Shown here: positions 1-64,000 of the stretch, piece by piece
Numbering within the stretch: the first letter of the stretch is position 1
Layout: every line of letters starts with the position of its first letter
Source of the DNA: Nitrospira sp.
Lineage (GTDB): Bacteria > Nitrospirota > Nitrospiria > Nitrospirales > Nitrospiraceae
Reading direction: 5' to 3'
Length of the DNA: 64,000 nt
NCBI GenBank assembly: GCA_030653545.1
Contig: JAURZE010000024.1
Span: 186,001 to 250,000, forward strand
Made by a program: the position numbers and the translations under genes
Notes under the pieces: generated by a model
Database searches by the model: none
Told to the model about the DNA's origin: nothing
Seen by the model: only the letters and a program-made list of their open reading frames with translations

Positions 1-1
1 C

Positions 2-376
2 TTTACGCTATTTGAAGCGAATCAACTCATTCCGCAGCTCCAAACCCACCTGGAGACCGTCAAGCAATTCAAGTCTGTCCTCGTCCGAACGCGCGATGAG
101 GTCCGTAAGGCCTCAGAACAAGCGCTCTATGGAGGCGGAACGTCTGTGGGAACCCAATACGTGATCAGCCTGCAAACGATTAGTTCCAATCTTCACGCCA
201 TCCATGAATTGGGTGTCCACGTGAAAGATATCGATCTAGGCCTGTGCGACTTTCCTCACGCCCGTGACGGACGAATCGTGTATCTCTGCTGGAAGCTTGG
301 AGAAACCGAAGTCCGTTGGTGGCATGAAGTGACGCATGGATACAAAGACCGATGCCCCCTTGAAGGCCCTGCCTAA
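2..376 (+). CDS. DUF2203 family protein, 5' end outside the window
   Basis: The open frame enters from the left edge and reads FTLFEANQLIPQL near its visible start, which is the usual N-terminal motif of DUF2203 proteins. It ends with the family's typical core of GLCDFPHARDGRIVYLCW followed by a WHE motif about 25 residues before the stop. Only a few N-terminal residues seem to be missing, since DUF2203 proteins are about 120-140 residues and 124 are visible. Function of the family is unknown to me. An internal ATG at 146 is not the start, because the family signature lies upstream of it. Confidence 0.8.
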   Translation, partial: FTLFEANQLIPQLQTHLETVKQFKSVLVRTRDEVRKASEQALYGGGTSVGTQYVISLQTISSNLHAIHELGVHVKDIDLGLCDFPHARDGRIVYLCWKLGETEVRWWHEVTHGYKDRCPLEGPA

Positions 377-431
377 ATCCCGTTCATAACGAAATTAGTG
401 AGCCAGACCTGCTCGCGAGGAAAGATCTACA

Positions 432-704
432 ATGAAATTTGTAATTCTTGGTTACGACGGCCCTGAAGGAGAAGCGAAACGGAAAATCCATCGCCCAGCC
501 CACCTCGCCAATCTTGAACCATTAGCGCAACAAGGCCGCGTCATTCTTGCCGGTCCCCTCACAGACAAAGCCGGCAGTTTGATGGTGCTGGAGTTCGAGT
601 CGCAGGCTGAGGCCGAGCACTTCGCCAACCAGGATCCCTATATGGTGAACGGCGTCTTTGAGCGGGTTGAAGTTCACCCGTTCATGCAGGTATTACCCAA
701 ATAA
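432..704 (+). CDS. YciI-like family protein
   Basis: A 90-residue protein of the length and pattern of the YciI/YCII-related fold, a small dimeric alpha/beta (ferredoxin-like) protein. Visible hallmarks are MKFVILGYDGPE at the N terminus, an RxxHRPAHLANL segment with the conserved histidine, and an AGPLTDKAG turn. A ribosome site (GAGGAAAG) lies about 7 nt before the ATG. YciI relatives are proposed enzymes, some of them dechlorinases, but the substrate here cannot be told. It follows the DUF2203 gene by 55 nt on the same strand and may share its transcript. Confidence 0.75.
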   Translation: MKFVILGYDGPEGEAKRKIHRPAHLANLEPLAQQGRVILAGPLTDKAGSLMVLEFESQAEAEHFANQDPYMVNGVFERVEVHPFMQVLPK

Positions 705-790
705 GTTGAGCACTTCTGCACTTCACAATATTTCATCTCACCATTCCTTGGCCCAACTAAGATTCAAGCGCTAGCCCTACCTTGGGTGCA

Positions 791-819
791 TTGTCCGTCC
801 AGACATCGCGCGGTATAGT
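791..819 (+). promoter_or_regulatory. Possible sigma-70 promoter giving a leaderless transcript
   Basis: TTGTCC (791-796) and TATAGT (814-819) are 17 nt apart. The ATG of the next gene is at 826, only 6 nt after the -10 box, and no ribosome site is visible before it. If this promoter is real the mRNA would start at or next to the start codon. Confidence 0.4.
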
Positions 820-825
820 TATACT

Positions 826-2100
826 ATGAATCGCTCGATTTTGCTGCCGCTCACACGTCTCACCATGTCGCTATCCATACTCTTTCTCGTTGCTCCTGGC
901 GCCACCGCAACCGAAACCACGGTCGTGGCCGAAGGGCAATATGTCATGGCCGACGGCGATACGTTGGCTATGGCGGAAGACAAAGTTCTGCAACGCGCCC
1001 AACGCAAAGCCGTTGAGGAGGCCGGAATTTATCTCGAATCAACTTTCCACGATTACGAATCGGTTCGGAACGGGAAACGCACGCAAATCAGCTCCCTTGA
1101 AATTCGAACGCTCGCTGCGGCCATTACCAAAACGGACGTGCTGGAATCCCGGCGCAGCTTTGAGCATGATCGACCGGTTTTCACCATTCGCATTCGAGCC
1201 GTTGTGAATTTAGACCAGCTCCAAGAGGCTGTTCGCCGATGGCGGTCCGAAGAGCAATTAGCCGCACATTTCCGACAATTACAAAAGGAAAATGCCGAGC
1301 TCAAAGCGCAACTCCGCGAGACACAGGCGCCGCCCTCAGGTGTGCGCACGCTCGTCATCGAGCCACCAGGACGCACAGGCCCGCAGGGACAGGCGCGCCA
1401 CCTCCTAGAGACTGCCCTCCACTCACACAACCTTCGCCAGAAAATCGACCTGACATCACAAGCCACAACCCTGGATCCTCAGTTCGTAGATCCGTTGATT
1501 GTCAGGGGACAGACCTATCTAAAGATGGCTTCTCTGGCTTTTTCCAACAAATCTCGCCCGAGTGAATATTCGGAGTCTATCGACTGTGCTCGAATGGATT
1601 TTGACCGCGCCCTCATTTTGGACGCAAGAAATCCGTGGGCACTCCTCGGACAAGGAGATGTGAATACGTGGCTGAATCAGCCGGAAGAGGCCGAAAGGGC
1701 TTACTCGCAGGCCTTGGAAATCGATCCGTTTTTCGACATCGCCCGCCAGAGGCTCATTCGCGTTACCACCACTCAGGCCCGCAAACTGGTATCTGCCAAA
1801 CAATGGGGGCCCGCGATGACGACCCTCAATCGGACCCTCAACTTATCGGTCTCTGAAAGCTGGATCCCTTCTCAAAAAGAGGCCTACCTCCTCCGAGGCG
1901 AACTCCATCAAAAGATGAATCAGCCTGCGCAAGCTATTGATGATTTGAGCGTCGTCATCGGCATAGACCCTACGCACCTCCAGGCGCTCTTCATGCGTGG
2001 CAAGCTCTACCAGGAACAACTCCAAGGCCGTCTTGCCAAAGAGGACTTTGAGCAAGCCTGCATTCTCGGCGCTTCAGCCGCCTGTGAGCAGCTCCCCTGA
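826..2100 (+). CDS. Secreted TPR-repeat protein with LPP20/FlgT-like N-terminal domain
   Basis: A 424-residue protein. Residues 1-28 form a signal peptide ending near ATA-TET. Residues about 35-130 (GQYVMADGDTLAMAEDKVL, then a repeated ALA/AEEAG pattern and a basic FTIRIRAVV strand) resemble the LPP20/FlgT-N type domain found in periplasmic lipoproteins and flagellar accessory proteins. A short coiled coil follows (EEQLAAHFRQLQKENAELKAQL). The rest is a series of tetratricopeptide repeats, for example around AIDDLSVVIGIDPTHLQALFMRG. The protein is probably periplasmic or outer-membrane associated and acts as a scaffold. No enzyme motif is seen. The domain call for the N-terminal part is from memory of the family and is moderate. 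Confidence 0.7.
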   Translation: MNRSILLPLTRLTMSLSILFLVAPGATATETTVVAEGQYVMADGDTLAMAEDKVLQRAQRKAVEEAGIYLESTFHDYESVRNGKRTQISSLEIRTLAAAITKTDVLESRRSFEHDRPVFTIRIRAVVNLDQLQEAVRRWRSEEQLAAHFRQLQKENAELKAQLRETQAPPSGVRTLVIEPPGRTGPQGQARHLLETALHSHNLRQKIDLTSQATTLDPQFVDPLIVRGQTYLKMASLAFSNKSRPSEYSESIDCARMDFDRALILDARNPWALLGQGDVNTWLNQPEEAERAYSQALEIDPFFDIARQRLIRVTTTQARKLVSAKQWGPAMTTLNRTLNLSVSESWIPSQKEAYLLRGELHQKMNQPAQAIDDLSVVIGIDPTHLQALFMRGKLYQEQLQGRLAKEDFEQACILGASAACEQLP

Positions 2101-2160
2101 CCCGTCAATCCAATACAGTTTGACGAGGTGCAGTCCAGGTCAGAATCGGCCGTATCGTGT

Positions 2161-2190
2161 TTGACAAGGAAAAAGTCTGCCCCCTATAAT
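2161..2190 (+). promoter_or_regulatory. Near-perfect sigma-70 promoter of the OFOR operon
   Basis: TTGACA (2161-2166) and TATAAT (2185-2190), both exact consensus hexamers, are separated by 18 nt. Transcription would begin near 2197, leaving a leader of about 215 nt before the first gene at 2413. A promoter this strong suits a central carbon-fixation operon. Confidence 0.75.
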
Positions 2191-2412
2191 GTCGGCCAAA
2201 TTGCAGTCAGAATCACACGCTCTGAGCACACAGTTGGTAGTCCCTAAAGGCCTAATCTAACTCTGCCTTTATAGCCCAAAAGCTCCGGGAGGTGGGCCTT
2301 CTGTGAGGTTGCAGAAGGTGTAGAGAAAAGCTTAGAGTGTTGACAGGATTCAAGAGTCAGAACTGAGTCGTTGCTGAGGCCCTTCACCCTTTTGCCCGGA
2401 GAGTAAGGCGTA
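2191..2412 (+). promoter_or_regulatory. Long 5' leader with two hairpins upstream of the OFOR operon
   Basis: No gene is visible. The leader holds two perfect 7-bp stems: TAAAGGC (2245-2251) with GCCTTTA (2265-2271), and CCTTCTG (2297-2303) with CAGAAGG (2312-2318). Neither is followed by a T-run, so they are not obvious intrinsic terminators. I cannot match the leader to a known riboswitch. It could carry a post-transcriptional control element or hide a separate small RNA. Confidence 0.4.
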
Positions 2413-3048
2413 ATGAGTCAATACCGCGTGCTTCCAGGACCAGAACACTTTCTGCCCCCCGCTGCCGCCAGTATGGGCATTCGGTTACCGAACCCGGGCG
2501 AAGCCCACATCAACGGCGTCATTGTCTCCGAAGAAAAAGCCTATGAAGAGGCTGCCAAGCAATTCTTGATGGCCAAAGTGCCGACCCTCTTCCCTGGGCC
2601 CTTGGTGCTCTGGGCTTGGAATGAAAAGGCCGCCAAAAAGGCCACGGCAATCCGCCATCTGTACAACACGCTGAAGGAATGTGTGCAGCCAGGCCAAAAG
2701 CCCATGCTGATTCCCATGCCGGACTATCGCCCCAAGTACCCCAAGATCAATCCCGAAGTTGAAATCAACCCCAACCATCCGAATCTGACCATCTGGCACA
2801 ACAAAATTGACTGCTGCATGTTCATCGGTGTGCATTGCCACCAGGCGAACCTGTCGCTCAAGATTATTCGGGGCGGGACCTCATGCTACACAATTGCAAT
2901 GTGCGCGCAGGCCGGCCATGAAGACGCGATGCTCTCATTCCGCGATGCATCGGTCGAAAAAATCATGACCCTGGCAGACTGGGTGAGAAAGTTGAAAGGG
3001 ACAGTCCAACCACGGCTGACGTCAGCCAAGAGCGGGGCGTCAAACTAA
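2413..3048 (+). CDS. forD: 2-oxoacid:ferredoxin oxidoreductase, delta-type subunit
   Basis: First gene of a five-gene operon with the order delta-alpha-beta-gamma-epsilon, the order of the Hydrogenobacter thermophilus ForDABGE 2-oxoglutarate:ferredoxin oxidoreductase. The protein is 211 residues and belongs to the family often annotated as 'carbon monoxide dehydrogenase beta subunit family', which is the small extra subunit of five-subunit OFORs. Cysteine- and histidine-containing motifs IDCCMFIGVHCHQANLS and GGTSCYTIAMCAQ are visible in the second half. Its exact role in the complex is not certain. Sequence alone cannot tell pyruvate from 2-oxoglutarate specificity. The TAAGGCG before the ATG serves as ribosome site. 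Confidence 0.75.
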   Translation: MSQYRVLPGPEHFLPPAAASMGIRLPNPGEAHINGVIVSEEKAYEEAAKQFLMAKVPTLFPGPLVLWAWNEKAAKKATAIRHLYNTLKECVQPGQKPMLIPMPDYRPKYPKINPEVEINPNHPNLTIWHNKIDCCMFIGVHCHQANLSLKIIRGGTSCYTIAMCAQAGHEDAMLSFRDASVEKIMTLADWVRKLKGTVQPRLTSAKSGASN

Positions 3049-3090
3049 ATCGTTTGAAACTCCCCGTGCAGTGAAAAGGAGGCTAGGTCC

Positions 3091-4302
3091 ATGGCAGAGA
3101 ATAAATCCCTCATCGGGACAAAGAATAAAAAAGGACAGACCTTTACCGATACCTGGACGATGATGAACGACGCCCCGCGTACCCCGTCGTTCTATACAGG
3201 TAGCGAAGTCATTAAAGAAGCGTTGCGACGCGCCAGTTGCGACGTGATGATTGCCTATCCGATCACCCCGCAGAGTGAAGCAGCGGCGTTGATCGGCGAA
3301 TTGTTCGCCGAAGGCTACATCGGTGACTACTTCCGCGGTGAGAGCGAATTTGCCGTCATGTCCCAGTGCGCCGGCGCCGCATTCGGTGGCGCTCGCGTCT
3401 TTACGACGACCGCAGGCCCCGGCACAATGCGCGCCATGGAAAACTTCCCCATGTGGTCCGGTGCGCGGCTGCCGATTCAAATGATCGTCACATGCCGCGG
3501 CATCAACTCGCCGCTCTCTATCCAACCGGACACACTCGAAATCGCGTACTTGTTGAATACCGGAATGCTGGTCTGGCATGCGGAAACCGCACAAGACTTC
3601 TTCGACTGGATCCTCAAAGGCTACATGGTATCGGAAGAGCCGGACGTGCACTTGCCCCTCGCGCTCTGCTGCGACGGATTCTTTGTGACACACACGAAGG
3701 ACGTCGTAAATTTGACTCCGGCCGACATGTGTTTGCCGCCCTACGACCCCTACCGTTCACCAGTCCCCTGCATGGACATGGAATGTCCGCCGGTCCGGAT
3801 GATGCGCGACCCCTTCGTCATGAAGAGTAACTACATCAGCTACGCCACCCATGCCAGCTGGCAGCAGGAAATCTGGGCTGCGATTGAACGCTCAAGAAAA
3901 CATACCATCAAGTGGATCAACGGATTAGTCGATACTGAGAATACCGATGCCGAGATCATGATCGTGGCCTCTGGCACAGCCGTCTCACAGGGACGCGAAG
4001 CCATCCGCCTCTTAGAGGACGAAGGCATCCGCTGCGGACTGGTGAAAGTAAAGTCCCTGCGCCCCTGGCCGGAAGAGGAAATCCGGGAAGCCACGAAAAA
4101 CGCGAAGCACATTTTCGTGCCGGAGTTTAACGTCACCGGGTGGCTGGCGAAAGAAATCAAGGCGACGATTCCCAATCACCATCGAGTCCATGCCGGTCCG
4201 CGCGTGTGCGGAGGCATGACGATGCCGCCGGAAATCATCGTTCAGGAAATCAAAACAGTCCTCGGGATGAAGACCGTCTCCCTGGCTGGTCGTGGGAGCT
4301 GA
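3091..4302 (+). CDS. forA: 2-oxoacid:ferredoxin oxidoreductase, alpha subunit
   Basis: A 403-residue alpha subunit. It has the YPITPQSE motif near residue 50 and the GESEFAVMSQCAGAAFGGAR segment that contacts thiamine diphosphate in this family, then the domain-II signature (IVASGTAVSQGREAI) and a C-terminal domain ending in GPRVCGGMTMPPE. With the beta and gamma subunits it catalyses reversible, ferredoxin-dependent reductive carboxylation of an acyl-CoA to a 2-oxoacid, a key step of the reductive TCA cycle. The 30-residue N-terminal extension before FYTGSEV is longer than in simple four-subunit enzymes. AGGAGG lies at a good distance before the ATG. Substrate (pyruvate or 2-oxoglutarate) is undetermined. 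Confidence 0.9.
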   Translation: MAENKSLIGTKNKKGQTFTDTWTMMNDAPRTPSFYTGSEVIKEALRRASCDVMIAYPITPQSEAAALIGELFAEGYIGDYFRGESEFAVMSQCAGAAFGGARVFTTTAGPGTMRAMENFPMWSGARLPIQMIVTCRGINSPLSIQPDTLEIAYLLNTGMLVWHAETAQDFFDWILKGYMVSEEPDVHLPLALCCDGFFVTHTKDVVNLTPADMCLPPYDPYRSPVPCMDMECPPVRMMRDPFVMKSNYISYATHASWQQEIWAAIERSRKHTIKWINGLVDTENTDAEIMIVASGTAVSQGREAIRLLEDEGIRCGLVKVKSLRPWPEEEIREATKNAKHIFVPEFNVTGWLAKEIKATIPNHHRVHAGPRVCGGMTMPPEIIVQEIKTVLGMKTVSLAGRGS

Positions 4303-4362
4303 ACAACTTAACGAACGGGCAAGCTACCTAATATTGAACGAGACCCCTTTGAGGAGGCATAT

Positions 4363-5265
4363 ATGAGTAAAGAACGTATTCAGATTTCAGAAGCCCTCTA
4401 CGACATCATGCCGTCTGATTATCAGGACCTGGTCAAGAGCGCGACCTACGGCAAGGAAGATCGTGGCTGGAAAGATATCGGTAACAGCAAGGAACTCATC
4501 GAGCAGCACTCACTCTGCGCGGGCTGCCCGGAGTCTATGGCGTTCCGTTATATCCTGGCCTCACTCCCCAATCCAGAAGACACCGTGATGGTTGGTTCAA
4601 CCGGTTGCACCAGCTTGGTGTTCCCGATGGTGGCTGTCCACAACATTCACTCTCTCTTCGGCAACCAGAACGCCATCGCATCCGGACTGAAGCGCGCCCT
4701 GAGCGTCCGCTTTCCAGGCCGGACGAAAGACGTCGTGGTCCTCGCCGGTGACGGCGCCACCGTTGACATCGGCCTCGACATGACCCTTCAAGCCTGGTTC
4801 CGCCAGGAAAAGTTCACCACCATCTGCTTCGATAACGAACTCTACGCCAACACTGGCGGCCAGGAGAGCGGACTGATGCAGAAGGGCTTCGTCGCCAAGA
4901 TGGCTCCGGTCGGCAAGCTGTTTGACAAGGTGCGTTTGCCGGAAATCGCCCGCGAGTCCGGCTGTCACTATGTGGTGAATTGCACTGTCAGCAAGCCATC
5001 CCTGGTCGAAAAAGTCATCCGTAACGCCGTGCATATTGCGCGCGAGATCGGCCCGACCTATCTTCAGCTCTATACGCCCTGCATTCTGGAAATCGGGAAG
5101 AACAGCATGGAGGGCCTTCAGGAGATGCGTGACTCCGAAAAGCCGACCGAGCGGTTCGCGTACAAGGAATACGTCAGCGAGCCGGCCAAACAATTGCTGG
5201 CTGAACTGGCAGCGAAAGATAAAGAACGGAAAGCGGCCGCCAAGCAATTGGCCGGGCAAGCCTAA
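4363..5265 (+). CDS. forB: 2-oxoacid:ferredoxin oxidoreductase, beta subunit
   Basis: A 300-residue thiamine-diphosphate-binding subunit. LCAGCPE near residue 50 supplies the cysteines that bind an iron-sulfur cluster in beta subunits. The cofactor motif GDGATVDIGLDMTLQAWF with FDNELYANTGGQESG (about residues 128-170) is the GDG...N/Y-TGGQ pattern that binds Mg and the diphosphate. The C terminus is a lysine- and alanine-rich tail. A strong GAGGAGG ribosome site precedes the ATG. It is cotranscribed with the alpha subunit gene (60 nt apart) and forms the catalytic site with it. Confidence 0.92.
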   Translation: MSKERIQISEALYDIMPSDYQDLVKSATYGKEDRGWKDIGNSKELIEQHSLCAGCPESMAFRYILASLPNPEDTVMVGSTGCTSLVFPMVAVHNIHSLFGNQNAIASGLKRALSVRFPGRTKDVVVLAGDGATVDIGLDMTLQAWFRQEKFTTICFDNELYANTGGQESGLMQKGFVAKMAPVGKLFDKVRLPEIARESGCHYVVNCTVSKPSLVEKVIRNAVHIAREIGPTYLQLYTPCILEIGKNSMEGLQEMRDSEKPTERFAYKEYVSEPAKQLLAELAAKDKERKAAAKQLAGQA

Positions 5266-5283
5266 CGAAACCGGAGGTTGTCC

Positions 5284-5991
5284 ATGATTAAGAAGAGACT
5301 CAATATCCGGATGTCGGGTTTAGGCGGACAGGGCGCGGTCACTGCAGCCCATGTCTTGGCCATGGCCGCAAACCGGGACGGAAAGTTTTCGATCTCCAAC
5401 CCGTTCTTTGGAGCGGAGAAGCGGATGGCTCCGGCGGAGAGCTATTGCCGTATCGGTATCGAGCGGATCTACGACCGCGGCGAGTTGGTATTCCCGGATG
5501 TGATCCAGGTATTTCACCCTCAGGTCATCACGATGGGCAAGAGCTATACGATGCCATTCTATTCCGGCGTGAAAGAAGGCGGCGTCGTGGTTATCAACTC
5601 CGCGCAGCCCCTTCTGTCAGAAGAAGACATTCAGCGGCTCAAAGATTTGAACGTCGCTCTGTTTTATATCGCCGGGACTGAGCTCGCCATCGAAGTCGCT
5701 GGCACCGAGCTGTCCACGAACATGGCCATGATCGGATCTGTGGCAGGCATTACCAAATGCGTCTCGATGGAAGCCTTGGATGGCGCGCTTCAAGAGCGCT
5801 TCGGAAAGAAGTTCGTCGCGTCAGGCGGTACGGCTTCACTGGACGAAGCGATCAAGAAGAAGTTCGCCAAGAAGGAAATGTTGCTCGCCAAGAATCTGGC
5901 CACCGTGAAGGCGGCCTATGAAATCGCCAGCGAATGGGCGGATAAGAACAAAATCGAGTTACGAGTCGGCAATCCTGCCGTAGCCGCGTAA
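5284..5991 (+). CDS. forG: 2-oxoacid:ferredoxin oxidoreductase, gamma subunit
   Basis: A gamma subunit of 235 residues with the family opening LNIRMSGLGGQGAVTAAHVLA, a nucleotide-fold-like GxGGQG turn, followed by FFGAEKRMAPAESYCRIG. The frame can be opened two codons earlier at a TTG, but the ribosome site GGAGG (5273-5277) is 6 nt from the ATG at 5284, so that start is preferred. The gamma subunit joins the CoA-binding side of the complex. The C terminus is rich in lysine. It starts 18 nt after the beta subunit gene, consistent with tight co-expression. Confidence 0.88.
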   Translation: MIKKRLNIRMSGLGGQGAVTAAHVLAMAANRDGKFSISNPFFGAEKRMAPAESYCRIGIERIYDRGELVFPDVIQVFHPQVITMGKSYTMPFYSGVKEGGVVVINSAQPLLSEEDIQRLKDLNVALFYIAGTELAIEVAGTELSTNMAMIGSVAGITKCVSMEALDGALQERFGKKFVASGGTASLDEAIKKKFAKKEMLLAKNLATVKAAYEIASEWADKNKIELRVGNPAVAA

Positions 5992-6009
5992 GAGAAGGAA
6001 CTACGTCGC

Positions 6010-6288
6010 ATGTATAACGTAGCGCAAGTCATCGATGAGAAATGCACTGCCAAGAAGGGCTGCCGCCTCTGCATCATGTATTGCCCGGAAGCCAACTGCC
6101 TGGACCTGAACTCCAGCAAGATGGTCGCCGAGGTCAATATTGATCGCTGCAAGGGGTGCGAACTGTGCGTAGTCGTTTGCGACGCCGCAAAGCACAATGC
6201 GATTGAGATGCAGGCCGTGAGCGCCACCGGTCAGCTGATGGCGAAAAAAGGCGAGTCAGCAGCTCTAGGACAAGCCTACCAAGGCTAA
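6010..6288 (+). CDS. forE: 2-oxoacid:ferredoxin oxidoreductase, ferredoxin-like epsilon subunit
   Basis: A 92-residue protein with two [4Fe-4S]-type cysteine sets: CTAKKGCRLCIMYCPE (about residues 14-29) and CKGCELCVVVCD (about residues 46-57). The second is a typical CxxCxxCxxxC; the first has a five-residue spacing between its first two cysteines, CxxxxxCxxCxxxCP, slightly wider than usual. This is the electron-transfer subunit passing electrons between the thiamine site and external ferredoxin. It is the last gene of the operon and is followed by a strong terminator. Confidence 0.88.
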   Translation: MYNVAQVIDEKCTAKKGCRLCIMYCPEANCLDLNSSKMVAEVNIDRCKGCELCVVVCDAAKHNAIEMQAVSATGQLMAKKGESAALGQAYQG

Positions 6289-6312
6289 TCCATTACGATG
6301 TGAATAACGGGA

Positions 6313-6347
6313 AGCCCCATAGCGTCCGCGCTATGGGGCTTTTTGTT
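6313..6347 (+). terminator. Intrinsic terminator of the OFOR operon
   Basis: A perfect 12-bp stem (6313-6324 with 6329-6340) has a TCCG tetraloop and is followed directly by TTTTTGTT. It lies 24 nt after the epsilon subunit stop. Confidence 0.93.
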
Positions 6348-6364
6348 GAGAGAAGAGGAACCCC

Positions 6365-6634
6365 ATGGACACTGAAGACAACGTCATCAATGAGCTCCTC
6401 GCAGAGATCTCCGGTCTGATCACACAATACCCCAAGGCGATTGAGCGGCGCGCGGCGCAAATCCAAGCCTCTGGGAAAGATCCTGAACTCGTCGATAAAC
6501 TCGTCAAAGCGGCCGATACGATGCGGGATAGCGGGAATCTTTACCTGACCTGGGCGAAGCACTATGCCGCGTTAGCCGACGGCAATACGGATGCTTCTTC
6601 AGACGAAGATGAAACTGATGACTTTGACGTCTAA
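6365..6634 (+). CDS. Small acidic conserved hypothetical protein
   Basis: An 89-residue protein, predicted helical, with a very acidic C terminus (DASSDEDETDDFDV). An AGAGGA ribosome site precedes the ATG by a good distance, and the codon use matches the neighbours. I do not recognise a family. The helical segment DKLVKAADTMRDSGNLYLTWAKHYAAL could be a protein-binding element. It lies between the OFOR terminator and a tRNA gene, so it is probably its own transcription unit. Confidence 0.6.
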   Translation: MDTEDNVINELLAEISGLITQYPKAIERRAAQIQASGKDPELVDKLVKAADTMRDSGNLYLTWAKHYAALADGNTDASSDEDETDDFDV

Positions 6635-6698
6635 AAAAGACTCCCCCTCTGCAAGAAGTTTTGCTAGAATGGATCCCGCTTCCATGTGAACTCTCCGT

Positions 6699-6774
6699 TC
6701 CCCGGTAGCTCAGTTGGTAGAGCAGCCGGCTGTTAACCGGCTGGTCGCAGGTTCGAGTCCTGCCCGGGGAGCCA
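6699..6774 (+). tRNA. tRNA-Asn (GTT)
   Basis: A full cloverleaf can be drawn: acceptor TCCCCGG pairs with CCGGGGA, and the D-loop AGTTGGTAGA and T-loop GTTCGAGTCC are present. The anticodon GTT is at 6732-6734 in loop CTGTTAA. The discriminator G (6771) is followed by an encoded CCA (6772-6774). Confidence 0.97.
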
Positions 6775-6780
6775 AAATAT

Positions 6781-6818
6781 AAAGAGGGCTGACGGCACAA
6801 TGTCGTCAGCCCTCTTTT
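6781..6818. terminator. Terminator between tRNA-Asn and the convergent aldolase gene
   Basis: AGAGGGCTGACG pairs with CGTCAGCCCTCT across a short loop and is followed by TTTT on the plus strand and AAAG-flanked T-run on the minus strand. It can serve both the tRNA and the gene reading in from the right. Confidence 0.8.
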
Positions 6819-6837
6819 CATTTCACCTATCGTTCGT

Positions 6838-7485
6838 TTAAGCCGCCAGGCTCGCCGACCGTTGATTGAACGCGCGAGCGGCAACCCCGCTTTTCAGAAC
6901 GATCTCGCAAATATGATCCAGCCGCTCGATATGTTCATAGGCCGACCATGGATCAGCGGCCACGGCGCAGACTCCGTGATTTGCCTGCCCAACGATGTCG
7001 AATTCGAGCGCCCCATCTTTCTTCAGTCCAAAACATTCCGCCGTGGCATCTGCCAGATCGCGAGAAAGCGCCGGGAGGGCTGGAACGGTCCGACCGACTC
7101 GGGTATAGCGCGAGATCTCGGGAAACTCAGCGCTCATGGCCTGTAAGTCCACTCCCGCATAAATCGCCGCGACAATGTGAGTCGCATGCACGTGGACCAC
7201 CGTCCGCGTCTTCTTGGAGTCCCGTTGCAGGTTCCAATGCATCCAGAGTTCACCGGACGGTTGCTGTCCATCCCGAACTTTGGGACTCAGTTGATTCGTC
7301 ACCGGATCGCTCACAATCTCTAATCGAACCACATGCTCCGGATGAACGATCGTTTTCCGCCATCCGGAAGGCGTGATGTAGAGATACTTGCCCTCGCGTT
7401 TCCGCATACTGATATTGCCGTCTCTGGTCGTAATCCACCCTCGCTCGTACACCCGCCGCATGACGTCGCCGATTGCTGTTAACAT
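6838..7485 (-). CDS. Class II aldolase/adducin family protein
   Basis: A 215-residue protein with the fold signatures of class II aldolases: TTRDGNISMR near the N terminus, ITPSG, a zinc-binding HVHATH motif near residue 100, and a third metal-ligand candidate in QANHGVCAV near residue 170. The closest relatives by pattern are L-fuculose- or ribulose-phosphate aldolases/epimerases and methylthioribulose-1-phosphate dehydratase; the exact substrate cannot be read. GGAGG lies 5 nt before the ATG. No sugar kinase or other pathway gene is adjacent, so the pathway stays open. Confidence 0.8.
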   Translation of the reverse strand: MLTAIGDVMRRVYERGWITTRDGNISMRKREGKYLYITPSGWRKTIVHPEHVVRLEIVSDPVTNQLSPKVRDGQQPSGELWMHWNLQRDSKKTRTVVHVHATHIVAAIYAGVDLQAMSAEFPEISRYTRVGRTVPALPALSRDLADATAECFGLKKDGALEFDIVGQANHGVCAVAADPWSAYEHIERLDHICEIVLKSGVAARAFNQRSASLAA

Positions 7486-7619
7486 GCCTGCCTCCTTATA
7501 CGAACTCCCAGGTCCCGTTATCGGTCGCTGGGCGTCCCCGCTTGAGGGGCGATCGTGAGTCGCATCTGTGGAACTTTCAGTCTACGCTCCAGAGCAAATA
7601 TTGTTTATGATATGGCGAG

Positions 7620-8603
7620 ATGAACCACACAGACCACTTTGCGCCGCCAGCCATACTCCGGAATGCGCATCTCATGACCCTGGCGCCACGGTACTGGCCA
7701 CGAGATCTCTCACTGAGACAGACCCCTCAGCACAAACGTCTTTTTACCACTGAACCGAAAACGCAGCTCCTCGGATTCTGCCACTGGCAGCCACGTTCCT
7801 TGGAATCACCCACACTCATTCTTGTTCATGGACTGGAGGGCTGCGCAGACTCCCACTACATGCGTGGGATAGCCGCAAAAGCCTACCGACGGGGATTCAA
7901 TGTCGTGCGGCTGAACCAACGCACCTGCGGCGGCACCGAGCACCTTACGCCAACCCTCTATAACAGCGGACTGAGTAGCGATTATCGCGAGATCGTCAAA
8001 GAACTGGCGATGGTGGACGGCCTGACGCGCATCTGGCTGGTGGGCTATTCGATGGGTGGCAATCTGGTGCTGAAGGCGGCCGGTGAAATGGGAGGGGCCA
8101 TCCCAGCCCTTGCAGGAGTGGTGGCCATATGCCCGAACATTGATCCCACCCAGTGCGTAGCGGCCCTGGAGCAACCACGCAACTGGATCTACCACCAGCA
8201 CTTCCTGTCACGGCTCAAAGCGCGCATGAAACGGAAGGCCGGGCTCTTTCCGGGGAAGTGGGATCTGCGTCCGATGGGCTCGATGCAAACCATCAGCCAA
8301 TTCGACGACTACTACACGGCCCGCGACGGAGGCTATCGAAACGGAGCCGATTACTATGATCGCGCAGGAGCCCGGCATGTGCTGCATCAAATCGCGGTCC
8401 CGACCTTGATCATCACTGCCCAGGACGACCCATTCATTCCCTATTCACTATTTGCTCAACCCGAGCTCATCGGGAATCATTCCATCTCGCTTCTGGCTCC
8501 CCGCCATGGCGGACATTGCGGATTCTTCAGCCTGAGCCAAAACGGTGAAGACTCCTACTGGGCGGAGAACAGAATTGTCGAGTTTGTGACTCGCGCGCGG
8601 TAA
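7620..8603 (+). CDS. YheT-like alpha/beta hydrolase
   Basis: A 327-residue protein of the AB-hydrolase-4 (YheT/Eht1) family. It has the opening motif FAPPAILRNAHLMTL, the oxyanion-side HGLEG, the nucleophile elbow GYSMGGN near residue 142, a likely Asp in ITAQDDPFI and His in PRHGGHCGF. It probably hydrolyses or transfers an acyl ester, possibly lipid-linked; substrate unknown. A TATGAT box at 7606-7611 lies just before the ATG, and a clear ribosome site is not seen. Convergent with the next gene. Confidence 0.85.
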   Translation: MNHTDHFAPPAILRNAHLMTLAPRYWPRDLSLRQTPQHKRLFTTEPKTQLLGFCHWQPRSLESPTLILVHGLEGCADSHYMRGIAAKAYRRGFNVVRLNQRTCGGTEHLTPTLYNSGLSSDYREIVKELAMVDGLTRIWLVGYSMGGNLVLKAAGEMGGAIPALAGVVAICPNIDPTQCVAALEQPRNWIYHQHFLSRLKARMKRKAGLFPGKWDLRPMGSMQTISQFDDYYTARDGGYRNGADYYDRAGARHVLHQIAVPTLIITAQDDPFIPYSLFAQPELIGNHSISLLAPRHGGHCGFFSLSQNGEDSYWAENRIVEFVTRAR

Positions 8604-8608
8604 CTGAC

Positions 8609-8636
8609 GTGGCGGCCCCAACCAAGAAGCCGCCAC
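8609..8636. terminator. Hairpin between convergent genes
   Basis: GTGGCGGC (8609-8616) pairs perfectly with GCCGCCAC (8629-8636) over a 12-nt loop, in the 46 nt between two convergent stop codons. There is no good T-run, so it may be a factor-dependent or weak bidirectional terminator. Confidence 0.5.
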
Positions 8637-8649
8637 CGGGAACGATCAG

Positions 8650-9108
8650 CTAGGCGGCTCTCTTCAATCGGCGGGGAGCAGTCGCAGCGACAAGCGGGGC
8701 ACAGGTTCTGACCCAGGTCAGAATGAGCCAGGCAATGGCAGACACAATTCCCACGATAAACATCCAGTTATAGATTCCCTTGGCGAACTTATTCAGAAAC
8801 GGGCTACCCACCAGCAACAGGACCCCGTAGGCCAAAATCACCGTGACCAGCGTCGTGACCGGAAGAATCAACGCCCGATAGGGCGAGAGCCATTTCCACT
8901 CCTCGGGAGGATCGGCCGCCAACTGGCGCGCACCAAGCCAGCCGAGGGCAATAGTGCAACCGTACCCGAGGAACTGGACCAGATCGGAAGCAGCTAACTT
9001 TCCCACGGCCGTTTCACGAAACAGCGGAACTTGCCCGAGAATCAGGGCGAACGCACACGAAAGCATCATCGCCACACCATATTGCATCATCCACGTCCGT
9101 GCTTTCAT
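8650..9108 (-). CDS. Hypothetical membrane protein
   Basis: A 152-residue protein with four likely membrane helices (residues about 6-24, 35-56, 75-97 and 105-128) and a basic, alanine-rich C terminus. A frame can be opened 51 nt upstream, but AGGAGG lies 6 nt before the ATG at 9108, so that start is chosen. I recognise no family. It stands alone between the YheT-like gene and the proteasome operon. Confidence 0.65.
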   Translation of the reverse strand: MKARTWMMQYGVAMMLSCAFALILGQVPLFRETAVGKLAASDLVQFLGYGCTIALGWLGARQLAADPPEEWKWLSPYRALILPVTTLVTVILAYGVLLLVGSPFLNKFAKGIYNWMFIVGIVSAIAWLILTWVRTCAPLVAATAPRRLKRAA

Positions 9109-9230
9109 CGTAGACCTCCTGCTGGTCGCGGGAAGAATCACCCGTGCCGTAACAAGCATATCATTCCACCGGCGATTTCATAGAATCAACGTGTTATGCG
9201 CGCACGCGGTGAGCCTGAGTCACGGTCCGG

Positions 9231-10715
9231 TCAGATGGATTGGAGATAGGTGCGAACGTCCTGGACATAGGTTTTGAAGGGATCGGGCATTGGGAACGGG
9301 GTACGCCCGTTGACCTGGAAAATCGACCAATTGATGACATAGGCCGGGAAGAATCCCTGGTCCTGAGTCTGATCCTCAAAGGCCTCAGGTGAACCCGCCG
9401 CTAGGATATGGCGAACCAGCTCTCCCCGGCCGAAGGCGCGCGTGTTGCGTGGAGGATGTTCCATCGCCAGCGCAATCGCCTTGTCCGTCGTCATGCGAGG
9501 CACCCGCCCCTCTTCGAGCAGCCCGAAATAGAGACCACGGTCCGCATGCAGATTATGATATTCGAGATCGAGACTCTTGAGCGCCGGATCCTGCCAATCC
9601 AGCTGTTCGGCCTCGCGAAAGGATTCGAGTAGCCACAATTTTGAGGCCCAGTCGACCCGGCCGACCAGCTTGGCATAGTCGCCGCGCAAATCCGTCAGAA
9701 CCGATTCCCACTGGTCGAGCACCCAGTCCGTTTCCTCATCCTGCCCGGCGTAGGCCTCTCGTGCTGCCGCGAGAAATTGCTCTTGAATATCGATCGCCGA
9801 GATTGTCTTGCCCGACTGCAACCGCACAATCCACTGGCGCTCTTGATCCTGCGAGATTTCTTGCAGCGTTTCGACCGGCTCGTCGAGCTCCACGCCGGCC
9901 GGCGCCTTTCCCTCTTCGATCAGCTGCAACACCAGGCCCGTCGTGCCCATTTTGAGCGCCGTGGCCACTTCGGCCATATTGGAATCGCCGAGAAGCAGGT
10001 GAATGCGCCGGTATTGATTGGGATCCGCCAACGGCTCGTCCCGCGTGTTCACGATCGCGCGGTTCTGCTGCACCCACTCGAAGAAATCGTTCACGATATG
10101 ATCGGCCCGCTGCGAAATCTGGAACGGCATCAAGGTCTGGGAGGACCGTTGCCGAAGCGCCCCACGCGGCACAATCAGGCGATCCACCTGAATCCAGGCA
10201 TCCTGCGGATTCGCCGCGCCGATACGGCCGGATCCGGTGAAAATCTGTCTGGTAACCAGAAAGGTCACGAGAGGACTCAACCCCCTCCGGCTGAAGGGAA
10301 ACCGGCGGGTGACCAGATAGTTCTCGTGCGATCCAAAGGTTGCGTCCGTTTCATGATCGATATTGTTCTTGATGAGCGAAATGGTCTCGCCGAACCCCAA
10401 GGCCTCGATCGCTTCCTGTAGTAATTGATCCCCGGCCCGATCGACCGCGACGAGATCAACGAGCGACTGACATTCGGGCGAGGCATATTCGAGGTGCCCC
10501 ATGTCGAGATACATCCGCCCGGCATTCGTGAGGAAGCCCCCGTTCCCGGGAGGCTCATCATGCCCGCGATGGTGCAGGTCGAGCACCCCTCGGTGCTGAA
10601 CCTGGAACAGATAATCCCGGATCTGGTTGGCAAACCATGTCGGGGAGTGATCGGGCCGATCCTGATTGACGAGAAGTCCGTACTCCGTTTCAAGCCCGAA
10701 TATCCGGTTCAGCAT
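9231..10715 (-). CDS. pafA: PafA-like ligase of the UBact/Pup system
   Basis: A 494-residue member of the PafA/Dop carboxylate-amine ligase family (glutamine-synthetase-like). Visible family motifs are IFGLETEYGLL with the Mg/ATP-binding glutamate, GHLEYASPEC, KNNIDHETDATFGSHENYL, ISQRADHI, NTRDEPLA and YRRIHLLLGDSNMAE. It lacks the RWDY...DARGF insertion that marks the Dop paralogue encoded upstream, so it is assigned as the ligase that joins the modifier's C-terminal Glu to lysines on target proteins. It is the last gene of the proteasome operon. The assignment over a second Dop-like role rests on this motif difference and on the operon already having a Dop. Confidence 0.8.
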   Translation of the reverse strand: MLNRIFGLETEYGLLVNQDRPDHSPTWFANQIRDYLFQVQHRGVLDLHHRGHDEPPGNGGFLTNAGRMYLDMGHLEYASPECQSLVDLVAVDRAGDQLLQEAIEALGFGETISLIKNNIDHETDATFGSHENYLVTRRFPFSRRGLSPLVTFLVTRQIFTGSGRIGAANPQDAWIQVDRLIVPRGALRQRSSQTLMPFQISQRADHIVNDFFEWVQQNRAIVNTRDEPLADPNQYRRIHLLLGDSNMAEVATALKMGTTGLVLQLIEEGKAPAGVELDEPVETLQEISQDQERQWIVRLQSGKTISAIDIQEQFLAAAREAYAGQDEETDWVLDQWESVLTDLRGDYAKLVGRVDWASKLWLLESFREAEQLDWQDPALKSLDLEYHNLHADRGLYFGLLEEGRVPRMTTDKAIALAMEHPPRNTRAFGRGELVRHILAAGSPEAFEDQTQDQGFFPAYVINWSIFQVNGRTPFPMPDPFKTYVQDVRTYLQSI

Positions 10716-10852
10716 GTTGGCGCGCCCCTATCGTACGCGCGAACTCGATGATCATACATCTGGCTGGCACCCCACGCCGGCGAGTGCTCGGGGCCTTCCC
10801 GATACACCAATAGTCCGTACTCCGTTTCAAGCCAGCACATACGGTTCAGCAT
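10709..10852 (-). pseudogene. Short ORF copying the start of pafA, at the psmA/pafA junction
   Basis: A 47-codon open frame opens MLNR-x3-LETEYGLLV and then continues EHSPAW and ASQ. The true PafA start reads MLNR-x3-LETEYGLLV, DHSPTW, ANQ in the same places, so this is a degenerate copy of the first 30 or so codons. Its ATG comes one base after the psmA stop (TAATATG), and its TGA lies inside the first codons of pafA (ATGCTGA). It is thus positioned for translational coupling on both sides. It is either a remnant of a junction duplication or a coupling peptide. Confidence 0.75.
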
Positions 10853-10853
10853 A

Positions 10854-11678
10854 TTAGCGATTCACGCCGGTCTGAAAGTCACCGGGAAGCAAGCGCGCGA
10901 GTTCGGCCGGCTTCAGCGCACGATACTTTGAGGAACCGACCTGCTGCCGGTCCAAGACCGCGCATTCCAGCGTCTTATCGGCCAGCACCTCACGCAGATG
11001 CGCGAGCAACGCGGCCTGATCAGGAATCGATGCAACCGCTTCTCGACGAGTCTCCTGCCCTCCATCAGCCGGCACCTCTGCCGAATCCTGTTGATGCGCG
11101 AGCGACCCGATTGCCCAGGTACGCAACGCCAGCACTAAACCCTGCTCAAGCGTGCAGGGAGACGGCTTCTGCGCCTTCAGATACTCTTGCATCCGCGCTT
11201 GTGCCTGCTTCGTCGCGGCCAGCACGGCATACTCCTTGAGCTCTTCAAACGTTCCGTCATAGTTGATCGTGAGCAGCGTATCCTTCTCCGGTTTCTGGCT
11301 CAACTCGGCCAGCAGAATCCTGACGATGAACGGCGCCTTATAGACTTCTTCGAAGGCCTGCTTGATGACCGGAGCAATTCCGTATTTCACCAGGCGCGAA
11401 CCGGTCACGTCGGACGGCGATCGATTAAACCCCTCGGTGTGCGCCATCTCCAATAGACTGAACCGGAGTTTTTCCAGATCTGCCGGATGCCCCATGCCTC
11501 CCAGAGCGATGCGGTCATAAATCTCGTACAACTTCGACGTTCCCTTGCTGACCGTCGTCAGGAGCAGGCCCCCGTCGTAGCCCAGCGCCACCACAGGACT
11601 CCCCTGCCTGAACTGCTCATCGAGATAGGTCCGACGATTGCCGACCGCTTCGACCCACCGGTACGGTTCTTCATACAT
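10854..11678 (-). CDS. psmA: Proteasome alpha subunit
   Basis: A 274-residue 20S alpha subunit. It has VVALGYDGGLLLTTVSKG in place of the catalytic-subunit start, KLYEIYDRIALGGMGHPAD, the alpha-family DVTGSRLVKYGIAP helix and TINYDGTFEELKEYAVLA. The C terminus carries an acidic, low-complexity insert (QDSAEVPADGGQETRREA) followed by a last strand. Alpha rings cap the beta rings and gate the chamber. The start ATG overlaps the stop of the short junction ORF before it. The upstream AAGGTGG is both its likely ribosome site and a copy of the psmB 3' end. Confidence 0.9.
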   Translation of the reverse strand: MYEEPYRWVEAVGNRRTYLDEQFRQGSPVVALGYDGGLLLTTVSKGTSKLYEIYDRIALGGMGHPADLEKLRFSLLEMAHTEGFNRSPSDVTGSRLVKYGIAPVIKQAFEEVYKAPFIVRILLAELSQKPEKDTLLTINYDGTFEELKEYAVLAATKQAQARMQEYLKAQKPSPCTLEQGLVLALRTWAIGSLAHQQDSAEVPADGGQETRREAVASIPDQAALLAHLREVLADKTLECAVLDRQQVGSSKYRALKPAELARLLPGDFQTGVNR

Positions 11679-11775
11679 GGCGCACCACCTTAGATTCGCA
11701 AGATAGATTCAATCGACTCTTACCCGTCCGGCAACTGCCGACTGATCCAAGCCATCGACAGCGTGCTTCATGCAT
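11671..11775 (-). pseudogene. Short ORF copying the psmA start and psmB end, at the psmB/psmA junction
   Basis: A 34-codon frame begins MHEARCRWLGSVGSCRTG, which lines up with the psmA start MYEEPYRWVEAVGNRRTY, and ends ESKVVRHV, which copies the psmB C terminus ESKVVRHA. Its ATG overlaps the psmB stop (ATGCATGA) and its TGA overlaps the psmA ATG (ATGTATGA). The same 16-nt block CATGGCGCACCACCTT appears at both ends on the plus strand. It has the same layout as the ORF at the next junction. Confidence 0.78.
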
Positions 11776-12541
11776 GGCGCACCACCTTGGACTCAAAGAG
11801 GGGTTTCAACCGGTCGTCAGGAACTATCCGCACTCCGTCTTGCGTAATTAATTTGATAATCGGATAGAGGCTGGACTCGCGATTGACGCCGCCCGTGGCC
11901 GAATCAAACTCGGCGGCACTGGTTAAGAGACGCAACGCCTGCACGGTCGCCTCTTCCTCCGTCATCGTAGCCAGGGAGCGCTCGCCCCAGGTGTTCACAT
12001 AGTGCAGAATGCCGCGGATCGTCGGCGATCCGGATCCCGACACCGCATAATCAACCCCTTCGAACTCAGCGCCGAGAATGTCGTAGAAAAATATCTTGGC
12101 CGCGCCCTGTTCGAAATCGTACCCGGCAAACACCGGCACCACGGCGCCGGTTCCCGCCAAGGCCGCCGGCACATTCTCCTTCAAGAGCTTCGATACCGCA
12201 CGCAGCTTCCCCTCAAAGCTCAACTCCTGAAGCTGAGTCCGCCGGTAGTATTTGAACGAGTGCTCCAATATCCGCACCATCTCATAGGCCGTAGCAGGAA
12301 CCCCCGCGATGGCCATGACACTATGACGGTCGATTTCGAGGACCTTGTCCGTCCGATCGTACATCACCATGTTGCCGGCCGTCGCTCGGCGATCCCCAGC
12401 GACGAGGACGCCATCGCGATACTTGAACGCGAGAATCGTCGTCGCGCTCGGCAGATCGACTCCCGCTCCGGCAACCGTCGGCTGGCCGAATTGATAGCCC
12501 TGCTCCTTCAACAGCTGAAACAAATCTCCCTGCATCCCCAT
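11768..12541 (-). CDS. psmB: Proteasome beta subunit (catalytic)
   Basis: A 257-residue beta subunit with a 33-residue propeptide that ends before TTILAFKYRDGVLVAGDRRA. Thr34 is the predicted N-terminal nucleophile after self-cleavage. The usual Asp and Arg (GDRRAT) and the catalytic lysine (TDKVLEI) follow, and the SGSGS and DSATGG motifs of the family are present. It forms the proteolytic rings of the 20S core. The ATG at 12541 is followed by another at 12535; either may be used. It is separated from the modifier gene by a 188-nt gap holding a dispersed repeat, which is unusual in this tightly packed operon. Confidence 0.93.
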   Translation of the reverse strand: MGMQGDLFQLLKEQGYQFGQPTVAGAGVDLPSATTILAFKYRDGVLVAGDRRATAGNMVMYDRTDKVLEIDRHSVMAIAGVPATAYEMVRILEHSFKYYRRTQLQELSFEGKLRAVSKLLKENVPAALAGTGAVVPVFAGYDFEQGAAKIFFYDILGAEFEGVDYAVSGSGSPTIRGILHYVNTWGERSLATMTEEEATVQALRLLTSAAEFDSATGGVNRESSLYPIIKLITQDGVRIVPDDRLKPLFESKVVRHA

Positions 12542-12605
12542 GTCACCACCACGCCTTCCTGGTTTACTCTCCCTTTTCCTTCAAGACGGGACGCCGGGGT
12601 TAGGG

Positions 12606-12710
12606 CTCACTGCGCGCGTCCACCGAGGGCCTACGCCTATTTCACCCACCCGCCCTCGCGGCGCCAAGACGCCGCGTTTTCCCAACGGGCCGCGCGTTGC
12701 GCGAGCACAA
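12606..12710. repeat. Dispersed GC-rich repeat, copy 1
   Basis: The gap between UBact and psmB holds CTGCGCGCGTCCA-CGAGG (12609-12628) and CCGCGCGTTGCGCGAGCACA (12690-12709). The same two blocks, in the same order and orientation but closer together, recur at 39207-39258, and decayed forms at about 38999 and 39737. This points to a genome-wide intergenic repeat. Confidence 0.7.
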
Positions 12711-12729
12711 GCCCTGATTCGGTGCCCCG

Positions 12730-12924
12730 TCACTCCCCCGTCCGCTGTCGGTACCGCTCAGCCTGCTTCGGATCGACCTTCTTCATCCGCTTCATCAAAC
12801 TGTCCTTGTCTGGCGACCCGGTATCGGGACGCCGCGGCCCGCCGCCCTCTTCCGACGGGCTCGGCGCCTTCGGCATCGGATCAACCGGTCCCTCCCGTCG
12901 CTCAGGCATCATCTGGTAGATCAT
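12730..12924 (-). CDS. ubact: UBact, Pup-like protein modifier
   Basis: A 64-residue, highly charged, proline-rich protein predicted to be disordered, with MPERREGP near the N terminus and a C terminus of YRQRTGE. The ending R-T-G-E fits the R-[TS]-G-[EQ] signature I recall for UBact, the Pup relative of Nitrospirota and other Gram-negative phyla. Because the last residue is Glu rather than Gln, no deamidation should be needed before ligation. Its ATG overlaps the Dop stop by 4 nt (ATGA), and the ligase, ATPase and proteasome genes are in the same operon. It should tag proteins for degradation by the proteasome encoded next to it. Confidence 0.88.
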   Translation of the reverse strand: MIYQMMPERREGPVDPMPKAPSPSEEGGGPRRPDTGSPDKDSLMKRMKKVDPKQAERYRQRTGE

Positions 12925-14450
12925 GACTGTGATTCCTTTCTTATCCTCCAGGCAGCCACGGCCTCGGCCGGAGAGGCCGCCTGTTCAAAAATCTCGGCAC
13001 AGACCCGCACCTCGATCGGATCGAACAGGTCGCCCATCTCCAGCGTCTTGCCCCTTAACCCGCCTGAGAACTGAATACGCTCCCACTGCATCGACTTGAT
13101 CTGATCGGGAAACCGCCGCACACACAGGCCCCGCAACCCACCGCGGGTATCGTGAGGACCGGCGGACAGGGCCTGCTCAATGTCGGCCTCCGTGGTCATA
13201 CGCCAGGCCTTCCCCTCGGCTTCCAGCCCGAGGTACAGTCCGCGGTCGGCGTTCAGATTGTGGTACTCGAGATCCAGACTCGCCAGCCAGGGATCATCCC
13301 AGCCGATCCGCTCTTCCCGTACAAAGGTCTCCAGCAACCACAACTTCGTCACCCAATCGAGCTTACCGACCAATTGACTGCGATCCTGCTTGAGCAGCCC
13401 CAGGGTCTCACCCCATTCGCGCAGCACCCAGTCCGTCTCGGCATCCGCGCCGGCCAGCATGCGCCTGGCTGCCGTATAGTACTGTTCCTGAATGTCCAGA
13501 CCGGAAAGAGCCGGCCCCTGCTTCTGGCGCACGGTCGCCTTGAGGTCGGGATCCCGCGAAATCTGCTTCACCGCCGAAACCGGATCGGCCAGTTCAATCG
13601 CAGGTGCAGCCCCCCGATCGATCAACTCCAGTACCAATTGCGTTGTGCCGACCTTCAACGCCGTCGCATACTCGCACATATTCGCATCGCCGATGATCAG
13701 ATGCAGCCGTCGATACTTCTCCCGAACGGCGTGCGGCTCATCCCTGGTATTGAGAATGGGCCGGTTATGCATCGTATCGACGCTCAGATCCGTCTCCATG
13801 AAATCGGCCCGCTGTGAGAGCTGATACTGCCCGGGAACGAAACCGCTCTCCTGCGCCTCGATACCGACTTTACCGGCACCAGCAATCACCTGACGACTGA
13901 CTAAGAACGGCAGGAGACCTGCGACCAGTTGCTGAAACGGGATTGAGCGCGAGACGAGATAGTTGTCATGGCAGCCATAACTATGGCCATGGAGATCGGT
14001 ATTGTTCTTATAGAGCTGCACATGCGGACCACCAAGGGTTCGATTCCTCCGCTCGGCCGCGCGTTGCACCACCCGCTCTCCCGCTCGATCGTGCGCGAGC
14101 AAATCGCGCAAGGTCCGACATTCGGGGCTGGAATACTCCGGGTGCGTATGGTCGTTGTAGAAGCGGGCGCCGTTCGGCAGCACCAGGTCGCTTTTCATCT
14201 CATGAAATGAAAAGGGCCGGTGCGCATCGATCTTGGCGAAGTCGTCTTCTTCTTTATCCTGTTGGAGCCCGGACACCCGAAACCCCCGGGCATCATCGTG
14301 CGGATCTTCTCCGCCATAATCCCAGCGCCGTTCGAACGACGCCGTCAGATGCGCGCGCACCAGCTCCATGGACTCGACGACCGGATCTACCTCATCGAGA
14401 TCCTCGCGCGTAATCCCGTACTCTGTTTCTATGCCGAAGAGACGCAACAT
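12921..14450 (-). CDS. dop: Dop-like depupylase/deamidase of the UBact system
   Basis: A 509-residue member of the PafA/Dop family. It starts MLRLFGIETEYGI; the frame stays open 34 codons further up, but the ATG at 14450 overlaps the stop of the ATPase gene (TAATG) and matches the family start. The RRWDYGGEDPHDDARGF stretch near residue 42-58 is the Dop-type insertion, followed by LPNGARFYNDHTHPEYSSPEC, YKNNTDLHGHSYGCHDNYL, LSQRADFME and NTRDEPHA. Dop removes the modifier from targets. With a modifier ending in Glu, the deamidase activity is not required, so isopeptide cleavage is the likely role. Confidence 0.86.
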   Translation of the reverse strand: MLRLFGIETEYGITREDLDEVDPVVESMELVRAHLTASFERRWDYGGEDPHDDARGFRVSGLQQDKEEDDFAKIDAHRPFSFHEMKSDLVLPNGARFYNDHTHPEYSSPECRTLRDLLAHDRAGERVVQRAAERRNRTLGGPHVQLYKNNTDLHGHSYGCHDNYLVSRSIPFQQLVAGLLPFLVSRQVIAGAGKVGIEAQESGFVPGQYQLSQRADFMETDLSVDTMHNRPILNTRDEPHAVREKYRRLHLIIGDANMCEYATALKVGTTQLVLELIDRGAAPAIELADPVSAVKQISRDPDLKATVRQKQGPALSGLDIQEQYYTAARRMLAGADAETDWVLREWGETLGLLKQDRSQLVGKLDWVTKLWLLETFVREERIGWDDPWLASLDLEYHNLNADRGLYLGLEAEGKAWRMTTEADIEQALSAGPHDTRGGLRGLCVRRFPDQIKSMQWERIQFSGGLRGKTLEMGDLFDPIEVRVCAEIFEQAASPAEAVAAWRIRKESQS

Positions 14451-16192
14451 TAGATAATCTGATTGATCAAGCGCTCTTCCGTCTGCCGACCGCGCCGGAA
14501 GGACGACACGCCGACGACCTGCTCCGGATGATGGTCGAGCAGCTTCAACCATTCTTCCGCGGCATCATCGGGCGGCAGCATCTCCCCTTCTCGGAACTCC
14601 TCCAACACGGACTCGGAGAGATCTTTCGCGAGAAGCCCTGCCGACTGGCCGGATTGGATCATGCGATCGATCGCCTTTTCCTTCGCGCGCTGGACAATGG
14701 AGGAAAGAATCGCCCCGCTTACGAGATCGCCCCGATAGAGTACCTTGTTCTGGCCGCTCCGGAGGCGGATGGAGAGCAACCGGTTCTCATCCGTCCGTTT
14801 GTAAATCTGGTCGATCACCTCATCGGCCAGCGAGACAAAGGCCTTCGCCTTGTCCCCGCCTCGTTCGGCCACCAGCGCCTGATCCAGCGGTAACTCGTTG
14901 GTCAGATAGACTTTCAAAATCTCGGCGGCCGATTCCCGATTCGGGCGGCTGACCTTGATCTTGCGATCGATGCGTCCCGGACGCAGTACGGCGGGATCGA
15001 TCAGATCCGGCCGATTCGACGCGAGAATGATCACGACATCCCGCAACGATTCGATCCCGTCCATCTCTGAGCAAAACATCGGAACCAGCGTGCTCGAAAT
15101 ATTGAACGAACGCGACGCCCGTCTCGTCCCTAGAATCGACTCGGCTTCGTCGATGAAAATAAACGGGAGCGCTCCCTCACGGCGGCGGGCTCTGGCCTTG
15201 GCGAAAAGGTCGCGCACCATCCGCTCCGACTCGCCGAGCCACATATTCAGAATCTCGGGCCCTTTGATATGGAGGAATGCGCCGCCGGTGATCGCAGGCA
15301 ACGTCTCTGTTTTCCCGCCGGCAGCCATCGACTCGCTCACGAGCTTCGAGAGACTGGCTGCGGCAGCCTGGCCGATCAGTGTTTTCCCGCAGCCCGGCGG
15401 GCCATAGAGCAGGAACCCCTTGGGTTGCGTGAACTTGAACTGCTGGAACGTCTCCGCATGCAGCAAGGGGTATTCGATCGCCTTGCGAATCGCGCTGATC
15501 GCCTCCTGCTGGCCGCCGATCTGCTCCCACGTGACCGTCGGCACTTCGTCGAGGACATGGGTCTTGGCTTTCCGGTCCTCCAGCTTCTCGATTGCAATCC
15601 GGTGGCCCGGGTCGATCCGCAATTCATCGCCGGCCTTCAGCTCCACCCCCACAAGGTCGCTCGACCGCTGGAGGATCATGGATTGGCGGCCCATCTCCTG
15701 CTCGAAACGCAACCGCCCGTCCGGCAATGCTTCCGTCAACTTGAGCACCGGCCCGTTCAGGTCGTAGCCCAGCGTCTTGATGACCGCATAGGCTTCGTTC
15801 ACGAGAATTTGCGCACCGATCTTTAAGTCCGCATTCGCCACACGGGGATCCACATTCGCATAATACTCGGCCCCGCCGACGATGATCCTCGCCAGGCCTT
15901 CGCCCGGCAGATCGAGCAACGTGCCGATCCGGTTGGCCGGCGCCGTCAGCTTCGCCACGACCTCGCTGATTTTTTTGAATTCGGCCTCCCGTTGCTGCTG
16001 ACTGGCGGCCGCCAGCATGACGGAGTGGCGGAGCTTGTAGAGGATCTGTTGGCGCGGATCGTTCTCAGGAAAAGAGGCGAGGCATTGTTCGATCAACTCA
16101 AGCGGGTCGGGAGTGGTTGAGCCCGTCCGCTTTCCTGCTCCCGCGCCGGATGTGCCGGTCTGCCCTATATCGTCTGGTCGGTGGTCGCTCAT
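14450..16192 (-). CDS. arc: ARC/Mpa-type proteasomal AAA ATPase
   Basis: A 580-residue unfoldase. An N-terminal helical/coiled-coil part (about 45-85) is followed by OB-type domains and one AAA module with Walker A GPPGCGKT, Walker B FIFIDEAES, and the sensor and arginine-finger region RPDLIDPAVLRPGRID. It should recognise tagged proteins through the coiled coil and thread them into the 20S core. The C terminus ends LINQII. Actinobacterial Mpa ends in GQYL, with the tyrosine that docks into the alpha ring, so the docking tail is different or absent here. It is the first gene of the operon and has a GGAG ribosome site. Confidence 0.9.
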   Translation of the reverse strand: MSDHRPDDIGQTGTSGAGAGKRTGSTTPDPLELIEQCLASFPENDPRQQILYKLRHSVMLAAASQQQREAEFKKISEVVAKLTAPANRIGTLLDLPGEGLARIIVGGAEYYANVDPRVANADLKIGAQILVNEAYAVIKTLGYDLNGPVLKLTEALPDGRLRFEQEMGRQSMILQRSSDLVGVELKAGDELRIDPGHRIAIEKLEDRKAKTHVLDEVPTVTWEQIGGQQEAISAIRKAIEYPLLHAETFQQFKFTQPKGFLLYGPPGCGKTLIGQAAAASLSKLVSESMAAGGKTETLPAITGGAFLHIKGPEILNMWLGESERMVRDLFAKARARRREGALPFIFIDEAESILGTRRASRSFNISSTLVPMFCSEMDGIESLRDVVIILASNRPDLIDPAVLRPGRIDRKIKVSRPNRESAAEILKVYLTNELPLDQALVAERGGDKAKAFVSLADEVIDQIYKRTDENRLLSIRLRSGQNKVLYRGDLVSGAILSSIVQRAKEKAIDRMIQSGQSAGLLAKDLSESVLEEFREGEMLPPDDAAEEWLKLLDHHPEQVVGVSSFRRGRQTEERLINQII

Positions 16193-16254
16193 AGCAATCT
16201 CCAGGTTGGTCAGGCGTCATCATAACAACATGTCGAAGCCGGACGCTACCAGCG

Positions 16255-17394
16255 TTAATTGACCGCCTGGAGGGTAAGAGGCAACTGTTGCCGTTTATTG
16301 GCGCGGATAATGTCGAGCGTCACCTGATCGCCGACCTTATGCGCTTCCATGATATCCATCATGTCGTCGATCGTCTCGACCGGCTTCCCGTCGATCGCCA
16401 CGACAATGTCGCCGAGCTCGATGCGCCCGGCTTGCGTCTCGCGCGCCCCCCGCAGCCCGGCGCGATCGGCGCTCCCGCCCCGTGACACTTTTCCAATCAC
16501 CAACCCTTTGATCCCCCATCGTTTGACGATGGAATCGGGCACCAGCGACACACCCAATCCCGGCCTGATGAGCTTCCCGTGCTTGATCAACTCCGGCACG
16601 ATGCGATTGACGGTATCCACCGGTACCGCGAAGCCGATGCCGGCATAGGCGCCGCTGGGGCTGACGATTTGCGTGTTCACGCCGATCAACCGCCCGCTGC
16701 TGTCGAGCAACGGCCCCCCGGAGTTGCCGGGGTTGATGGCCGCATCGGTTTGGATCACGCCCTCGATCGTCCGGTTCGACATCGACTTGATCGTGCGTCC
16801 TAGAGCGCTGACCACTCCTGTGGTCAAGGTATGGTCCAGCCCGAACGGATTGCCGATCGCCAGGACTTTCTGCCCGACCCGCAAGTCGTGCGACGCCCCG
16901 ATCGCCAACGGCTCCAGGAGATTCTCAGAAACCTTGATCTGCAACACTGCGAGATCATGGTCCGGATCGGCCCCGACAATCTTGGCTTGATGTTCGCTCC
17001 GGTCGGCCAGCGTGACCTTGATGGTATCGGCCCCGTAGATGACGTGGAAATTCGTCACAAGATAGCCCTGCTTACTCCAGACAAATCCGGAGCCGGACCC
17101 CTGCGGGACTTCCATCGTATCGAAGGACCAGACATCTCGTTGGATAGCGGTGTTCGCGATGAAGACCACCGACTTGGTGGCCCGCTCGAACACCGCCATG
17201 GTCGCGCGTTCGTCGGGACTCAATTCAGCCGGTGCAGGAGCGACCGGTCGAGGCTTGCCCTCAACTCCGTCGTAGGTCCCGCCCAGCGGTTTGCCCCAGT
17301 CGGCCGCAGTGACGGCCGTGCTTAACGCAAGCACACTGGCTCCCGCTATCGCACGAGCAAGCCCTCGCATCCAGCGCCGCAGGTTCATCGTCAC
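16255..17394 (-). CDS. HtrA/DegP-like periplasmic serine protease with one PDZ domain
   Basis: A protein of 377-379 residues. It has a signal peptide (cleavage near VTAA-DWG), a trypsin-like domain with the His in TNFHVI, the Asp in DHDLAVLQI and the Ser in NPGNSGGPL, and one C-terminal PDZ domain (GVSLVPDSIVKRWGIKGLVI onward). The role is likely quality control of envelope proteins. The frame opens with a GTG at 17394 overlapping the upstream stop (GTGA); an ATG two codons later (17388) is also possible. One PDZ instead of two makes it DegS-like in architecture, but it has no clear N-terminal anchor beyond the signal. Confidence 0.88.
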   Translation of the reverse strand: MTMNLRRWMRGLARAIAGASVLALSTAVTAADWGKPLGGTYDGVEGKPRPVAPAPAELSPDERATMAVFERATKSVVFIANTAIQRDVWSFDTMEVPQGSGSGFVWSKQGYLVTNFHVIYGADTIKVTLADRSEHQAKIVGADPDHDLAVLQIKVSENLLEPLAIGASHDLRVGQKVLAIGNPFGLDHTLTTGVVSALGRTIKSMSNRTIEGVIQTDAAINPGNSGGPLLDSSGRLIGVNTQIVSPSGAYAGIGFAVPVDTVNRIVPELIKHGKLIRPGLGVSLVPDSIVKRWGIKGLVIGKVSRGGSADRAGLRGARETQAGRIELGDIVVAIDGKPVETIDDMMDIMEAHKVGDQVTLDIIRANKRQQLPLTLQAVN

Positions 17395-17813
17395 TCACCG
17401 ATGATTTGGTAGATCAGTTCGCGCGTGCGGGAGCGCGTGTCAAAATCGACCACGACCACTTGCTGCCAGGTGCCCAGCAGAAGCGCCCCGTCGGAAAATG
17501 GAATCGTGATAGACGGCCCTTGCAGCTGCCCGCGGAGATGGCTGTGCCCGTTATCTTCACCGGCATTTCTCGTATTGTGCTGCCAGGCGGGATCGGCCGG
17601 CACGGTGCGATCCCAAAAGGCCTTCGTATCGGCACGGATACCCGGCTCGTCCTCGATGATCATGATCGACGCAGTCGTGTGCTTCACAAACACCGTGGCG
17701 ATACCGGCGCTCAGACCGGACTCAGCGACGGCGGCCTGCACCGATTTCGTCAGATTCTCGATATGCGTATCGCCCTGCATATTCACGCGAGAGGTCACGG
17801 TTTTCACAGACAT
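17391..17813 (-). CDS. YjbQ family protein (UPF0047)
   Basis: A 140-residue protein of the YjbQ/UPF0047 family, with the conserved VFVKHTTASIMI, HNTRNAGEDNGHSHLRGQL and LLLGTWQQVVVVDFD motifs. The histidines probably form an active site. Family members have been reported to have weak thiamine-phosphate synthase activity, but the true substrate is not settled. It overlaps the protease gene by 4 nt and follows the HD-domain gene after 1 nt, so the three form one operon. Confidence 0.88.
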   Translation of the reverse strand: MSVKTVTSRVNMQGDTHIENLTKSVQAAVAESGLSAGIATVFVKHTTASIMIIEDEPGIRADTKAFWDRTVPADPAWQHNTRNAGEDNGHSHLRGQLQGPSITIPFSDGALLLGTWQQVVVVDFDTRSRTRELIYQIIGE

Positions 17814-17814
17814 A

Positions 17815-18681
17815 TCACCACTCCATCTGCCGGAGAAATCGCCGGTCGCCAGGCGAGAGCCGGCAACCCCGCGCTTCTTCCAACACCCGGTCGAACTCGC
17901 CGCCAGCGGCCAACCCGCGAAGCGCAGACATGACCGCCCGACTCAAGAGGCCTTCCTGCTGCAGCTTTTCCAGATAGGCAAACGCATCGGCGAGCGTTTC
18001 CCTCTTCCGTCTGTAGTAATCGCGCCCGCGCTGCTGATTGCTGTAGGCTTCAAACTGTTCGCAGGCGACCAGAATCTCCGCTAACTGCTTCACCCAAGCC
18101 GGGGCGGCCGCCAGCTTCTCGGGATAGTAGTAGTACAACATCACCCGCTGCATCCAGGGCTCCCACCGCACGCCCATCTGCTTGATCTCGCCGCGCACCG
18201 TTCGCAGCCGGCGGGAAAGGCGCCGGGAATACCCGAGGCGCATCTCGACCTGCTCCTTGGCCCACGCCGTCATCGGAATGCCGGCCGCATCGAGCTCGAC
18301 TCCGTATTGACGCAGGAAGGCTTCGGTCTCCCGTCCATACGCCGTCTCCGGATGTAGGGCTCGCCATTCACGCGGCCTGGTCGGAATGCCATGCGCTTTG
18401 GCCCAGGACCAGATTTTCCCGAACAGCACACGATCGAGCCCCGCCCGGCCCAAATCATGCAAAACACAAGCAATCTGATACTGGCGCACTCGCGCAGCGT
18501 CATGCCCCAAGGCAGCGGCCACTGCCGCGCACATGCGCGCCGTGCGAACGGCATGCGGCCGGTCGTACCCGCGGATGATGCGGCGAGGAATCGTCGGATG
18601 CGGATAGTCGTAGAGGCGCAGCAGCTGAGCCGCGAGAGCTTTGGGAATCAACAACGGGGCGCGAGAAGCTGTAGAAGTCAT
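17815..18681 (-). CDS. HD-domain protein
   Basis: A 288-residue protein with the HD metal-binding pattern: the first His in RPHAVRTARM, then VLHDLGRAG near residue 75-83, and a further His in HPETAYG. HD proteins are usually phosphohydrolases acting on nucleotides. The C-terminal half is helical and basic (RRRLRTVRGEIKQM, YYRRKRETLADAF) and could bind nucleic acid or a partner. It is the first gene of the three-gene operon with yjbQ and the protease. Specificity unknown. Confidence 0.65.
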   Translation of the reverse strand: MTSTASRAPLLIPKALAAQLLRLYDYPHPTIPRRIIRGYDRPHAVRTARMCAAVAAALGHDAARVRQYQIACVLHDLGRAGLDRVLFGKIWSWAKAHGIPTRPREWRALHPETAYGRETEAFLRQYGVELDAAGIPMTAWAKEQVEMRLGYSRRLSRRLRTVRGEIKQMGVRWEPWMQRVMLYYYYPEKLAAAPAWVKQLAEILVACEQFEAYSNQQRGRDYYRRKRETLADAFAYLEKLQQEGLLSRAVMSALRGLAAGGEFDRVLEEARGCRLSPGDRRFLRQMEW

Positions 18682-18858
18682 GCGTAAAAAGATCGGAAGG
18701 AGACGGCTATCGACTGCGCCGAGAATAGCGTTCGGCGAAACGAGGTGTCAAGGCAACGCACGGAGTAACCGGTGTACCCGGGGGCTCGATCAATCCAACG
18801 GTTTTTGTTATGCTCCGCGGCGTCCTTCCGTAGTCAATTCCCCTGAATCCTGAGGCGC

Positions 18859-19503
18859 ATGATGCAATGCAGAGAATCGCTGTTCACATGGCTGGTTGGC
18901 GCGGCGCTGAGCGTCGGGGCAATCGGTTTCAGTACGGACTCGACGGCGTCCCCTGTCGACCAGCTCACCGATCTGACCGGAAAGGTCACGGTCATTGTCA
19001 CGCTCACCGGGCGCGACAATTTTACGAGCGAATATCGCTATGACGTCAGTGTCCGCAATATGACCGCCGATCCGCTGATCGCCGACTCCCTGATCATCAC
19101 CCTCGACAAGATTACGAACCTGGCTGGCGAAGACCATGAAGCGCTGAAAAATGAAACGTTTCTCAGCCGGTTTGATATCCTCGGGCAGGATGGAGAAACC
19201 GAGGAGGGCAAACCCTTCTTCCGTATTCCACCAGGCAGTACCGCGGACTTAGGCCCGCAAACCAATAGCCGCGCCGCCGCCGTCCGGATCCGCAACCGAG
19301 ATTATGTCTCGGTCTTCACGCCGGCCTTCAAGGTCTATGGCAACAAACGGCCACCGCCCGAACCGAAACAGCCGATCGCCCAGGCACAGCCCGCTCCCCC
19401 TCAACAACGTCAGACGGACAAGCAGACCGAGAGACTGCTTCAGTTACTGCTCAAGAAGGGCGTCATTACGGAAGAAGAATGGCGCAAGGCCAACCAACCA
19501 TGA
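18859..19503 (+). CDS. Secreted hypothetical protein with C-terminal SHOCT-like helix
   Basis: A 214-residue protein. An N-terminal signal sequence (to about residue 32) is followed by a beta-rich domain (KVTVIVTLTGRDNFTSEYRYDVSVRNM) with an Ig/fibronectin-like feel, a proline- and glutamine-rich linker (PPPEPKQPIAQAQPAPPQQ), and a last helix LLQLLLKKGVITEEEW that looks like the short oligomerisation motif of SHOCT domains. Two adjacent ATG codons (18859 and 18862) are both possible. Function unknown. The gene overlaps the following HIT gene by 4 nt. Confidence 0.6.
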   Translation: MMQCRESLFTWLVGAALSVGAIGFSTDSTASPVDQLTDLTGKVTVIVTLTGRDNFTSEYRYDVSVRNMTADPLIADSLIITLDKITNLAGEDHEALKNETFLSRFDILGQDGETEEGKPFFRIPPGSTADLGPQTNSRAAAVRIRNRDYVSVFTPAFKVYGNKRPPPEPKQPIAQAQPAPPQQRQTDKQTERLLQLLLKKGVITEEEWRKANQP

Positions 19504-19928
19504 CTGATCCGACATGCAAAGCCTGTCAGGGAACCTGGCCGCGCGCCGACCACTTCATCGCCGACCTGGGACTGTCTCAGGCCTACTTGCACGACGACCA
19601 ATTCTTTAAGGGCTGGACCGTCGTCGTCTTCCGGCGCCATGCGACCGAACTCTTCCAGTTGGCCCCCACGGAGCGGATGCAGTTGATGGAGGAAGTCACC
19701 CTGGTGGCCAAGACGCTGGCGCAGGTTTTCGATGCCAGGAAAATCAACTACGAGCTGCTGGGCAACCAACTCCCCCATATCCACTGGCATCTCATCCCCC
19801 GCCTGGCGACCGACCCGGCCCCCTTGGAACCGGTCTGGCGGGTGCAACATGAACCGATCCGTCCGACCGCCCAAGAACTCCAGGGCAGCATTGAACACAT
19901 CAAAGGGGCGATGGCTAAGCTGCGCTAG
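19500..19928 (+). CDS. HIT family protein
   Basis: A 142-residue histidine-triad protein with the active-site motif HIHWHLIPR near residue 93-101 and the CxxC pair near the N terminus (DPTCKACQGTW). HIT proteins hydrolyse or transfer nucleotides from nucleoside phosphoramidates or dinucleotides. The start at 19500 is chosen because its ATG overlaps the upstream TGA (ATGA); an ATG at 19479 in the same frame is less likely. The substrate cannot be told from sequence. Confidence 0.85.
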   Translation: MTDPTCKACQGTWPRADHFIADLGLSQAYLHDDQFFKGWTVVVFRRHATELFQLAPTERMQLMEEVTLVAKTLAQVFDARKINYELLGNQLPHIHWHLIPRLATDPAPLEPVWRVQHEPIRPTAQELQGSIEHIKGAMAKLR

Positions 19929-19983
19929 GTCATGCACACGCCGCATTTTGCCATTCCTAAACAGCCTGCCTTGCCCGACCGGA

Positions 19984-19992
19984 TGCTATAAT
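19984..19992 (+). promoter_or_regulatory. Extended -10 promoter for the TPR/CHASE2 operon
   Basis: TGCTATAAT is an exact extended -10 element. No good -35 box lies upstream, as expected for this promoter type. The TPR gene starts at 20034, preceded by AGGAGGGG. Confidence 0.55.
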
Positions 19993-20033
19993 ACCTCCCA
20001 TCCATACCCAGTTCAGGAGGGGCACAGATTTCG

Positions 20034-21284
20034 ATGCGTCGCCGTGCAGGGCTCGTGACTATCCTTATTGTTCCGCTCCTCTTCGAACTTCACGGCGCGT
20101 CGTTCGCCCAAACGCCTGACGAACAGACCGCGGATCCACCCGTTCTCGAATCTCCAGCGCCACCGCCCCAGCCCCCGCAACAAGACGAGCATCGCCTCTC
20201 CGAATGGACAGAACAAGAGCGCAACAATGCCGTCTTCATGCTGAGCGAGTTGCGTGGACGAGTCAGAACGTTTCCCGCCAGCGCCGAAGACCGCCTCAAG
20301 TTGGCGCAAGAACTCTATCGCGTCGGCGACCTCGACGCCGCACTCGACGAATGCCGCATCGCGCTCAAACTGCAACCGAGCCATGCCGAAGCGTTGCTGC
20401 AACTCGGCATCATACTCATGGCGAAACAGGATGGACGCGCCGCCGCCACGGCCTTCATGGAAGCCATTCTCCTCAACCCCGAATTGACTCATGCGCACTA
20501 CAGTCTCGGCAGCGTCCAGTACTCGCTCGGCAATATCAAAGCCGCGATTCACTCCTATCGACGGGCTATTGAACTGCAACCGCACTTCCCCGACGCCCGT
20601 TATCGGCTTGCACTATTGCTGAAACTGACGAATCGCGATCAGGAAGCGGCACAGTTCATGGAAGAAGCGGCCCTCGGCGGGGTCCCGCAGGCGCAGTTTT
20701 TTTCAGGCAATGCCTACAAGAGCGGGCAGGGCGTTGCCAAAGATCTGGCCCGGGCCATCTTCTGGTGGACCAAAGCGGTTGAACTCGGCCACCAGCCGGC
20801 CGGCGACGCCCTCGCCAAACTCCGGCGGCAAGCCCTCTCGACCGACCAGGCAGATCGACGGCGCACCGACGCACTCGAAGGGTTTCATGCCTACCGCGCC
20901 CGGCTCTGGGAGGAGTTTCCTGATTACAGCCGGTCTGGCGACCAAGACACATTGGGAGTGACGTTACTCAAGAGCCATCGCCCAGACGAAGCAATTACCA
21001 TGCTCCTTCAAGAGAGCTATGCGTTGAGCGACGTGGCGTTGAACGAGCTGGCCGCGCTCTATGAAGCCGGGCTCGACCAGCACCTCGCCCCCTTCGACAA
21101 AAAGCTGCTCCTCTGCATGGAGACCATGGCCGGCGAGGGATTTGCGCCGGCGAAGAAAGCGCTCGCGCGCATCTACGGCCGCGGCCTCGGCGTGGTGCCG
21201 GACCGAGCCAAGGCGAAAGCCTCGCTCAAAGGCCTGCCAAAGCAAGACGCCAAAGCCCTGATGGATGAACTGAACCTCCAGTAA
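20034..21284 (+). CDS. Secreted TPR/Sel1-repeat protein
   Basis: A 416-residue protein with a signal peptide (about 1-25), a proline-rich segment, at least three TPR units between residues 85 and 200 (for example AHYSLGSVQYSLGNIKAAIHS), and a Sel1-type repeat (AQFFSGNAYKSGQGVAKDLA) with another near the C terminus (AKKALARIYGRGLGVVPDRA). It is likely a periplasmic adaptor. It is placed 5 nt before the CHASE2 regulator, so its protein may supply or modulate the signal sensed by that regulator's periplasmic domain; that link is inference from operon structure only. Confidence 0.75.
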   Translation: MRRRAGLVTILIVPLLFELHGASFAQTPDEQTADPPVLESPAPPPQPPQQDEHRLSEWTEQERNNAVFMLSELRGRVRTFPASAEDRLKLAQELYRVGDLDAALDECRIALKLQPSHAEALLQLGIILMAKQDGRAAATAFMEAILLNPELTHAHYSLGSVQYSLGNIKAAIHSYRRAIELQPHFPDARYRLALLLKLTNRDQEAAQFMEEAALGGVPQAQFFSGNAYKSGQGVAKDLARAIFWWTKAVELGHQPAGDALAKLRRQALSTDQADRRRTDALEGFHAYRARLWEEFPDYSRSGDQDTLGVTLLKSHRPDEAITMLLQESYALSDVALNELAALYEAGLDQHLAPFDKKLLLCMETMAGEGFAPAKKALARIYGRGLGVVPDRAKAKASLKGLPKQDAKALMDELNLQ

Positions 21285-21289
21285 TTCAT

Positions 21290-23908
21290 ATGCTCGACTG
21301 GCACAAACTCTGGCGGCACTTCATCACCTCGCTGCCCCTTCAGGCGCTCACGATCGGCGTGCTGGCAACCCTTCTGGCCCGGCTGCTCTGGCTCATTGCG
21401 CCCGCGACTGTCAGCGCCCTCGATTGGACGGTCTACGATACGTGGCTCCGCCACCGCGCACCGGTCGCCGTCAGCCCCGCGCTGACGATCGTCGCGCGCG
21501 ATCCCGTGAGCGAAGCACAGTTCGGGCCCGGACCATGGGACCGGGCCGTCCTGGCTCAGCTGATCACCACGGCCCATGAAACCGGCGCAGCCGCCATCGG
21601 GATCGACCATCGCCTCAACCACGCCAGTCCCGCCCACCTGGGCGGGGCCGCCAGTGACGCGCTGCTCCTGGAAGCGACCACATCTGCCGGCCACGTCGTC
21701 ACCGTCTTCGATGACGAGGCCCCGCCGACCTCGGATGCCATCATTCAAGGGCATCTGACCCTGTCCCCCCATAGCGATCACGTGGCTCGCGCACTGCCCC
21801 TCTTCATAGAACACGGCTCTCCGCCTCTCCCCTCATTCGGACTGGCGCTGTTCTCCCTCGCGAAACGCCAGCCGCTTCCTCACGAAACCGCAGAAACCCG
21901 CCTCGTGAACGTGGTCGGCAATGGAACCCTGGCGGATTTGCCGACCATTCCGCTCTCCACCGTATGGGAAGCGATCCATCATCACGACAGTACCGCGCTC
22001 GACGGATGGTTGAAGGGCAAGGTGGTCGTCATTCTGTCTCAGGTCCCCTCACAGAACCTCTGGCTGCTACCGACGGGACAATCCGTCGACGGCATGACCG
22101 CGCATCTCCAGTTCCTCAACAGTCTGCTCACTGAAACCCGCCTCTGCCAGCTCGGGCCGCTCGGACGCGCCGGCGTCACCATGATGTTCGCCTCGCTCAT
22201 CGCCTGGTGTCTCCTGCGATTTCACGGTTCCATCAGTCTGGTGTTCGCCGCCGGAGCCATCGCCCTCTATGCCGCCGTGACCGCCGTCGTACTTGGCGGA
22301 CTGCATCTCGTGTTGCCGGCAGCCCTCCCGCTCACTGCCGCGCTCATGGTCCTGCTCGGCACCACCGCCTGGACACACCTCACGGCAGGCCAACGTCTGG
22401 TTCTGTTGGAGCGAGACATGCTCCGCATCCAACAGGATGCCGCCGCCGTGCGGGAAGCCCTCGTGCTGCGGGAGAATCGCGCCGAAGCCTTGCAGGAAGA
22501 CTTGGACGCAGCCAAAGCAGCCGCCGCGCAATCGGCCGGTCAGCGGCAGGATCTCGCCCACGCCACCGAGTCCCTGCGAGCCGAACTGGCCGACGTCCAG
22601 ATGCAGGAACAGACCGCCCGCGAACAACTCGAACGATTGGAGCGGCAACTCCACGATCTGCGCGCCGCCGGTTCAGAATCCGGTACGGTCGGCGACGCGG
22701 CGCTTAACCAGTTGTCCATTGAATGCCGCCAACTCGGGATCGTTACCAGAGACGCATCGCTTCTGCGCCTGTTCAGAGACGTAAAGAAGGGGGCCGGATC
22801 GCCGCTCACCGTTCTACTGCTCGGAGAACCTGGCACCGGCAAAGAACTCTTCGCCCGCGCAGTCCATCGGCTCAGCCCAAGATCGAGCCGGACCTTCATC
22901 GCCGTGAATATGGCGGCCATCTCGCCCGAACTATTTGAAAGCGAACTCTTCGGCCACACCAAGGGCAGCTTCACCGGCGCCGCCGCGGACCGGCGCGGCT
23001 ACTTCGAGTTGGCCCACCATGGCACGATCTTTCTTGATGAAATCGGCGATCTGCGACTGGATCACCAGAGCAAGCTGCTCCGGGTATTACAGGAGAAGTC
23101 CTTCTACCGTGTGGGAGCGACCACCCCGACCACCGTGGATGTGCGCATTGTCGCCGCGACCAATCGCGATCTGCAGCGCGGAGTCTCGGAAGGCTGGTTC
23201 AGAGAAGACCTGTACTTCAGATTGAAGGGATTGGTATTCAGGCTGCCACCGCTCCGCGAACGGGCCGCCGATATTCCGCTTCTCGCCGACGTCTGCCTCG
23301 CCGAGATCGCCACGCAGATGAGCCGACCGGTCCCCAAACTCTCCAACGACGCCCTACGCCTGCTGACCGAGCATGACTGGCCGGGCAATGTCCGGGAATT
23401 CCGTCATGCCCTCGAACGAGCCATCGCCTTAAGTGATGAACCGGTACTGACGAGGGCAGCCTTCTCCCTGGAAGGGTCCGTCGAGACTCAGGCTCCCAAG
23501 GGATCGAGCGGGGCGACCGTGCTTCCTGAACCAGCCGGGGATGCCGCCGTGCTGAGCTGCCTCCGGCAGCACGGATTCGACATGCAGGGCACGGCGAAGG
23601 CCCTCGGCTGGGACCGCAGCACCGTGACGCAGCGATTGAAAGGCCTCTGCTTCCAGGCGCTCGTCGACTCCCGCGGCGACCAGGCGAAAGCCGCCCTGTC
23701 CATCGCCGGCGATCCAAGCCACCTGAGAACCGTTGAACTGAAGCTTCTGGACTACCATAGCCACCTCCTGTCGGTGATCGCCCCCTTCAAGACCGCCGAG
23801 GAAGCCCTGGCCGACTGCAGACGCCGCTTCAAGAACCTGCCAGACCGGCACTTTGCCTCGGTCGAAACCCTCGTACGAGATCACTTTTCCAAGATTCCAC
23901 GCCCCTAA
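21290..23908 (+). CDS. CHASE2-domain sigma-54-dependent transcriptional activator
   Basis: An 872-residue membrane regulator. One N-terminal membrane helix (about 20-40) leads into an extracytoplasmic CHASE2-type sensor (about 45-285), then two or three membrane helices (about 290-355), a long coiled coil (about 370-465), a sigma-54 AAA domain with Walker A GEPGTGKE at about 512 and GSFTGA at about 559 in place of GAFTGA, DEIGDL, and a C-terminal Fis-like helix-turn-helix (MQGTAKALGWDRSTVTQRLKGL). It is therefore expected to sense a signal outside the membrane and to drive sigma-54 promoters. CHASE2 is more often fused to kinases or cyclases, so this output is less common. Confidence 0.88.
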   Translation: MLDWHKLWRHFITSLPLQALTIGVLATLLARLLWLIAPATVSALDWTVYDTWLRHRAPVAVSPALTIVARDPVSEAQFGPGPWDRAVLAQLITTAHETGAAAIGIDHRLNHASPAHLGGAASDALLLEATTSAGHVVTVFDDEAPPTSDAIIQGHLTLSPHSDHVARALPLFIEHGSPPLPSFGLALFSLAKRQPLPHETAETRLVNVVGNGTLADLPTIPLSTVWEAIHHHDSTALDGWLKGKVVVILSQVPSQNLWLLPTGQSVDGMTAHLQFLNSLLTETRLCQLGPLGRAGVTMMFASLIAWCLLRFHGSISLVFAAGAIALYAAVTAVVLGGLHLVLPAALPLTAALMVLLGTTAWTHLTAGQRLVLLERDMLRIQQDAAAVREALVLRENRAEALQEDLDAAKAAAAQSAGQRQDLAHATESLRAELADVQMQEQTAREQLERLERQLHDLRAAGSESGTVGDAALNQLSIECRQLGIVTRDASLLRLFRDVKKGAGSPLTVLLLGEPGTGKELFARAVHRLSPRSSRTFIAVNMAAISPELFESELFGHTKGSFTGAAADRRGYFELAHHGTIFLDEIGDLRLDHQSKLLRVLQEKSFYRVGATTPTTVDVRIVAATNRDLQRGVSEGWFREDLYFRLKGLVFRLPPLRERAADIPLLADVCLAEIATQMSRPVPKLSNDALRLLTEHDWPGNVREFRHALERAIALSDEPVLTRAAFSLEGSVETQAPKGSSGATVLPEPAGDAAVLSCLRQHGFDMQGTAKALGWDRSTVTQRLKGLCFQALVDSRGDQAKAALSIAGDPSHLRTVELKLLDYHSHLLSVIAPFKTAEEALADCRRRFKNLPDRHFASVETLVRDHFSKIPRP

Positions 23909-24154
23909 CTCCCGCATCGAGCCGCACCGCACCCCTTCCTGAGACCTGCCAAGCGCACCGCCCCGCCCCAGGGGAAGAATCCGCGTAGTCAGAATCAGAT
24001 TCCCTCTCAACATAATCGCCACAGGTCATGAGGCAGTGTAGCGGCCCGCCCCTACACTTATACAGAATCGGCGGTTCAAGGATCCTACAATCCACCGATT
24101 ATCAAGCTTTTTCCACATACCGACAGCAGACGTACCACGGCACCCGGATTGCAC

Positions 24155-27100
24155 ATGACCACGCGCCCACTTAGGACCATTTTTTATTTCTTGGACGTAT
24201 CCATGACACCCTCTTCCTTCATTCATGAACTCCGCTTCACCCAGGTATCTCTCGCGATCACCACAACCGCCGCTGCGATACTGATCTGGTCGACCGGGAC
24301 GATCGCAAAGACCGCCCTGGCTCAAGGTCACGTCGAGGATCTGCTGGAAGCCCTGCTCTTTGGGTCGCTCGCCGGATTCTTAGTCTACGGCAACCTCTGC
24401 TACCAGTTGGCGCGGCTTGGACAGCTGAAGCGGGATGCCGCGTTCCGCCTGGCAGCCTTACAGCCAACCAAACCCTTCGATCCCCTGTCAGCCCCGGCCC
24501 TTACTGTGCTGGTGCCTTCATACAAAGAAGAACTCCCCGTCATCCGGCAAACACTGTTGTCCGCCGCACTCCAGAACTACCCGAACAAGCGAGTCGTGCT
24601 GCTCCTCGATGACCCGCCTGCCCCCAAAACCCACTCCGATCGAGCTGGCTTATGGGCAGCGCGCAATCTTCCCTTTGAATTGCAGGCCTTGCTCGACGAA
24701 CCAGCCTCCCACATCACCCAGGCTCGGGCGGCATTCCTGGCTAGACGGGCACATCACACCGTCACCGTCAGCGACGAATGCGTCCGGCTCTCAGATTGTC
24801 TCAGGCTGGCCACGCAGTGGTTTGAAACCCAGGCCAAACACTCCTCGACCGAGACCCACACCGATATCTGGTTCGTAGAACATGTGCTCACCCAATCCGC
24901 CGAGTCCTACCGGGAACAGAGCGCGCAGTGGTTCGCCCGACGCAGGGAGCCGGGCCTGGTCTCCGACGAGCAAGTCCTCGGCGAAATCGAGGATGCCTAT
25001 ACGGAACTGGCGGCCCGTTTTCAGGTTGAGTTTGATGTCTTCGAGCGGAAGCAATACTGCAACCTATCCCACGAGCCCAACAAGGCGATGAATTTGAACA
25101 GCTACCTGGGCCTCATGGGCCGCCGCGTCCGCCCGGTGGTCCGCCAGACCGGGCTTGCCCTGGAGGAAACCGCCTCACGAGCCGGCAGCCGCCTGATCCC
25201 CAATACGCCCTACGTCATCACACTCGATGCCGACAGCCTCTTGAAATCCCACTATGCCAGCACGCTGGTCCGACTCATGGAACAGCCGGACTATGCGCGG
25301 GTAGCGGTCGCCCAAACGCCCTACAGCGCCTTCCCCAACGCACCGGGCGTGCTGGAGCGGACCGCCGGAGCCACGACCGACATTCAGTATCTCGTCCATC
25401 AGGGCTTCACCTACTTCGGCGCCACCTTTTGGGTCGGCGCCAATGCCTTGCTGAGAAAGTCGGCGCTCGAAGAAATCTGCGTCGAATCGAACGAAGACGG
25501 GCACACCGTTCACCGCTATATCCAGGACCGGACGGTCATTGAAGACACCGAATCGACCGTCGATCTCCTCGCCAAAGGATGGTCGCTGCACAATCACCCC
25601 GAGCGGCTGGCCTACAGCGCCACCCCGCCGGATTTCGGATCGCTGGTCATCCAGCGGGCGCGGTGGGCCAACGGGGGATTGATCATTCTGCCAAAATTGT
25701 TATCCTTCCTGCGCCACACACCGAAGCAGGCGAGAACGGTTCCGCAAGCCCTGCTGCAAATTCATTATTTGACCTCGCTGGCGTTCGCCCCCTTGAGCGT
25801 CTTGCTGCTGCTGGCCATCCCGTTTTCTTCCGAGTTAATGACGCCCTGGATGCTCATCGCCGCGCTTCCCTACTTCGCCCTCTATACCAGGGACCTGGCG
25901 AATATGGGCTATCGGCCGTTCCGGGATCTCTTTCGCGTCTACGCACTCAATCTGCTCTTAATTCCCATTCATCTCACCGGCGCCGTCACCTCCATGCAAC
26001 AGGCCATCGCCGGGACCAAGATCCCGTTCCGTCGGACGCCAAAAATCTCCGGACGAACCAGAACGGCGGGACTGGATCTGGCCCTGCAGTTGGGCATGGC
26101 ACTCTCCAGCCTGGCCTTGGGGCTCTACTACGTCTCGCAGTTCCGATGGATGGCAGGCGCCTTTCCCCTCGCCAATGCCGGCCTGTTGATCTACGGCATC
26201 CGCCAATTCATCGGCTTCGCCGAAATGCAGCAAGATCTTCGCCTCAGCCTCACGGAAACCTTCACCAGCATGGCAAGTCGCACACAGCGTGCCGGCGCGC
26301 GGTTCATGACGAATATGCTCGCTCCGCTGACCCCGGTGATCGAGTGGAGCAAAGAATTCGTCCTTCCGATACGTGCGCGGGTCGCCTCCCGTCAGATCCT
26401 CTGGAGCCTCTTGGTTGCGCTCGAAGCCATCTCTCCCGCGCTCGCCACCGGACATTCCACGGCCCCGCTCAATCCCGTTCAAATCGAGAATCTCAAGCCT
26501 GGCACCAGCGACTGGATCCTGGCCAAGCCGGCCAGGAATCATGAGATCGAAGGCTATGCCTCCGCAACCAGCGTCAACCAGGGCGAGACGATTCGTCTCT
26601 ATGTTCATTCGCTCGCCCCCACGTACCGCCTCACGATCTACCGCATGGGATGGTACGGAGGGCTCGGCGCCCGGCAGATGTCCGGACCGATAGAGTTGCC
26701 GGGGCACCGACAGCCAGCCCCTGTCGTAGACAGTGAAACCGGCTTGATCGAGTGCCAGTGGGAATACCCGGTCGCGCAAACCATCCCGGCCGGCTCCCAA
26801 GGCGAGAGCACCTGGCCGTCAGGGTATTACCTGGCGAAGCTGACAGCGGAACCCACGGGAGAAGAGAGCTACATTCTGTTTATCGTCCGGGACGATCAGC
26901 GCCCCTCGACCTATCTCGTCCAAGCCAGCATCACAACCTATCAGGCCTACAACAATTGGGGCGGACGCTCGCTGTATTCGTTCAATAGTCCCGGCGGGCA
27001 GGCCGCGAAAGTGTCCTTCAACCGGCCCTATGCCGGCAGCGCGATTCCCGCCGCAGCCTCCGGAATCGGCGCAGGCGATTTTCTGATTTCCAACTCAATC

Positions 27101-27910
27101 CCACCCGGCTACCCGGCGTCCCCCGCTGGCTGGGAGTACAATATGGTCCGCTGGTTGGAACGAGAAGGCTACGACGTCACCTATGCCACCAACCTCGATG
27201 TGCATGCGAACCCTGCGCTGCTCGTCTCGCACCAAGCCTTCCTCTCGATCGGGCACGATGAATATTGGACCTGGGAGATGCGGCGCCATATCGAACAGGC
27301 GCGCGACCGGGGCGTTCATCTCGGCATTTTTTCGTCGAATACCTGTTATTGGCAGATCCGCATGGAGCCCGGCCATATCACTGGGGAGCCGCTCCGGACC
27401 ATGGTGGCCTACAAAGAGAATACGCCGCGTCGCGACCCCTTCATGACCGACCAGAGTCCGGAGAACGATCACCTCGCCACCACGCGCTGGCGCAACGCAC
27501 CCGTGAGCCGCCCCGAGGCAGGCTTGCTCGGCACCATGTATCTGGAAGTAGAAAATCCCGTCGATAGCTCGTACGTAATCGAGGAGGCCGACGCCTGGAT
27601 GCTCGCAAAAACCGGCCTCGCCAAAGGCTCGTCGCTGCCGGGCGTCGCCGGGTATGAAGTCGATGGACTGAGCGCCGCCAGCCCGACCGGCACGCACATC
27701 GTCGCACGTATGCCGGCAGGCCAACTCGCCGGCGCCGTGACCCTCTATCGCGCCGCCAGCAACGCGCTGGTCTTCTCTAGCGGATCGATGCAATGGAGCT
27801 GGGGGCTTGATGATTTCCAAGCTCCGCACCTGCGCAAATCCGTGTTGAATCCGGCCGTCCAGCAGATCACTCGAAACGTCCTGGCTCGATTCACGCGCGC
27901 AGAAGACTAA
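24155..27910 (+). CDS. Family 2 glycosyltransferase fused to a dimethylformamidase-like domain
   Basis: A protein of about 1251 residues made of two parts. Residues about 25-630 are a membrane-embedded processive-type GT2: LVPSYKEE, DAD at 358-360, FWVGANALL, the acceptor-site IEDTEST and QRARW at 500-504, with membrane helices before and after. Residues about 770-1240 resemble the C-terminal domain of N,N-dimethylformamidase large subunit: YRMGWYGGLGAR, ITTYQAYNNWGG, and GHDEYW at about 1033-1038, where His and Glu match, as I recall, iron ligands of that enzyme. The ATG at 24155 follows a TTG in frame; an ATG at 24203 is an alternative. It would build or modify a polysaccharide, with the second domain facing the periplasm. 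Confidence 0.82.
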   Translation: MTTRPLRTIFYFLDVSMTPSSFIHELRFTQVSLAITTTAAAILIWSTGTIAKTALAQGHVEDLLEALLFGSLAGFLVYGNLCYQLARLGQLKRDAAFRLAALQPTKPFDPLSAPALTVLVPSYKEELPVIRQTLLSAALQNYPNKRVVLLLDDPPAPKTHSDRAGLWAARNLPFELQALLDEPASHITQARAAFLARRAHHTVTVSDECVRLSDCLRLATQWFETQAKHSSTETHTDIWFVEHVLTQSAESYREQSAQWFARRREPGLVSDEQVLGEIEDAYTELAARFQVEFDVFERKQYCNLSHEPNKAMNLNSYLGLMGRRVRPVVRQTGLALEETASRAGSRLIPNTPYVITLDADSLLKSHYASTLVRLMEQPDYARVAVAQTPYSAFPNAPGVLERTAGATTDIQYLVHQGFTYFGATFWVGANALLRKSALEEICVESNEDGHTVHRYIQDRTVIEDTESTVDLLAKGWSLHNHPERLAYSATPPDFGSLVIQRARWANGGLIILPKLLSFLRHTPKQARTVPQALLQIHYLTSLAFAPLSVLLLLAIPFSSELMTPWMLIAALPYFALYTRDLANMGYRPFRDLFRVYALNLLLIPIHLTGAVTSMQQAIAGTKIPFRRTPKISGRTRTAGLDLALQLGMALSSLALGLYYVSQFRWMAGAFPLANAGLLIYGIRQFIGFAEMQQDLRLSLTETFTSMASRTQRAGARFMTNMLAPLTPVIEWSKEFVLPIRARVASRQILWSLLVALEAISPALATGHSTAPLNPVQIENLKPGTSDWILAKPARNHEIEGYASATSVNQGETIRLYVHSLAPTYRLTIYRMGWYGGLGARQMSGPIELPGHRQPAPVVDSETGLIECQWEYPVAQTIPAGSQGESTWPSGYYLAKLTAEPTGEESYILFIVRDDQRPSTYLVQASITTYQAYNNWGGRSLYSFNSPGGQAAKVSFNRPYAGSAIPAAASGIGAGDFLISNSIPPGYPASPAGWEYNMVRWLEREGYDVTYATNLDVHANPALLVSHQAFLSIGHDEYWTWEMRRHIEQARDRGVHLGIFSSNTCYWQIRMEPGHITGEPLRTMVAYKENTPRRDPFMTDQSPENDHLATTRWRNAPVSRPEAGLLGTMYLEVENPVDSSYVIEEADAWMLAKTGLAKGSSLPGVAGYEVDGLSAASPTGTHIVARMPAGQLAGAVTLYRAASNALVFSSGSMQWSWGLDDFQAPHLRKSVLNPAVQQITRNVLARFTRAED

Positions 27911-27971
27911 GCCCGTCTCTGAATTCGACACCCCCTTCACCCCTCGACCTTTCCCGAACAGGACCGCACCG

Positions 27972-29045
27972 ATGCAACAGACATCAGCGACACCACGCTC
28001 ATCGGGAGAAGCCTCCACCAGAAGCACTCAGCCTGATCGACGCTCGGCCCGGTACGATGTCCTGCGAGTCGGCGCCTGTCTCGCGGTCATCCTGTTGCAT
28101 CTGGCCGCCACCATCGTGATGGAACGCGAGCTCTTCGGCACGCTGCAGTGGCACCTTTCCAATGCCCTCGACGCCGCCACCCGCTGGTGCGTCCCGGTCT
28201 TCGTCATGCTGAGCGGTGCACTGTTGCTCGACCCGCAAAAATGTACGGGCCCTGGCGCCTTCTGGGCCAAACGCATGAGCCGGTTATTGCCGGCCCTCAT
28301 CGCCTGGCCGACGATCTATTTCGCCTGGCGCGCCTTCTACTGGCATGAGCCGCTCTCGATCGAGATCATCGGCCGTGATATGGTCCTCGGCAGGCCCTAT
28401 ATCCATTTATACTTTCTGTTTCTCATCGCCGGACTGTATCTCGTCACACCCTTTCTGGCCAAAGCGCTCGCCGCCTTCAGCCTCTCGCAGTTGCGCGACC
28501 TGATTCTGATCATGGCCGGGCTGGCGATGGGGGCTAATCTATTTGATTTTCTCGCCTCCAGCGCCTTCACCATATTCGTCCCCTATCTGACCTATTACCT
28601 GGCGGGCTGGTATTGCGCGCGGCTCCGGATCGAGCGGCCGTCGCGCCTCGCATTCGCGATCATGATCGCCGCTGCGACCACCACGCTCCTGACAGCTATT
28701 CTCGTCTCGACGCGCGGATACGACGACCGCTGGGCCTTCTATTTCTACGAGGATTTCAGCCCCACCGACATGGTGATGGCCGTCGGCCTCTTCCTGCTGA
28801 TCCTGCAGGGGACGATTTCTCCAAAAGTAGAATCCATTGCGCAGACGCTCGCACCGCTCACGCTCGGCGTCTACGTGGCCCATCCCATCGTGGTGGAATT
28901 GCTGCGCTATGGGTACTTCCTCACTGTTCCAATCCTGCTTCGTCCCCCCTACTACGTACCGATCACCTTCCTCGCGACCTGCGTCCTCACATTCGGCCTC
29001 GTCACCCTCATGCAGCGAGTGCCTGGCCTGCGGCGAATTGTGTAG
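27972..29045 (+). CDS. Acyltransferase-3 family membrane protein
   Basis: A 357-residue integral membrane protein with about ten helices and the opening RYDVLRVGACLAVILLHL, which carries the conserved Arg and the catalytic-site His of the acyltransferase-3/OafA-IcaC family. FVMLSGALLL and AKRMSRLLPAL are also typical. It most likely acylates a sugar or polysaccharide. It begins 62 nt after the glycosyltransferase fusion on the same strand, so the two probably cooperate in making or decorating one exopolysaccharide. Confidence 0.85.
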   Translation: MQQTSATPRSSGEASTRSTQPDRRSARYDVLRVGACLAVILLHLAATIVMERELFGTLQWHLSNALDAATRWCVPVFVMLSGALLLDPQKCTGPGAFWAKRMSRLLPALIAWPTIYFAWRAFYWHEPLSIEIIGRDMVLGRPYIHLYFLFLIAGLYLVTPFLAKALAAFSLSQLRDLILIMAGLAMGANLFDFLASSAFTIFVPYLTYYLAGWYCARLRIERPSRLAFAIMIAAATTTLLTAILVSTRGYDDRWAFYFYEDFSPTDMVMAVGLFLLILQGTISPKVESIAQTLAPLTLGVYVAHPIVVELLRYGYFLTVPILLRPPYYVPITFLATCVLTFGLVTLMQRVPGLRRIV

Positions 29046-29100
29046 CGGGTGTATAGAGAAACGATCCGTCAGGGACAGAGGACAATATTTTTGTAATCTG

Positions 29101-29607
29101 CTAGAGGCCGCCGGGCTGCCAGGTGGCGGGTTTGAAGTAGGCCTGAGGTTGGTTCTGATTGACGGCCTTGCGGATGACGAGAAAATGCGTGGAGCAGGAC
29201 AGAGCATCGATCTCACTCGGCGAGAAGAATCGCGCATCGGATGTCTCTTCATGATCCGGACGAGGCGTCCCGCGAATGACACGCGCGGCGAACACCGTCG
29301 TGACGGCGGCAAGCTGATCGCCGTTGTCGTAGGTCTTAGAGAAGTGCTCACCCGCAAAGACGCCCAGGATGTGGGTCAGCTCCACAAACACTCCGGCTTC
29401 CTCCCACGCCTCCCGCACCGCCGCATCGGACGGCAACTCATGCGGGTCGATAATTCCGCTCGGCGCGCTCCAGCGGCCGGAGTCCTTGTCCTGAATCAGC
29501 AAGAGTCGCCCGCGGTCGTCGTACGCAAAGACCATCGCGGTCGGAACTTGCAGCAGCTCAGTGCCGATCTTGGAGCGGAGGGATTTGATGAACTCTGGAA
29601 TCGGCAT
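29101..29607 (-). CDS. Nudix hydrolase, copy 1
   Basis: A 168-residue Nudix protein. The box GIIDPHELPSDAAVREAWEE-AG fits GX5EX7REUXEEXGU. It begins MPIPEFIKSLRSKIGTELLQ; an in-frame start six codons up is less likely because the second Nudix copy at 30454-30960 starts at the same MPIP. The two are closely related along their whole length (for example VFVELTH/R-LGVFAGEHFS and YFKPATWQ at the C terminus), so they arose by duplication. Substrate unknown; it probably clears a nucleotide-diphosphate derivative. Confidence 0.88.
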   Translation of the reverse strand: MPIPEFIKSLRSKIGTELLQVPTAMVFAYDDRGRLLLIQDKDSGRWSAPSGIIDPHELPSDAAVREAWEEAGVFVELTHILGVFAGEHFSKTYDNGDQLAAVTTVFAARVIRGTPRPDHEETSDARFFSPSEIDALSCSTHFLVIRKAVNQNQPQAYFKPATWQPGGL

Positions 29608-29720
29608 TATGTGCACCCCGTACAATATTTATACGTCCCTAGCTTGACCTAGCTCGCTGACACATTTCAAAAAGTCGACCGGAATGTCCCTGTAAATTTC
29701 GTTCTGCCCCCGTCACTGAG

Positions 29721-30203
29721 CTAGGCCGCTCTCCCTGGCGTCCTCCTCCCTCGCACCAAGAGCTCGACATCGCAATCCAGCACATGCAGTAACGACAGAA
29801 GTTGGTCCACCGACTTGCTGTAGTTGGTTTGATCGAGCAACCGATAGAATTGCGTGGCCGAGGTTCCCAGACGCCGGATGATCTCGCGCTTCGACAAAGC
29901 ACTGGCCTCAACCCGCTTCTGCGCTTCAACCGTCAGCTTATACAGCAAGGCATCCCTCAGGTAACGAGGATCCTGGTTGTAGGCCAGCACCTGCTCACTA
30001 TGAACCGTGCCTTCCTTGCCGGACTTCAGGACATAGGTAAATCCCTCGTTCCCCAGATCTTTGTCGACAAAAATCCGAATGATCGGATCAGCTGCACTTG
30101 GTTTCAGATCCACCGTTGAGTAAGGAAGCTGGAATGTCTGCTTCGACGTCTTGACCTGGAATGCCTTTTTGCGATTATTCAGGCTCACGGCTTGGATCTT
30201 CAT
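29721..30203 (-). CDS. Helix-turn-helix protein, probable antitoxin
   Basis: A 160-residue protein. An N-terminal part with beta-strand character (KPSAADPIIRIFVDKDLGN), resembling DUF2442-like or other small domains, precedes a C-terminal helix-turn-helix of the XRE/Cro kind (ALSKREIIRRLGTSATQFYRLL). Its ATG overlaps the upstream DUF4160 gene by 4 nt (ATGA). The pair has the size, overlap and order of a toxin-antitoxin module with the regulator second. A perfect palindrome upstream of the pair is a candidate operator for it. Confidence 0.7.
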   Translation of the reverse strand: MKIQAVSLNNRKKAFQVKTSKQTFQLPYSTVDLKPSAADPIIRIFVDKDLGNEGFTYVLKSGKEGTVHSEQVLAYNQDPRYLRDALLYKLTVEAQKRVEASALSKREIIRRLGTSATQFYRLLDQTNYSKSVDQLLSLLHVLDCDVELLVRGRRTPGRAA

Positions 30204-30400
30204 AGAACCCCCTCACGTTCCAATTCCTCAATCAGCGTACACACTCGCCTTGCACTCTTGCCGATCATCGGTTGTCCACGTTCCAGATCCCATTTCACAA
30301 TGAGGACACCGTCCCGATACACATGGACATGCCGGGGAGGGTGATCGCTCTTCCAGGTGACGAACACATACCCTCCTCGACGAACTTTACCCATGTGCAA
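30200..30400 (-). CDS. DUF4160 family protein, probable toxin
   Basis: A protein of 64-66 residues with the DUF4160 core FVTWKSDHPPRHVHVYRDGVLIVKWDLERGQP, including the conserved HPP-HVHV. GGAGGT lies 5 nt before a TTG at 30400 and 11 nt before an ATG at 30394, so the TTG may be the true start. Small DUF4160 proteins are often encoded next to HTH proteins and are thought to act as toxins, but no activity is known to me. It is flanked by two related Nudix genes, as if the pair had been inserted between them. Confidence 0.65.
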   Translation of the reverse strand: MHMGKVRRGGYVFVTWKSDHPPRHVHVYRDGVLIVKWDLERGQPMIGKSARRVCTLIEELEREGVL

Positions 30401-30411
30401 GTGTTACCTCC

Positions 30412-30429
30412 ACAGGTATCACCTGTCAA
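30412..30429 (-). promoter_or_regulatory. Palindromic candidate operator over a -35 box of the DUF4160/HTH pair
   Basis: ACAGGT-ATC-ACCTGT (30412-30426) is a perfect palindrome with a 3-nt centre. It overlaps TTGACA (30424-30429 on the minus strand), a consensus -35 box 24 nt before the first start codon. The -10 region is weak (TAACAC). The layout suits autoregulation by the HTH protein. Confidence 0.5.
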
Positions 30430-30453
30430 GACAGAAGGTCGGCGGGCGAATAG

Positions 30454-30960
30454 TTACAGGCCTGGCAGCTGCCAGGTGGCCGGCTTGAAGTAGGCTTGGG
30501 ATCGGTCGTGGCTCAGGGCCTGACGAATCACGTGGAAATGCGGCTGACAGGGCAGCGCCGCGATCTCGTCGGGAAGAAAGAACCGCGCATCGGCCGTCTC
30601 AGCATGATCCGGGCGAGGCGTGCCGCTGATCGGACGCGCGGCAAAGACGGTCGACACACAGGCTATCTGGTCGCCGTTGTCGTAGGTGCCGGAAAAGTGT
30701 TCTCCGGCAAAGACGCCGAGGACGCGGGTCAACTCGACAAACACTCCGGCTTCCTCCCAGGTCTCCCGCACCGCCGCATCGGCGAGCAACTCAAGGGGCT
30801 CGACGATGCCCCCCGGCGCACCCCACAAACCTGAGGACTTTTCCTGAATCAACAAGAGACGCCCGCTGTCGTCATAAGCAAACACGGCGACGGTGGAAAC
30901 CTGCAACAATTCCGTGCCGACCTTGGAGCGGAGAGATTGAATGAAACCGGGAATGGGCAT
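30454..30960 (-). CDS. Nudix hydrolase, copy 2
   Basis: A 168-residue Nudix protein with box GIVEPLELLADAAVRETWEE-AG. The frame is open 44 codons further upstream, but the start MPIPGFIQSLRS at 30960 matches its paralogue 850 nt away and the upstream part is not conserved. It shares most of its length with the other copy, including HPDH/E-T-DARFF near the C-terminal third. The duplication frames the toxin-antitoxin-like pair. Confidence 0.88.
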   Translation of the reverse strand: MPIPGFIQSLRSKVGTELLQVSTVAVFAYDDSGRLLLIQEKSSGLWGAPGGIVEPLELLADAAVRETWEEAGVFVELTRVLGVFAGEHFSGTYDNGDQIACVSTVFAARPISGTPRPDHAETADARFFLPDEIAALPCQPHFHVIRQALSHDRSQAYFKPATWQLPGL

Positions 30961-30968
30961 GGGTCTGG

Positions 30969-31649
30969 CTAACCTTTGCTGTGAGCGGCCGACGAGGGCC
31001 TGAACCCCGCATTGGGCCGCTCGATAAGAGGGTGCGTGGCACGGTTGACGAGACACTCGGCGGCGACAAGATTCGGCAGCCAGCAAAGCCACGCGATGAT
31101 CGGATAGACGATTTCAAACGCCGCCCCAAGAGCCACGGAGGCAGGCAAGTACAAGCGCAGCGTGACGGCGGCGAAGGTGAGCGCGAAGTTTCGAACCATC
31201 CAGCAGCGATGAGCCGTGAAGTCGCAGGCCCGAACGGCGAAATAGGCACGGGAGCCGCTGTACAGCCAAGCAACAGCGAGACAGGCGAAGCCTAACCGGG
31301 ACGGAAGGCCGCCGAACGCATGAAACGCCATGAACAGGCCCGAGAGCCCTCCGATCAGCACACCAATCGCAAGGTAGAGCCGGCCGAGCCGGCGGTGCAG
31401 AGCAGGCCGCCGGTCGCGCAACGTCGATGAAAACTGAAACGGCCCCAGGGCCAGCGCGACGGCCGCGCCGAACACATGTGCATAAATGCCGACGGGATGG
31501 GCTTCGAAGGTGGCGCGCATGTCAGGATGAACCAGCGCCCCGACAGGCAGGAAGCCATAGACGGCGAGAGCGTAGCCCGCAACCGCGAGCGACAATACGA
31601 CCAGTGCAATAAAGCCAGCGAGACGCATAACACCATGGTCCAGGCTCAT
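30969..31649 (-). CDS. DUF2306 family membrane protein
   Basis: A protein of up to 226 residues with seven or so membrane helices and the DUF2306 signatures: HVFGAAVALALGPFQFS, RRLGRLYLAIGVLIGGLSG, and the histidine-rich loop FTAHRCWMVRNFALTFAAVTLRLYLP. The conserved His residues could bind heme or metal. Function unknown. It lies 8 nt before the second Nudix gene and may be transcribed with it. Confidence 0.75.
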   Translation of the reverse strand: MSLDHGVMRLAGFIALVVLSLAVAGYALAVYGFLPVGALVHPDMRATFEAHPVGIYAHVFGAAVALALGPFQFSSTLRDRRPALHRRLGRLYLAIGVLIGGLSGLFMAFHAFGGLPSRLGFACLAVAWLYSGSRAYFAVRACDFTAHRCWMVRNFALTFAAVTLRLYLPASVALGAAFEIVYPIIAWLCWLPNLVAAECLVNRATHPLIERPNAGFRPSSAAHSKG

Positions 31650-31804
31650 AGGTATCCGTGACAGCCCAACGTCGCCGGGCCAGCTGACCGGACTATCCCC
31701 GTTTTTTGCATTCTACGTTTGACGAGTTTCTATGATCAACCGGGAAGCCGATGGCTTCTGCCAAGGGCTCCTACCGCAAGAACTGTTTACACTCCTCACT
31801 CGAT

Positions 31805-33010
31805 CTAGCCCTCGTCGCTCAGGCCATTGCTATGCCGCGTGGTTTTCCCTGGATGCTCGATCGGGGGCAGCAAATGCGTTGGCACAAAAAACCAACCCGC
31901 GATGAGCGTGGGGACCACCGCGCTCGCTATCACGGCAGCCACGAGAAAGGAATATTGCTCCTGGGTCACCAAGCCATGCGCTAATCCATAGAGAGACGAG
32001 ATGGTCCCGAATGTCAGGCCGGTCGACATCAGCAGCGTGTAATACCAGCGTTCGTTGCGATCCTGCCGGAAGGCACTGATAATCGGATAGAGGCCGAAAA
32101 TCTTGGACGCCACTTTGCCCAGGAGCAACGCAATGAACACCAGCGGCGCCGCAAGCAGCGCCGGCAGCGACACCAGCGTCCCGGCGCGCAGGAAATAGAA
32201 GGGTGTGAGAAACCCCACCGTCAGCGTTCGCAACCGGCGGATCCAATGCGTATCTCTCGCAGCGCTTCCCGCCAACACCATGCCGACAAGGTACGCCGGC
32301 AGCACAGCTTCGCTCCCAGACCACAAAGCCAGCGCGCCCAATCCAAAGAGAATCAGCATGATCCATTTCGTCCGGATTGCAGCGGTGCGATGGGCATAAT
32401 GCCTGGTCAGCCACGCCGTCGTGAACGGCAACGACGCGAGCACCGCCACGCTCCCCGCGATGAACACCACTGTCTTATACGTGAAGGGCGCGAAGAGCAG
32501 GCCGAGGGCGATCACGGTTCCGAGGTCATTGATGAAACAGGAGCCGAGAATCCCCTTCCCGAAATCCGTCTTATTGAAGCCTGTTTCCAACATGACGGCA
32601 TAGACCACCGCCATGGAGGTCGTCGAGAGAGCAATACCGCAGAGCCAACTGGCATTCGCATCCCATCCCAACAAATAGTAAGCGACTGCGGCGCAACCGA
32701 AAAATGGCGCCAGGAACCCCGCCAAGCCGACGACGCTCACCTCCGTCAACTTCGTTTTGATCACGTCAGGGTCCAATTCCGCACCAGCCAGGAACGTCAG
32801 CACAACTGCGCCGGCGGCCGCGAGGAATCGCACCCACTCGGAATTGGCGGCAAGCACATCGCCCAGGCCGAACCAGCCGGTGGCGGCGGCGGCACCGACA
32901 CCCACACAAATTTCAACGAGCGCGATCGAAAGACCCAGGGAAGAAGCAATGAGGGCGGACACAACTGCGAGGGCGAGCCACAAGGATGCAGTGATGAAGA
33001 TGGGTTCCAT
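31805..33010 (-). CDS. Kef-type cation:proton antiporter
   Basis: A 401-residue integral membrane protein of the CPA2 (Na+/H+ exchanger, KefB/KefC) type, with about 12 helices. It has the helix-5 region (AALVLTFLAGAELDPDVIKTKL), and the family ND-like motif INDLGTVIALGLLF, where the Asp is the likely ion-binding residue. Only the membrane part is present; no TrkA-N nucleotide-binding domain follows. The start at 33010 is chosen because GGAGGAC lies 6 nt before it; an earlier start at 33058 would add a non-hydrophobic stretch. Confidence 0.85.
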   Translation of the reverse strand: MEPIFITASLWLALAVVSALIASSLGLSIALVEICVGVGAAAATGWFGLGDVLAANSEWVRFLAAAGAVVLTFLAGAELDPDVIKTKLTEVSVVGLAGFLAPFFGCAAVAYYLLGWDANASWLCGIALSTTSMAVVYAVMLETGFNKTDFGKGILGSCFINDLGTVIALGLLFAPFTYKTVVFIAGSVAVLASLPFTTAWLTRHYAHRTAAIRTKWIMLILFGLGALALWSGSEAVLPAYLVGMVLAGSAARDTHWIRRLRTLTVGFLTPFYFLRAGTLVSLPALLAAPLVFIALLLGKVASKIFGLYPIISAFRQDRNERWYYTLLMSTGLTFGTISSLYGLAHGLVTQEQYSFLVAAVIASAVVPTLIAGWFFVPTHLLPPIEHPGKTTRHSNGLSDEG

Positions 33011-33196
33011 TCGGGAGTCCTCCGTTTCGGCCTGGCTGTACAAACCGGGCGCCGCCACGCTGGCGGCAATCCTACGGCTACGGCAGTAGTAGCGTAGGAG
33101 TCATCAGCCTGGCCGAGGCGGTTATACGGGGGACTCCATCCCCTGGGGAAGAAGAGTATACGCGAAATAACGAGCTACGGCATCACTGCGTTTCTA

Positions 33197-33571
33197 TCAA
33201 TTGAATGCCCGACGCCAGCCCCACGCAAAAATGATTGCGTATACCAGCGCATTGCCCGCCACAATGAACACACCTGCCACGAGTTCCAATTGTCGCGGCA
33301 TGCCCCGCGGGTAAACAATGGGTCCGATGTAGTGTTGTACAAAGCCACCTGAATAGCCGAGCTGACCGGCGCGAGTGCGGAGGGCATTCTCAATCGGAGT
33401 CAATGGGCAGGTCCAGCTCATGAGATTCACCACCGAAGACCAGAGCACCACGGGAATATGCACCCAGGCCCAGGCTTGATCGAAAAACGCCAACGGTCCG
33501 CCGAAGACTGCAAATGCAGCAAAGAGAAAGTGCGCGAACAAGACCAGATCCGCACTGAGGCGATACAGCAT
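33197..33571 (-). CDS. DUF2784 family membrane protein
   Basis: A 124-residue membrane protein with four helices and the DUF2784 core LSADLVLFAHFLFAAFAVFGG followed by LMSWTCPLTPIENALR, where the CPLT-ENxLR motif is diagnostic. Function unknown. It stands alone between the antiporter and the cassette-like cluster. Confidence 0.85.
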   Translation of the reverse strand: MLYRLSADLVLFAHFLFAAFAVFGGPLAFFDQAWAWVHIPVVLWSSVVNLMSWTCPLTPIENALRTRAGQLGYSGGFVQHYIGPIVYPRGMPRQLELVAGVFIVAGNALVYAIIFAWGWRRAFN

Positions 33572-33660
33572 ATCGATCAGCTACCTGCCGTCCAATAGGC
33601 GATATTCACTCGTCTGAAGGAACAAAGGTGTCTGACATCTCTGTTTCTCATGTCGCGCCA

Positions 33661-34005
33661 TCAGATCGTTATGTCGCTGATTTCGATGATAGCCTCACCT
33701 CGCTCAATGAGGGTTCGCGCTGATGGCCACGCCTGCGTGAGGATCGCTTTCAGCTTTGCGTTTGAGGTGTTCCCGCAAGTGACCCAGACAATTTGCGGTG
33801 GCTGACCAAGCTGGGTCACGAGATCGACCAAGTCACGGTCCTTCGTCAGCACAACCACCTTGGCCCTGCGTGCGGCAAGAAAGATGGTCCGATCCGTCGC
33901 ATCGCGCAAGCCTATATCCTTGAGTGCGATCGCCTCAATGTTGAAGGTCGAACTCAGCCATGGCGCAATGAAAGGAGAAATCTGGGCGTCGAGCCAGATC
34001 TTCAC
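33661..34005 (-). CDS. DUF5615 PIN-like protein, probable toxin
   Basis: A 114-residue protein of the DUF5615/Mut7-C PIN-like family. It begins MKIWLDAQISPFIAPWL with the first acidic residue of the PIN site, then LRDATDRTIFLAARRAKVVVLTKDRDLVDL, which holds the further conserved Asp residues. It is coupled to a DUF433 gene by a 4-nt ATGA overlap. DUF433 and DUF5615 pairs are regarded as toxin-antitoxin systems with a PIN-like nuclease; the target is unknown. Confidence 0.85.
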   Translation of the reverse strand: MKIWLDAQISPFIAPWLSSTFNIEAIALKDIGLRDATDRTIFLAARRAKVVVLTKDRDLVDLVTQLGQPPQIVWVTCGNTSNAKLKAILTQAWPSARTLIERGEAIIEISDITI

Positions 34006-34226
34006 GCAGCGAGGATCGGGTGATTGAGTCGGCTACTGGCAAAGCGAAGGCAGGCAGAGATATCTTCCGCGACGAGATCCGGCAGCTCTTCAAGCACCTG
34101 TTGCTGCGTCAGCCCAGCGGCCAGGAGATCGAGTACATCGATCACTCGAATCCGCATCCCCCGAATGCAGGGCCGACCTCCGCACTGCTCAGGATTCACG
34201 GTGATACGATCAACAAGTTCAGCCAT
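34002..34226 (-). CDS. DUF433 family protein, probable antitoxin
   Basis: A 74-residue DUF433 protein with the diagnostic CGGRPCIRGMRIRVIDVLDLLAAG and a C-terminal DLVAEDISACLRFA helix. These are winged/helix-turn-helix-like DNA-binding antitoxins. It lies first in the pair with the PIN-like gene. Confidence 0.88.
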   Translation of the reverse strand: MAELVDRITVNPEQCGGRPCIRGMRIRVIDVLDLLAAGLTQQQVLEELPDLVAEDISACLRFASSRLNHPILAA

Positions 34227-34402
34227 GATAGACGCCTCCCGACCAGATCTCTCGCCAGCACATCGTCATGAACGAAGACCAACCCTTCGCTACGGGCAAG
34301 TCTACTGAAGAATTGGCTGTTTTTCTACTACCCAGAGGGAGAAAACTCTCCCCTGTGGGATTCTATACGCAAGGATCCAAGCCCCACCTACCGTTTGGTG
34401 AA

Positions 34403-34481
34403 GATAAAGGTGCTTGAAACCTTTATCTCCTCCCAGCGGCAGGCTGCATAGCGAACCGTCCGCTGCAACCGGATCTTAGGC
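34403..34481 (-). other. Hairpin and attC-like half-site after the DUF1398 gene
   Basis: On the minus strand the stop of the DUF1398 gene is embedded in GCCTAAG, and GGTTGCAGCGGACGG then reads on to CCTGCCGCTGG (34434-34481). GTTGCAGCGGAC with GCCGCTG is a familiar arrangement in integron attC sites; the far GTTRRRY core is not evident, so the site seems decayed. Beyond it, GATAAAGGT/ACCTTTATC (34403-34427) is a perfect 9-bp hairpin that may act as a terminator. Confidence 0.45.
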
Positions 34482-34883
34482 ATCATGTGGCCTTGCGCCA
34501 GGAAACCACTCGGTATGTTGATCCCCTTGACGACCAAAGTATGTGACTCGCTTGCCTCGAAGATACGCAATGTATCCCTGCACCCCAGCCTGTATGGCAC
34601 GCTCGCAAAATGCCCGAAACTTTTGCCCGTGCTGTTGGCTGTCTAGAATGGCCGCCTTGAGTGCGCCCACATCGAAGTCCCCCGATATCGAGGGCAGTTT
34701 CTCGAACGCGAGAGGCGCTACTACCGCTGCCCCTGATGCGCTGTAGAAGGTGAATGAACCAGTAGCATAGTCCACATGGTAATACTCGACCCCGTTGGCA
34801 ATGAGCTTGCCCACAATTTCAGGAAACGGGATCGAGCCATCCAGCGCGGCCTTTGCCAGTACGGCAATCTCGTTCGCATTCAT
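34476..34883 (-). CDS. DUF1398 family protein
   Basis: A 135-residue protein with the DUF1398 pattern: an N-terminal helix, FPEIVGKLIANGVEYYHVDYATG, then FYSASGAAVV and a C-terminal GVQGYIAYLRGKRVTYFGRQGDQHTEWFP. The frame is open to 34967, but the first 28 codons coincide with a dispersed repeat that also lies before the ATPase gene at 38698, so the ATG at 34883 is the probable start. Function unknown; family members are sometimes labelled phage envelope-like. Confidence 0.75.
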   Translation of the reverse strand: MNANEIAVLAKAALDGSIPFPEIVGKLIANGVEYYHVDYATGSFTFYSASGAAVVAPLAFEKLPSISGDFDVGALKAAILDSQQHGQKFRAFCERAIQAGVQGYIAYLRGKRVTYFGRQGDQHTEWFPGARPHDA

Positions 34884-34921
34884 GTCCGACCTCTCACGTG
34901 AAGTGATAACTTTGATATGCC

Positions 34922-34969
34922 GCCTGACAATGTTCGGGCCAATCCGCATAAAAACTGGGCCTGCCATTT
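34922..34969. repeat. 48-nt dispersed repeat, copy A
   Basis: Identical at 38 of 48 positions, without gaps, to 38749-38796. It starts with GCCTGAC (copy B: GCCTAAC) on the plus strand, contains ATCCGCATAA and ends in TGCCATTT. Each copy lies just upstream of a minus-strand gene in the cassette-like cluster, so it may be one half of a recombination site. Confidence 0.7.
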
Positions 34970-35009
34970 CCTTCCGCGTAACTATCCCCTCCCCCGCCTA
35001 ACGCGGGAA

Positions 35010-35573
35010 TCAAGCTGCGCCGCCTTTATGTACTTCATAGCGCAACTCAGCCATACCAGCACCGATCTGCCGAACCGATACTAAGCGCAGATGTGGGCTG
35101 AACACCCTGCGAGGGAAGAGCGGCTTCCCCTTGCCGAGCGTGACTGAGCCAATCTGGATGATCAACTCGTCCAACAGGCCGGCATCGTAGAATTGACCGA
35201 CGAGATCGCCGCCTCCGACGATCCAAATATTTTTGCCGCCAGCGGCAGCTCGCATGTCAGCATGGATTGGGCGCACATCGCCACTGACGAAGCGGATATC
35301 TTTGCCGCCAACTAGTGGAAGCGTGCGGCGGGAGAATATCCAGACCGGCTGTGTATAGGGCCACGGCGAACCAGTCTCAGCCGCAACCTTTTCTGTGTTG
35401 CGCAGCATCCAGTCGTAGGTCGCCGACCCCATAGCCAACGCACCAACTTCCGATATGAATGCCGGATAGCTGGAATCATTCAGATCACCGAGAGGGAACA
35501 GCCACTCCAGCGAGTCGTCTTCGGTGGCGATGAATCCGTCAAGACTAGTGGCGGTGTAGTACTGAGTTTTCAT
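35010..35573 (-). CDS. RibD-C/dihydrofolate-reductase-like protein
   Basis: A 187-residue protein of the RibD C-terminal/DHFR-like family, with MKTQYYTATSLDGFIA at the N terminus, MGSATYDWML, IFSRRTLPL and the NADPH-binding IWIVGGGDLVGQF. It probably reduces a pterin, deaminated flavin intermediate or similar substrate with NADPH; the exact one is unknown. Such stand-alone genes are common in integron cassettes. GCCTAAC (34996-35002) lies right after its stop. Confidence 0.85.
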   Translation of the reverse strand: MKTQYYTATSLDGFIATEDDSLEWLFPLGDLNDSSYPAFISEVGALAMGSATYDWMLRNTEKVAAETGSPWPYTQPVWIFSRRTLPLVGGKDIRFVSGDVRPIHADMRAAAGGKNIWIVGGGDLVGQFYDAGLLDELIIQIGSVTLGKGKPLFPRRVFSPHLRLVSVRQIGAGMAELRYEVHKGGAA

Positions 35574-35830
35574 GATGTGAGTTTCGGCACGTCATGAGAT
35601 CTGATCACCGTGATTCCCTCAACCAAGAAGGTGATGGCTCCTGCCCCTCGCTCGCCAACGCCAGAAATGTAGAATGTCCCCGTTTTTTCCGCCAGTGTGC
35701 GGAGGCCAACACTGCCACCCGAAGGAGAAATGAATAGTTCCTGGAACCTTTTTCTTGCCGTTAATTTCTCCCACCGGCAGAAATGAAGAATCTCGTGGTT
35801 GGTTTCCCCTTGATGGAGACGGTAGGCAAC

Positions 35831-36307
35831 TCAGTTACCCAGTAAACCATGAAGCGCAGTATCGATTGCCAACAGGAGTTGGTAGGCATTGCGAGCCTCA
35901 TCTTGTGCTGTTTGCGTTTCTCCAGTATCAAAGTGAGCTTTCTCATGGACAAGCTCTTTGCGAGCTATTCTGAATCGTGCAGCGGCTTCAAGAATGGAGT
36001 TGTCATCAATTCCAATAAGCCGGAGTTTCTCTTCGTAGGGCTTGAAGTCGACCTCTCTGAATTTCTCTTCGCCGTGATTACGAACAATCAGCAAATGCAG
36101 CAAGGCCTCTAGCCACATCCCGGTAAAGACAATGGCGACCATTGCCTGTTTGAAGCTCTTCTGGTTTGGATCGAATTGCAGGATCCAGCCTGGAGACCCA
36201 TCTTCCTTTGGCCGGCGCCCAGACTCGACGAGCTCTTGCATCGCTTCAAAAGCTTCAATCGCTATCGCCCTATAGGTCGAGACGTTCGTGAAAATGAGTT
36301 CTGCCAT
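35831..36307 (-). CDS. Hypothetical protein with HEPN-like Rx4H motif, copy 1
   Basis: A 158-residue, mostly helical protein of no family I can name. It has VFTGMWLEALLHLLIV in the middle and then RIARKELVHEK, where R-x4-H matches the active-site pattern of HEPN RNases. The arrangement (a long helix with a hydrophobic stretch, then the RxxxxH helix near residue 120) resembles RloC/abortive-infection HEPN proteins, but I cannot confirm the fold. A second protein with the same feature is encoded 120 nt upstream. Confidence 0.5.
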   Translation of the reverse strand: MAELIFTNVSTYRAIAIEAFEAMQELVESGRRPKEDGSPGWILQFDPNQKSFKQAMVAIVFTGMWLEALLHLLIVRNHGEEKFREVDFKPYEEKLRLIGIDDNSILEAAARFRIARKELVHEKAHFDTGETQTAQDEARNAYQLLLAIDTALHGLLGN

Positions 36308-36314
36308 AGAGTTG

Positions 36315-36413
36315 CTGTAATGTACTGCCGGTCAGCGGCGAGCGGTATTCATGATCACTTCAGGCCGAGCACACTTTTTGCCGCCGCTCGTCGGCCGCAG
36401 CAGCCTGTTAGGC
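36315..36413 (-). other. attC-like site between the two HEPN-like genes
   Basis: On the minus strand, shortly after the stop of the gene at 36426, GCCTAAC (36407-36413) is followed by a stem-forming stretch, GACGAGCGGCGG, with the partner CCGCTCGCCGCTG about 45 nt later. Length (about 100 nt), core RYYYAAC and paired GC-rich arms fit an attC site. The far core (ATTAC) is degenerate. Confidence 0.45.
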
Positions 36414-36425
36414 GGCAGTATTCGG

Positions 36426-36953
36426 CTATCGCTGTATCGCCTGCCAGTAGCTCGTTGCGCGCCGGACATTATGGCCGCGCTGGTCGAGGACGCGAAACAA
36501 CTCCAAAACGATGTCCTTGGCCTGTTGCCGAAGCCTTTGCGCTTCTGCCAGCGAACGACCGCTTCGATTGATAACACCGTGTGAAATGTCGTTGCGGAAG
36601 CGATGTAGTGGCGCGAATCCTGGAAAGCGCCGTCGCACCTTGCGATCTACTTCCTGCTTCCGGGCGGCACCCAGATCATCCGCCCGGACAGGTGAGATGA
36701 AGTCGTTGTAGAACCACGCCAATTTGTCTCCGAGTCCTGGATGCTTCCGGTGACCCATGAACTGCCTCACGCGCCGCTTCAACTTCAGCACCCGTACGAT
36801 GTGATTGAGGTTGGCCTCGACGTAGAAGCCCGCGAACAACACCACAATTGTGCAGTTGCAGACCTGGGTGTCGGGCCCCTCGTTGAGAGCCCGGCCAAGA
36901 GCCTGCCAACTGGTGGCAATTAGAATCGGAGCATGTCCGCCAGCTTCTGGCAA
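36426..36953 (-). CDS. Hypothetical protein with HEPN-like Rx4H motif, copy 2
   Basis: A 175-residue helical protein. It has VVLFAGFYVEANLNHIVRVL, comparable to the central helix of its neighbour, and later RFRNDISHGVIN, where R-x4-H (here with N after R, as in many HEPN proteins) is visible near residue 125. No catalytic domain besides this is recognisable. It could be an RNase or a degraded toxin. The start is uncertain; no strong ribosome site was found. Confidence 0.5.
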   Translation of the reverse strand: MPEAGGHAPILIATSWQALGRALNEGPDTQVCNCTIVVLFAGFYVEANLNHIVRVLKLKRRVRQFMGHRKHPGLGDKLAWFYNDFISPVRADDLGAARKQEVDRKVRRRFPGFAPLHRFRNDISHGVINRSGRSLAEAQRLRQQAKDIVLELFRVLDQRGHNVRRATSYWQAIQR

Positions 36954-37085
36954 TCCTCAACTCCCAATTAAGCACTGATGCCTAACGCCGTAGCAGAGAT
37001 AACGGTGTCTGCCACCTTTGTTTTCTTTGTCGAATCGGTTCCTGCCGGAAATTCGTCTACCCCCTTTTCTTGCCCACCACGACAG

Positions 37086-38318
37086 CTATGCGATCAGATC
37101 GGCGGGGAAAGACCCGAGCAAGGTTCGGACACGCTTTACCGCTTCCGAATCGTGCACCAGGAGGTTACGAACAGCCGCTTCATACTGAGCACGATTCGCG
37201 AAATTAAGCGCCTTAGCAATGGCATCGAGCGCGGGTGATTCTCGAATTGGATACCTCTGCAAAACACCGACGAAGTCGGATGCGTTGACCAATGCCTCGA
37301 TACGCGCTGCCTCATCTTTCGCATACTTCGCAAAATCGATTTCAGCGGTACGTTTGCCGCCCGCTGCCACCTCACCCTTTTTAGGTAGCAGCGAGAAGAC
37401 CTGAGCCCGCGCCGATTTCTCAGCAATCCGTACACTGAGATGCTTGGCATTTTCACGGATCGCTTTGATGGCATCGTTATTTGCCTTCTCCAGTTTTTCC
37501 GTCAGATCGCCGCCTACTACCCCTGCCAGTTTCTCGCCTGCCAGCTTCTGCACTTCGGGGTGGTAGTAGATAGATTCAACCGAATATACGTTCAGTGGAA
37601 TCACACCCTTGGCTTGCAAGTCCGCGATCCGCTCTGGTTCTGAAGTATCGTTGTCCACCAGCCCGAACGGTTTCACCCAGTGAAGCTCAGCCGTGCCTTT
37701 GATACCAACGACCGCATTCTCGACCTCACGACAGTTGGCCTTGGCCACGATTGACGCATTCGGAAACAGGAGACTGTACAGCGGCTTGTCAAGGCTGTGC
37801 TCGACGCCCTCAACAAACACGATCTTCCGACGCTCGCCCAAGATGGTTCTTTTCAGATCGTCATCAATCCCAGTGATGCTCTCCAGCAAATCGATATCGT
37901 AAGACGCGACCCCGTCGCCCTCGTAGACACAGGCACGCGTCAGCAGGACTTTCGATCCCGGATTGTCCACTGGAAGCAATGGCTCATGCGTAGACACGAT
38001 GAAAGCACAATCTGGTCTTTCCTTGAGCAGAAGCGACAGAAGCGGGGATACGATCGAACGATGCAGGTGCCGCTCTGGCTCATCGATGAGGAGAAGCGTT
38101 CCTGCTGGCACGGTCAGTACGTTGGCGGCAATAAGAATCGCGTTGCGCTCTCCGTCGGAAAGCTTTGAGATGCTGTAGGACTTGCTGCCATTCCGAGTCG
38201 CCACGATCTCGTCGTTTGCCTCAACGGACACGACGACGTCGAGATTGGCCAGCCGTAGCAAGCGGTTCAGGGTCGCAAATACACCGTCTTTGGCAGACAG
38301 TATATTGACTTCGGCTGT
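37086..38318 (-). CDS. ABC-ATPase signature and DUF4435-like part of a frameshifted OLD/PARIS-like protein
   Basis: The second part of a protein whose first part is at 38267-38698. From 38318 the frame reads TAEVNILSAKDG and continues through the ABC signature LSDGER, Walker B LLLIDEPERHL and the switch His in STHEP, then a C-terminal domain beginning IVFVEGVEHSLDKPLYSLL and FGLVDNDTSEPERI. The conserved Glu and Asp of that domain look like a TOPRIM/DUF4435 fold. No good ATG opens this frame; its first candidate is a TTG at 38261, so it is likely translated only by frameshifting, or the gene is broken. Joined at the slip site it would be about 537 residues. An ATPase-DUF4435 pair is the layout of PARIS phage-defence systems. 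Confidence 0.7.
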   Translation of the reverse strand, partial: TAEVNILSAKDGVFATLNRLLRLANLDVVVSVEANDEIVATRNGSKSYSISKLSDGERNAILIAANVLTVPAGTLLLIDEPERHLHRSIVSPLLSLLLKERPDCAFIVSTHEPLLPVDNPGSKVLLTRACVYEGDGVASYDIDLLESITGIDDDLKRTILGERRKIVFVEGVEHSLDKPLYSLLFPNASIVAKANCREVENAVVGIKGTAELHWVKPFGLVDNDTSEPERIADLQAKGVIPLNVYSVESIYYHPEVQKLAGEKLAGVVGGDLTEKLEKANNDAIKAIRENAKHLSVRIAEKSARAQVFSLLPKKGEVAAGGKRTAEIDFAKYAKDEAARIEALVNASDFVGVLQRYPIRESPALDAIAKALNFANRAQYEAAVRNLLVHDSEAVKRVRTLLGSFPADLIA

Positions 38319-38698
38319 TTTTTTGCGTCGACAGCCCGCGTAATCTCGCGGGCACGCACGTTCTCGTAGTTAACTAAGTCGTAGATCGCCATCTGAGCGC
38401 GCTGCTGCGAGTAGTCGTCCATCCAACGCGCGTTCGCCTGTCGATCAGAATGGAACATATTCTGTTCATAGTCTGCACGCTGTTTGCTGGTGAACTCGGG
38501 CGCTCCAGATCGAAACCAAGTTTGGCGGTGGGCCGTGATTCGCCGGGTCTTCCCGGTGCTAGCCGATGCGAAAGCCTGCATAAGGCTCGATTTGCCGGTG
38601 CCGTTTGCACCAAGGATGAAGAGCATCTGCCCAGCGTTTACCGTCAGTGCTAGAGCGCCTGTCGCCTTGCCGGTAGGGATTGATAACGAGAATGGCAT
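38267..38698 (-). CDS. ATP-binding N-terminal part of the frameshifted OLD/PARIS-like protein
   Basis: A 143-residue frame with Walker A GANGTGKSS near residue 30-38 and the Q-loop region after it; it ends in a non-conserved tail (KSIYCLPKTVYLRP) that is read out of frame. At 38318-38324 the minus strand has seven A in the phase GCA AAA AAA. A -1 slip there continues directly into the frame of the downstream part (ACA GCC GAA), restoring a complete AAA/ABC ATPase. Either this is programmed frameshifting at A-AAA-AAA, or one A has been lost from the gene or the assembly. Confidence 0.75.
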   Translation of the reverse strand: MPFSLSIPTGKATGALALTVNAGQMLFILGANGTGKSSLMQAFASASTGKTRRITAHRQTWFRSGAPEFTSKQRADYEQNMFHSDRQANARWMDDYSQQRAQMAIYDLVNYENVRAREITRAVDAKKQPKSIYCLPKTVYLRP

Positions 38699-38748
38699 GT
38701 TAGATATCCACGACCATATGGGTGTGCCCCTCGATGAAGCTTTCCTCG

Positions 38749-38796
38749 CCTAACAATGTTTAGGCCGATCCGCATAAGAGCCGAATCTGCCATTTT
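38749..38796. repeat. 48-nt dispersed repeat, copy B
   Basis: Matches copy A at 34922-34969 at 38 of 48 positions. It starts with GCCTAAC (38749-38755), the RYYYAAC-type core seen at other gene borders of this cluster. It lies 50 nt upstream of the ATPase gene. Confidence 0.7.
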
Positions 38797-39397
38797 CTGT
38801 CCCTATAGCACTTCACTATTGACCTTGAACAATACGCCACGACCGCTCCCTTTTCAATGAAGTGCGAGTGTGCGCCCAGTTACTACGAAGTCCTATGCAG
38901 ATCGACATAACCCTCTTTTTACATAGGCTCACAACCCATCGAGCGGATAACAAACGTTCGCTTGCTCACTTCATCGCGGGACTGCCTGGCTGACCCTCAA
39001 TTGCGCGCGTCGAACATCCCCTTATTCCTCTTCTCCATCCCACCCCTTCTTTCTCTAGGGGCTGCCGGACTGTCCTTCCCTGCGCACATTGAGCGACCAC
39101 CGTTTCACCGTGAGGGATCAGCGAGCAAGAAGGATGGTCTGGCGGCTCGCCCATCCCTCCAAACTCGCTCTTCACCTCTCCAGGGATGGGGGATGATTGA
39201 TCTTCCACTGCGCGCGTCCAACGAGGGGAGTCCTCGACCGCGCGTTGCGCGAGCACAGAAGATCATCAGCCCCTATCCCCTCTCCTCCTCTGCTCCGGAA
39301 GCAAAGGATCAGCAGGGGTGTTATTCATACCATTGTTATCGTGGAGGTTCTGCGAACAAGAAGAATAGTCTGATGGGGAGAGTGAATCAGGTTCACC
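38797..39397. repeat. Non-coding stretch with GC-rich and AT-mixed repeats
   Basis: No believable gene. It contains a second copy of the repeat at 12606-12710 (CTGCGCGCGTCCAACGAGG at 39208 on, and CCGCGCGTTGCGCGAGCACA ending near 39258), decayed versions around 38999 and 39085, and two related blocks of GCGA(G/A)CAAGAAG(G/A)AT(G/A)GTCTG at about 39122 and 39354. It looks like a pile-up of intergenic repeats at the edge of the cassette-like cluster. Confidence 0.65.
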
Positions 39398-39637
39398 CTA
39401 TTGATGCTGATCGACCCACTTCTTGGCTTTTCCAAGCGCGATCACATTCGCCTTACTTTCCGTATTGCTGACCTCATGCGACTCACCCTGGAGGGTCTTC
39501 ATTGGCGCTCGGCCTCCCATTGAAAGCCAGGCGAGCGCCTTAGGCATCCATCGGTCATCTCCGAGATGTTGGGAGCAGGCCTTAATCTGATGATTTTTAT
39601 ACGTCACCCACTCAGCCACTTCCGCCCTCCTGTTCAT
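39398..39637 (-). CDS. Small hypothetical protein
   Basis: A 79-residue frame with AGGAAAAG 0-1 nt before the ATG region and a plausible composition (WVTYKNHQIKACSQHLGDDRWMPKALAWL). The second half is rich in polar residues and ends KAKKWVDQHQ. I recognise no family. It lies inside a repeat-rich stretch, so it may be an isolated cassette-type gene or a chance frame. Confidence 0.45.
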   Translation of the reverse strand: MNRRAEVAEWVTYKNHQIKACSQHLGDDRWMPKALAWLSMGGRAPMKTLQGESHEVSNTESKANVIALGKAKKWVDQHQ

Positions 39638-40214
39638 CTTTTCCTATGGTGACGTTGAGGATAGCAGATACACACCAGGTATATCCTGCGCCTCAAACGT
39701 CCACTACCGCCTAGCGACTCCCCTTTGCCCTCCTGAGCCCACGCGTTGCGTGAGCACTACCCATGATCGTCCATCCAAGCTTGCTTGTTCCCTTACTCTT
39801 AGGGGTGGCCTGGATTGGTCCTCTATTGCGCACGTGGAAGGAGCACCGCCCGCAATCTGACAATACGATAAACTCTGGCGTGCGCCTTCCGTGAGCACGG
39901 AGGACTAACCGGGCTACCCCTCTTCCCATGCGGGGCTATCCCCGCATCCCTTGATGGAATGAATCTCCCCGCATCGCGTTCGCTACTCCCTCATTCTCTG
40001 AACCCCTGAATTTTACTCACGTCTTTCCCAATTCCTTCGCACGTTCCCACCGGCACTCCGGTTGCTCAAGCATAGGACCGTCGGTGCGCGGCGCAAACGG
40101 CCGGAAAGGGGGTGACGCAGGAACGAGGCCGGCGAAAAAGCCAGATCGCCGCCGGATCAGCCGACGAGTGAGATCACAACTTTCAACAATTGAACGTACG
40201 AGGAGGAAGCCATC
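39638..40214. repeat. Intergenic stretch with decayed repeat copies
   Basis: No convincing gene. CCACGCGTTGCGTGAGCACT (about 39738) and ATTGCGCACGTGGAAGGAGC (about 39821) are decayed, rearranged forms of the GC-rich repeat blocks. The last 60 nt hold the ribosome site (GAGGAGG) of the next gene. The promoter is not obvious. Confidence 0.55.
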
Positions 40215-41012
40215 ATGCAGAAAGGTCCATCCCAGGTTTCGTCAGGCAACATCAGCCCCGCCGTTATGGGGCCGCAGAAAGACACCAAGGACATCGTCAT
40301 CCTCTCCAGCCTCGTCCTGCTCCTGGCAGGCCTCTCGGCCGTGGCCTGGATCTATACCGAAACCAACAATCCGAAAGCCCTCACCTCCCCAACAGACAAG
40401 GTTGAGTCGGCCAAGGTGTCGGAGATCCTCAAAAAGGCCAGCGGGCTCTCTCAAGCCGAAGCCTCCATCTCCCCCTCCACCCCGGTGACCGCCCCGGTTT
40501 CGTCGGTGGCCGACATCATTCATAGCGACGTCTACTTCGAAACGGGCCGCAAGGGTTTGACGGATGAAGCCAAGGCACAGTTGGCCGCCCAGGCCGATCT
40601 GCTCAAGCTGAACCAGGACTATGCCGTCTTGATCCAGGGCTATACCGACCAACAGGGGTCGGCCACCTACAACAAGAAGCTGGGGATGAAGCGGGCCGAA
40701 ACCGTGAAGCAGGAACTGCTGAACGGCGGGGTGGCCGAGCACCAGATGAAAGTCGTCAGCCTCGGTGAGGACGGCGTGCTCTGCGTGGACAACAGCGACG
40801 TCTGCCGGCACCTCAATCGCCGGGTGCACCTGGACATCCGCAAGATCGGCCAGGAGCACCTGGTGATCCCGACGGTCGCCAACACCACCGCCATCGACCC
40901 GGCTGATTCGAGCATTGAGCAACAGACCTCAGGCCAGGCCGACGGCTCGACCGGCAATGTCCCTCCCGCTTCGCCAGGCGTCACCACGTTTGACCCGGCA
41001 TCGGGCAGCTAA
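40215..41012 (+). CDS. OmpA-family protein with an N-terminal membrane anchor
   Basis: A 265-residue protein. One membrane helix near residue 30-48 (IVILSSLVLLLAGLSAVAWIY) anchors it, followed by a Ser/Pro linker and an OmpA/MotB domain with VYFETGRKGLTDEAKAQLA, IQGYTDQQGSATYNKKLGMKRAETV and LNRRVHLDI, the residues that bind peptidoglycan diaminopimelate. The DVC segment before LNRRV contains an extra pair of cysteines (LCVDNSDVC) that could form a disulfide. GAGGAGG lies before the ATG. It is upstream of the sortase pair, which is a usual neighbour of sortase GN systems. Confidence 0.88.
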   Translation: MQKGPSQVSSGNISPAVMGPQKDTKDIVILSSLVLLLAGLSAVAWIYTETNNPKALTSPTDKVESAKVSEILKKASGLSQAEASISPSTPVTAPVSSVADIIHSDVYFETGRKGLTDEAKAQLAAQADLLKLNQDYAVLIQGYTDQQGSATYNKKLGMKRAETVKQELLNGGVAEHQMKVVSLGEDGVLCVDNSDVCRHLNRRVHLDIRKIGQEHLVIPTVANTTAIDPADSSIEQQTSGQADGSTGNVPPASPGVTTFDPASGS

Positions 41013-41031
41013 CGTATCGCCTTGGTTAGGT

Positions 41032-41059
41032 TCTGCGCGAGGTGCATACCTCGCGCAGA
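41032..41059. terminator. Perfect hairpin between the OmpA and VIT/VWA genes
   Basis: A perfect 12-bp stem (41032-41043 with 41048-41059) with loop GCAT. No T-run follows, so it may attenuate or stabilise the transcript rather than end it. Confidence 0.55.
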
Positions 41060-41102
41060 CTAGCCTTCATCCACCATCCTGACTCACGCAGACGAGGACT
41101 CT

Positions 41103-43214
41103 ATGACCAGACATCTCTTCCTTCGCGCCACGCTCGCCCTCTTCCTCTCGCTGGGTGCCGGCAGCCTGTCGCTGGCACCGGCCTGCGGGAACGAACTGGA
41201 ACAACCGGACCAGACGATCTCCCTGAATGACGTGAAAGGCGGCAGACTGCTCTTCAAAACGAATCAGCCAGGCCGCTTTCTCCCAGCCCCCACCCTCAAG
41301 ACCGACGTCCGCATTTCGGTCACCGGACTCATCGCCCGCGCCACCGTGTCACAAGAATTCCTGAATCCGAGTCTGGAGGAAAACGCCTGGGCAGAAGGGG
41401 TCTATGTCTTCCCGCTGCCAGACCGCGCCGCGGTCGATCATCTCCGCATGAAGATCGGCGAGCGGATCATCGAAGGCCAGATCAAGGAAAAGGCGGAAGC
41501 GAAGAAGGTCTACGAACAGGCGAAGCAGGAAGGGAAGCGCGCCAGTCTCGTCGAACAGGAACGGCCGAACATCTTTACCACCTCTGTGGCCAACATCGGC
41601 CCCGGCGAGCGCGTCACGGTCGAGATCGAGTATCAGGAAACCATCCGCTACGACCAGGGCGCGTTCTCGCTGCGATTCCCCATGGTCGTCGGCCCGCGCT
41701 ATATCCCCGGCACGCCGGTCGTGATGGAAGATCAGCAACCCGGCAACGGCTGGTCGCTGGATACAGATCGCGTGCCGGATGCATCACGAATTACACCGCC
41801 GGTGCAGCATCCGGACTACAATCCAATCAACCCGATCAATCCGGTCAGTCCGATCAATCCACTCAGCTTGAACATCGATCTCGTTCCTGGATTTTCCCTC
41901 GGCAAGCTGGAGTCACCCTATCACCAGATTCTCGCCATCGCCGAACCGGATGGCCGGCAGCACATCACGCTGCGTGAAGACACCGTCCCGGCTGATCGTG
42001 ATTTCGTCCTGACGTGGAACCCAGCCACGGGTCAGGCGCCCACCCTCTCGGTCTTTCGGGAACAGCGCGGCGATGACCAGTATGCGTTCCTGATGGCGAT
42101 GCCCCCGATTGGGTCAGATCGTTCGCCGACAGCCGTGGCCCGCGAAACGATCTTCGTCATCGACACCTCCGGATCCATGTCCGGCACCTCGATTGAGCAG
42201 GCCAAGGCCGCGCTGCTGCTCGCCTTGAATCGCCTGACTACGCAGGATCGCTTCAACGTGATCCAATTCAACAGCGTCACGCATGTGCTGTTTTCCCAGG
42301 CCCAGCCGGTGAAGCCCGAGACCCTGCGCAAAGCCGTACACTATGTCGACAATCTGAAAGCCAACGGCGGAACGGAAATTCTCCCGGCACTGAAGATGGC
42401 CTTGAAAGGCAGCGCCCCGGCCACCCACTTGCGCCAGGTGATCTTTCTGACGGACGGCCAGGTCGGCAATGAAGATGAGCTATTCGAGACTATCCGCACA
42501 CAACTCGGCACGAGCCGCCTCTTCACCATCGGGATCGGCTCGGGGCCGAACAGCCACTTCATGCGGAAGGCGGCAGAGTTCGGACGCGGGACCTTTACCC
42601 ACATCGGCAGCACCAGTGAAGTGAAAGCCCAGATGGATGCAATCTTCCGCAAGCTGGAACGGCCTGCGCTAACGGATCTCCACATCGAGGGACTGGACGG
42701 ACAGATCGAGATGTTTCCCGCGCGTATTCCGGATCTCTACGAGGGCGAGCCGGTGGTCGTTGTCCTCAAAGGCGCTGCGCTTCCGGAATCCGTCACGATC
42801 CAGGGCATGATCGGGTCCGCTCCATGGACGACGTCGATCAGGCTGAAACATCGGGACAGTCGTGAAGGCTTGTCCGTCTACTGGGCGAGGCAGAAGATCG
42901 CCGCCCTCATGGATCAGCAGCGCTACGGCCAGGACGAGGCTGCGACGAAACAGGCGGTGCTCGATGTGGCTCTGCTCCATCATCTCGTCAGCAAGTACAC
43001 GAGCCTGGTCGCCGTGGATGTCACGCCGGTGCGCCCGGCCGACAAGCTGCTCCAGACCCATGCGATGAAAACGAATCTGCCGGACGGGCAGGACTCTCAG
43101 GCGATCTTTGGATTGCCTCAGACGGCCACAAGCGGACAGCTGCAGATTCTGCTGGGCCTCGCCGGGCTATTGGCGGCAGGGTTGATGTGGAGCTCGCGGG
43201 GTCGAGTCGCATGA
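41103..43214 (+). CDS. VIT/VWA-domain sortase target protein
   Basis: A 703-residue secreted protein. After a signal peptide come a VIT domain (about 45-180, VSQEFLNPSLEENAWAEGVYVFPLPDRAAVD), a short repeat tract (NPINPINPVSPINPLSL), and a von Willebrand A domain (about 345-525) with the metal-site motif DTSGSMSG. The C terminus has the sorting signal LPQTA at about 671, a hydrophobic helix and a basic tail (RGRVA). This is the target family of Gram-negative 'class GN' sortases. The gene overlaps that sortase gene by 4 nt, so the two surely act together in anchoring the protein. Confidence 0.93.
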   Translation: MTRHLFLRATLALFLSLGAGSLSLAPACGNELEQPDQTISLNDVKGGRLLFKTNQPGRFLPAPTLKTDVRISVTGLIARATVSQEFLNPSLEENAWAEGVYVFPLPDRAAVDHLRMKIGERIIEGQIKEKAEAKKVYEQAKQEGKRASLVEQERPNIFTTSVANIGPGERVTVEIEYQETIRYDQGAFSLRFPMVVGPRYIPGTPVVMEDQQPGNGWSLDTDRVPDASRITPPVQHPDYNPINPINPVSPINPLSLNIDLVPGFSLGKLESPYHQILAIAEPDGRQHITLREDTVPADRDFVLTWNPATGQAPTLSVFREQRGDDQYAFLMAMPPIGSDRSPTAVARETIFVIDTSGSMSGTSIEQAKAALLLALNRLTTQDRFNVIQFNSVTHVLFSQAQPVKPETLRKAVHYVDNLKANGGTEILPALKMALKGSAPATHLRQVIFLTDGQVGNEDELFETIRTQLGTSRLFTIGIGSGPNSHFMRKAAEFGRGTFTHIGSTSEVKAQMDAIFRKLERPALTDLHIEGLDGQIEMFPARIPDLYEGEPVVVVLKGAALPESVTIQGMIGSAPWTTSIRLKHRDSREGLSVYWARQKIAALMDQQRYGQDEAATKQAVLDVALLHHLVSKYTSLVAVDVTPVRPADKLLQTHAMKTNLPDGQDSQAIFGLPQTATSGQLQILLGLAGLLAAGLMWSSRGRVA

Positions 43215-43816
43215 ATCCGATCCGTCCTACTCCCCGGATGCTGACAACGCTGATGGTGTGCCTCCTCGCTCTCGGAGGTTGGCAGCTCGGGGAAGGATCG
43301 TGGATTTATGCGAAGGCCGGGCTCGCGCAGCATTTGCTGCAGCGGGCCTGGTCCCGCACGCTCGCCGGGGAAACGAATAGCAAACCCTGGCCCTGGGCCG
43401 ACACCTGGCCGGTAGCGCGGCTGCTCGTCCCCTCGCAGCAGATTGATCAAATTGTCCTGGAAGGGGCCTATGGGAGAACGCTGGCCTTCGGCCCGGGCCA
43501 TGTCGAGTCGACACAACCCATCGGCTCAGCAGACAACATCATCCTGACCGGCCATCGCGATACCCATTTCAGATTTTTGAAGCAGCTACAACTGAACGAT
43601 GTGATTGAACTGGACACGACGACCGGCGTCCGCCGGCGCTATCGGGTGAAGACTCTTCGTATCGCAGACTCACGCAACGACTCGATCGGCATCGAGCAAG
43701 ATCAGTCCCAACTTGTGCTGGTGACCTGCTATCCCTTTGAGGCGATTCAAACCGGTGGACCGCTTCGCTATGTGGTCACGGCAACGATGGAAGACCTGCA
43801 CCAGACGGGCTTGTAG
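43211..43816 (+). CDS. Class GN sortase
   Basis: A 201-residue sortase. The start is the ATG at 43211 overlapping the stop of its target gene (ATGA). After a membrane anchor (residues about 11-33) the catalytic triad is visible: His115 in LTGHRDTHF, Cys173 in LVTCYPF and Arg186 in PLRYVV. It should cleave the LPQTA signal of the neighbouring VWA protein and attach it to an unknown envelope acceptor. The rest of the window shows no second target. Confidence 0.93.
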   Translation: MNPIRPTPRMLTTLMVCLLALGGWQLGEGSWIYAKAGLAQHLLQRAWSRTLAGETNSKPWPWADTWPVARLLVPSQQIDQIVLEGAYGRTLAFGPGHVESTQPIGSADNIILTGHRDTHFRFLKQLQLNDVIELDTTTGVRRRYRVKTLRIADSRNDSIGIEQDQSQLVLVTCYPFEAIQTGGPLRYVVTATMEDLHQTGL

Positions 43817-43861
43817 CGGACGCGAGACGAGAACAGAAACGAAGAGAGTAGAAAGAGAAGG

Positions 43862-44064
43862 AAAGATGGAGCCGACGACCCGGATTGAACGGAGCAACCT
43901 GTCATCGGTTCGGCCCTGAAACCTGCCTCACCGATTCCTACAAAGGGGGTCAACCACCTTGTACGATCCCCACGAAGGGGGCGCACCCCCTTCGAATCCT
44001 CCGCAGTTCGCCCGTTCAATGATTTGGAGAGGAAAAGATGGAGCCGACGACCCGGATTGAACGG
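43862..44064. repeat. Duplicated 3' end of tRNA-Thr
   Basis: A 31-nt block at 43862-43892 is repeated exactly at 44034-44064. The second copy is the 3' end (acceptor and T-arm) of the tRNA-Thr gene; the first is a free fragment, and the likeness continues imperfectly for another 10 nt. A GC-rich perfect hairpin (CGAAGGGGG with CCCCCTTCG, 43973-43994) lies between. This is what is left by integration at a tRNA 3' end or by a small duplication. Confidence 0.75.
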
Positions 44065-44114
44065 GCGACCTGCTGTTTACGAAACAGCTGCTCTACCAAC
44101 TGAGCTACGTCGGC
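44039..44114 (-). tRNA. tRNA-Thr (CGT)
   Basis: A full cloverleaf on the minus strand: acceptor GCCGACG (44108-44114) pairs with CGTCGGC (44043-44049), with standard D- and T-arms. The anticodon CGT is at 44079-44081 in loop TTCGTAA. Discriminator T, followed by encoded CCA (44039-44041). Confidence 0.97.
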
Positions 44115-44228
44115 GATCCTGACCTGCGGCGATAGGCTCGGGCATCCTGTACGCTATCCCGCGAGCCCGACGCAATGATAGCGGCGCAACCTGCGGCCTG
44201 TCAACGAAGGAGCGCAGGTCTGTTGTAT

Positions 44229-46280
44229 TTACTGCCCTGGCCCGACCCCCGCCGGCAACGAGGCGGGACTCTCTCCCGGTCCGGGAACTTCTTTCTTGAC
44301 CGGCGCCACCGGCTTCGGATTGTTCCCTTTCGCCATGGGCTGGATCCGAACCAATGCCCCTTGGCCGGGAGCCGGCAAACAGACCGGCTGTTGACTACTC
44401 CCGATCTGCTCACTCGTCATGCGGGCGACTTCGCCGCGGGCGAACGCACAGAGTTCACCCGCCGCCACCGTCCCGTCGCGATCGAGATCGGCCGGTCCCT
44501 GCAGGCCCCGGAGCAGCTGATAGGTAAACAGTCCGTGCCGGCCTGGTTCAAAGGCCTGGGATTCTTGAAGTCCATTATTTCCGATCATCCACATCATTTT
44601 GGCGCTCGCGTCCGTCGCACCAACATCCCACACCGGAGCCGCGCCGGTGGCCGGATCGGCTCCGGCCGCATGTTCCAAAGAGACATCGAACATGAGGATG
44701 GCCCGCTGGATCGGCAGGCGCCCCAGCGCTTCTTGCAAGCGGCGGATGGAATACAGGCGGCCCGTCGACGCGGTCGTGCCGTCGTACGGCACCAGCGACA
44801 CCGCGCCGGTGACCCCGTCGACCAGTGCCCGTCCGGCGACATAGACATACACCACCGTACTGGGATCGACACGCTTCGGCAGCCATTCATCGAACGTCTC
44901 GGCCAGATCCTGTTTGAGCCCGTGCCCGTCGGTCAACACCCGCACGCGGTCGGCCGGCAGCCCTGCGATGGATTGCAGGTAGGCGGCCATGACCTCGGCA
45001 TCCCGGGCCGCAAATTTCACGGACGGCACCTGGGCCTCGCGGAAGCGGCCCACGCCGACTGCCACGACGACCGCTTTCTGCTGCTTGAGCGACGCCGTTC
45101 CCTTCGGCGGCTGATCGACGTCCATCGCCGCCTGAGTTCCGTCTGCCGGACTCGGCTTGATCAGGATGGTGAATTTCTTGACCGGCGGGATCTGGGCCAG
45201 GGGCGAGACGGATCGAAGTCCGAACAGCAATTCCCCACGCAGTGGTTCTTTCGCGCTGGTCATCGGTTTCGTCACGGTCACACGCTTGATTTCTCCCGGC
45301 AGGACATCGCCGACGGCCATGGTCGACGGAAGCTGGGCGGTCAGGACTCCGGTCCCTTCCACCAGGACCTCGACACCTTGGGCCTCGGTACGCCCTTCAT
45401 TCTTCACTTCCACATCAACGGTCAGCGGCTCATCCGGCTGAAGAATGTGATCCCGGTTGTCATCCCGCAGGATGACCCGGAACGTGAGCATCGCCGAGGC
45501 CTCCCCCGCTTGATTCGACGGGATTGCGGCAGCGCTCTGGACAACCGGCAGCCTCTCACGGGATGCCTGCGCCGACGGCTCCACCGGCCGGGCAGACACA
45601 GCCGCGACATCGGATACGGTAGCGAGCGGCGTGGCGGAAACCGATGCGAGGGCCGGCCCGCGGCTCGGTTTGGCTCCGGCATATTCACGAATCTTGATCG
45701 AGTCGCTGATCTGTTTCGCTGCACCTTCGGCCACCAGATCGATCGCTTCTTTCACGACGGATTCCAGCCCGGTCACGTCGCACGACGTTTCCTGCACCTC
45801 GACCTCGCCGAGACCGGAACTTTGGAGCTTCTTCGTCCACAACGTCGAGCCATCGCCGGCCAGATACGCGACGTCGAGGCCGACGGTGACGGTGACCGGA
45901 TAGGATTTCTTGATACGCCGGGGAATCGCCAGATCGATCTGCTTCAAGCCGACGGCCGCCTCAATGACGCCGTCTGACGATACGGCTTGATCCGTCACCA
46001 CATGCTGAAATACCCGGCCCATCTTTTGTTGGAGCGCAGCCACTAAGGGACTGCCGATAGGCACTGTGGCTGCCGCTCCGCAGGCGTTTTGGTAGGTAAT
46101 GGTCGACGTGGCCATCGAAGGGGGCACCCGCAAAACCGGCGAGAGCGCGATGGGGGCGATCCCCGCCAAGCCGTCGGCTCGTTTGAACCAGGAGCAGGCC
46201 GTCCCCGTGGTCAGCGCAATCCCCATGAGCAGGAGCCCGATGGAAGCACGGAACCAACCCGTCTGATGTCGTCGTAGCAT
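44229..46280 (-). CDS. Caspase-fold lipoprotein with both catalytic residues replaced
   Basis: A 683-residue protein. The N terminus is a lipoprotein-type signal (GIALTTGTACSW). A first domain (about 50-210) of unknown type is followed by a proline/alanine linker, a beta-sandwich domain (about 270-390, NRDHILQPDEPLTVDVEVKNEGRTEAQG), and a caspase-like (C14) domain (about 420-600, KAVVVAVGVGRFREAQVPSVKFAARDAEVM). In caspases the catalytic His lies in a GHG turn and the Cys in DACHS; here the His place holds R484 (VYVAGRAL) and the Cys place S534 (FDVSLEH). So it is probably a non-catalytic pseudo-caspase. The start at 46280 is the ATG after a GTG at 46295. Confidence 0.8.
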   Translation of the reverse strand: MLRRHQTGWFRASIGLLLMGIALTTGTACSWFKRADGLAGIAPIALSPVLRVPPSMATSTITYQNACGAAATVPIGSPLVAALQQKMGRVFQHVVTDQAVSSDGVIEAAVGLKQIDLAIPRRIKKSYPVTVTVGLDVAYLAGDGSTLWTKKLQSSGLGEVEVQETSCDVTGLESVVKEAIDLVAEGAAKQISDSIKIREYAGAKPSRGPALASVSATPLATVSDVAAVSARPVEPSAQASRERLPVVQSAAAIPSNQAGEASAMLTFRVILRDDNRDHILQPDEPLTVDVEVKNEGRTEAQGVEVLVEGTGVLTAQLPSTMAVGDVLPGEIKRVTVTKPMTSAKEPLRGELLFGLRSVSPLAQIPPVKKFTILIKPSPADGTQAAMDVDQPPKGTASLKQQKAVVVAVGVGRFREAQVPSVKFAARDAEVMAAYLQSIAGLPADRVRVLTDGHGLKQDLAETFDEWLPKRVDPSTVVYVYVAGRALVDGVTGAVSLVPYDGTTASTGRLYSIRRLQEALGRLPIQRAILMFDVSLEHAAGADPATGAAPVWDVGATDASAKMMWMIGNNGLQESQAFEPGRHGLFTYQLLRGLQGPADLDRDGTVAAGELCAFARGEVARMTSEQIGSSQQPVCLPAPGQGALVRIQPMAKGNNPKPVAPVKKEVPGPGESPASLPAGVGPGQ

Positions 46281-46377
46281 CACTCGTTGCACCACTGTTT
46301 TATACAGAAATCGCAGGACCGTTCACAACTCAGATCACAAATTGACAGCTATTCCGTCCTCGGCTAAGGTCCCGCCC

Positions 46378-47271
46378 ATGCCTGATCAACCGCAAGAGGT
46401 CCCCGCGATCCAAGCATCGGCCCCCTGGGAATCCGGGCTGCGCTTGATTCGATTCTACAATCAAACCGGCACCGCCCTCTTATTGCTGCCGACCTGTTGG
46501 GCGCTGGCCCTGGCAGAGCGTGGATTTCCATCGCCCAGGCTGCTCGCGATTTTTGTCGCCGGATCGTTTCTGATGCGCAGCGCCGGTGTCGTGCTGAACG
46601 ATGTTGCCGATCAATCGTTCGATCGCCGAGTCGCGAGAACGAAAACCCGCCCGCTGGCCTCAGGAGAATTGACGAGACGGCAGGCCTTCGTCGTCCTCGC
46701 GATGCTCCTCTTCCCCGCGGCCGGTCTCTTGTGGCTGCTCAATCCGCTCACCCTGTGGCTCTCACCGACGGCCCTGCTCTTGGCCGCGCTGTACCCGTTT
46801 TCAAAGCGCGTCCTGCATATTCCTCAGGCGATGCTCGGCCTGGCGTTCGGCTGGGGCACGATCATGGCCTGGGCAGCCGCCAGAGGAACGCTTGAACCGA
46901 CTGCGTGGACTGTCTTTGCCGCCACCATCGTCTGGGCGATCGCCTACGACACTATTTATGCCATTCAAGATCTGGAGGATGACCGGCGCATCGGCGTGAA
47001 ATCGTCCGCGCTCTTCTTTGGCTCATCTCTCTGGCTCGCGGTCGGTCTGATGCTGGGCGTGATGCTGGTGCTCTTAATCGCAGCAGGCCTGCAGACCGGA
47101 ATCGGCTGGCCCTACTTTCTGATGCTGGGCGCTGTGAGTGTATTTTTTGCGATGCAGACCAGAATCCTGCGCGGGGCGGTAACCCCGTCGCAGGCATTCC
47201 GAATGTTTCAGGCTCACGTGTGGGTCGGACTGGCGATCTTCGCCGGGCTGATCGCCGGATTCATCTGGTAA
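46378..47271 (+). CDS. ubiA: UbiA-type prenyltransferase
   Basis: A 297-residue integral membrane protein with both aspartate-rich motifs of UbiA enzymes: NDVADQSFDRRVARTKTRPLASGEL (first) and YAIQDLEDDRRIGVKSSAL (second), which hold Mg-diphosphate. It is of the 4-hydroxybenzoate polyprenyltransferase type and should prenylate an aromatic acid in quinone synthesis. The ATG at 46378 has AAGG before it and is preferred to the TTG at 46342. It converges on the respiratory operon, where a quinone would be used. The quinone made is not determined (menaquinone-type organisms also carry UbiA homologues). Confidence 0.87.
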   Translation: MPDQPQEVPAIQASAPWESGLRLIRFYNQTGTALLLLPTCWALALAERGFPSPRLLAIFVAGSFLMRSAGVVLNDVADQSFDRRVARTKTRPLASGELTRRQAFVVLAMLLFPAAGLLWLLNPLTLWLSPTALLLAALYPFSKRVLHIPQAMLGLAFGWGTIMAWAAARGTLEPTAWTVFAATIVWAIAYDTIYAIQDLEDDRRIGVKSSALFFGSSLWLAVGLMLGVMLVLLIAAGLQTGIGWPYFLMLGAVSVFFAMQTRILRGAVTPSQAFRMFQAHVWVGLAIFAGLIAGFIW

Positions 47272-47278
47272 GCGCGGC

Positions 47279-48298
47279 TCAGCTCGCTGGCTTCTCTGCG
47301 ACCAGTTCTTCTGCTTTGGGCGCGCGCATCGTGTTCAAGTACATGCTCACCGCTTTGGCATCTGCGTCGCTGAGGCCCAGAGCCGGCATCCTGGTTTCGG
47401 CCTTCATGGCCTGCGGGTTCTTCAACCAGCGATACACCCAGGTCGAATTGAGCCGGAAGCCCGCGCGGTCCAGAGCCGGACCCACTTTGCCGCCTTCGCC
47501 CGCCAAGCTGTGGCAACCGTTGCACCCGTACTTATTCTGATAGAGGCGCTTGCCCAGTTCGGCCTGCTGCGCTGCTTGCTCAGGGGTCATCGTCATGTCC
47601 GGGCGCGTGATATTCAGGCCTTTGCCTGGGCGAGTCCCGAAATTATTGAGCATAGCCTGCGCAGTATCGAGCGCCTTCTTGGCGACAACCATCGCGGTCT
47701 GCTCTTTCGCATAGGACGCTTCATCCACTTCCACGTCCTTCTTTGTAGCTTCGCTCTTTTTCTCGGCTTCCTCGCTGGCCTTCTTTTCAGCCGCTTCATA
47801 GGCCTGCTTGGACTGATCGAAACTGTCCTGGGCCGTCTTCAGCACATCGGTCAATTCTTTCTTGCGCTCTTCAACCTTGAACTCCAGCTTCATCCCGTGC
47901 AGCGTCCGCACATACCCGACGATCGCCCATATTTCATCCTCGGACAATGTGTACTTGAAGGTGGGCATCGTCGGCACGGCGAAGTCGTCGTCGCCGATCT
48001 TATCTCCACCCGGGCTGGTGTCCTTCATGTCGCGGGAGATCGTATTGAAAATATCCTCGTCTTTGAAGGTGCTCATTTCTGATTTATTCGAAAGATCTTT
48101 CGGCTTGGGATCCGGCATAGATGACCAGTTGAAGCCTTCGTTCTGCCGCCCGCTCTCGCCGTGACAATGCATGCAGTAGTGGGTATAGAGTTCATGCCCC
48201 TTCTTCTGCTGCTCACTGGCACATCCGCCTGCGGTCATGGCCCAGATTCCAATCAGGCCGGCGACCGCGCCTATGACTTGTAGCCTTGCCGCCTTCAT
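47279..48298 (-). CDS. Diheme cytochrome c lipoprotein with a coiled-coil insert
   Basis: A 339-residue protein. A lipoprotein signal (AMTAGGC) leads to a first heme site CMHCH near residue 43-47 and a second, CNGCH, near residue 264. Between them lies a charged helical segment of about 90 residues (ELTDVLKTAQDSFDQSKQAYEAAEKKASEEAEKKSE) predicted to form a coiled coil, so the two c domains sit on a long arm. The true start is the ATG at 48298, which overlaps the stop of the upstream gene (ATGA); the frame is open far upstream but without family content. Last gene of the operon. Confidence 0.85.
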   Translation of the reverse strand: MKAARLQVIGAVAGLIGIWAMTAGGCASEQQKKGHELYTHYCMHCHGESGRQNEGFNWSSMPDPKPKDLSNKSEMSTFKDEDIFNTISRDMKDTSPGGDKIGDDDFAVPTMPTFKYTLSEDEIWAIVGYVRTLHGMKLEFKVEERKKELTDVLKTAQDSFDQSKQAYEAAEKKASEEAEKKSEATKKDVEVDEASYAKEQTAMVVAKKALDTAQAMLNNFGTRPGKGLNITRPDMTMTPEQAAQQAELGKRLYQNKYGCNGCHSLAGEGGKVGPALDRAGFRLNSTWVYRWLKNPQAMKAETRMPALGLSDADAKAVSMYLNTMRAPKAEELVAEKPAS

Positions 48299-49134
48299 GC
48301 TGCCTGTCCTTTCTTCAATTTTCTGATCAGGACAAACTGGAACCCCAGCGCCAGGGCCGCCGCGAAGGCCGCATAGTAGTAGCCGGAGTAATCCGGCGGC
48401 GCTTCTGCACGGAAATACCACCAGGAAGACACGGCCTTCTGAGAGCCCTTTTCGACCAGGTCGCCTGATCCGTCTTTCCGTCCATCCCAGACCGCGAATG
48501 CGATATTGATAAATCCGCCTAGAGCAAGCTGGGTATCTTCGGCCGAATGCTCGGTGGCCAACGGCCTCGTGAAGACCACTTTCCAGGTCCCGTTCGAGAA
48601 CGCTCCGGTGGCTTTCACGTCTTGATGTGTTTGGACCTTCAGCGTCCCAAATCCCTGGGCGTTCATATCCACGCCCTTCTTGTCCTTGTTCTTCCAATAC
48701 CAAATGTTGACCGGGCCGCCTTCGACTTGCGCCATCGGCTGACCATGGGCGAAGTGGGCCTTTTTGTCGCCGACCATAAATTCGATCGCGGCGGCATCAT
48801 CAGGGTCCTCCGTCGGATCGGCATATTCCAACAAGATCGCCACTTGCGTGCCGTCATGCAGCGCCCGCACGGAGAGATCCTTGACGGTGGTTTCCAGGAT
48901 ACGGTTTGGCCAGTGCACTTGCGGGGACATCGGGAATTTCGCCGGTTTGGCCGTACTCCAGATAGCCGCATTGGGATCGTCAACGGGAAGGGTGCCCTTG
49001 ACCATCGGAGCGCTCACGGACACGCTCTCGCTTTCCTGCGCCAAGCTTGGAGCCGCTCCGGACAGAATAAGAGCCGTCGCTGCGACCGCTCCAACTCCGC
49101 TCACCCATTGTCTGATCTGATTCGCCGGTTTCAT
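48295..49134 (-). CDS. NXR-gamma-like heme-b protein (ethylbenzene dehydrogenase-type)
   Basis: A 279-residue protein. A signal peptide (to about 32) is followed by the domain of the heme-b subunit of type II DMSO-reductase enzymes (EB_dh/NarI-independent gamma subunit), with KDLSVRALHDGTQVAILLEYADPTED, AIEFMVGD and NIWYWKN. One C-terminal membrane helix (YYYAAFAAALALGFQFVLIR) anchors it. In Nitrospira similar proteins are candidate gamma subunits (NxrC) of nitrite oxidoreductase, which carry electrons from NXR to the chain. Placed among complex-III-like genes, it could instead be a subunit of this complex. Confidence 0.75.
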   Translation of the reverse strand: MKPANQIRQWVSGVGAVAATALILSGAAPSLAQESESVSVSAPMVKGTLPVDDPNAAIWSTAKPAKFPMSPQVHWPNRILETTVKDLSVRALHDGTQVAILLEYADPTEDPDDAAAIEFMVGDKKAHFAHGQPMAQVEGGPVNIWYWKNKDKKGVDMNAQGFGTLKVQTHQDVKATGAFSNGTWKVVFTRPLATEHSAEDTQLALGGFINIAFAVWDGRKDGSGDLVEKGSQKAVSSWWYFRAEAPPDYSGYYYAAFAAALALGFQFVLIRKLKKGQAA

Positions 49135-49186
49135 ACGGGCCTCGTATTCGATTCACAGAAGGACAACGACCGATCGTCGCCTCGCA

Positions 49187-49906
49187 TTATTCCCACGTTC
49201 TCGGTGATTGATGGGCGCCATCGTACTCACCCATGATGATCTTCCAGATCCACTCATCCGGCAACTCCACTTCCCAGCGTGGCATCGCCGACTTCCAGGG
49301 CATGCCCTCGATCGGGAGGCCGACGCCCCCCTTCTTGATCCGCCAGAACAGATAGCTTTCCTGCAACATGGCGATCGTTGTGGGATCGGAGAAATTGGCG
49401 GGGGGGGGATTGAAGCCTCGGGCTGCGGGCCCTTTGCCGTCAAACTTGCCGCCGTGGCAGGGAGAACAGAACGCGGCGTAGAAACCTTTTCCCTGCATAA
49501 TATTTTCCGGCGATTTCGCAACCGGATTCGACAGACCCGTATATTCTCCTGGAGGAGCGGGATGGATCGTCCGGTTTTCAGCGGGCGGGGCGTCGCTCGT
49601 GGCCGTACTGCCGTAGGTCTGCCAACCGACCAGCAACGGGAAGAGAATCAAGAATCCGTAACGGGCCGCGCTCATCGCGCCGATGTTCTCGCCTGTCAAA
49701 AAGTTCAGAATCGGAGCGAAGAAGGCATCCTTCGACTCACGGCTCAATGTCTTAAATACGACGATCCCGGTCGTCGTGAGCATCAGATACAGAAAAATCA
49801 GGCTGGACGGCAAGGGTGCGGATCCTGGAAGATTCGGGACCACAAACTTTAAAAACGCATACATCGCGAGAATCAGAAGCACTGGCTTTGCGAGGGAGCC
49901 GCCCAT
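49187..49906 (-). CDS. Membrane-anchored monoheme cytochrome c
   Basis: A 239-residue protein with three N-terminal membrane helices (within residues 5-100) and a C-terminal cytochrome c domain: CSPCH near residue 146 and a likely axial Met in GMPWKSAMPRWE. A run of nine C (49400-49408 on the plus strand as G) encodes the PPP in FNPPPANF. It probably shuttles electrons within the complex. Spaced 9 nt from the next c-type gene. Confidence 0.82.
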   Translation of the reverse strand: MGGSLAKPVLLILAMYAFLKFVVPNLPGSAPLPSSLIFLYLMLTTTGIVVFKTLSRESKDAFFAPILNFLTGENIGAMSAARYGFLILFPLLVGWQTYGSTATSDAPPAENRTIHPAPPGEYTGLSNPVAKSPENIMQGKGFYAAFCSPCHGGKFDGKGPAARGFNPPPANFSDPTTIAMLQESYLFWRIKKGGVGLPIEGMPWKSAMPRWEVELPDEWIWKIIMGEYDGAHQSPRTWE

Positions 49907-49915
49907 ATCCCCTCC

Positions 49916-50539
49916 TTACTTCGCTTGCGCGATCGTCACGGTTTCAGCTTGAGCCGCCTTCACGGGAGCCGCCGGGGCCGCCCCGGGCATTTCCAGTTCC
50001 GACGGATTCACCGAGATCGGTTCCCCGCTCATCTGCTGCAGGAACGCGATCACGGAGAGAATTTCGTTCTTCGACAGTCCGATGGGATTCTTATTGATAT
50101 AGGGCATCCTGGCCGGATATTCCTTCGGCAGTCCCTCGTGGCGATAATCGAGATAGACGTAGGCCTGGGGCTGAGTCAAACTTTCGAAGATGAATTCCCG
50201 GCTCAGTTTCGCCCCGATGCCTTTGAGGTCGGGACAGCGGGCAGACTCGCTCGGGCCGATGGTATGGCAGAGCGCGCACTGGCCCTTACTGAAGAAAATC
50301 TTCTGGCCAATCGATGCCATATCGGCCGGCGTCTTGATACTGGCGATGTCGATGCTTTCTTCAGCCGGCGGCAATGAGGCCATCTGCGGGACGGCCAAGG
50401 CGACCAACGAGAAGAGGCCGAGGACGATGGCCACAAATCCCATGACCCGCAGAAATTGCGAGCGGATAAAGAGCAGAATAAGGACGCCGCTTCCGATGAC
50501 GGAAAGGCCGATCAGCTGCAATTTGACGACTTCACTCAT
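49916..50539 (-). CDS. Membrane-anchored monoheme cytochrome c
   Basis: A 207-residue protein with two N-terminal membrane helices (about 7-26 and 33-52), a heme site CALCH near residue 88-92, and a likely axial Met in RMPYINKN. The C-terminal tail is alanine/proline-rich (PGAAPAAPVKAAQAE). It looks like a subunit of the same complex. Confidence 0.83.
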   Translation of the reverse strand: MSEVVKLQLIGLSVIGSGVLILLFIRSQFLRVMGFVAIVLGLFSLVALAVPQMASLPPAEESIDIASIKTPADMASIGQKIFFSKGQCALCHTIGPSESARCPDLKGIGAKLSREFIFESLTQPQAYVYLDYRHEGLPKEYPARMPYINKNPIGLSKNEILSVIAFLQQMSGEPISVNPSELEMPGAAPAAPVKAAQAETVTIAQAK

Positions 50540-50566
50540 AGGACTCCTCTGAGCAAGACGATCCGG

Positions 50567-52423
50567 TTAGATCTGCTTGTCCAATGTTTGAGAGCCACCT
50601 GCCATAGCCGGCAATGCCCCGTGGCTGTCGCCACTCTTTTCTGTGCCGCCATGTGTATTCTTCGCTTTATCCCCCATGGTCGCCACCCAGAAAATGAACG
50701 CCACGATCAGGCAGAACATGAATGTATTCGCCGCCATCAGAGCCGCCGCGTAACCCAGCGCAGGAGAGAACGCGTATTGCGAAGAGTCTCTCATGACGCC
50801 ATACACGTGCCAATGCACGCGGGACGATGACCGGGCGTAACCCATCAAGGTCATCAAGAGAATAACCATGATGGCGTTCAGCACCAATGCATAACCGGCG
50901 CGCGGGGGCATCCGACCCCACACCATTTCCGTCGTGGTTTTCGCACTTTTCAGCAGGAGCGCCGTCAACGGGGTGATGGTGACCATGACAAAGATGACGA
51001 GCAACACCTGCGAGGTCGAGAAGTAGTTAATGCGGACGATGGCCGGGACGAAGTAACCCCAGACGCCCAGCACCACGACGACGATACCGGCAATGATGAG
51101 GACCGCACCCATTACGGCATTTGCCAGTTTCGCCCAGGTGGCGGTGTCTTCCTTGCCGGCTCTCCAGTACATGATGAAGCTCATGAAGGTGACAAGAATC
51201 ATGAGATTCGACACCGTCATCTTGGCCGACATGACACCGAAAACCCCGAGCAGGGGATGATGCGTGCCTCCCATCTTTCGAGCCTCTTCCAGACTCGCCA
51301 CGAGGGAGTGCGGCGTCATCCAGACACCGAGACACAGGAGCAGAATGACGAGCATGGCCAGAATCGGCCTGCGGTACCGCAGTTCCGATCCCGGAATACG
51401 ATGCGTGATCCCCATCCAGAAATAGTAGTTCGATCCGATGAACAGCACGCCGATCAACATTGCCTGCAGAATGAACAGCCAGGATAGGAATCCACCCATG
51501 AGGGTGATGCCCATCTGCTGGTTGTACTGATAGATTTCGCGCATCAGCCAATAGCCGGCGAAAGGCAACGGGAGAAGACCGAACACGCCGATGAAATTAC
51601 CGACGTAGCCCATCCAATCGTAATGCTCGCGTTCTTCCGGGGTCCGCGCAGAGAGATACCGGATGCCGGCATAGGCACCGCAGATATAGCCTCCGAGCAC
51701 GACGTTGGCGATCAGCCGGTGAATATTGACCGGCCACCATGTGGGATTCCACGTCGCGGCCCAGGCCCGTGCCATATCCGAACCTTCAGCAATGACGACA
51801 GGACTCGCCTGGAACGTCGCCCAGGAGTTCGGGATAATCATGATGAAGAACGCAAAGACGTTCAGCAGGAAACCCAGCACCAAGTGAAAGACCTTGCTGC
51901 GGCCTTCCGACATGGCATCCCACCCGTACCAGTACATATAGAGCGTCGCGGTCTCGAGCAGGAACAGTGCGCAATAGACCATGAACGAGGGAAAGAAGAT
52001 GTCGCTGAGATAGGCCATCAGCTTGGGATAGGCGCCGATGAGGATGAACAACAGAATGCCGCCGAACAGGGCGGTGGTCGAATAGGCGGAACTCAGAAGC
52101 TTGGTAAATTCTTTGGCCAGCTTGTCGTAGCGCTTTTCGCCGCTCTTCCAGCCCACCACTTCGCACAACCACGCAAAAATCGGGACGCCGAGCACGAAGC
52201 CCGCGAGCAGGAGATGCAGCTGCGCGACGATCCACACCAGGTTCCGGCTGCCGATACCGGGCACGTCACGATAGGCCACGGCCGATGCACCGCCAGAATC
52301 CGCCGCCAACCCGACCACCGGAGCGGCAAGCACTCCCAGGGTCGCCACGAAGGCAGCCACTGCAGCAGGCGATTCGGTGAAGAACCGAATAAGCCGTTCA
52401 ATCATTCCAGGCCGTTGCATCAT
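50567..52423 (-). CDS. Cytochrome bd-like membrane protein, 1
   Basis: A 618-residue integral membrane protein related to CydA, the large subunit of cytochrome bd oxidase. It has WIVAQLHLLLAGFVLGVPIFAWLCE, a hallmark quinol-oxidase N-terminal helix with His, METATLYMYWYGWD-like helix (ETATLYMYWYGWDAM) and RLIANVVLGGYICGAYAGI. The Q-loop motif GRQPW of true bd oxidases is not present. No CydB subunit is in the window. The frame opens with a GTG at 52432, but the ATG at 52423 has GAGAGGTG at the usual distance. It may be a novel electron-transfer or oxidase subunit. Confidence 0.8.
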   Translation of the reverse strand: MMQRPGMIERLIRFFTESPAAVAAFVATLGVLAAPVVGLAADSGGASAVAYRDVPGIGSRNLVWIVAQLHLLLAGFVLGVPIFAWLCEVVGWKSGEKRYDKLAKEFTKLLSSAYSTTALFGGILLFILIGAYPKLMAYLSDIFFPSFMVYCALFLLETATLYMYWYGWDAMSEGRSKVFHLVLGFLLNVFAFFIMIIPNSWATFQASPVVIAEGSDMARAWAATWNPTWWPVNIHRLIANVVLGGYICGAYAGIRYLSARTPEEREHYDWMGYVGNFIGVFGLLPLPFAGYWLMREIYQYNQQMGITLMGGFLSWLFILQAMLIGVLFIGSNYYFWMGITHRIPGSELRYRRPILAMLVILLLCLGVWMTPHSLVASLEEARKMGGTHHPLLGVFGVMSAKMTVSNLMILVTFMSFIMYWRAGKEDTATWAKLANAVMGAVLIIAGIVVVVLGVWGYFVPAIVRINYFSTSQVLLVIFVMVTITPLTALLLKSAKTTTEMVWGRMPPRAGYALVLNAIMVILLMTLMGYARSSSRVHWHVYGVMRDSSQYAFSPALGYAAALMAANTFMFCLIVAFIFWVATMGDKAKNTHGGTEKSGDSHGALPAMAGGSQTLDKQI

Positions 52424-52449
52424 GGATATCACCTCTCCGTCGCCCAGTC

Positions 52450-53469
52450 TTAGGGTGTTGCTGGAGCCTTCACCGGTGCCTTAGCATCAGCGGGCTTGGC
52501 CTTGCCGGCCTTCCCCTTGTCTTTTTCTTTCGCTGCCTCTTCTTCGGCTTTCTGTTTTTCGATCGCCTCAACCTGCGCTGCGAGCTGAGCCACATGCTTC
52601 TCGGCCTTGTTGAGGGTATCAACGGGCTTGTAGAGCGGCGCGGCTTTGACTTCCGGCTTTTTGCAGCATTCATGCGGATGGGGCGTACTGACCGGCAGTC
52701 CGGACCAAAACAGCATCGAGAGCACGAGGCCCACCAGCGTGGTGGCCGTCAGCATCAGCCCTTGATCGGCCGGCACACGCATCAAATCCCACCGCGTGAC
52801 CAATGCTTGATAATCTCCCGATGCGGGTCCAGCACTCTGCGCCGCGCTCCGGATCACACGACCGACGAGAGACACGCCCAGCAGCATCATGACGATCAGA
52901 ACGGTGATAGAGACGCCGCCCCAGAGGGTGAGTTCGATCCCGATCTTTTCGGCGACGGGAACCGCTTTCAGCATCTCGGTTTCAAAGAGACCATGGGACA
53001 ATTCAATGGACGTCTGGGTGGCGAAGCTCACCACGATCCACAAGATCGGCATGAAGAACGCGCCCACGAAGGCGGTCTTGAGCCACAGGGATAAGCCGAG
53101 TCCATCCGGCGGTTCTTTGCGGAGCTTCTCAAGGAATAACGTTCTGGCTACGACGCCGGTCGCCCAAATATCGATGGGGATGCAAATCAGGAAGAGCAAC
53201 GCAATCCCCGCGCCTTCCCCGAGATGCGGCTCAGCCACCATCGCGAGAATCGGCATGGCAAAGACGGTCACGGGGCTGGCGAGATACATCAGACACGCCA
53301 GGCCGATGCGGGCCTCAAAATGAATCAGGCCCAACGCCATAAACAGAAGACAAATGCCAATCTTGATTGGGAACCCGGTCCAACAGGTGGACCAGAGGAC
53401 GTTCAATCCAAGCTTCACAGGGGACGGTAATTCTCGCTCGGTCATAGTTTCATCTGGGGCGCGGTTCAC
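52450..53469 (-). CDS. Membrane protein with a charged C-terminal tail
   Basis: A protein of up to 339 residues with about seven membrane helices in the first 250 residues and a cytoplasmic-looking coiled-coil tail (LNKAEKHVAQLAAQVEAIEKQKAEEEAAKEK) ending in alanine/proline/lysine repeats. The HPHECCKKPE motif before the tail holds His and Cys residues that could bind metal. I recognise no family. It lies between the bd-like and cytochrome b genes and is likely a structural subunit of the complex. A GTG at 53469 and an ATG at 53445 are both possible starts. Confidence 0.7.
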   Translation of the reverse strand: MNRAPDETMTERELPSPVKLGLNVLWSTCWTGFPIKIGICLLFMALGLIHFEARIGLACLMYLASPVTVFAMPILAMVAEPHLGEGAGIALLFLICIPIDIWATGVVARTLFLEKLRKEPPDGLGLSLWLKTAFVGAFFMPILWIVVSFATQTSIELSHGLFETEMLKAVPVAEKIGIELTLWGGVSITVLIVMMLLGVSLVGRVIRSAAQSAGPASGDYQALVTRWDLMRVPADQGLMLTATTLVGLVLSMLFWSGLPVSTPHPHECCKKPEVKAAPLYKPVDTLNKAEKHVAQLAAQVEAIEKQKAEEEAAKEKDKGKAGKAKPADAKAPVKAPATP

Positions 53470-53483
53470 GTCGCCCCGCTCAA

Positions 53484-54596
53484 CTAGTCCAAAAATTCCC
53501 GGTTGATAATGGCGGCCACGGTAAAGAGAAGAATCATCGCCATCACGACAATCCAGCCGATCAGCGCGATGGGGCGCTTGAAAATATTCCGCTCCGGATC
53601 TTTGTCGATGAAGGGCAGCGCGGCCAGCAAGGCCATAAACGCGCCAGGCAGAGCCATGGCGCCCACGAACTGCCCGAACTCGCCACCAAACATTTTAAGC
53701 CGCAGCAATTGGAACAGGAACAGGAAGTACCACTCCGGCTCAGGATGATAGTCGCCAGGATCCGGCGTCGCTTCCTCAAGGAGCACCACCGGCTCCCAGA
53801 ACGCCAACGCGCAGATAGTGAAGAACACCGTGATCATCCCGACGATATCTTTCCAGATTTGGCGCGGGAAGAAATAGTCGGTCTTCGCCTTGATCTCTTC
53901 CGGAGTGCCACGGAACGGTCCGGCTGGACCTGCGGCCCTAAACAAGAAAATATGCAACCCGGCAAGACCCATCAAGGCCGCCGGCAGAATCATCACGTGG
54001 ATGACAAAAAAGCGACTGAGCGTCATCTGTCCGGGAATCGCCCCGCCCTTGAGGAAGCGGGCCATGAAATCTCCGATGACCGGAGTCTTATCCATGATCT
54101 CGACGCCGACCGTCGTCGCCCAATAGGCGCGCTGGTCCCATGGAAGCAAATAACCGGTAAACCCGAAGCCCATGACGATTCCAAAAAGGGCCAGACCGAC
54201 CAGCCAGATCAATTCGCGAGGACTCTTGTAGGCGCCCCAGAGAAAGACCTGCGACATATGCGCAAACACACAGACCACCATCGCGGTCGAACCCCAGAAA
54301 TGGTAGCTAAGGAGGAACCACCCGTAATCGACTTCGTGAATGATGTATTGCGTGCTGGCAAACGCGTGGTCGGCGGTGGGCACATAGTAGAACATCAGCA
54401 GAATGCCGGTGACGGCCTGCATGATGAAAATGAACAACAGGATGGAGCCGAAGACGTAGGCCCAACGGGAGCCGCCGGGTACCGGCTCGTTGAGCATCTT
54501 CGCTTGAATCGTCTTAAGGCCGACCCGCTCGTCGACAAAGGCAATGACCTTTTCGAGTGCGGTGAGCTCAGTTGAAGAGGACGGTGTCTGTTGCAT
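53484..54596 (-). CDS. Cytochrome b of a bc-type complex
   Basis: A 370-residue cytochrome b with eight or so helices. Bis-histidine heme ligands are visible in helix 2 (LLSYHFWGSTAMVVCVFAHMSQ) and helix 4 (FFVIHVMILPAALMGLAGLHIF). The quinol-site motif is PEPEWYF in place of PEWY. The protein holds both the b6-like N-terminal and the subunit-IV-like C-terminal parts in one chain. With the Rieske protein next to it, it forms the quinol-oxidising core of a complex III, which may run in either direction in a nitrite oxidiser. Confidence 0.92.
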   Translation of the reverse strand: MQQTPSSSTELTALEKVIAFVDERVGLKTIQAKMLNEPVPGGSRWAYVFGSILLFIFIMQAVTGILLMFYYVPTADHAFASTQYIIHEVDYGWFLLSYHFWGSTAMVVCVFAHMSQVFLWGAYKSPRELIWLVGLALFGIVMGFGFTGYLLPWDQRAYWATTVGVEIMDKTPVIGDFMARFLKGGAIPGQMTLSRFFVIHVMILPAALMGLAGLHIFLFRAAGPAGPFRGTPEEIKAKTDYFFPRQIWKDIVGMITVFFTICALAFWEPVVLLEEATPDPGDYHPEPEWYFLFLFQLLRLKMFGGEFGQFVGAMALPGAFMALLAALPFIDKDPERNIFKRPIALIGWIVVMAMILLFTVAAIINREFLD

Positions 54597-54601
54597 AGTG
54601 A

Positions 54602-55537
54602 TCAGATGATCCGGATTTGAGTTTTAGTACCGGCCTTGAATTCCATATCGATGATTTCGACTTCGCCCGTGGCGGACACCTTAATGGGAAGGGCGTCAAG
54701 GGCACGCGGCGCCGGTCCGTCGAGCACCTTGCCGGACGCGTCATAGATGCTCAAATGGCAGGGACATAGGAAGACCTGCCCCAATACTTTGTGCTGCCGC
54801 CATTTATACCCGCACCCGAGGTGCGGACATTTCCCGGAAAACGCGACGAAGGGGAAATCTTTCTTATTTGTCCAGACCGTCTTCCCGAAGGCATCCTTAA
54901 ATTCCATGTCCTTGCCCTGATAGACCTTCTCCAGGACGGCAGGTGTCACCTTCAACACCCAGACGTTTTTCTCGATCTCGGACTCGGGCATGTAGGCTTC
55001 TTTGACTTTGCGCTTATACTTGAACTGGACGCCGATATCGTCTTGCTTGATCTTGCTGACATTGCCGATCTTGAGCCATCCGTTGTCGAACGGTGAATAC
55101 ATCGGCTTCATGAGATAGCGCAGAACCGGAAAGGCAATCGGCAACCCGATCAGAAAGCCGATGACGTGGGTAAAGTTCATGAAGAACGTGCGGCGCTTGA
55201 CGCTCTTCTCCAACTCGGGGAACGGAACCAGCACCTCACCCGGCATGACATGCACACGCTCTTCAAGATGCGCGATCTCGACCTCATGGGTCGTCACGTA
55301 GTCGTCACGCTTGAACGGCGGCAGTTCGAGGATATCGCCGGCAGCCGCGCGCAGCTCAACAAGACTGTCGGTCACCGACTGCACGAACGTCATGGCGATC
55401 TGCCGCTCCCCGCTGCCATTCATCGAGACGACGATATGGCTGATCTCATGGGAAAGCGGATCGACGATGACTTTCGAGATTTCCCCGATTTCACGGTCCG
55501 TCGCGCGGACTTTTGTTTTAAGTTTCGGCTGCATCAT
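54602..55537 (-). CDS. Rieske iron-sulfur protein with N-terminal PRC-barrel-like domain
   Basis: A 311-residue protein. A PRC-barrel-like domain (about 5-85, KTKVRATDREIGEISKVIVDPLSHEISHIVVS) precedes a membrane helix (about 120-145, TFFMNFTHVIGFLIGLPIAFPVL) and a Rieske domain with CPHLGC (C237) and CPCHLSIYD (C258), the two Cys-His pairs that bind the [2Fe-2S] cluster. A classical Rieske protein has no PRC-like part; here it would lie on the cytoplasmic side. Its start ATGATG overlaps the stop of the upstream cytochrome c gene by one base. Confidence 0.88.
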   Translation of the reverse strand: MMQPKLKTKVRATDREIGEISKVIVDPLSHEISHIVVSMNGSGERQIAMTFVQSVTDSLVELRAAAGDILELPPFKRDDYVTTHEVEIAHLEERVHVMPGEVLVPFPELEKSVKRRTFFMNFTHVIGFLIGLPIAFPVLRYLMKPMYSPFDNGWLKIGNVSKIKQDDIGVQFKYKRKVKEAYMPESEIEKNVWVLKVTPAVLEKVYQGKDMEFKDAFGKTVWTNKKDFPFVAFSGKCPHLGCGYKWRQHKVLGQVFLCPCHLSIYDASGKVLDGPAPRALDALPIKVSATGEVEIIDMEFKAGTKTQIRII

Positions 55538-56343
55538 TACTTCATCTTGATGGGTTTCGGTGTATTGACTGACGTGTTCTTGAACGTCGCGAGCCAGGCC
55601 GCCAAGGCCTGCACATCTTTGAGCTCCATCAGATCCTTGTACTTATCCGGCATCTTGCCCTTGTCATACTCCGCATCGAATCCTTCGGCCTTGTAAGACT
55701 TGGGATCAAGAATCTTCTTGGTGATTTCTTCCTGCGGCAAGAGCGTCCCGATGTTATCGAGTTCCGGTCCGCGCTTCTTTCCACCCTCACCCTTCAGCTT
55801 GTGGCAGTTGTAGCATTCCTGGAGCTGCCATTGCTCTTCGCCGATCTTCAGAACATCGCCCCCTGACGCTCCGGCAGAAGCAGGAGCCGCCGCAGCCGCC
55901 CCGGCCTCTTGACCGGCGGCACCCTGCACGGTTCCCAACGCCTTAATCCGTTCCGTCAATTCCTTGGCCTTGAGATCCAGCTCCTTGGTGCGGGCAATGA
56001 CTTCATCGGCCTTCCAGGGATCGAGAATGTTAGGCTTCCCCTTCAGGATCTTGACGATCTTCCCTTTTTCGTCTTCCGGATCGTATTGCGGCCAGAGTGA
56101 CGCGCCGGCAATGAATACCGTGCAGAGGATGGCATAAAACACTAAGAGAGAAACCAGTGCCTTGCCGCCGCTCATCACCTTCATGGTCGGTGCATCGAGA
56201 ATCAAGAACACAACGGTGCCGAGCACCGCATAGCCAAAGAACAGCCATCGGAAGACGGGAGGAAATTCTAATGTCATCGTGGCCACCCACAGTCCGGCCC
56301 CGATCACTAATCCGACGATGATCTTAATGATTGCCTTGCCCAT
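55537..56343 (-). CDS. Membrane-anchored monoheme cytochrome c
   Basis: A 268-residue protein with three N-terminal helices (within residues 5-90), a charged, coiled-coil-like linker (DEVIARTKELDLKAKELTERIKAL), an alanine-rich stretch (GAAAAAPASAGASGG) and a cytochrome c domain with CYNCH near residue 177 and a likely Met ligand in KMPDKYKD. Its stop overlaps the Rieske start. It is likely a subunit of the same complex. Confidence 0.83.
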   Translation of the reverse strand: MGKAIIKIIVGLVIGAGLWVATMTLEFPPVFRWLFFGYAVLGTVVFLILDAPTMKVMSGGKALVSLLVFYAILCTVFIAGASLWPQYDPEDEKGKIVKILKGKPNILDPWKADEVIARTKELDLKAKELTERIKALGTVQGAAGQEAGAAAAAPASAGASGGDVLKIGEEQWQLQECYNCHKLKGEGGKKRGPELDNIGTLLPQEEITKKILDPKSYKAEGFDAEYDKGKMPDKYKDLMELKDVQALAAWLATFKNTSVNTPKPIKMK

Positions 56344-56393
56344 AGTGCTCCTCGTACTAAGTCGCTATGAATGCACCAGGATAAATCTGAACC

Positions 56394-58097
56394 CTACTTC
56401 GCTCCAGCCGGAACCGGACTGCCCTCAGGCGCATGCTCCTTCGGATGCGACGCACGCAACGTCACCAGAATCGCAAAACTTACCACGGCGTAGAACACCA
56501 CGGTAATCCCCGTGATGTACCAAGCTGAATAGGCCAGCGTCGGCGTAAAGGACTCCGCCGTAAAGTCCGGCAGCAAGTTATATGTGTGGAAGTATTTTCG
56601 CAGGAGCGAACGAACCGCCCCCATCAGCCCCATCGTCCAGATTGCGCTGAACGCGAGGAAAATCAGAACGAATTGCGAGGCATAATCGATCTTGCCCCAG
56701 ACGATGGTCCCTTGCGTCACGGCTCGATTGTAGATGATGTAATTGACCACCGTGACGAAGACGAGCGTGAAGGCCGCTGAATTCTTCGCCGGCATCAAGG
56801 CCAGAAAATTCCAATCGGACGGCAATTCCAATTCTGCAACCAGCTTGGCGCCGGTCGGGGCAAACCCGTGCGGCGTGAGCCAGATCGCGTTGCCCACCAC
56901 CACCATCAGGAAACCGATCTTGATGACCGTCCGCGAGGAGACCGTGATCGGGATAAAGCGACCGAGAATGGCCGGCGCCAACAACATCGGCAAGAGGAAC
57001 ATCAGCGACTTGGGATCGGGCGCCGGATAATCCGTCAACACCTTGGTCATGACCAAGGGAAGCGCGATCATCACGATCGGGGCTATAATGGTCATACGAA
57101 CCTTCTCGACGCCCTCGATGCGCTTCATACTGAGCCAGATGTAATAGTTACTGGCCAGGAAGATGAGCCCGATCATCGCCCCCTGCATCTCAAAGAACAT
57201 CGACAACTGGTCCGCCATCATGTACGGACAGATGGACGCATCGTAGTCGCACAGCTCATAGGCTAACAGATAGCCCATGAACGGGAGGAACAAGAGCGCA
57301 CCCACACCGATCATATTGCCGACGAAGCCCATCCAATCGTAATAGGCCCGCTCTTCATCCTTCGTCGCCCCCATGTACATGTACGCGGCGATCAGGCCGG
57401 CCACAAAGCCGCCGAAGGTCACATTCCCAACCAGCCGGTGCATATTGAGCGGCATCCAACTGTAGTTGAACATTTTGTCCCAGATGCTGGCAGTCGCCAG
57501 GAATTCAACGGGAGAGACACCCTCGGCTTTCACCGGCGTGTTCATGAAGGAGGTAGGGCCATCGATTACAAAGAGCGTAATGGATCCGATCAGGTTCAAC
57601 AGAACTCCGAGCGCGATATGCCGGGCCTTCTTATTCCCCTTCCACGAATCCCACGTATAGAAATACATATAGAGAACAAACGTCTCGCCGATGAACAACA
57701 GTGGATAGATGACGGCGAAGACGATAAAGAAGTGATTGATCAGCCACGTCGTGAATTGCGGATAGGTCGCCAGCAACACGAAAATGAACAGACCACCGGT
57801 CAACGCGGTCATACTGTACAGAATAACCGTGACCTTCGTGACCTCTTTTGCCAATCGATCATAACGGGGATCCTGTTTCCGGTATCCCAGCCACTCCGAG
57901 ATGACCACGAAAATGGGCGCCCCGAGAATGAATCCTGCGAACAGGATGTGGAGCTGAGCGACGATCCAGACAGCTGTCCGATTCCCGGTATAAGGGAATT
58001 CAACCGGCGGCGTACCAGGTGCCTGTGCATAGGCCGTCCCGCCAAACAGCGCTAGAAGCGCAATGAGAGCCATGAGACTGCGCTGCCATGTTTTCAT
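56394..58097 (-). CDS. Cytochrome bd-like membrane protein, 2
   Basis: A 567-residue protein, a paralogue of the bd-like protein at 50567-52423. It has a signal-like N terminus ending AYAQAPG, then WIVAQLHILFAGFILGAPIFVVISEW, LLFIGETFVLYMYFYTWDSW, NMHRLVGNVTFGGFVAGLIAAYM and YYDWMGFVGNMIGVGALLFLPFMGYLL. About 13 helices in all. No GRQPW Q-loop motif. Having two paralogues in one operon suggests they form a heterodimeric membrane core in place of CydA-CydB. Confidence 0.82.
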   Translation of the reverse strand: MKTWQRSLMALIALLALFGGTAYAQAPGTPPVEFPYTGNRTAVWIVAQLHILFAGFILGAPIFVVISEWLGYRKQDPRYDRLAKEVTKVTVILYSMTALTGGLFIFVLLATYPQFTTWLINHFFIVFAVIYPLLFIGETFVLYMYFYTWDSWKGNKKARHIALGVLLNLIGSITLFVIDGPTSFMNTPVKAEGVSPVEFLATASIWDKMFNYSWMPLNMHRLVGNVTFGGFVAGLIAAYMYMGATKDEERAYYDWMGFVGNMIGVGALLFLPFMGYLLAYELCDYDASICPYMMADQLSMFFEMQGAMIGLIFLASNYYIWLSMKRIEGVEKVRMTIIAPIVMIALPLVMTKVLTDYPAPDPKSLMFLLPMLLAPAILGRFIPITVSSRTVIKIGFLMVVVGNAIWLTPHGFAPTGAKLVAELELPSDWNFLALMPAKNSAAFTLVFVTVVNYIIYNRAVTQGTIVWGKIDYASQFVLIFLAFSAIWTMGLMGAVRSLLRKYFHTYNLLPDFTAESFTPTLAYSAWYITGITVVFYAVVSFAILVTLRASHPKEHAPEGSPVPAGAK

Positions 58098-58132
58098 GAT
58101 GCCTCGCCGCTCCTCCTCACAAGAGTGAAATC

Positions 58133-58693
58133 TTACTTGCCTGCCGGAGCCGGGGCAGCCGGCGCTGCCTCAGGTGCCGCCGCTGGCGCTGCCGCCGCAG
58201 GAGCCGTCGACACGGCCGCCGCATCGACCCACGCCTTCTTACCTTCATCCCAACCCTTGCCGGCCAATCCGAAGTTGCGCTCATACAATACGAGCTTCCA
58301 ACGGTCTTCGTCCGACAATTTGCTCTTCCAGGCCTTCATCTTGGTGTTCGGCACGCCTTCCGAAATGCGCCAGAACCACACGGCATCCGAGTACAGCTTC
58401 ATCCGGTCGCCGACGCGGAAATCGCGGGCGCCCGCCTTGACCGGCTTGCCGTCCTTGCCATGACAGCTGGCGCAATTCACGTCAGGATTCGTCTCGCCGA
58501 TGAAAAGCTTCCGGCCCTCTTCCATCTTTGCCGCATCCGCCCACCAGCCGGCAGGCATGTGCTTATCGGCATACTCAGCAGGGGCAGGAGGAGGAGGAAC
58601 GACCGGGCCTTCACCACCACCCTCGCCTCCGCCGCAAGCAGCCACCGTCATACCCAAACCCAACACCATCATCAGATGCCACGACATTTTCAT
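58133..58693 (-). CDS. Monoheme cytochrome c lipoprotein
   Basis: A 186-residue lipoprotein (signal ending TVAACGGG) with a heme site CASCH near residue 74-78 and a helical C domain (GARDFRVGDRMKLYSDAVWFWRISEGVPNTKMKAW, with the likely axial Met). The last 30 residues are an alanine/proline repeat (APAAAAPAAAPEAAPAAPAPAGK). It is the first gene of the respiratory operon and probably the periplasmic electron acceptor or donor. Confidence 0.83.
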   Translation of the reverse strand: MKMSWHLMMVLGLGMTVAACGGGEGGGEGPVVPPPPAPAEYADKHMPAGWWADAAKMEEGRKLFIGETNPDVNCASCHGKDGKPVKAGARDFRVGDRMKLYSDAVWFWRISEGVPNTKMKAWKSKLSDEDRWKLVLYERNFGLAGKGWDEGKKAWVDAAAVSTAPAAAAPAAAPEAAPAAPAPAGK

Positions 58694-58900
58694 ATGCTTT
58701 CCTCCACTCCTTTTCTACGCCCGACAATGCATTTCAAGACCGACACATTCATCTTCAAGGCAGAAAAAAACGCCTCCGCAAGGGGCCGACCCTTACAAAA
58801 GCGCTACTCTGCGTTCACCAAAAAACCACAGCTATTCATGCCCCAACATCTCTGGCCTTCTACCCCGGCGAGCGCCCCACTCCGCTCCCGGACCGGCCGA

Positions 58901-59446
58901 TTACTTTTTCCGCTTACCCTGCCCCTTCTCTCGCCTTCCGTCTTGCTTGCGCTGAGACCGAACGACTTTCACGCCAACCAAGAGAGCCACCAACCCGCCG
59001 ACCACCCCAAGCACCACCCACAACCATGTTGGAGGCGCCGAACGATCACGAACACAACCGGATCCGAAATTGACCTGGATCCTTCGCTCACTCTCAAGAT
59101 CCTTCGGATCGAACTGAATCTTATGGTGCTGCTGCTCGCCCTTTACCTCAACCAGAAGCGGATCACCCAGGTTGTCATTATGCAGGTGAAACGCTGCCTT
59201 ATAGTACCCTCCGTCATCCGTTGTGACGGTCTGCCCATAAGAAATTCTCGTATCCTTGACTAAGACTTCCGTATTGGCGCTCGGCGTCCCATCGGCCTTA
59301 CACACGAACCCTTCAACCGTATACCGATGGTCGGCTTCATGGGTAGCGTACAGAATGGTTGGATGTGTAACGAAGACCCAGATGCCGGCCGTGGCGACAA
59401 CGATGATCCACCGAAAGCCAGACTTCCTTCTTGGTTTCCACTCCAC
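58901..59446 (-). CDS. Hypothetical protein with carboxypeptidase-regulatory-like domain and two anchors
   Basis: A 181-residue protein with an N-terminal membrane segment (about 12-35), a beta-sandwich of the CarboxypepD_reg type (YTVEGFVCKADGTPSANTEVLVKDTRISYGQTVTTDDGGYYKAAFHLH), and a C-terminal membrane helix (TWLWVVLGVVGGLVALLVGVKV) followed by a very basic tail. The single extra Cys in FVCKAD and in SGCVRD could pair. Role unknown. It ends about 210 nt from the first cytochrome gene, in the same direction, so it may be a minor member of that operon. Confidence 0.65.
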   Translation of the reverse strand: MEWKPRRKSGFRWIIVVATAGIWVFVTHPTILYATHEADHRYTVEGFVCKADGTPSANTEVLVKDTRISYGQTVTTDDGGYYKAAFHLHNDNLGDPLLVEVKGEQQHHKIQFDPKDLESERRIQVNFGSGCVRDRSAPPTWLWVVLGVVGGLVALLVGVKVVRSQRKQDGRREKGQGKRKK

Positions 59447-59705
59447 TCGTCCGTGCCAATCCCCTTATTCCGGTTCATCCCATGACACGCGACGACTTGT
59501 AGAATATCGTCGAATGCGCCAGCCAGTTTTAAGGCCGATTCTTGTAACATAGCCCCTATTCTTTGTCAATTGCGATGGAAGGAAGAAAGGCCCTGAACAA
59601 GAGGGAAACGCGTGTTTTGGCACACTCAAACGAAGACGATATTTTCAGAGGAGGCGCGGGGGGAAATATCCGCGCTGGAAGGGATGAAAACACAACGGCG
59701 AGAGC

Positions 59706-60101
59706 CTAGAGATGCCCGCGGGCGCGGGCATCCTGTGCGATCCGGTCAGCCTCGGCTTTCCGCTCCGACTCTTTTTTCGCAACCCAGCTCTCCCAGGAGT
59801 TGCCTGACGCCGTGTCTTCTCCGGAAAAGGCCACCGATACGACATCTGCATACCGAATCACCTGCACTCCAGAATCACCCTCGGGAAACACTTCAAACGT
59901 CGAGTCCTGCCCCTTTACCGTCCGATTGAAAAGATAACCGGTCACGTGCTGGCCCGATCGAAGCGTCACCGTCACATCTCCGCGATAGTCGAACGCCAAC
60001 TCAATCGCCTCTGCAAGCTCTGCAAACGAGTGCGGAGCAAACTGTCGCCCCTGCAAGGAGCTGGCGGATCCCGGCGCACTGTGGTTCTTCGTATCAGTCA
60101 T
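59706..60101 (-). CDS. Hypothetical protein, conserved small domain
   Basis: A 131-residue protein. A central beta-rich part (DVTVTLRSGQHVTGYLFNRTVKGQDSTFEVFPEGDSGVQVIRYADVVSVAFSG) looks like an SH3/Sm-like or PRC-type small barrel, and the C-terminal part is helical and charged (KKESERKAEADRIAQDA). I do not recognise a named family. It ends 19 nt after the hpnH stop on the same strand order, so it may be cotranscribed downstream of hpnH. Confidence 0.6.
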   Translation of the reverse strand: MTDTKNHSAPGSASSLQGRQFAPHSFAELAEAIELAFDYRGDVTVTLRSGQHVTGYLFNRTVKGQDSTFEVFPEGDSGVQVIRYADVVSVAFSGEDTASGNSWESWVAKKESERKAEADRIAQDARARGHL

Positions 60102-60120
60102 GCGACTCGCGCTCCCCTGT

Positions 60121-61137
60121 TCAGCGGCTGGTAGGCAAGAGGGTCAATTTCACGGTTCGACCGAACCCGGACACCGTCCCGAAGGTATCTTCGACCGCCG
60201 AGGCTTCGTATCCGCAATGCACCATGCAGTCCGCGCACTTTTCATTCCGACCGGTTCCGTACTGATCCCATGCCGTGTCCGCCATCAACTCGCGGAAGGT
60301 CTTTGTGTAGCCTTCTTGCAGCAAGTAACAGGGCTTCTGCCACCCGAACACGTTATACGTTGGATTGCCCCACGGAGTGCATTGGTACTCCCGCTTCCCC
60401 ATCAGAAAGTCCAGGAACAGCGGCGATTGATTGAACTGCCAGCCCCGCTTGGGGCTGCCGAGAATACGAGAAAAGAGCTCTCGCGTACGTTCACGCTTGA
60501 GGAAGTGCTGCTGATCAGGCGCTTTTTGATAGCTGTAGCCCGGGGAAATCATCATCCCTTCGACCCCCAGCGCCATCATTTCATCGAAAAACTTCCGGAC
60601 ACGCTCGGGATTGGCATCATCGAATAATGTCGTATTGGTCGTGACGCGATGGCCGCGCTTCAACGCTTCCTTGATGGCCCGCACAGCAACGTCATAGACC
60701 CCGTCGCGACACACCGCCAAATCGTGTTCATCCTTCAATCCATCCATGTGCACACTGAAGGTCAGAAACTTCGATGGTTTGTATTCATCCAGCTTCCGTT
60801 CCATCAAAATGGCGTTCGTGCAGAGATACACATACCGCTCCTGCGCCACCAGGCCCTCGACAATCTTGGCCATCTTGGGATGGATGAGCGGCTCCCCGCC
60901 TGGGATACTGACGATCGGCGCCCCGCATTCCTCGGCCGCCGCCCAGCATTGCTCGGGGGTCAAATGCTTATCGAGCACATGATCGGGATATTGGATTTTC
61001 CCGCACCCGGCACAGGCCAAGTTGCAGCGAAACAACGGCTCCAGCATGAGGACGAGCGGATAGCGCTTCACGCGCTTCACCTTCTGCGTGAGCACATACT
61101 TCGTGACTGTATACATCTGGGACAGCGGTACGGCCAT
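60121..61137 (-). CDS. hpnH: Hopanoid biosynthesis radical SAM protein HpnH
   Basis: A 338-residue radical SAM enzyme with the cluster motif CNLACAGCGK (CxxxCxxC) near residue 38, GGEPLIHPKM, and the family C-terminal half GWQFNQSPLFLDFLMGKREYQCTPWGNPTYN and a further Cys set ending CADCMVHCGYE. HpnH transfers the adenosyl group to diploptene to start the extended hopanoid side chain. GGAAGGAG lies at the usual distance before the ATG. It is near ispG and dxs, which feed isoprenoid precursors. Confidence 0.93.
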   Translation of the reverse strand: MAVPLSQMYTVTKYVLTQKVKRVKRYPLVLMLEPLFRCNLACAGCGKIQYPDHVLDKHLTPEQCWAAAEECGAPIVSIPGGEPLIHPKMAKIVEGLVAQERYVYLCTNAILMERKLDEYKPSKFLTFSVHMDGLKDEHDLAVCRDGVYDVAVRAIKEALKRGHRVTTNTTLFDDANPERVRKFFDEMMALGVEGMMISPGYSYQKAPDQQHFLKRERTRELFSRILGSPKRGWQFNQSPLFLDFLMGKREYQCTPWGNPTYNVFGWQKPCYLLQEGYTKTFRELMADTAWDQYGTGRNEKCADCMVHCGYEASAVEDTFGTVSGFGRTVKLTLLPTSR

Positions 61138-61348
61138 TCCCTGCTCCTTCCGATGAAGTTATATAGTGGACGGCTGGTGATCGCAGCCGGACATGGAAGC
61201 ATCCAAAAATTCAGCGAATTCTAACACCTGCAAAAAACTCAGTCAATTTCGGCCCAGCCAGAGCGCCATGCGGGCCCTCACTCGACTGACAGACGCTGTA
61301 ACACCGTACCGGGTACACGCGACAAAACTGAATGGACAGGTGTGAAAT

Positions 61349-61423
61349 TGGAGGCGCCGAGCGGGTTCGAACCGCTGCATCGCAGTTTTGCAGACTGCTC
61401 CCTTACCACTTGGGTACGGCGCC
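61349..61423 (-). tRNA. tRNA-Cys (GCA)
   Basis: A full cloverleaf on the minus strand: acceptor GGCGCCG (61417-61423) pairs with CGGCGCC (61353-61359); T-loop GTTCGAACC is present. The anticodon GCA is at 61389-61391 in loop CTGCAAA. Discriminator T, followed by encoded CCA (61349-61351). Confidence 0.97.
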
Positions 61424-61512
61424 TCACGAAGGTGCGCATTATAGCGGCCCTTCATCCGGTATCTCAACAACCGTTTTAGAAGGAGATCGTTGCCGGGGCG
61501 TGCAAAATCGCC

Positions 61513-62697
61513 CTAGCGATTAGGCAGGACGGGAATCTCTTTACCCAGCGTCGTCGATTGCGAGGGATCCGGCCCCAACGACTCCCATCCCTCATTAGAA
61601 GGGGAAGCGACAACCTCCCCGCTCGCCTCAGCCTCTTTTTCTTTTGCGAGAAGCTCCACTTCTTCGATCAGCGTATCCATCAGCTCTTCGATAGGAACCT
61701 TGCGAACGAGCTTGCCCTTCTTAAACAGAATTCCTTTGCCTTCGCCGCCGGCCACCCCGATATCCGCTTCCTTGCCTTCGCCGATTCCATTCACGACGCA
61801 CCCGAGTACCGACACATTGAGTGGTGTCTTGATATGGCCAAGTTTCTTTTCGAGTTCATTGGCCATCTTCACCACATCGATCTCGACGCGGCCACAGGTC
61901 GGACAGGCGATCACATTAATTCCGCGATGACGCAGCTCCAGCGATTTCAAAATCTCAAAACCGACCTTGACTTCCTCGACAGGATCCGCCGCGAGGGACA
62001 CCCGCAACGTATCGCCGATGCCTTGCGAGAGCAGATAACCAAGCCCCATGGCCGACTTGACGGCACCGGTCATCGCCGTCCCGGCTTCAGTGATGCCGAT
62101 ATGGAGCGGGTAATTGGATTGATGGGCAAACAGCCAGTAGGCATCAATGGCGTGATGCACATCGGAGGCCTTCAGCGACACTTTCATGTTGGTGAAGCCA
62201 ACGTCCTCCAACGCATGGACCGCATTCAGTGCAGATTCAGCGAGAGCTTCCGGCGAAGGCCACCCATACTTGTCGAGCAGGTGACGCTCCAACGAGCCGC
62301 CGTTGACCCCGACACGCAACGGAATGCCTCGCTCATTCACGGCCTTGATGACTTCTTCGACTTTCCACCATGCCCCGATGTTACCCGGATTGATGCGCAC
62401 GCAATCCACGACTTCTGCGGCCTTGAGTGCCAGCCGGTGATCGAAGTGAATGTCGGCGATCAACGGGACGGTCATCGCCGCCTTGATTTTCGGGAGAGCC
62501 GCAGCCGCCTCATCATCCGGCACCGCGACACGAATCACTTCACAGCCGGCCGTTTCAAGCTGACGAATTTGCTCAACCGTCGCAGCGACATCGCGGGTAT
62601 CGGTCGAGCACATCGACTGAACAGATATCGGGGCGTCTCCCCCGATCTTGAGCGAGCCAACCTTGATCTGCCGAGTTTTTCGTCTGGCTATATGCAT
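61513..62697 (-). CDS. ispG: 4-hydroxy-3-methylbut-2-enyl diphosphate synthase
   Basis: A 394-residue IspG (GcpE) of the methylerythritol phosphate pathway, converting MEcPP to HMBPP with a [4Fe-4S] cluster. Motifs: VQSMCSTDTRDV at the N terminus, VRINPGNIG, and the cluster cysteines in CPTCGR and in VLGCVVNGIGEGKEADIGVAGG. The C terminus carries an extra tail of about 40 residues (EKEAEASGEVVASPSNEG...), absent from the short bacterial enzymes. It follows dxs by 13 nt. Confidence 0.94.
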   Translation of the reverse strand: MHIARRKTRQIKVGSLKIGGDAPISVQSMCSTDTRDVAATVEQIRQLETAGCEVIRVAVPDDEAAAALPKIKAAMTVPLIADIHFDHRLALKAAEVVDCVRINPGNIGAWWKVEEVIKAVNERGIPLRVGVNGGSLERHLLDKYGWPSPEALAESALNAVHALEDVGFTNMKVSLKASDVHHAIDAYWLFAHQSNYPLHIGITEAGTAMTGAVKSAMGLGYLLSQGIGDTLRVSLAADPVEEVKVGFEILKSLELRHRGINVIACPTCGRVEIDVVKMANELEKKLGHIKTPLNVSVLGCVVNGIGEGKEADIGVAGGEGKGILFKKGKLVRKVPIEELMDTLIEEVELLAKEKEAEASGEVVASPSNEGWESLGPDPSQSTTLGKEIPVLPNR

Positions 62698-62710
62698 GGT
62701 GTGAGGTCGC

Positions 62711-64000
62711 TCAGCTCCCCTGCTCGTCCCCGTGCGGGAGATGATCGATCGACGCGCCGACCGCGAACCGATCTTGTTTCGTGACCGGAGCCTTCCCGAC
62801 GAGTTCCTTCACGCTTTGATAAATGCCTTCCGCCGTGAGCCCATACCGCTCCCGCAAGAAATCCTGGGGCCCTTGCTCAATATACCAATCCGGAAGCCCG
62901 AGCACCTTAGTCGTCACGTCGGTGATGCGGGCATCGGACAACGCTTCGAGCACTGCGGAGCCGAAGCCGCCCATCTTGCAGCCCTCTTCTACCGTCACCA
63001 CATATCGCACCTGTTTGGCCACATCGACGATCAGCTCCTGATCGAGCGGTTTCACGAATCGGGCGTTCACCACGGCGGTTGAAATACCCTCCCTGGTGAG
63101 CCGTTCGGCCGCTTGCATTGCCTGCCAGACCGAGACTCCGATGGCCATGATTGCGACATCGGATCCGTCCTTCATCAACTCGCCCTTCCCGATCGGGAGT
63201 GCGGCAGGAGCGGCGTCCATCGGAACCCCGAGGCTGACCCCGCGCGGATAACGGAGCGAGACCGGCCCGTCATGCTGGATGCAGGTCTTCATCATGTGCT
63301 GCAGCTCGTTCTCATCCTTCGGCGCCATCACCACCATATTCGGGGCGTGCCGCAGATAGGCGTAGTCGAACGCCCCATGGTGCGTGGTGCCGTCTTCCGC
63401 AACGAGACCACCGCGATCGATACAGAAAACGACGGGGAGATTCTGCGTGGCCACATCGTGCACTACCTGATCGTAGGCGCGCTGCAAGAAGGTCGAGTAC
63501 ATGGCCACCACAGGTTTCAGACCCTGCGTCGCCAGTCCGGCCGCGAATGTCACGGCATGCTGTTCGGCGATTCCCACATCGTACAACCGATCGGGGAATT
63601 CTTTTTCAAACCCTGTGAGACCGGTTCCTTCGCACATCGCCGCCGTAATAGCGACGATCCGCTTGTCCTCGCGAGCCAGCTTGACCAGCGAGTCCATGGC
63701 AATTTGGGTATATGAGGGGCGCGCGGCCTTTTTCGCCGGCACACCGGTCTCGCGCACGAAGGGCGGACAGGCATGGAACCAGACCGGGTTATTGATGGCC
63801 GGGTCATACCCGAGACCCTTCTTCGTAATCACGTGCAGTAAGACCGGCCCCTTCATCTTCAGCACATTCTCCAAGGTCGGGAGCAAATGCTCAAAGTTGT
63901 GGCCATCGATCGGCCCGCAATACTGGAAACCCAGTTCTTCGAACAGCAATCCAGGAAGAATCGCTCCCTTCGCCAGCTCTTCGGCCCGGCGAGCCAGCTT
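62711..64000 (-). CDS. dxs: 1-deoxy-D-xylulose-5-phosphate synthase, 5' part outside the window
   Basis: The C-terminal 429 residues of Dxs, open to the right edge of the window. Motifs: LGFQYCGPIDGHNFEHLL, then the transketolase-type segment VGIAEQHAVTFAAGLA with the catalytic Glu and QHAVTFAAG, CIDRGGLVAEDGTTHHGAFDYAYLRHAPN, and a C-terminal domain. The enzyme joins pyruvate and glyceraldehyde-3-phosphate and starts the pathway that ispG finishes two steps from the end. The N-terminal thiamine-binding motif lies beyond the window. Confidence 0.95.
   Translation of the reverse strand, partial: KLARRAEELAKGAILPGLLFEELGFQYCGPIDGHNFEHLLPTLENVLKMKGPVLLHVITKKGLGYDPAINNPVWFHACPPFVRETGVPAKKAARPSYTQIAMDSLVKLAREDKRIVAITAAMCEGTGLTGFEKEFPDRLYDVGIAEQHAVTFAAGLATQGLKPVVAMYSTFLQRAYDQVVHDVATQNLPVVFCIDRGGLVAEDGTTHHGAFDYAYLRHAPNMVVMAPKDENELQHMMKTCIQHDGPVSLRYPRGVSLGVPMDAAPAALPIGKGELMKDGSDVAIMAIGVSVWQAMQAAERLTREGISTAVVNARFVKPLDQELIVDVAKQVRYVVTVEEGCKMGGFGSAVLEALSDARITDVTTKVLGLPDWYIEQGPQDFLRERYGLTAEGIYQSVKELVGKAPVTKQDRFAVGASIDHLPHGDEQGS

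Follow-up and report, generated by a model that had tools for sequence, protein, structure and literature searches.

Among the closest described counterparts of the locus analyzed here is the UBact-proteasome operon of Nitrospira, which combines the families UBact (PF20513), Pup_ligase (PF03136), and Proteasome (PF00227) in the gene order dop-ubact-prcB-prcA-pafA. Two further known systems are relevant to its gene borders. One is termination-reinitiation coupling between consecutive genes, which requires very short intergenic distances; indeed, approximately 20 nt between genes nearly abolished termination-reinitiation in reporter tests (PMC10666635). The other is the partial tandem duplication of a gene followed by decay, resulting in a pseudogene fragment. 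A search of one literature collection for the exact phenomenon described below yielded only general papers on coupling and on duplication.

The window, i.e. the whole stretch of 64,000 nucleotides (64 kb) that was analyzed, originates from a Nitrospira sp. genome (GCA_030653545.1, contig JAURZE010000024.1; genome G000 in the comparisons below) and contains this operon in the same order, with all genes on the minus strand (Table 1). UBact, the pair of Pup_ligase proteins, and the proteasome alpha and beta subunits formed a single cluster according to Pfam and NCBIfam, and the gene names proposed by a sequence-only reading of this DNA were hence correct in kind. The difference from the known operon consists of two tandem copies, one at the prcA/pafA border and one at the prcB/prcA border, which are extras that the genomes examined show in a single Nitrospira group only. 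As in termination-reinitiation coupling (PMC10666635), consecutive frames make stop/start contacts (ATGCTGA and ATGTATGA) and subunits of one complex are concerned, but here the additional frame duplicates the start of a gene, is not itself a gene, and is not conserved. With a pseudogene fragment, the pafA copy shares its local position beside the source, its strand, its divergence, a single origin, its truncation, its breakage in one lineage, and its patchy presence. It differs from such a fragment in lying exactly across a tight operon border with both neighbors whole, and in a frame that is still open in three of the four carriers. Elsewhere in this genome, a second proteasome cluster was found (contig C13, approximately 122500-129600; L003 and L004), encompassing genes for an AAA ATPase (Mpa/ARC-like), a Dop/PafA-like protein, proteasome beta and alpha subunits, and another PafA-like protein, the assignments being based on visual inspection and on roughly 40% identity to PafA. 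Its dop-prcB gap is too small for a pup or ubact gene, and loci resembling this cluster are present in many relatives.

Table 1. Features of the dop-ubact-prcB-prcA-pafA region (positions in the window)
Feature	Position	Strand	Basis or remark
dop-like Pup_ligase family protein	12921..14552	-	Pfam/NCBIfam
ubact, ubiquitin-like modifier	12730..12924	-	PF20513, E 1.3e-21; Pfam/NCBIfam
prcB (psmB), proteasome beta subunit	11768..12541	-	Family match
Repeat D2, upstream member (prcB end and prcA start)	11726..11794	-	
Second tandem copy, 34-aa ORF joining prcA start and prcB end	11671..11775	-	
Repeat D2, downstream member, including duplicated Shine-Dalgarno before true prcA start	11629..11697	-	
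prcA (psmA), proteasome alpha subunit	10854..11678	-	Family match
47-aa ORF in tandem copy of pafA start, ATG start	10709..10852	-	ORF reading, repeat, and relatives
Repeat D1, upstream member (diverged copy of pafA start region)	10747..10859	-	137-nt unit reaches ~10716
AGGGG, Shine-Dalgarno-like stretch before pafA	10725..10729	-	From copied pafA codons 42-44; putative function
Repeat D1, source member (true pafA start)	10610..10722	-	DNA repeat comparison
pafA, full-length Pup/UBact ligase-like protein, 494 aa	9231..10715	-	Pup_ligase, E 4.7e-132

The frame between prcA and pafA encodes MLNRMCWLETEYGLLVYREGPEHSPAWGASQMYDHRVRAYDRGAPTC, whereas the N-terminus of PafA itself is MLNRIFGLETEYGLLVNQDRPDHSPTWFANQIRDYLF. 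That this 47-codon frame copies the start of pafA, as had been read from the sequence, was confirmed at the DNA level by repeat D1, which comprises 113 nt at 76% identity with a spacing of 137 nt and reached an ungapped score of 59, whereas three Markov simulations of 64 kb each gave maxima of 15-17. The copy adjoins its source in the same orientation. The reported layout was found as well: a single base separates the prcA stop codon TAA from the ATG of the frame, and the TGA of the latter overlaps the pafA start in ATGCTGA (10715-10709). No protein family matched the 47-aa frame in Pfam and NCBIfam searches, and an Rfam search of window positions 9000-15000 gave no RNA element.

The claim that a neighboring border carries the same kind of copy held too. 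At the prcB/prcA border, repeat D2 comprises 69 matched nt at 75% identity with a spacing of 97 nt (score 35, against at most 17 in the simulations). The 34-aa frame involved makes the contacts ATGCATGA with prcB and ATGTATGA with prcA; its beginning is PrcA-like (MHEARCRW versus MYEEPYRW) and its end is PrcB-like (ESKVVRHV). A duplicated Shine-Dalgarno sequence (AAGGTGGTG; 11683-11691) is located in front of the true prcA start. A family profile search with the 34-aa frame gave no match.

The repeat control for this genome covered 438 kb. Apart from D1 and D2, no border between genes in this sequence was seen to carry a tandemly copied gene start, all candidate places but one of low identity having been inspected. 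Other local repeats inspected there were a tandem small-gene pair, a protein with internal repeats, and intergenic repeats. The small-gene pair (L176, contig C24, approximately 6410-6730) consists of paralogous frames (KDHFLNFLTW...GPQMF and MNFLMWHLRKGPQMF) sharing 120 nt at 78% identity with a spacing of 195 nt. Within the window, a 38-nt direct repeat of 95% identity (43855-43892 and 44027-44064, 172 nt apart) was found near the end of one gene and in the space beyond it.

To place both copies within the genus, 79 Nitrospira genomes were searched and the border sequences were also read directly; G032, a close relative, was left out because of an assembly break across the region. The whole pafA-border arrangement was present in G000, G093, G025, and G076, and the prcB/prcA arrangement in G000, G093, G065, and G025. 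Neither copy was found in G026, G095, G022, G014, G094, N. moscoviensis (L056), or Ca. N. defluvii (L102). The empty site, in which the prcA stop and the pafA ATG are one base apart, was seen in G026, G065, G095, G022, G014, and G094, and this one-base gap is a usual state in the genus. Furthermore, 80 named loci were compared, N. moscoviensis and N. defluvii being included and N. inopinata not being among those identified. The pafA copy was absent from 78 of the 79 that could be measured at the prcA/pafA border, the sole carrier being L038 (Nitrospira sp. SJ32, same contig as G076), and the prcB/prcA copy was not found in any named locus measured at that border. The sequence-only reading had named a lack of conservation beyond this strain as a point against a role of the copy, and such a lack nearly holds: N. 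moscoviensis and N. defluvii are without it, but three related genomes share it.

Unrelated inserts of 32-222 nt occur at both borders in other Nitrospira, indicating that these borders tolerate insertion. When the inserts of at least 25 nt at both borders were compared with the start of the downstream gene and the end of the upstream gene, none were similar outside this group. Two candidates were rejected, namely an apparent match to the copy in L086, which was an assembly gap of N, and a 204-nt insert in G017 at the same border as the copy, which was unrelated. The inserts of L067 (prcA/pafA border) and L110 (prcB/prcA border) resemble a dispersed palindromic repeat element, with similar GGCCGCAGGGAGCG...GAGAAC cores in both.

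With respect to origin, the four pafA copies grouped together with support 99/98, their clade branching from among the group's native pafA starts, which were also their nearest matches. This indicates one native tandem duplication and no foreign insertion, and a foreign origin of the copy was rejected. The better-preserved copy of G076 is colinear with pafA codons 1-45; the event was accordingly a plain tandem duplication of some 137 nt. End repeats or microhomology were looked for around this 137-nt unit and no clear ones were found. For the 97-nt unit at the other border, GAAGTCC(A)GGTGGTG was seen as such a repeat in G065, with weak support in the other carriers, and this unit may have formed between similar stretches of this kind. 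A shared duplication mechanism, as suggested earlier, is supported in the plain sense, namely two tandem duplications across two gene borders.

The junction frame is very probably a decaying leftover of a single tandem duplication (about 137 nt), with a layout that arose automatically and a peptide that most likely has no function of its own. The duplicated unit began with the start codon of pafA and extended to about codon 45. From genetic reasoning, most tandem duplications inside a gene would not survive; one that spans a border would leave the prcA before it and the pafA after it intact and could therefore persist, which may explain why both scars are at gene borders. A separate 97-nt tandem duplication at the prcB/prcA border carried the strong prcA ribosome-binding site AAGGTGGTG along. 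Points against this explanation are the lack of clear end repeats for the 137-nt unit, the neutral probability of open frames with ATG and the codon differences between the G000 and G076 copies (both given below), and a mild coincidence that it accounts for only in part, namely two scars in one operon with none other seen in 438 kb.

The coupled layout does not require selection. Tandem duplications were made in silico in relatives without the copy, using units of 90-144 nt that started within 30 nt before the pafA ATG, and in 61-82% of them the frame of the copy ended on the second ATG, because the out-of-frame reading meets the TGA in ATGCTGA. A simulated 137-nt unit in G022 stopped at ATGCTGA, as observed, and at the prcB/prcA border the same layout arose in 33-51% of the simulated duplications. 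As the copy starts at the former pafA start, its frame runs from the prcA stop to the pafA start by default, and the coupled layout is a by-product of duplication. Hence, the earlier view that two such junctions are unlikely by chance stands for the repeats, given their scores, but not for the coupled layout.

Since reinitiation is almost lost at intergenic distances of about 20 nt, a dead insertion would presumably leave pafA uncoupled. Translation of the inserted frame, or a ribosome-binding site newly gained by pafA, would prevent this; both are plausible. While the frame is open, ribosomes leaving prcA could translate the copy and re-initiate at pafA, so that the latter would stay coupled. 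In addition, the end of the copy could supply pafA with a GGGG(T)G Shine-Dalgarno-like stretch. The hybrid energy before pafA was -5.6 in G000 and G093 and, with GGGGTG, -8.7 in G076 and G025. Among six close relatives lacking the copy, it was -7.2 in G095 and between -1.5 and -3.8 in the other five. The copy may have a minor role, either as a translation relay or as a donor of the Shine-Dalgarno-like stretch. Either would make the scar nearly harmless, so that the frame could be lost. This is the case for G025, whose copy of 147 nt has CTG in place of ATG and two in-frame TAG codons. In view of these internal stops, the possibility that a programmed frameshift leads from the copy into pafA was set aside.

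Whether the frames were kept by selection bears on two other explanations. According to the first, the duplication created, in one step, a translational relay that carries ribosomes from prcA to pafA and from prcB to prcA and that was kept in part of the clade; the peptide sequence would be irrelevant, while openness and the two stop/start contacts would matter. This agrees with the very short distances needed for coupling (PMC10666635), with the frame, ATG, and stop/start contacts retained in the pafA copies of G000, G093, and G076, all of exactly 138 nt, and with the prcB/prcA copy, which is open in all four carriers with 89 nt between the genes. In a neutral simulation along the copy tree, an open frame with ATG in both the G000/G093 and the G076 lineages had a probability of 0.025-0.07, which also favors a relay, but openness alone is not unusual (both lineages open in 0.17-0.26 of the runs). 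The open frames are compatible with neutrality, and the former values are not strong evidence for selection. Moreover, an open frame with conserved contacts is not shared by all carriers, the G025 copy having neither ATG nor frame; unrelated inserts are found at the same borders elsewhere in the genus; and duplication provides the layout for free. A selected relay is therefore rather unlikely. The second, a functional small protein that mimics the PafA N-terminus, e.g. as a decoy or regulator of the ligase, is barely credible: LETEYGLL is retained in the three open copies, but most of the other sequence diverges, family searches gave no match, and the copy is found in four genomes only, in one of which no peptide can be required, since it lacks ATG and has in-frame stops. 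The pN/pS of 0.45 between the G000 and G076 pafA copies (14 synonymous and 22 non-synonymous differences; one informative pair) leans towards some constraint, and the differences appear, by eye, concentrated in the last third; the prcB/prcA copies gave values of 1.1-2.1 in informative pairs. Selection for short coupling peptides, which the sequence-only reading had proposed, found no support, considering the four carriers, the broken G025 copy, the neutral openness, and the pN/pS above 1 at the prcB/prcA border.

A further explanation concerns prcA, which is flanked by both scars: a foreign prcA segment with overhanging ends, from the prcB end to the pafA start, would have replaced the native gene in a single recombination, the scars being the import boundaries. 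Indeed, the prcA genes of close Nitrospira genomes (L146 of G093 and L148 of G026) seem to have undergone exchange: over most of the second half of prcA, G093 and G026 are 94-98% identical, whereas G000 and G093 are only 86-90% identical there, even though these two genomes are sisters in the rest of the operon. Similarly, the duplicated prcB end in G025 reads ESKVV, compared with ETKVS at its own prcB end. Yet, the scars occur separately (the prcB/prcA copy without the pafA copy in G065, and the reverse in G076), which implies that two events took place, or that a single one was followed by independent losses; carriers and non-carriers are not separated in the prcA tree; and the copies nest among native pafA starts. 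A single import is thus disfavored and quite improbable. Tandem duplication, as preferred above, is compatible with the patchy presence of the copies, which is easy to understand as the region recombines; within the group, the pafA copy has since been lost or exchanged by recombination.

The copy at the pafA border is a real evolutionary scar, though probably an ordinary one. It illustrates that a suggestive coupled mini-ORF can arise without selection when a duplication spans the junction of two closely spaced or overlapping genes. In addition, the small natural series of no copy, open copy, and broken copy in these Nitrospira genomes bears on the dependence of pafA and prcA on translational coupling.

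Follow-up and report, generated by a model that had tools for sequence, protein, structure and literature searches.

A fused PARIS (AriAB) defence gene split between two reading frames at a run of seven A in a Nitrospira genome, probably by a recent one-base loss

The window analysed here is a 64,000-nucleotide stretch of a 318-kb contig from Nitrospira sp., and all coordinates below refer to it unless another sequence is named. Between 37086 and 38698, on the minus strand, the coding sequence for a single protein lies in two overlapping reading frames. The features of the locus are the following.

38267..38698, minus strand: N-terminal ORF of 143 aa, the first part of an AriA-type ATPase with Walker A
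37086..38369, minus strand: open downstream frame of 427 codons, the remaining ATPase plus an AriB-like Toprim/DUF4435 domain
38318..38324, minus strand: run of seven A in the phase GCA AAA AAA (T7 on the plus strand)
38588..38611, minus strand: Walker A (GANGTGKS)
38145..38162, minus strand: ABC signature motif (LSDGER)
38079..38096, minus strand: Walker B (LLLIDE)
37089..37877, minus strand: C-terminal AriB-like Toprim domain of 263 aa (pLDDT 86.5; best PDB match PARIS AriB)
37809-37811, minus strand: catalytic-type Glu of FVEG, invariant in relatives
37647..37655, minus strand: Toprim D-x-D (VDND), invariant in relatives
37074..38763, minus strand: DNA common to relatives in other phyla, made up of one gene with ~55 nt before it and ~12 nt after it
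38747..38798, minus strand: left border of the mobile unit, where an att-like element that recurs across the genus ends (TTATGCGGATCGGCCTAAACATTGTTAGGC)

The 143-aa ORF begins with an ATG at 38698 and ends with a TGA at 38269-38267. Beyond the A run, its final 16 codons no longer follow the frame used by the relatives. Followed upstream, the downstream frame meets no stop before 38370-38372 and thus overlaps the frame of the 143-aa ORF. Its sole start near the junction is a TTG at 38261, 6 nt past the upstream stop, from which a 391-aa ORF runs (37086-38261); no Shine-Dalgarno-like sequence was found before this TTG. Read in the frame of the 143-aa ORF, the minus-strand context of the A run is ...GTC GAC GCA AAA AAA CAG..., and a -1 step on the seven A joins both frames without loss to give 537 aa. 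The joined reading has Walker A in its first part and LSDGER, Walker B, an H-loop and Toprim-type residues in its second, and it aligns with relatives over 537 of 537 residues at 80-88% identity. Because the alignment runs end to end, we regard this as one gene in two frames and not as two genes. Direct checking of the sequence thus agreed with the original prediction, which had described two overlapping frames, an exact -1 join at 38318-38324 and a downstream frame with no proper start.

PARIS has two known forms, one with separate genes for its two proteins and one in which they are fused in a single gene (PMC9122126). The gene in the window is a horizontally acquired fused PARIS gene, in which an ABC-type sensor ATPase is joined to a Toprim nuclease. 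The PADLOC model for fused AriAB matched the downstream (C-terminal) frame at 1e-49, and it matched the intact relatives at 1e-53 to 6.5e-65 across almost all 570 profile positions (27-545 for the relative L003). AAA_21 scored 62.4 bits in the joined reading (cut-off 27). The Pfam score for DUF4435 (PF14491) was 18.5 bits for the window protein and 21.2 for the relative L005; both are under the curated cut-off of 27 bits that served as the criterion in PMC9122126, a cut-off that is passed by family members L009 (31.5) and an E. coli plasmid protein (28.4). The key residues are all kept in the window copy: Walker A, the signature, Walker B, the Toprim Glu and D-x-D are invariant or nearly so in relatives, whose alignment identifies E297 (of FVEG), D349 and D351 as the invariant Toprim acidic residues.

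Since the structure model of the whole protein was only of medium quality (pLDDT 67.7), the C-terminal domain was folded alone, together with relatives. Foldseek returned chain 8ux9_A of the PARIS complex as the only match below 0.001 for this domain. AriB chains also led a second structural alignment (8ux9_A, Z 7.8; 8v46_D, Z 7.4), where both chains were taken as AriB from their length and from the separate naming of AriA chains in those entries. A Z of 7.8 to AriB is moderate, yet it is above the 6.1 obtained for OLD. For the ATPase, the model of intact relative L003 gave a top Z of 13.4 to AriA (8v45_B), with PtuA chains within 1 Z. We considered Septu/PtuA as the identity of the ATPase and rejected it; PtuA ties with AriA in structure score, but it lacks a Toprim domain and its PADLOC match is far weaker. 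The family assignment made from the letters alone, an ATPase fused to a DUF4435/Toprim domain as in PARIS, therefore stands on the AriAB profile, the AriA and AriB structures and the retained motifs. Structural comparison of the kind proposed with that assignment, made for the ATPase on L003, places the C-terminal domain closest to AriB and the ATPase among the proteins closest to AriA. The gene adds an unremarkable member to a known defence family, in a copy that is broken or mis-assembled in this genome.

Five intact relatives of 537 codons (L003-L007), at 80-88% amino acid identity, come from Pseudomonas laurentiana, P. tumuqii, P. subflava, Microbulbifer taiwanensis and a Phycisphaeraceae MAG. 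All five are exactly one base longer than the window copy at the A run, and in none of the five is there an A7 in the slip phase. Their sequences at this point are GCCAAAAAAGT, GCAAAAAATAC, GCAAAAAAGGG, GCAAGAAAGAT and GACAAAAACCA; they carry A-rich Lys, Asn and Arg codons there, with L004 and L005 reading GCA AAA AAx. More distant relatives are uninterrupted as well (L009, L010 (49%) and L013 (44%)). Other copies are damaged at other places. That of a Fimbriiglobus MAG (L008, 5565-7176) has a frame break near codon 115, ~35 nt upstream and without a slip motif, and an E. coli plasmid copy has its breaks at residues 184 and 481. Within the genus just one further copy was found, in the Nitrospira MAG G013 (L011); an in-frame deletion of ~327 codons has taken out its slip-site position, Walker B and the Toprim catalytic residues. 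What is left of AriAB in this MAG (L011 5704-6324, equivalent to G013:C206) is 206 aa long, and the deletion lies between short direct repeats (GCGCTCAG-like). No second genome with the break of the window copy at A7 was found in genome contigs, the genus, the order, the phylum or viral contigs. Plasmids held only relatives below 60% identity and phages only partial matches at 27%.

These comparisons do not support the original prediction of a toxin part made only through frameshifting, since five close intact relatives lack the slip heptamer and the damaged copies break elsewhere. Uninterrupted relatives with no A run, which that prediction had itself named as pointing to an assembly error or plain mutation, are what these five turned out to be. 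Nor does the position of the junction suit the idea of a toxin domain being released. The junction falls within the ATPase, after Walker A and before the signature, and not at the AriA-AriB border. The AriB-like domain comes much later. Slippage would therefore release no toxin domain and would instead be needed for any ATPase at all: unshifted reading yields neither sensor nor nuclease, and shifted reading yields the entire fusion. The exact join does not count as separate evidence either. Whenever a base is lost at or beside an A run, at a place where the family uses AAA/AAx codons, what remains is a perfect -1 slip site. On that reading the slip site is the scar of a mutation or of a base-calling error, not a feature in its own right. 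Runs of exactly seven A or T are rare in the contig (n = 8 in 318 kb), but this rarity does not favour programming, given that the A-rich codons of the relatives need to lose only one base to create the motif.

Programmed or otherwise productively used -1 frameshifting on A AAA AAA, setting the amount of AriAB protein, is in our view very improbable, even though the heptamer and its phase are correct, the downstream frame overlaps and coding constraint looks intact on both sides of the junction. A hairpin following the A7 (-27.5 kcal/mol) stood out against dinucleotide shuffles (z -3.5), but it looks ordinary against the coding background of gene and genome and is doubtful as a stimulator. It was matched or beaten by 44 of 512 same-length stretches of the same gene; when the folded stretch was begun one base later the value was -24.3, and ~10% of GC-matched coding stretches of the window match or beat that. 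The intact gene of P. subflava (L006) has a hairpin of -24.5 at the corresponding place. A Shine-Dalgarno-like sequence is not obligatory for all known cases of programmed frameshifting. Using the set of such motifs given for frameshift stimulation in PMC4066793 (GAGG, GGAG, AGGA, GGNGG, AGGKG), we found none by eye at 6-17 nt upstream or in the 30 nt before the run. From the background shifting of 0.055% and the motif ratios of 2-10 in the same paper, our own arithmetic is that a heptamer with no stimulator would shift roughly 0.1-0.6% of the time in E. coli. Conservation of the frameshift site is the main criterion that separates programmed shifts from indels, and GeneTack requires it for the label 'programmed', taking homology-validated singletons as indels or errors (PMC3711429). 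No conserved site was found among the homologues of the window gene; the slip site is missing from all intact relatives and was found in no second genome, and the junction splits the ATPase rather than the antitoxin-toxin border. The programmed reading can be extended, since AriB of two-gene PARIS cleaves tRNA-Lys(UUU) among others (PMC12409363): depletion of this tRNA could raise slippage at the two AAA codons, a positive feedback. The full form of this idea, in which the fused protein is made only by -1 slippage on the two AAA codons and kept at trace until activated AriB stalls ribosomes there and raises its own synthesis, strikes us as highly improbable.

We consider it probable, by a modest measure, that a mobile fused PARIS gene has suffered a recent indel, a real loss of one base. 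No further stop or indel was seen in the remaining 1.6 kb of the window copy, and its dN/dS against relatives is 0.10-0.12, the same as between intact genes, so the break is either recent or not real. A large excess of non-synonymous change, which would mark an old pseudogene, was not seen, in a comparison of little power with only 23 private changes. A very recent break would leave just such an intact remainder with low dN/dS, and so would continued use of the gene. If the break is not real, the genome would hold an intact fused AriAB whose A run was called one base short. This we hold to be unlikely, though it deserves serious attention. Homopolymer runs are the classic site of one-base errors, all other features of the gene are intact, and most frameshifts that are validated by homology but occur as singletons are expected to be sequencing errors (PMC3711429). 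Against an error, the contig has no homopolymer-type frame break in the 231 genes that the window genome (G000) has in common with a close relative, G025, at a median amino acid identity of 91%, and its coding fraction is 0.93. Five frame differences were flagged between the two genomes. Most sit at the ends of genes and no long homopolymer adjoins any of them; general sloppiness of the assembly was thus rejected, as the contig does not look error-prone on this comparison. A run of seven or eight A is also short for errors in most current data, and the genuine deletion in the other same-genus copy makes loss of the gene plausible. Reversible phase variation, with slipped-strand changes in the A run turning defence on in some cells of the population and off in others, would likewise leave an A run within an ORF and the coding sequence otherwise intact, and in other bacteria restriction systems are well known to vary in phase through homopolymers (e.g., PMC6789123). 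Phase-variable tracts tend to be longer than seven A, however, and the relatives keep no long tract here, which makes this very improbable. A functional two-gene split, with termination at the TGA, reinitiation at the TTG a few nucleotides on and reassembly of the halves, is the nearest to negligible. It would separate Walker A from the signature within one nucleotide-binding domain, leave the first ORF with a last 16 residues foreign to the family, lose the ~20 family residues that lie past the A run and before the TTG, and rely on a TTG with no Shine-Dalgarno-like sequence.

The sequences establish what the gene is, its one-base difference from intact relatives and the lack of a conserved slip site. 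We infer that the base is missing from the genome itself, not just from the assembly, and that its absence inactivates the gene. In the intact relatives, AriAB would sense a phage anti-restriction signal and then release or activate a tRNA-cutting nuclease, a mechanism known for two-gene PARIS and extended here by analogy to the fused form. The window copy would recently have lost one base at or beside the A run, ~125 codons in, and would now be a pseudogene giving a 143-aa fragment. Unprogrammed slippage on the A7 may still give a trace of full-length product (tenths of a percent), and such a leak may leave trace protein as in 'savior indel' cases (PMC5009743).

The relatives in other phyla resemble this DNA only within 37074-38763, which indicates that the gene moves as a one-gene unit. 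The att-like core lies at the left border, where the homology to other phyla begins. This element is present in 59 of 79 same-genus genomes and ends a conserved stretch of ~190 nt (20 copies aligned). Copies are sometimes 0.85-1.8 kb apart, each followed by unrelated sequence. The stretch has ~19-bp inverted arms ending in GGCCTAAACATTGTTAGGC and occurs in the window at 38748-38960 and 34921-34972 (minus strand), in L027, in L047 and in others. Its end, TTATGCGGATCGGCCTAAACATTGTTAGGC, resembles the core of integron attI/attC sites such as attI1. The ~190-nt element looks like an integron attachment site, and no paper that we found describes it. In the same genome, L027 (G000:C16, 1217-1402 and 1501-1529) has a truncated ORF, a C-terminal integron-integrase-like fragment (TIGR02249, 111 bits, 67 positions), next to an att-like copy and to a small gene that resembles a cassette and has a classic-looking attC. 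The AriAB copy of Microbulbifer ends a series of short genes separated by sites that look by eye like attC. No convincing attC was found at the right border of the unit, and a search for an intact integron integrase found none. The AriAB unit is a likely candidate for an integron cassette.

The gene sits in a variable spot, as the same flanking genes enclose different small genes in the close relative G025. Between window 29607-39929 and contig 1 of that genome (G025:C1; L068-L069), the flanks are conserved at 85-88% DNA identity and the small genes between them differ: acetyltransferases, an NYN-type gene and others in G025, and AriAB, a toxin-antitoxin pair and DUF1398 in the window (names assigned by eye except for Pfam matches). 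The start of a RibD-like gene at window 35463-35687 corresponds to G025 piece 201487-201711 at 91% DNA identity. The rest of the RibD-like ORF in G025 is a different protein, making it a chimeric ORF that perhaps arose by recombination within the gene. Two small proteins with no Pfam match are encoded beside the PARIS gene (35831-36307 and 36426-36953, minus strand); both have R-x4-6-H-like motifs (RKELVHE, RNDISHG) reminiscent of HEPN RNases. A DUF433/DUF5615 pair at 33661-34226 (minus strand) is probably a toxin-antitoxin module of VapBC type. A pair of 28-nt inverted repeats (AACAAAGGTGTCTGACATC-like), possibly of REP type, flanks the variable block at 33621-33648 and 36995-37022.

A one-gene PARIS unit is common to Pseudomonas, Microbulbifer, planctomycetes and a Nitrospira-type genome, and protein identities of 80-88% across these groups show recent long-distance spread. 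Its copies have been damaged often and independently, which suggests a gene that is easily lost. The locus also carries a caution: an indel at an A run always mimics a perfect slip site, and homologues should be checked before recoding is proposed.

Compared with known programmed -1 genes (dnaX, IS3-family transposases), the window gene has in common a heptamer of X XXY YYZ type (A AAA AAA) that is in phase with an overlapping downstream frame. It differs from them in that its site is unconserved and single, with neither a Shine-Dalgarno-like stimulator nor a clearly unusual downstream structure. OLD and Gabija GajA, which combine an ABC ATPase with a Toprim domain, are the next-best matches of the C-terminal domain (Z 6.1 and 5.3), but their scores are lower, and the PADLOC match to GajA is 2.7e-06 against 1e-49 for AriAB. 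Two-gene PARIS of E. coli, AriA + AriB (PDB 8ux9, 8v45, 8v46), provides the best structural matches, although it consists of two proteins rather than one and identity is only ~15%. Closest of all is single-gene AriAB (PADLOC PDLC02982; PMC9122126), with which the window gene agrees in the order of ATPase then DUF4435/Toprim, in a full-length profile match, in Walker A and B, the signature, the Toprim E and D-x-D, and in folds matching AriA and AriB. It differs in that the window copy lies in two frames, where the intact relatives lie in one, and in its DUF4435 score below the curated cut-off, which L009 and the E. coli plasmid protein pass.
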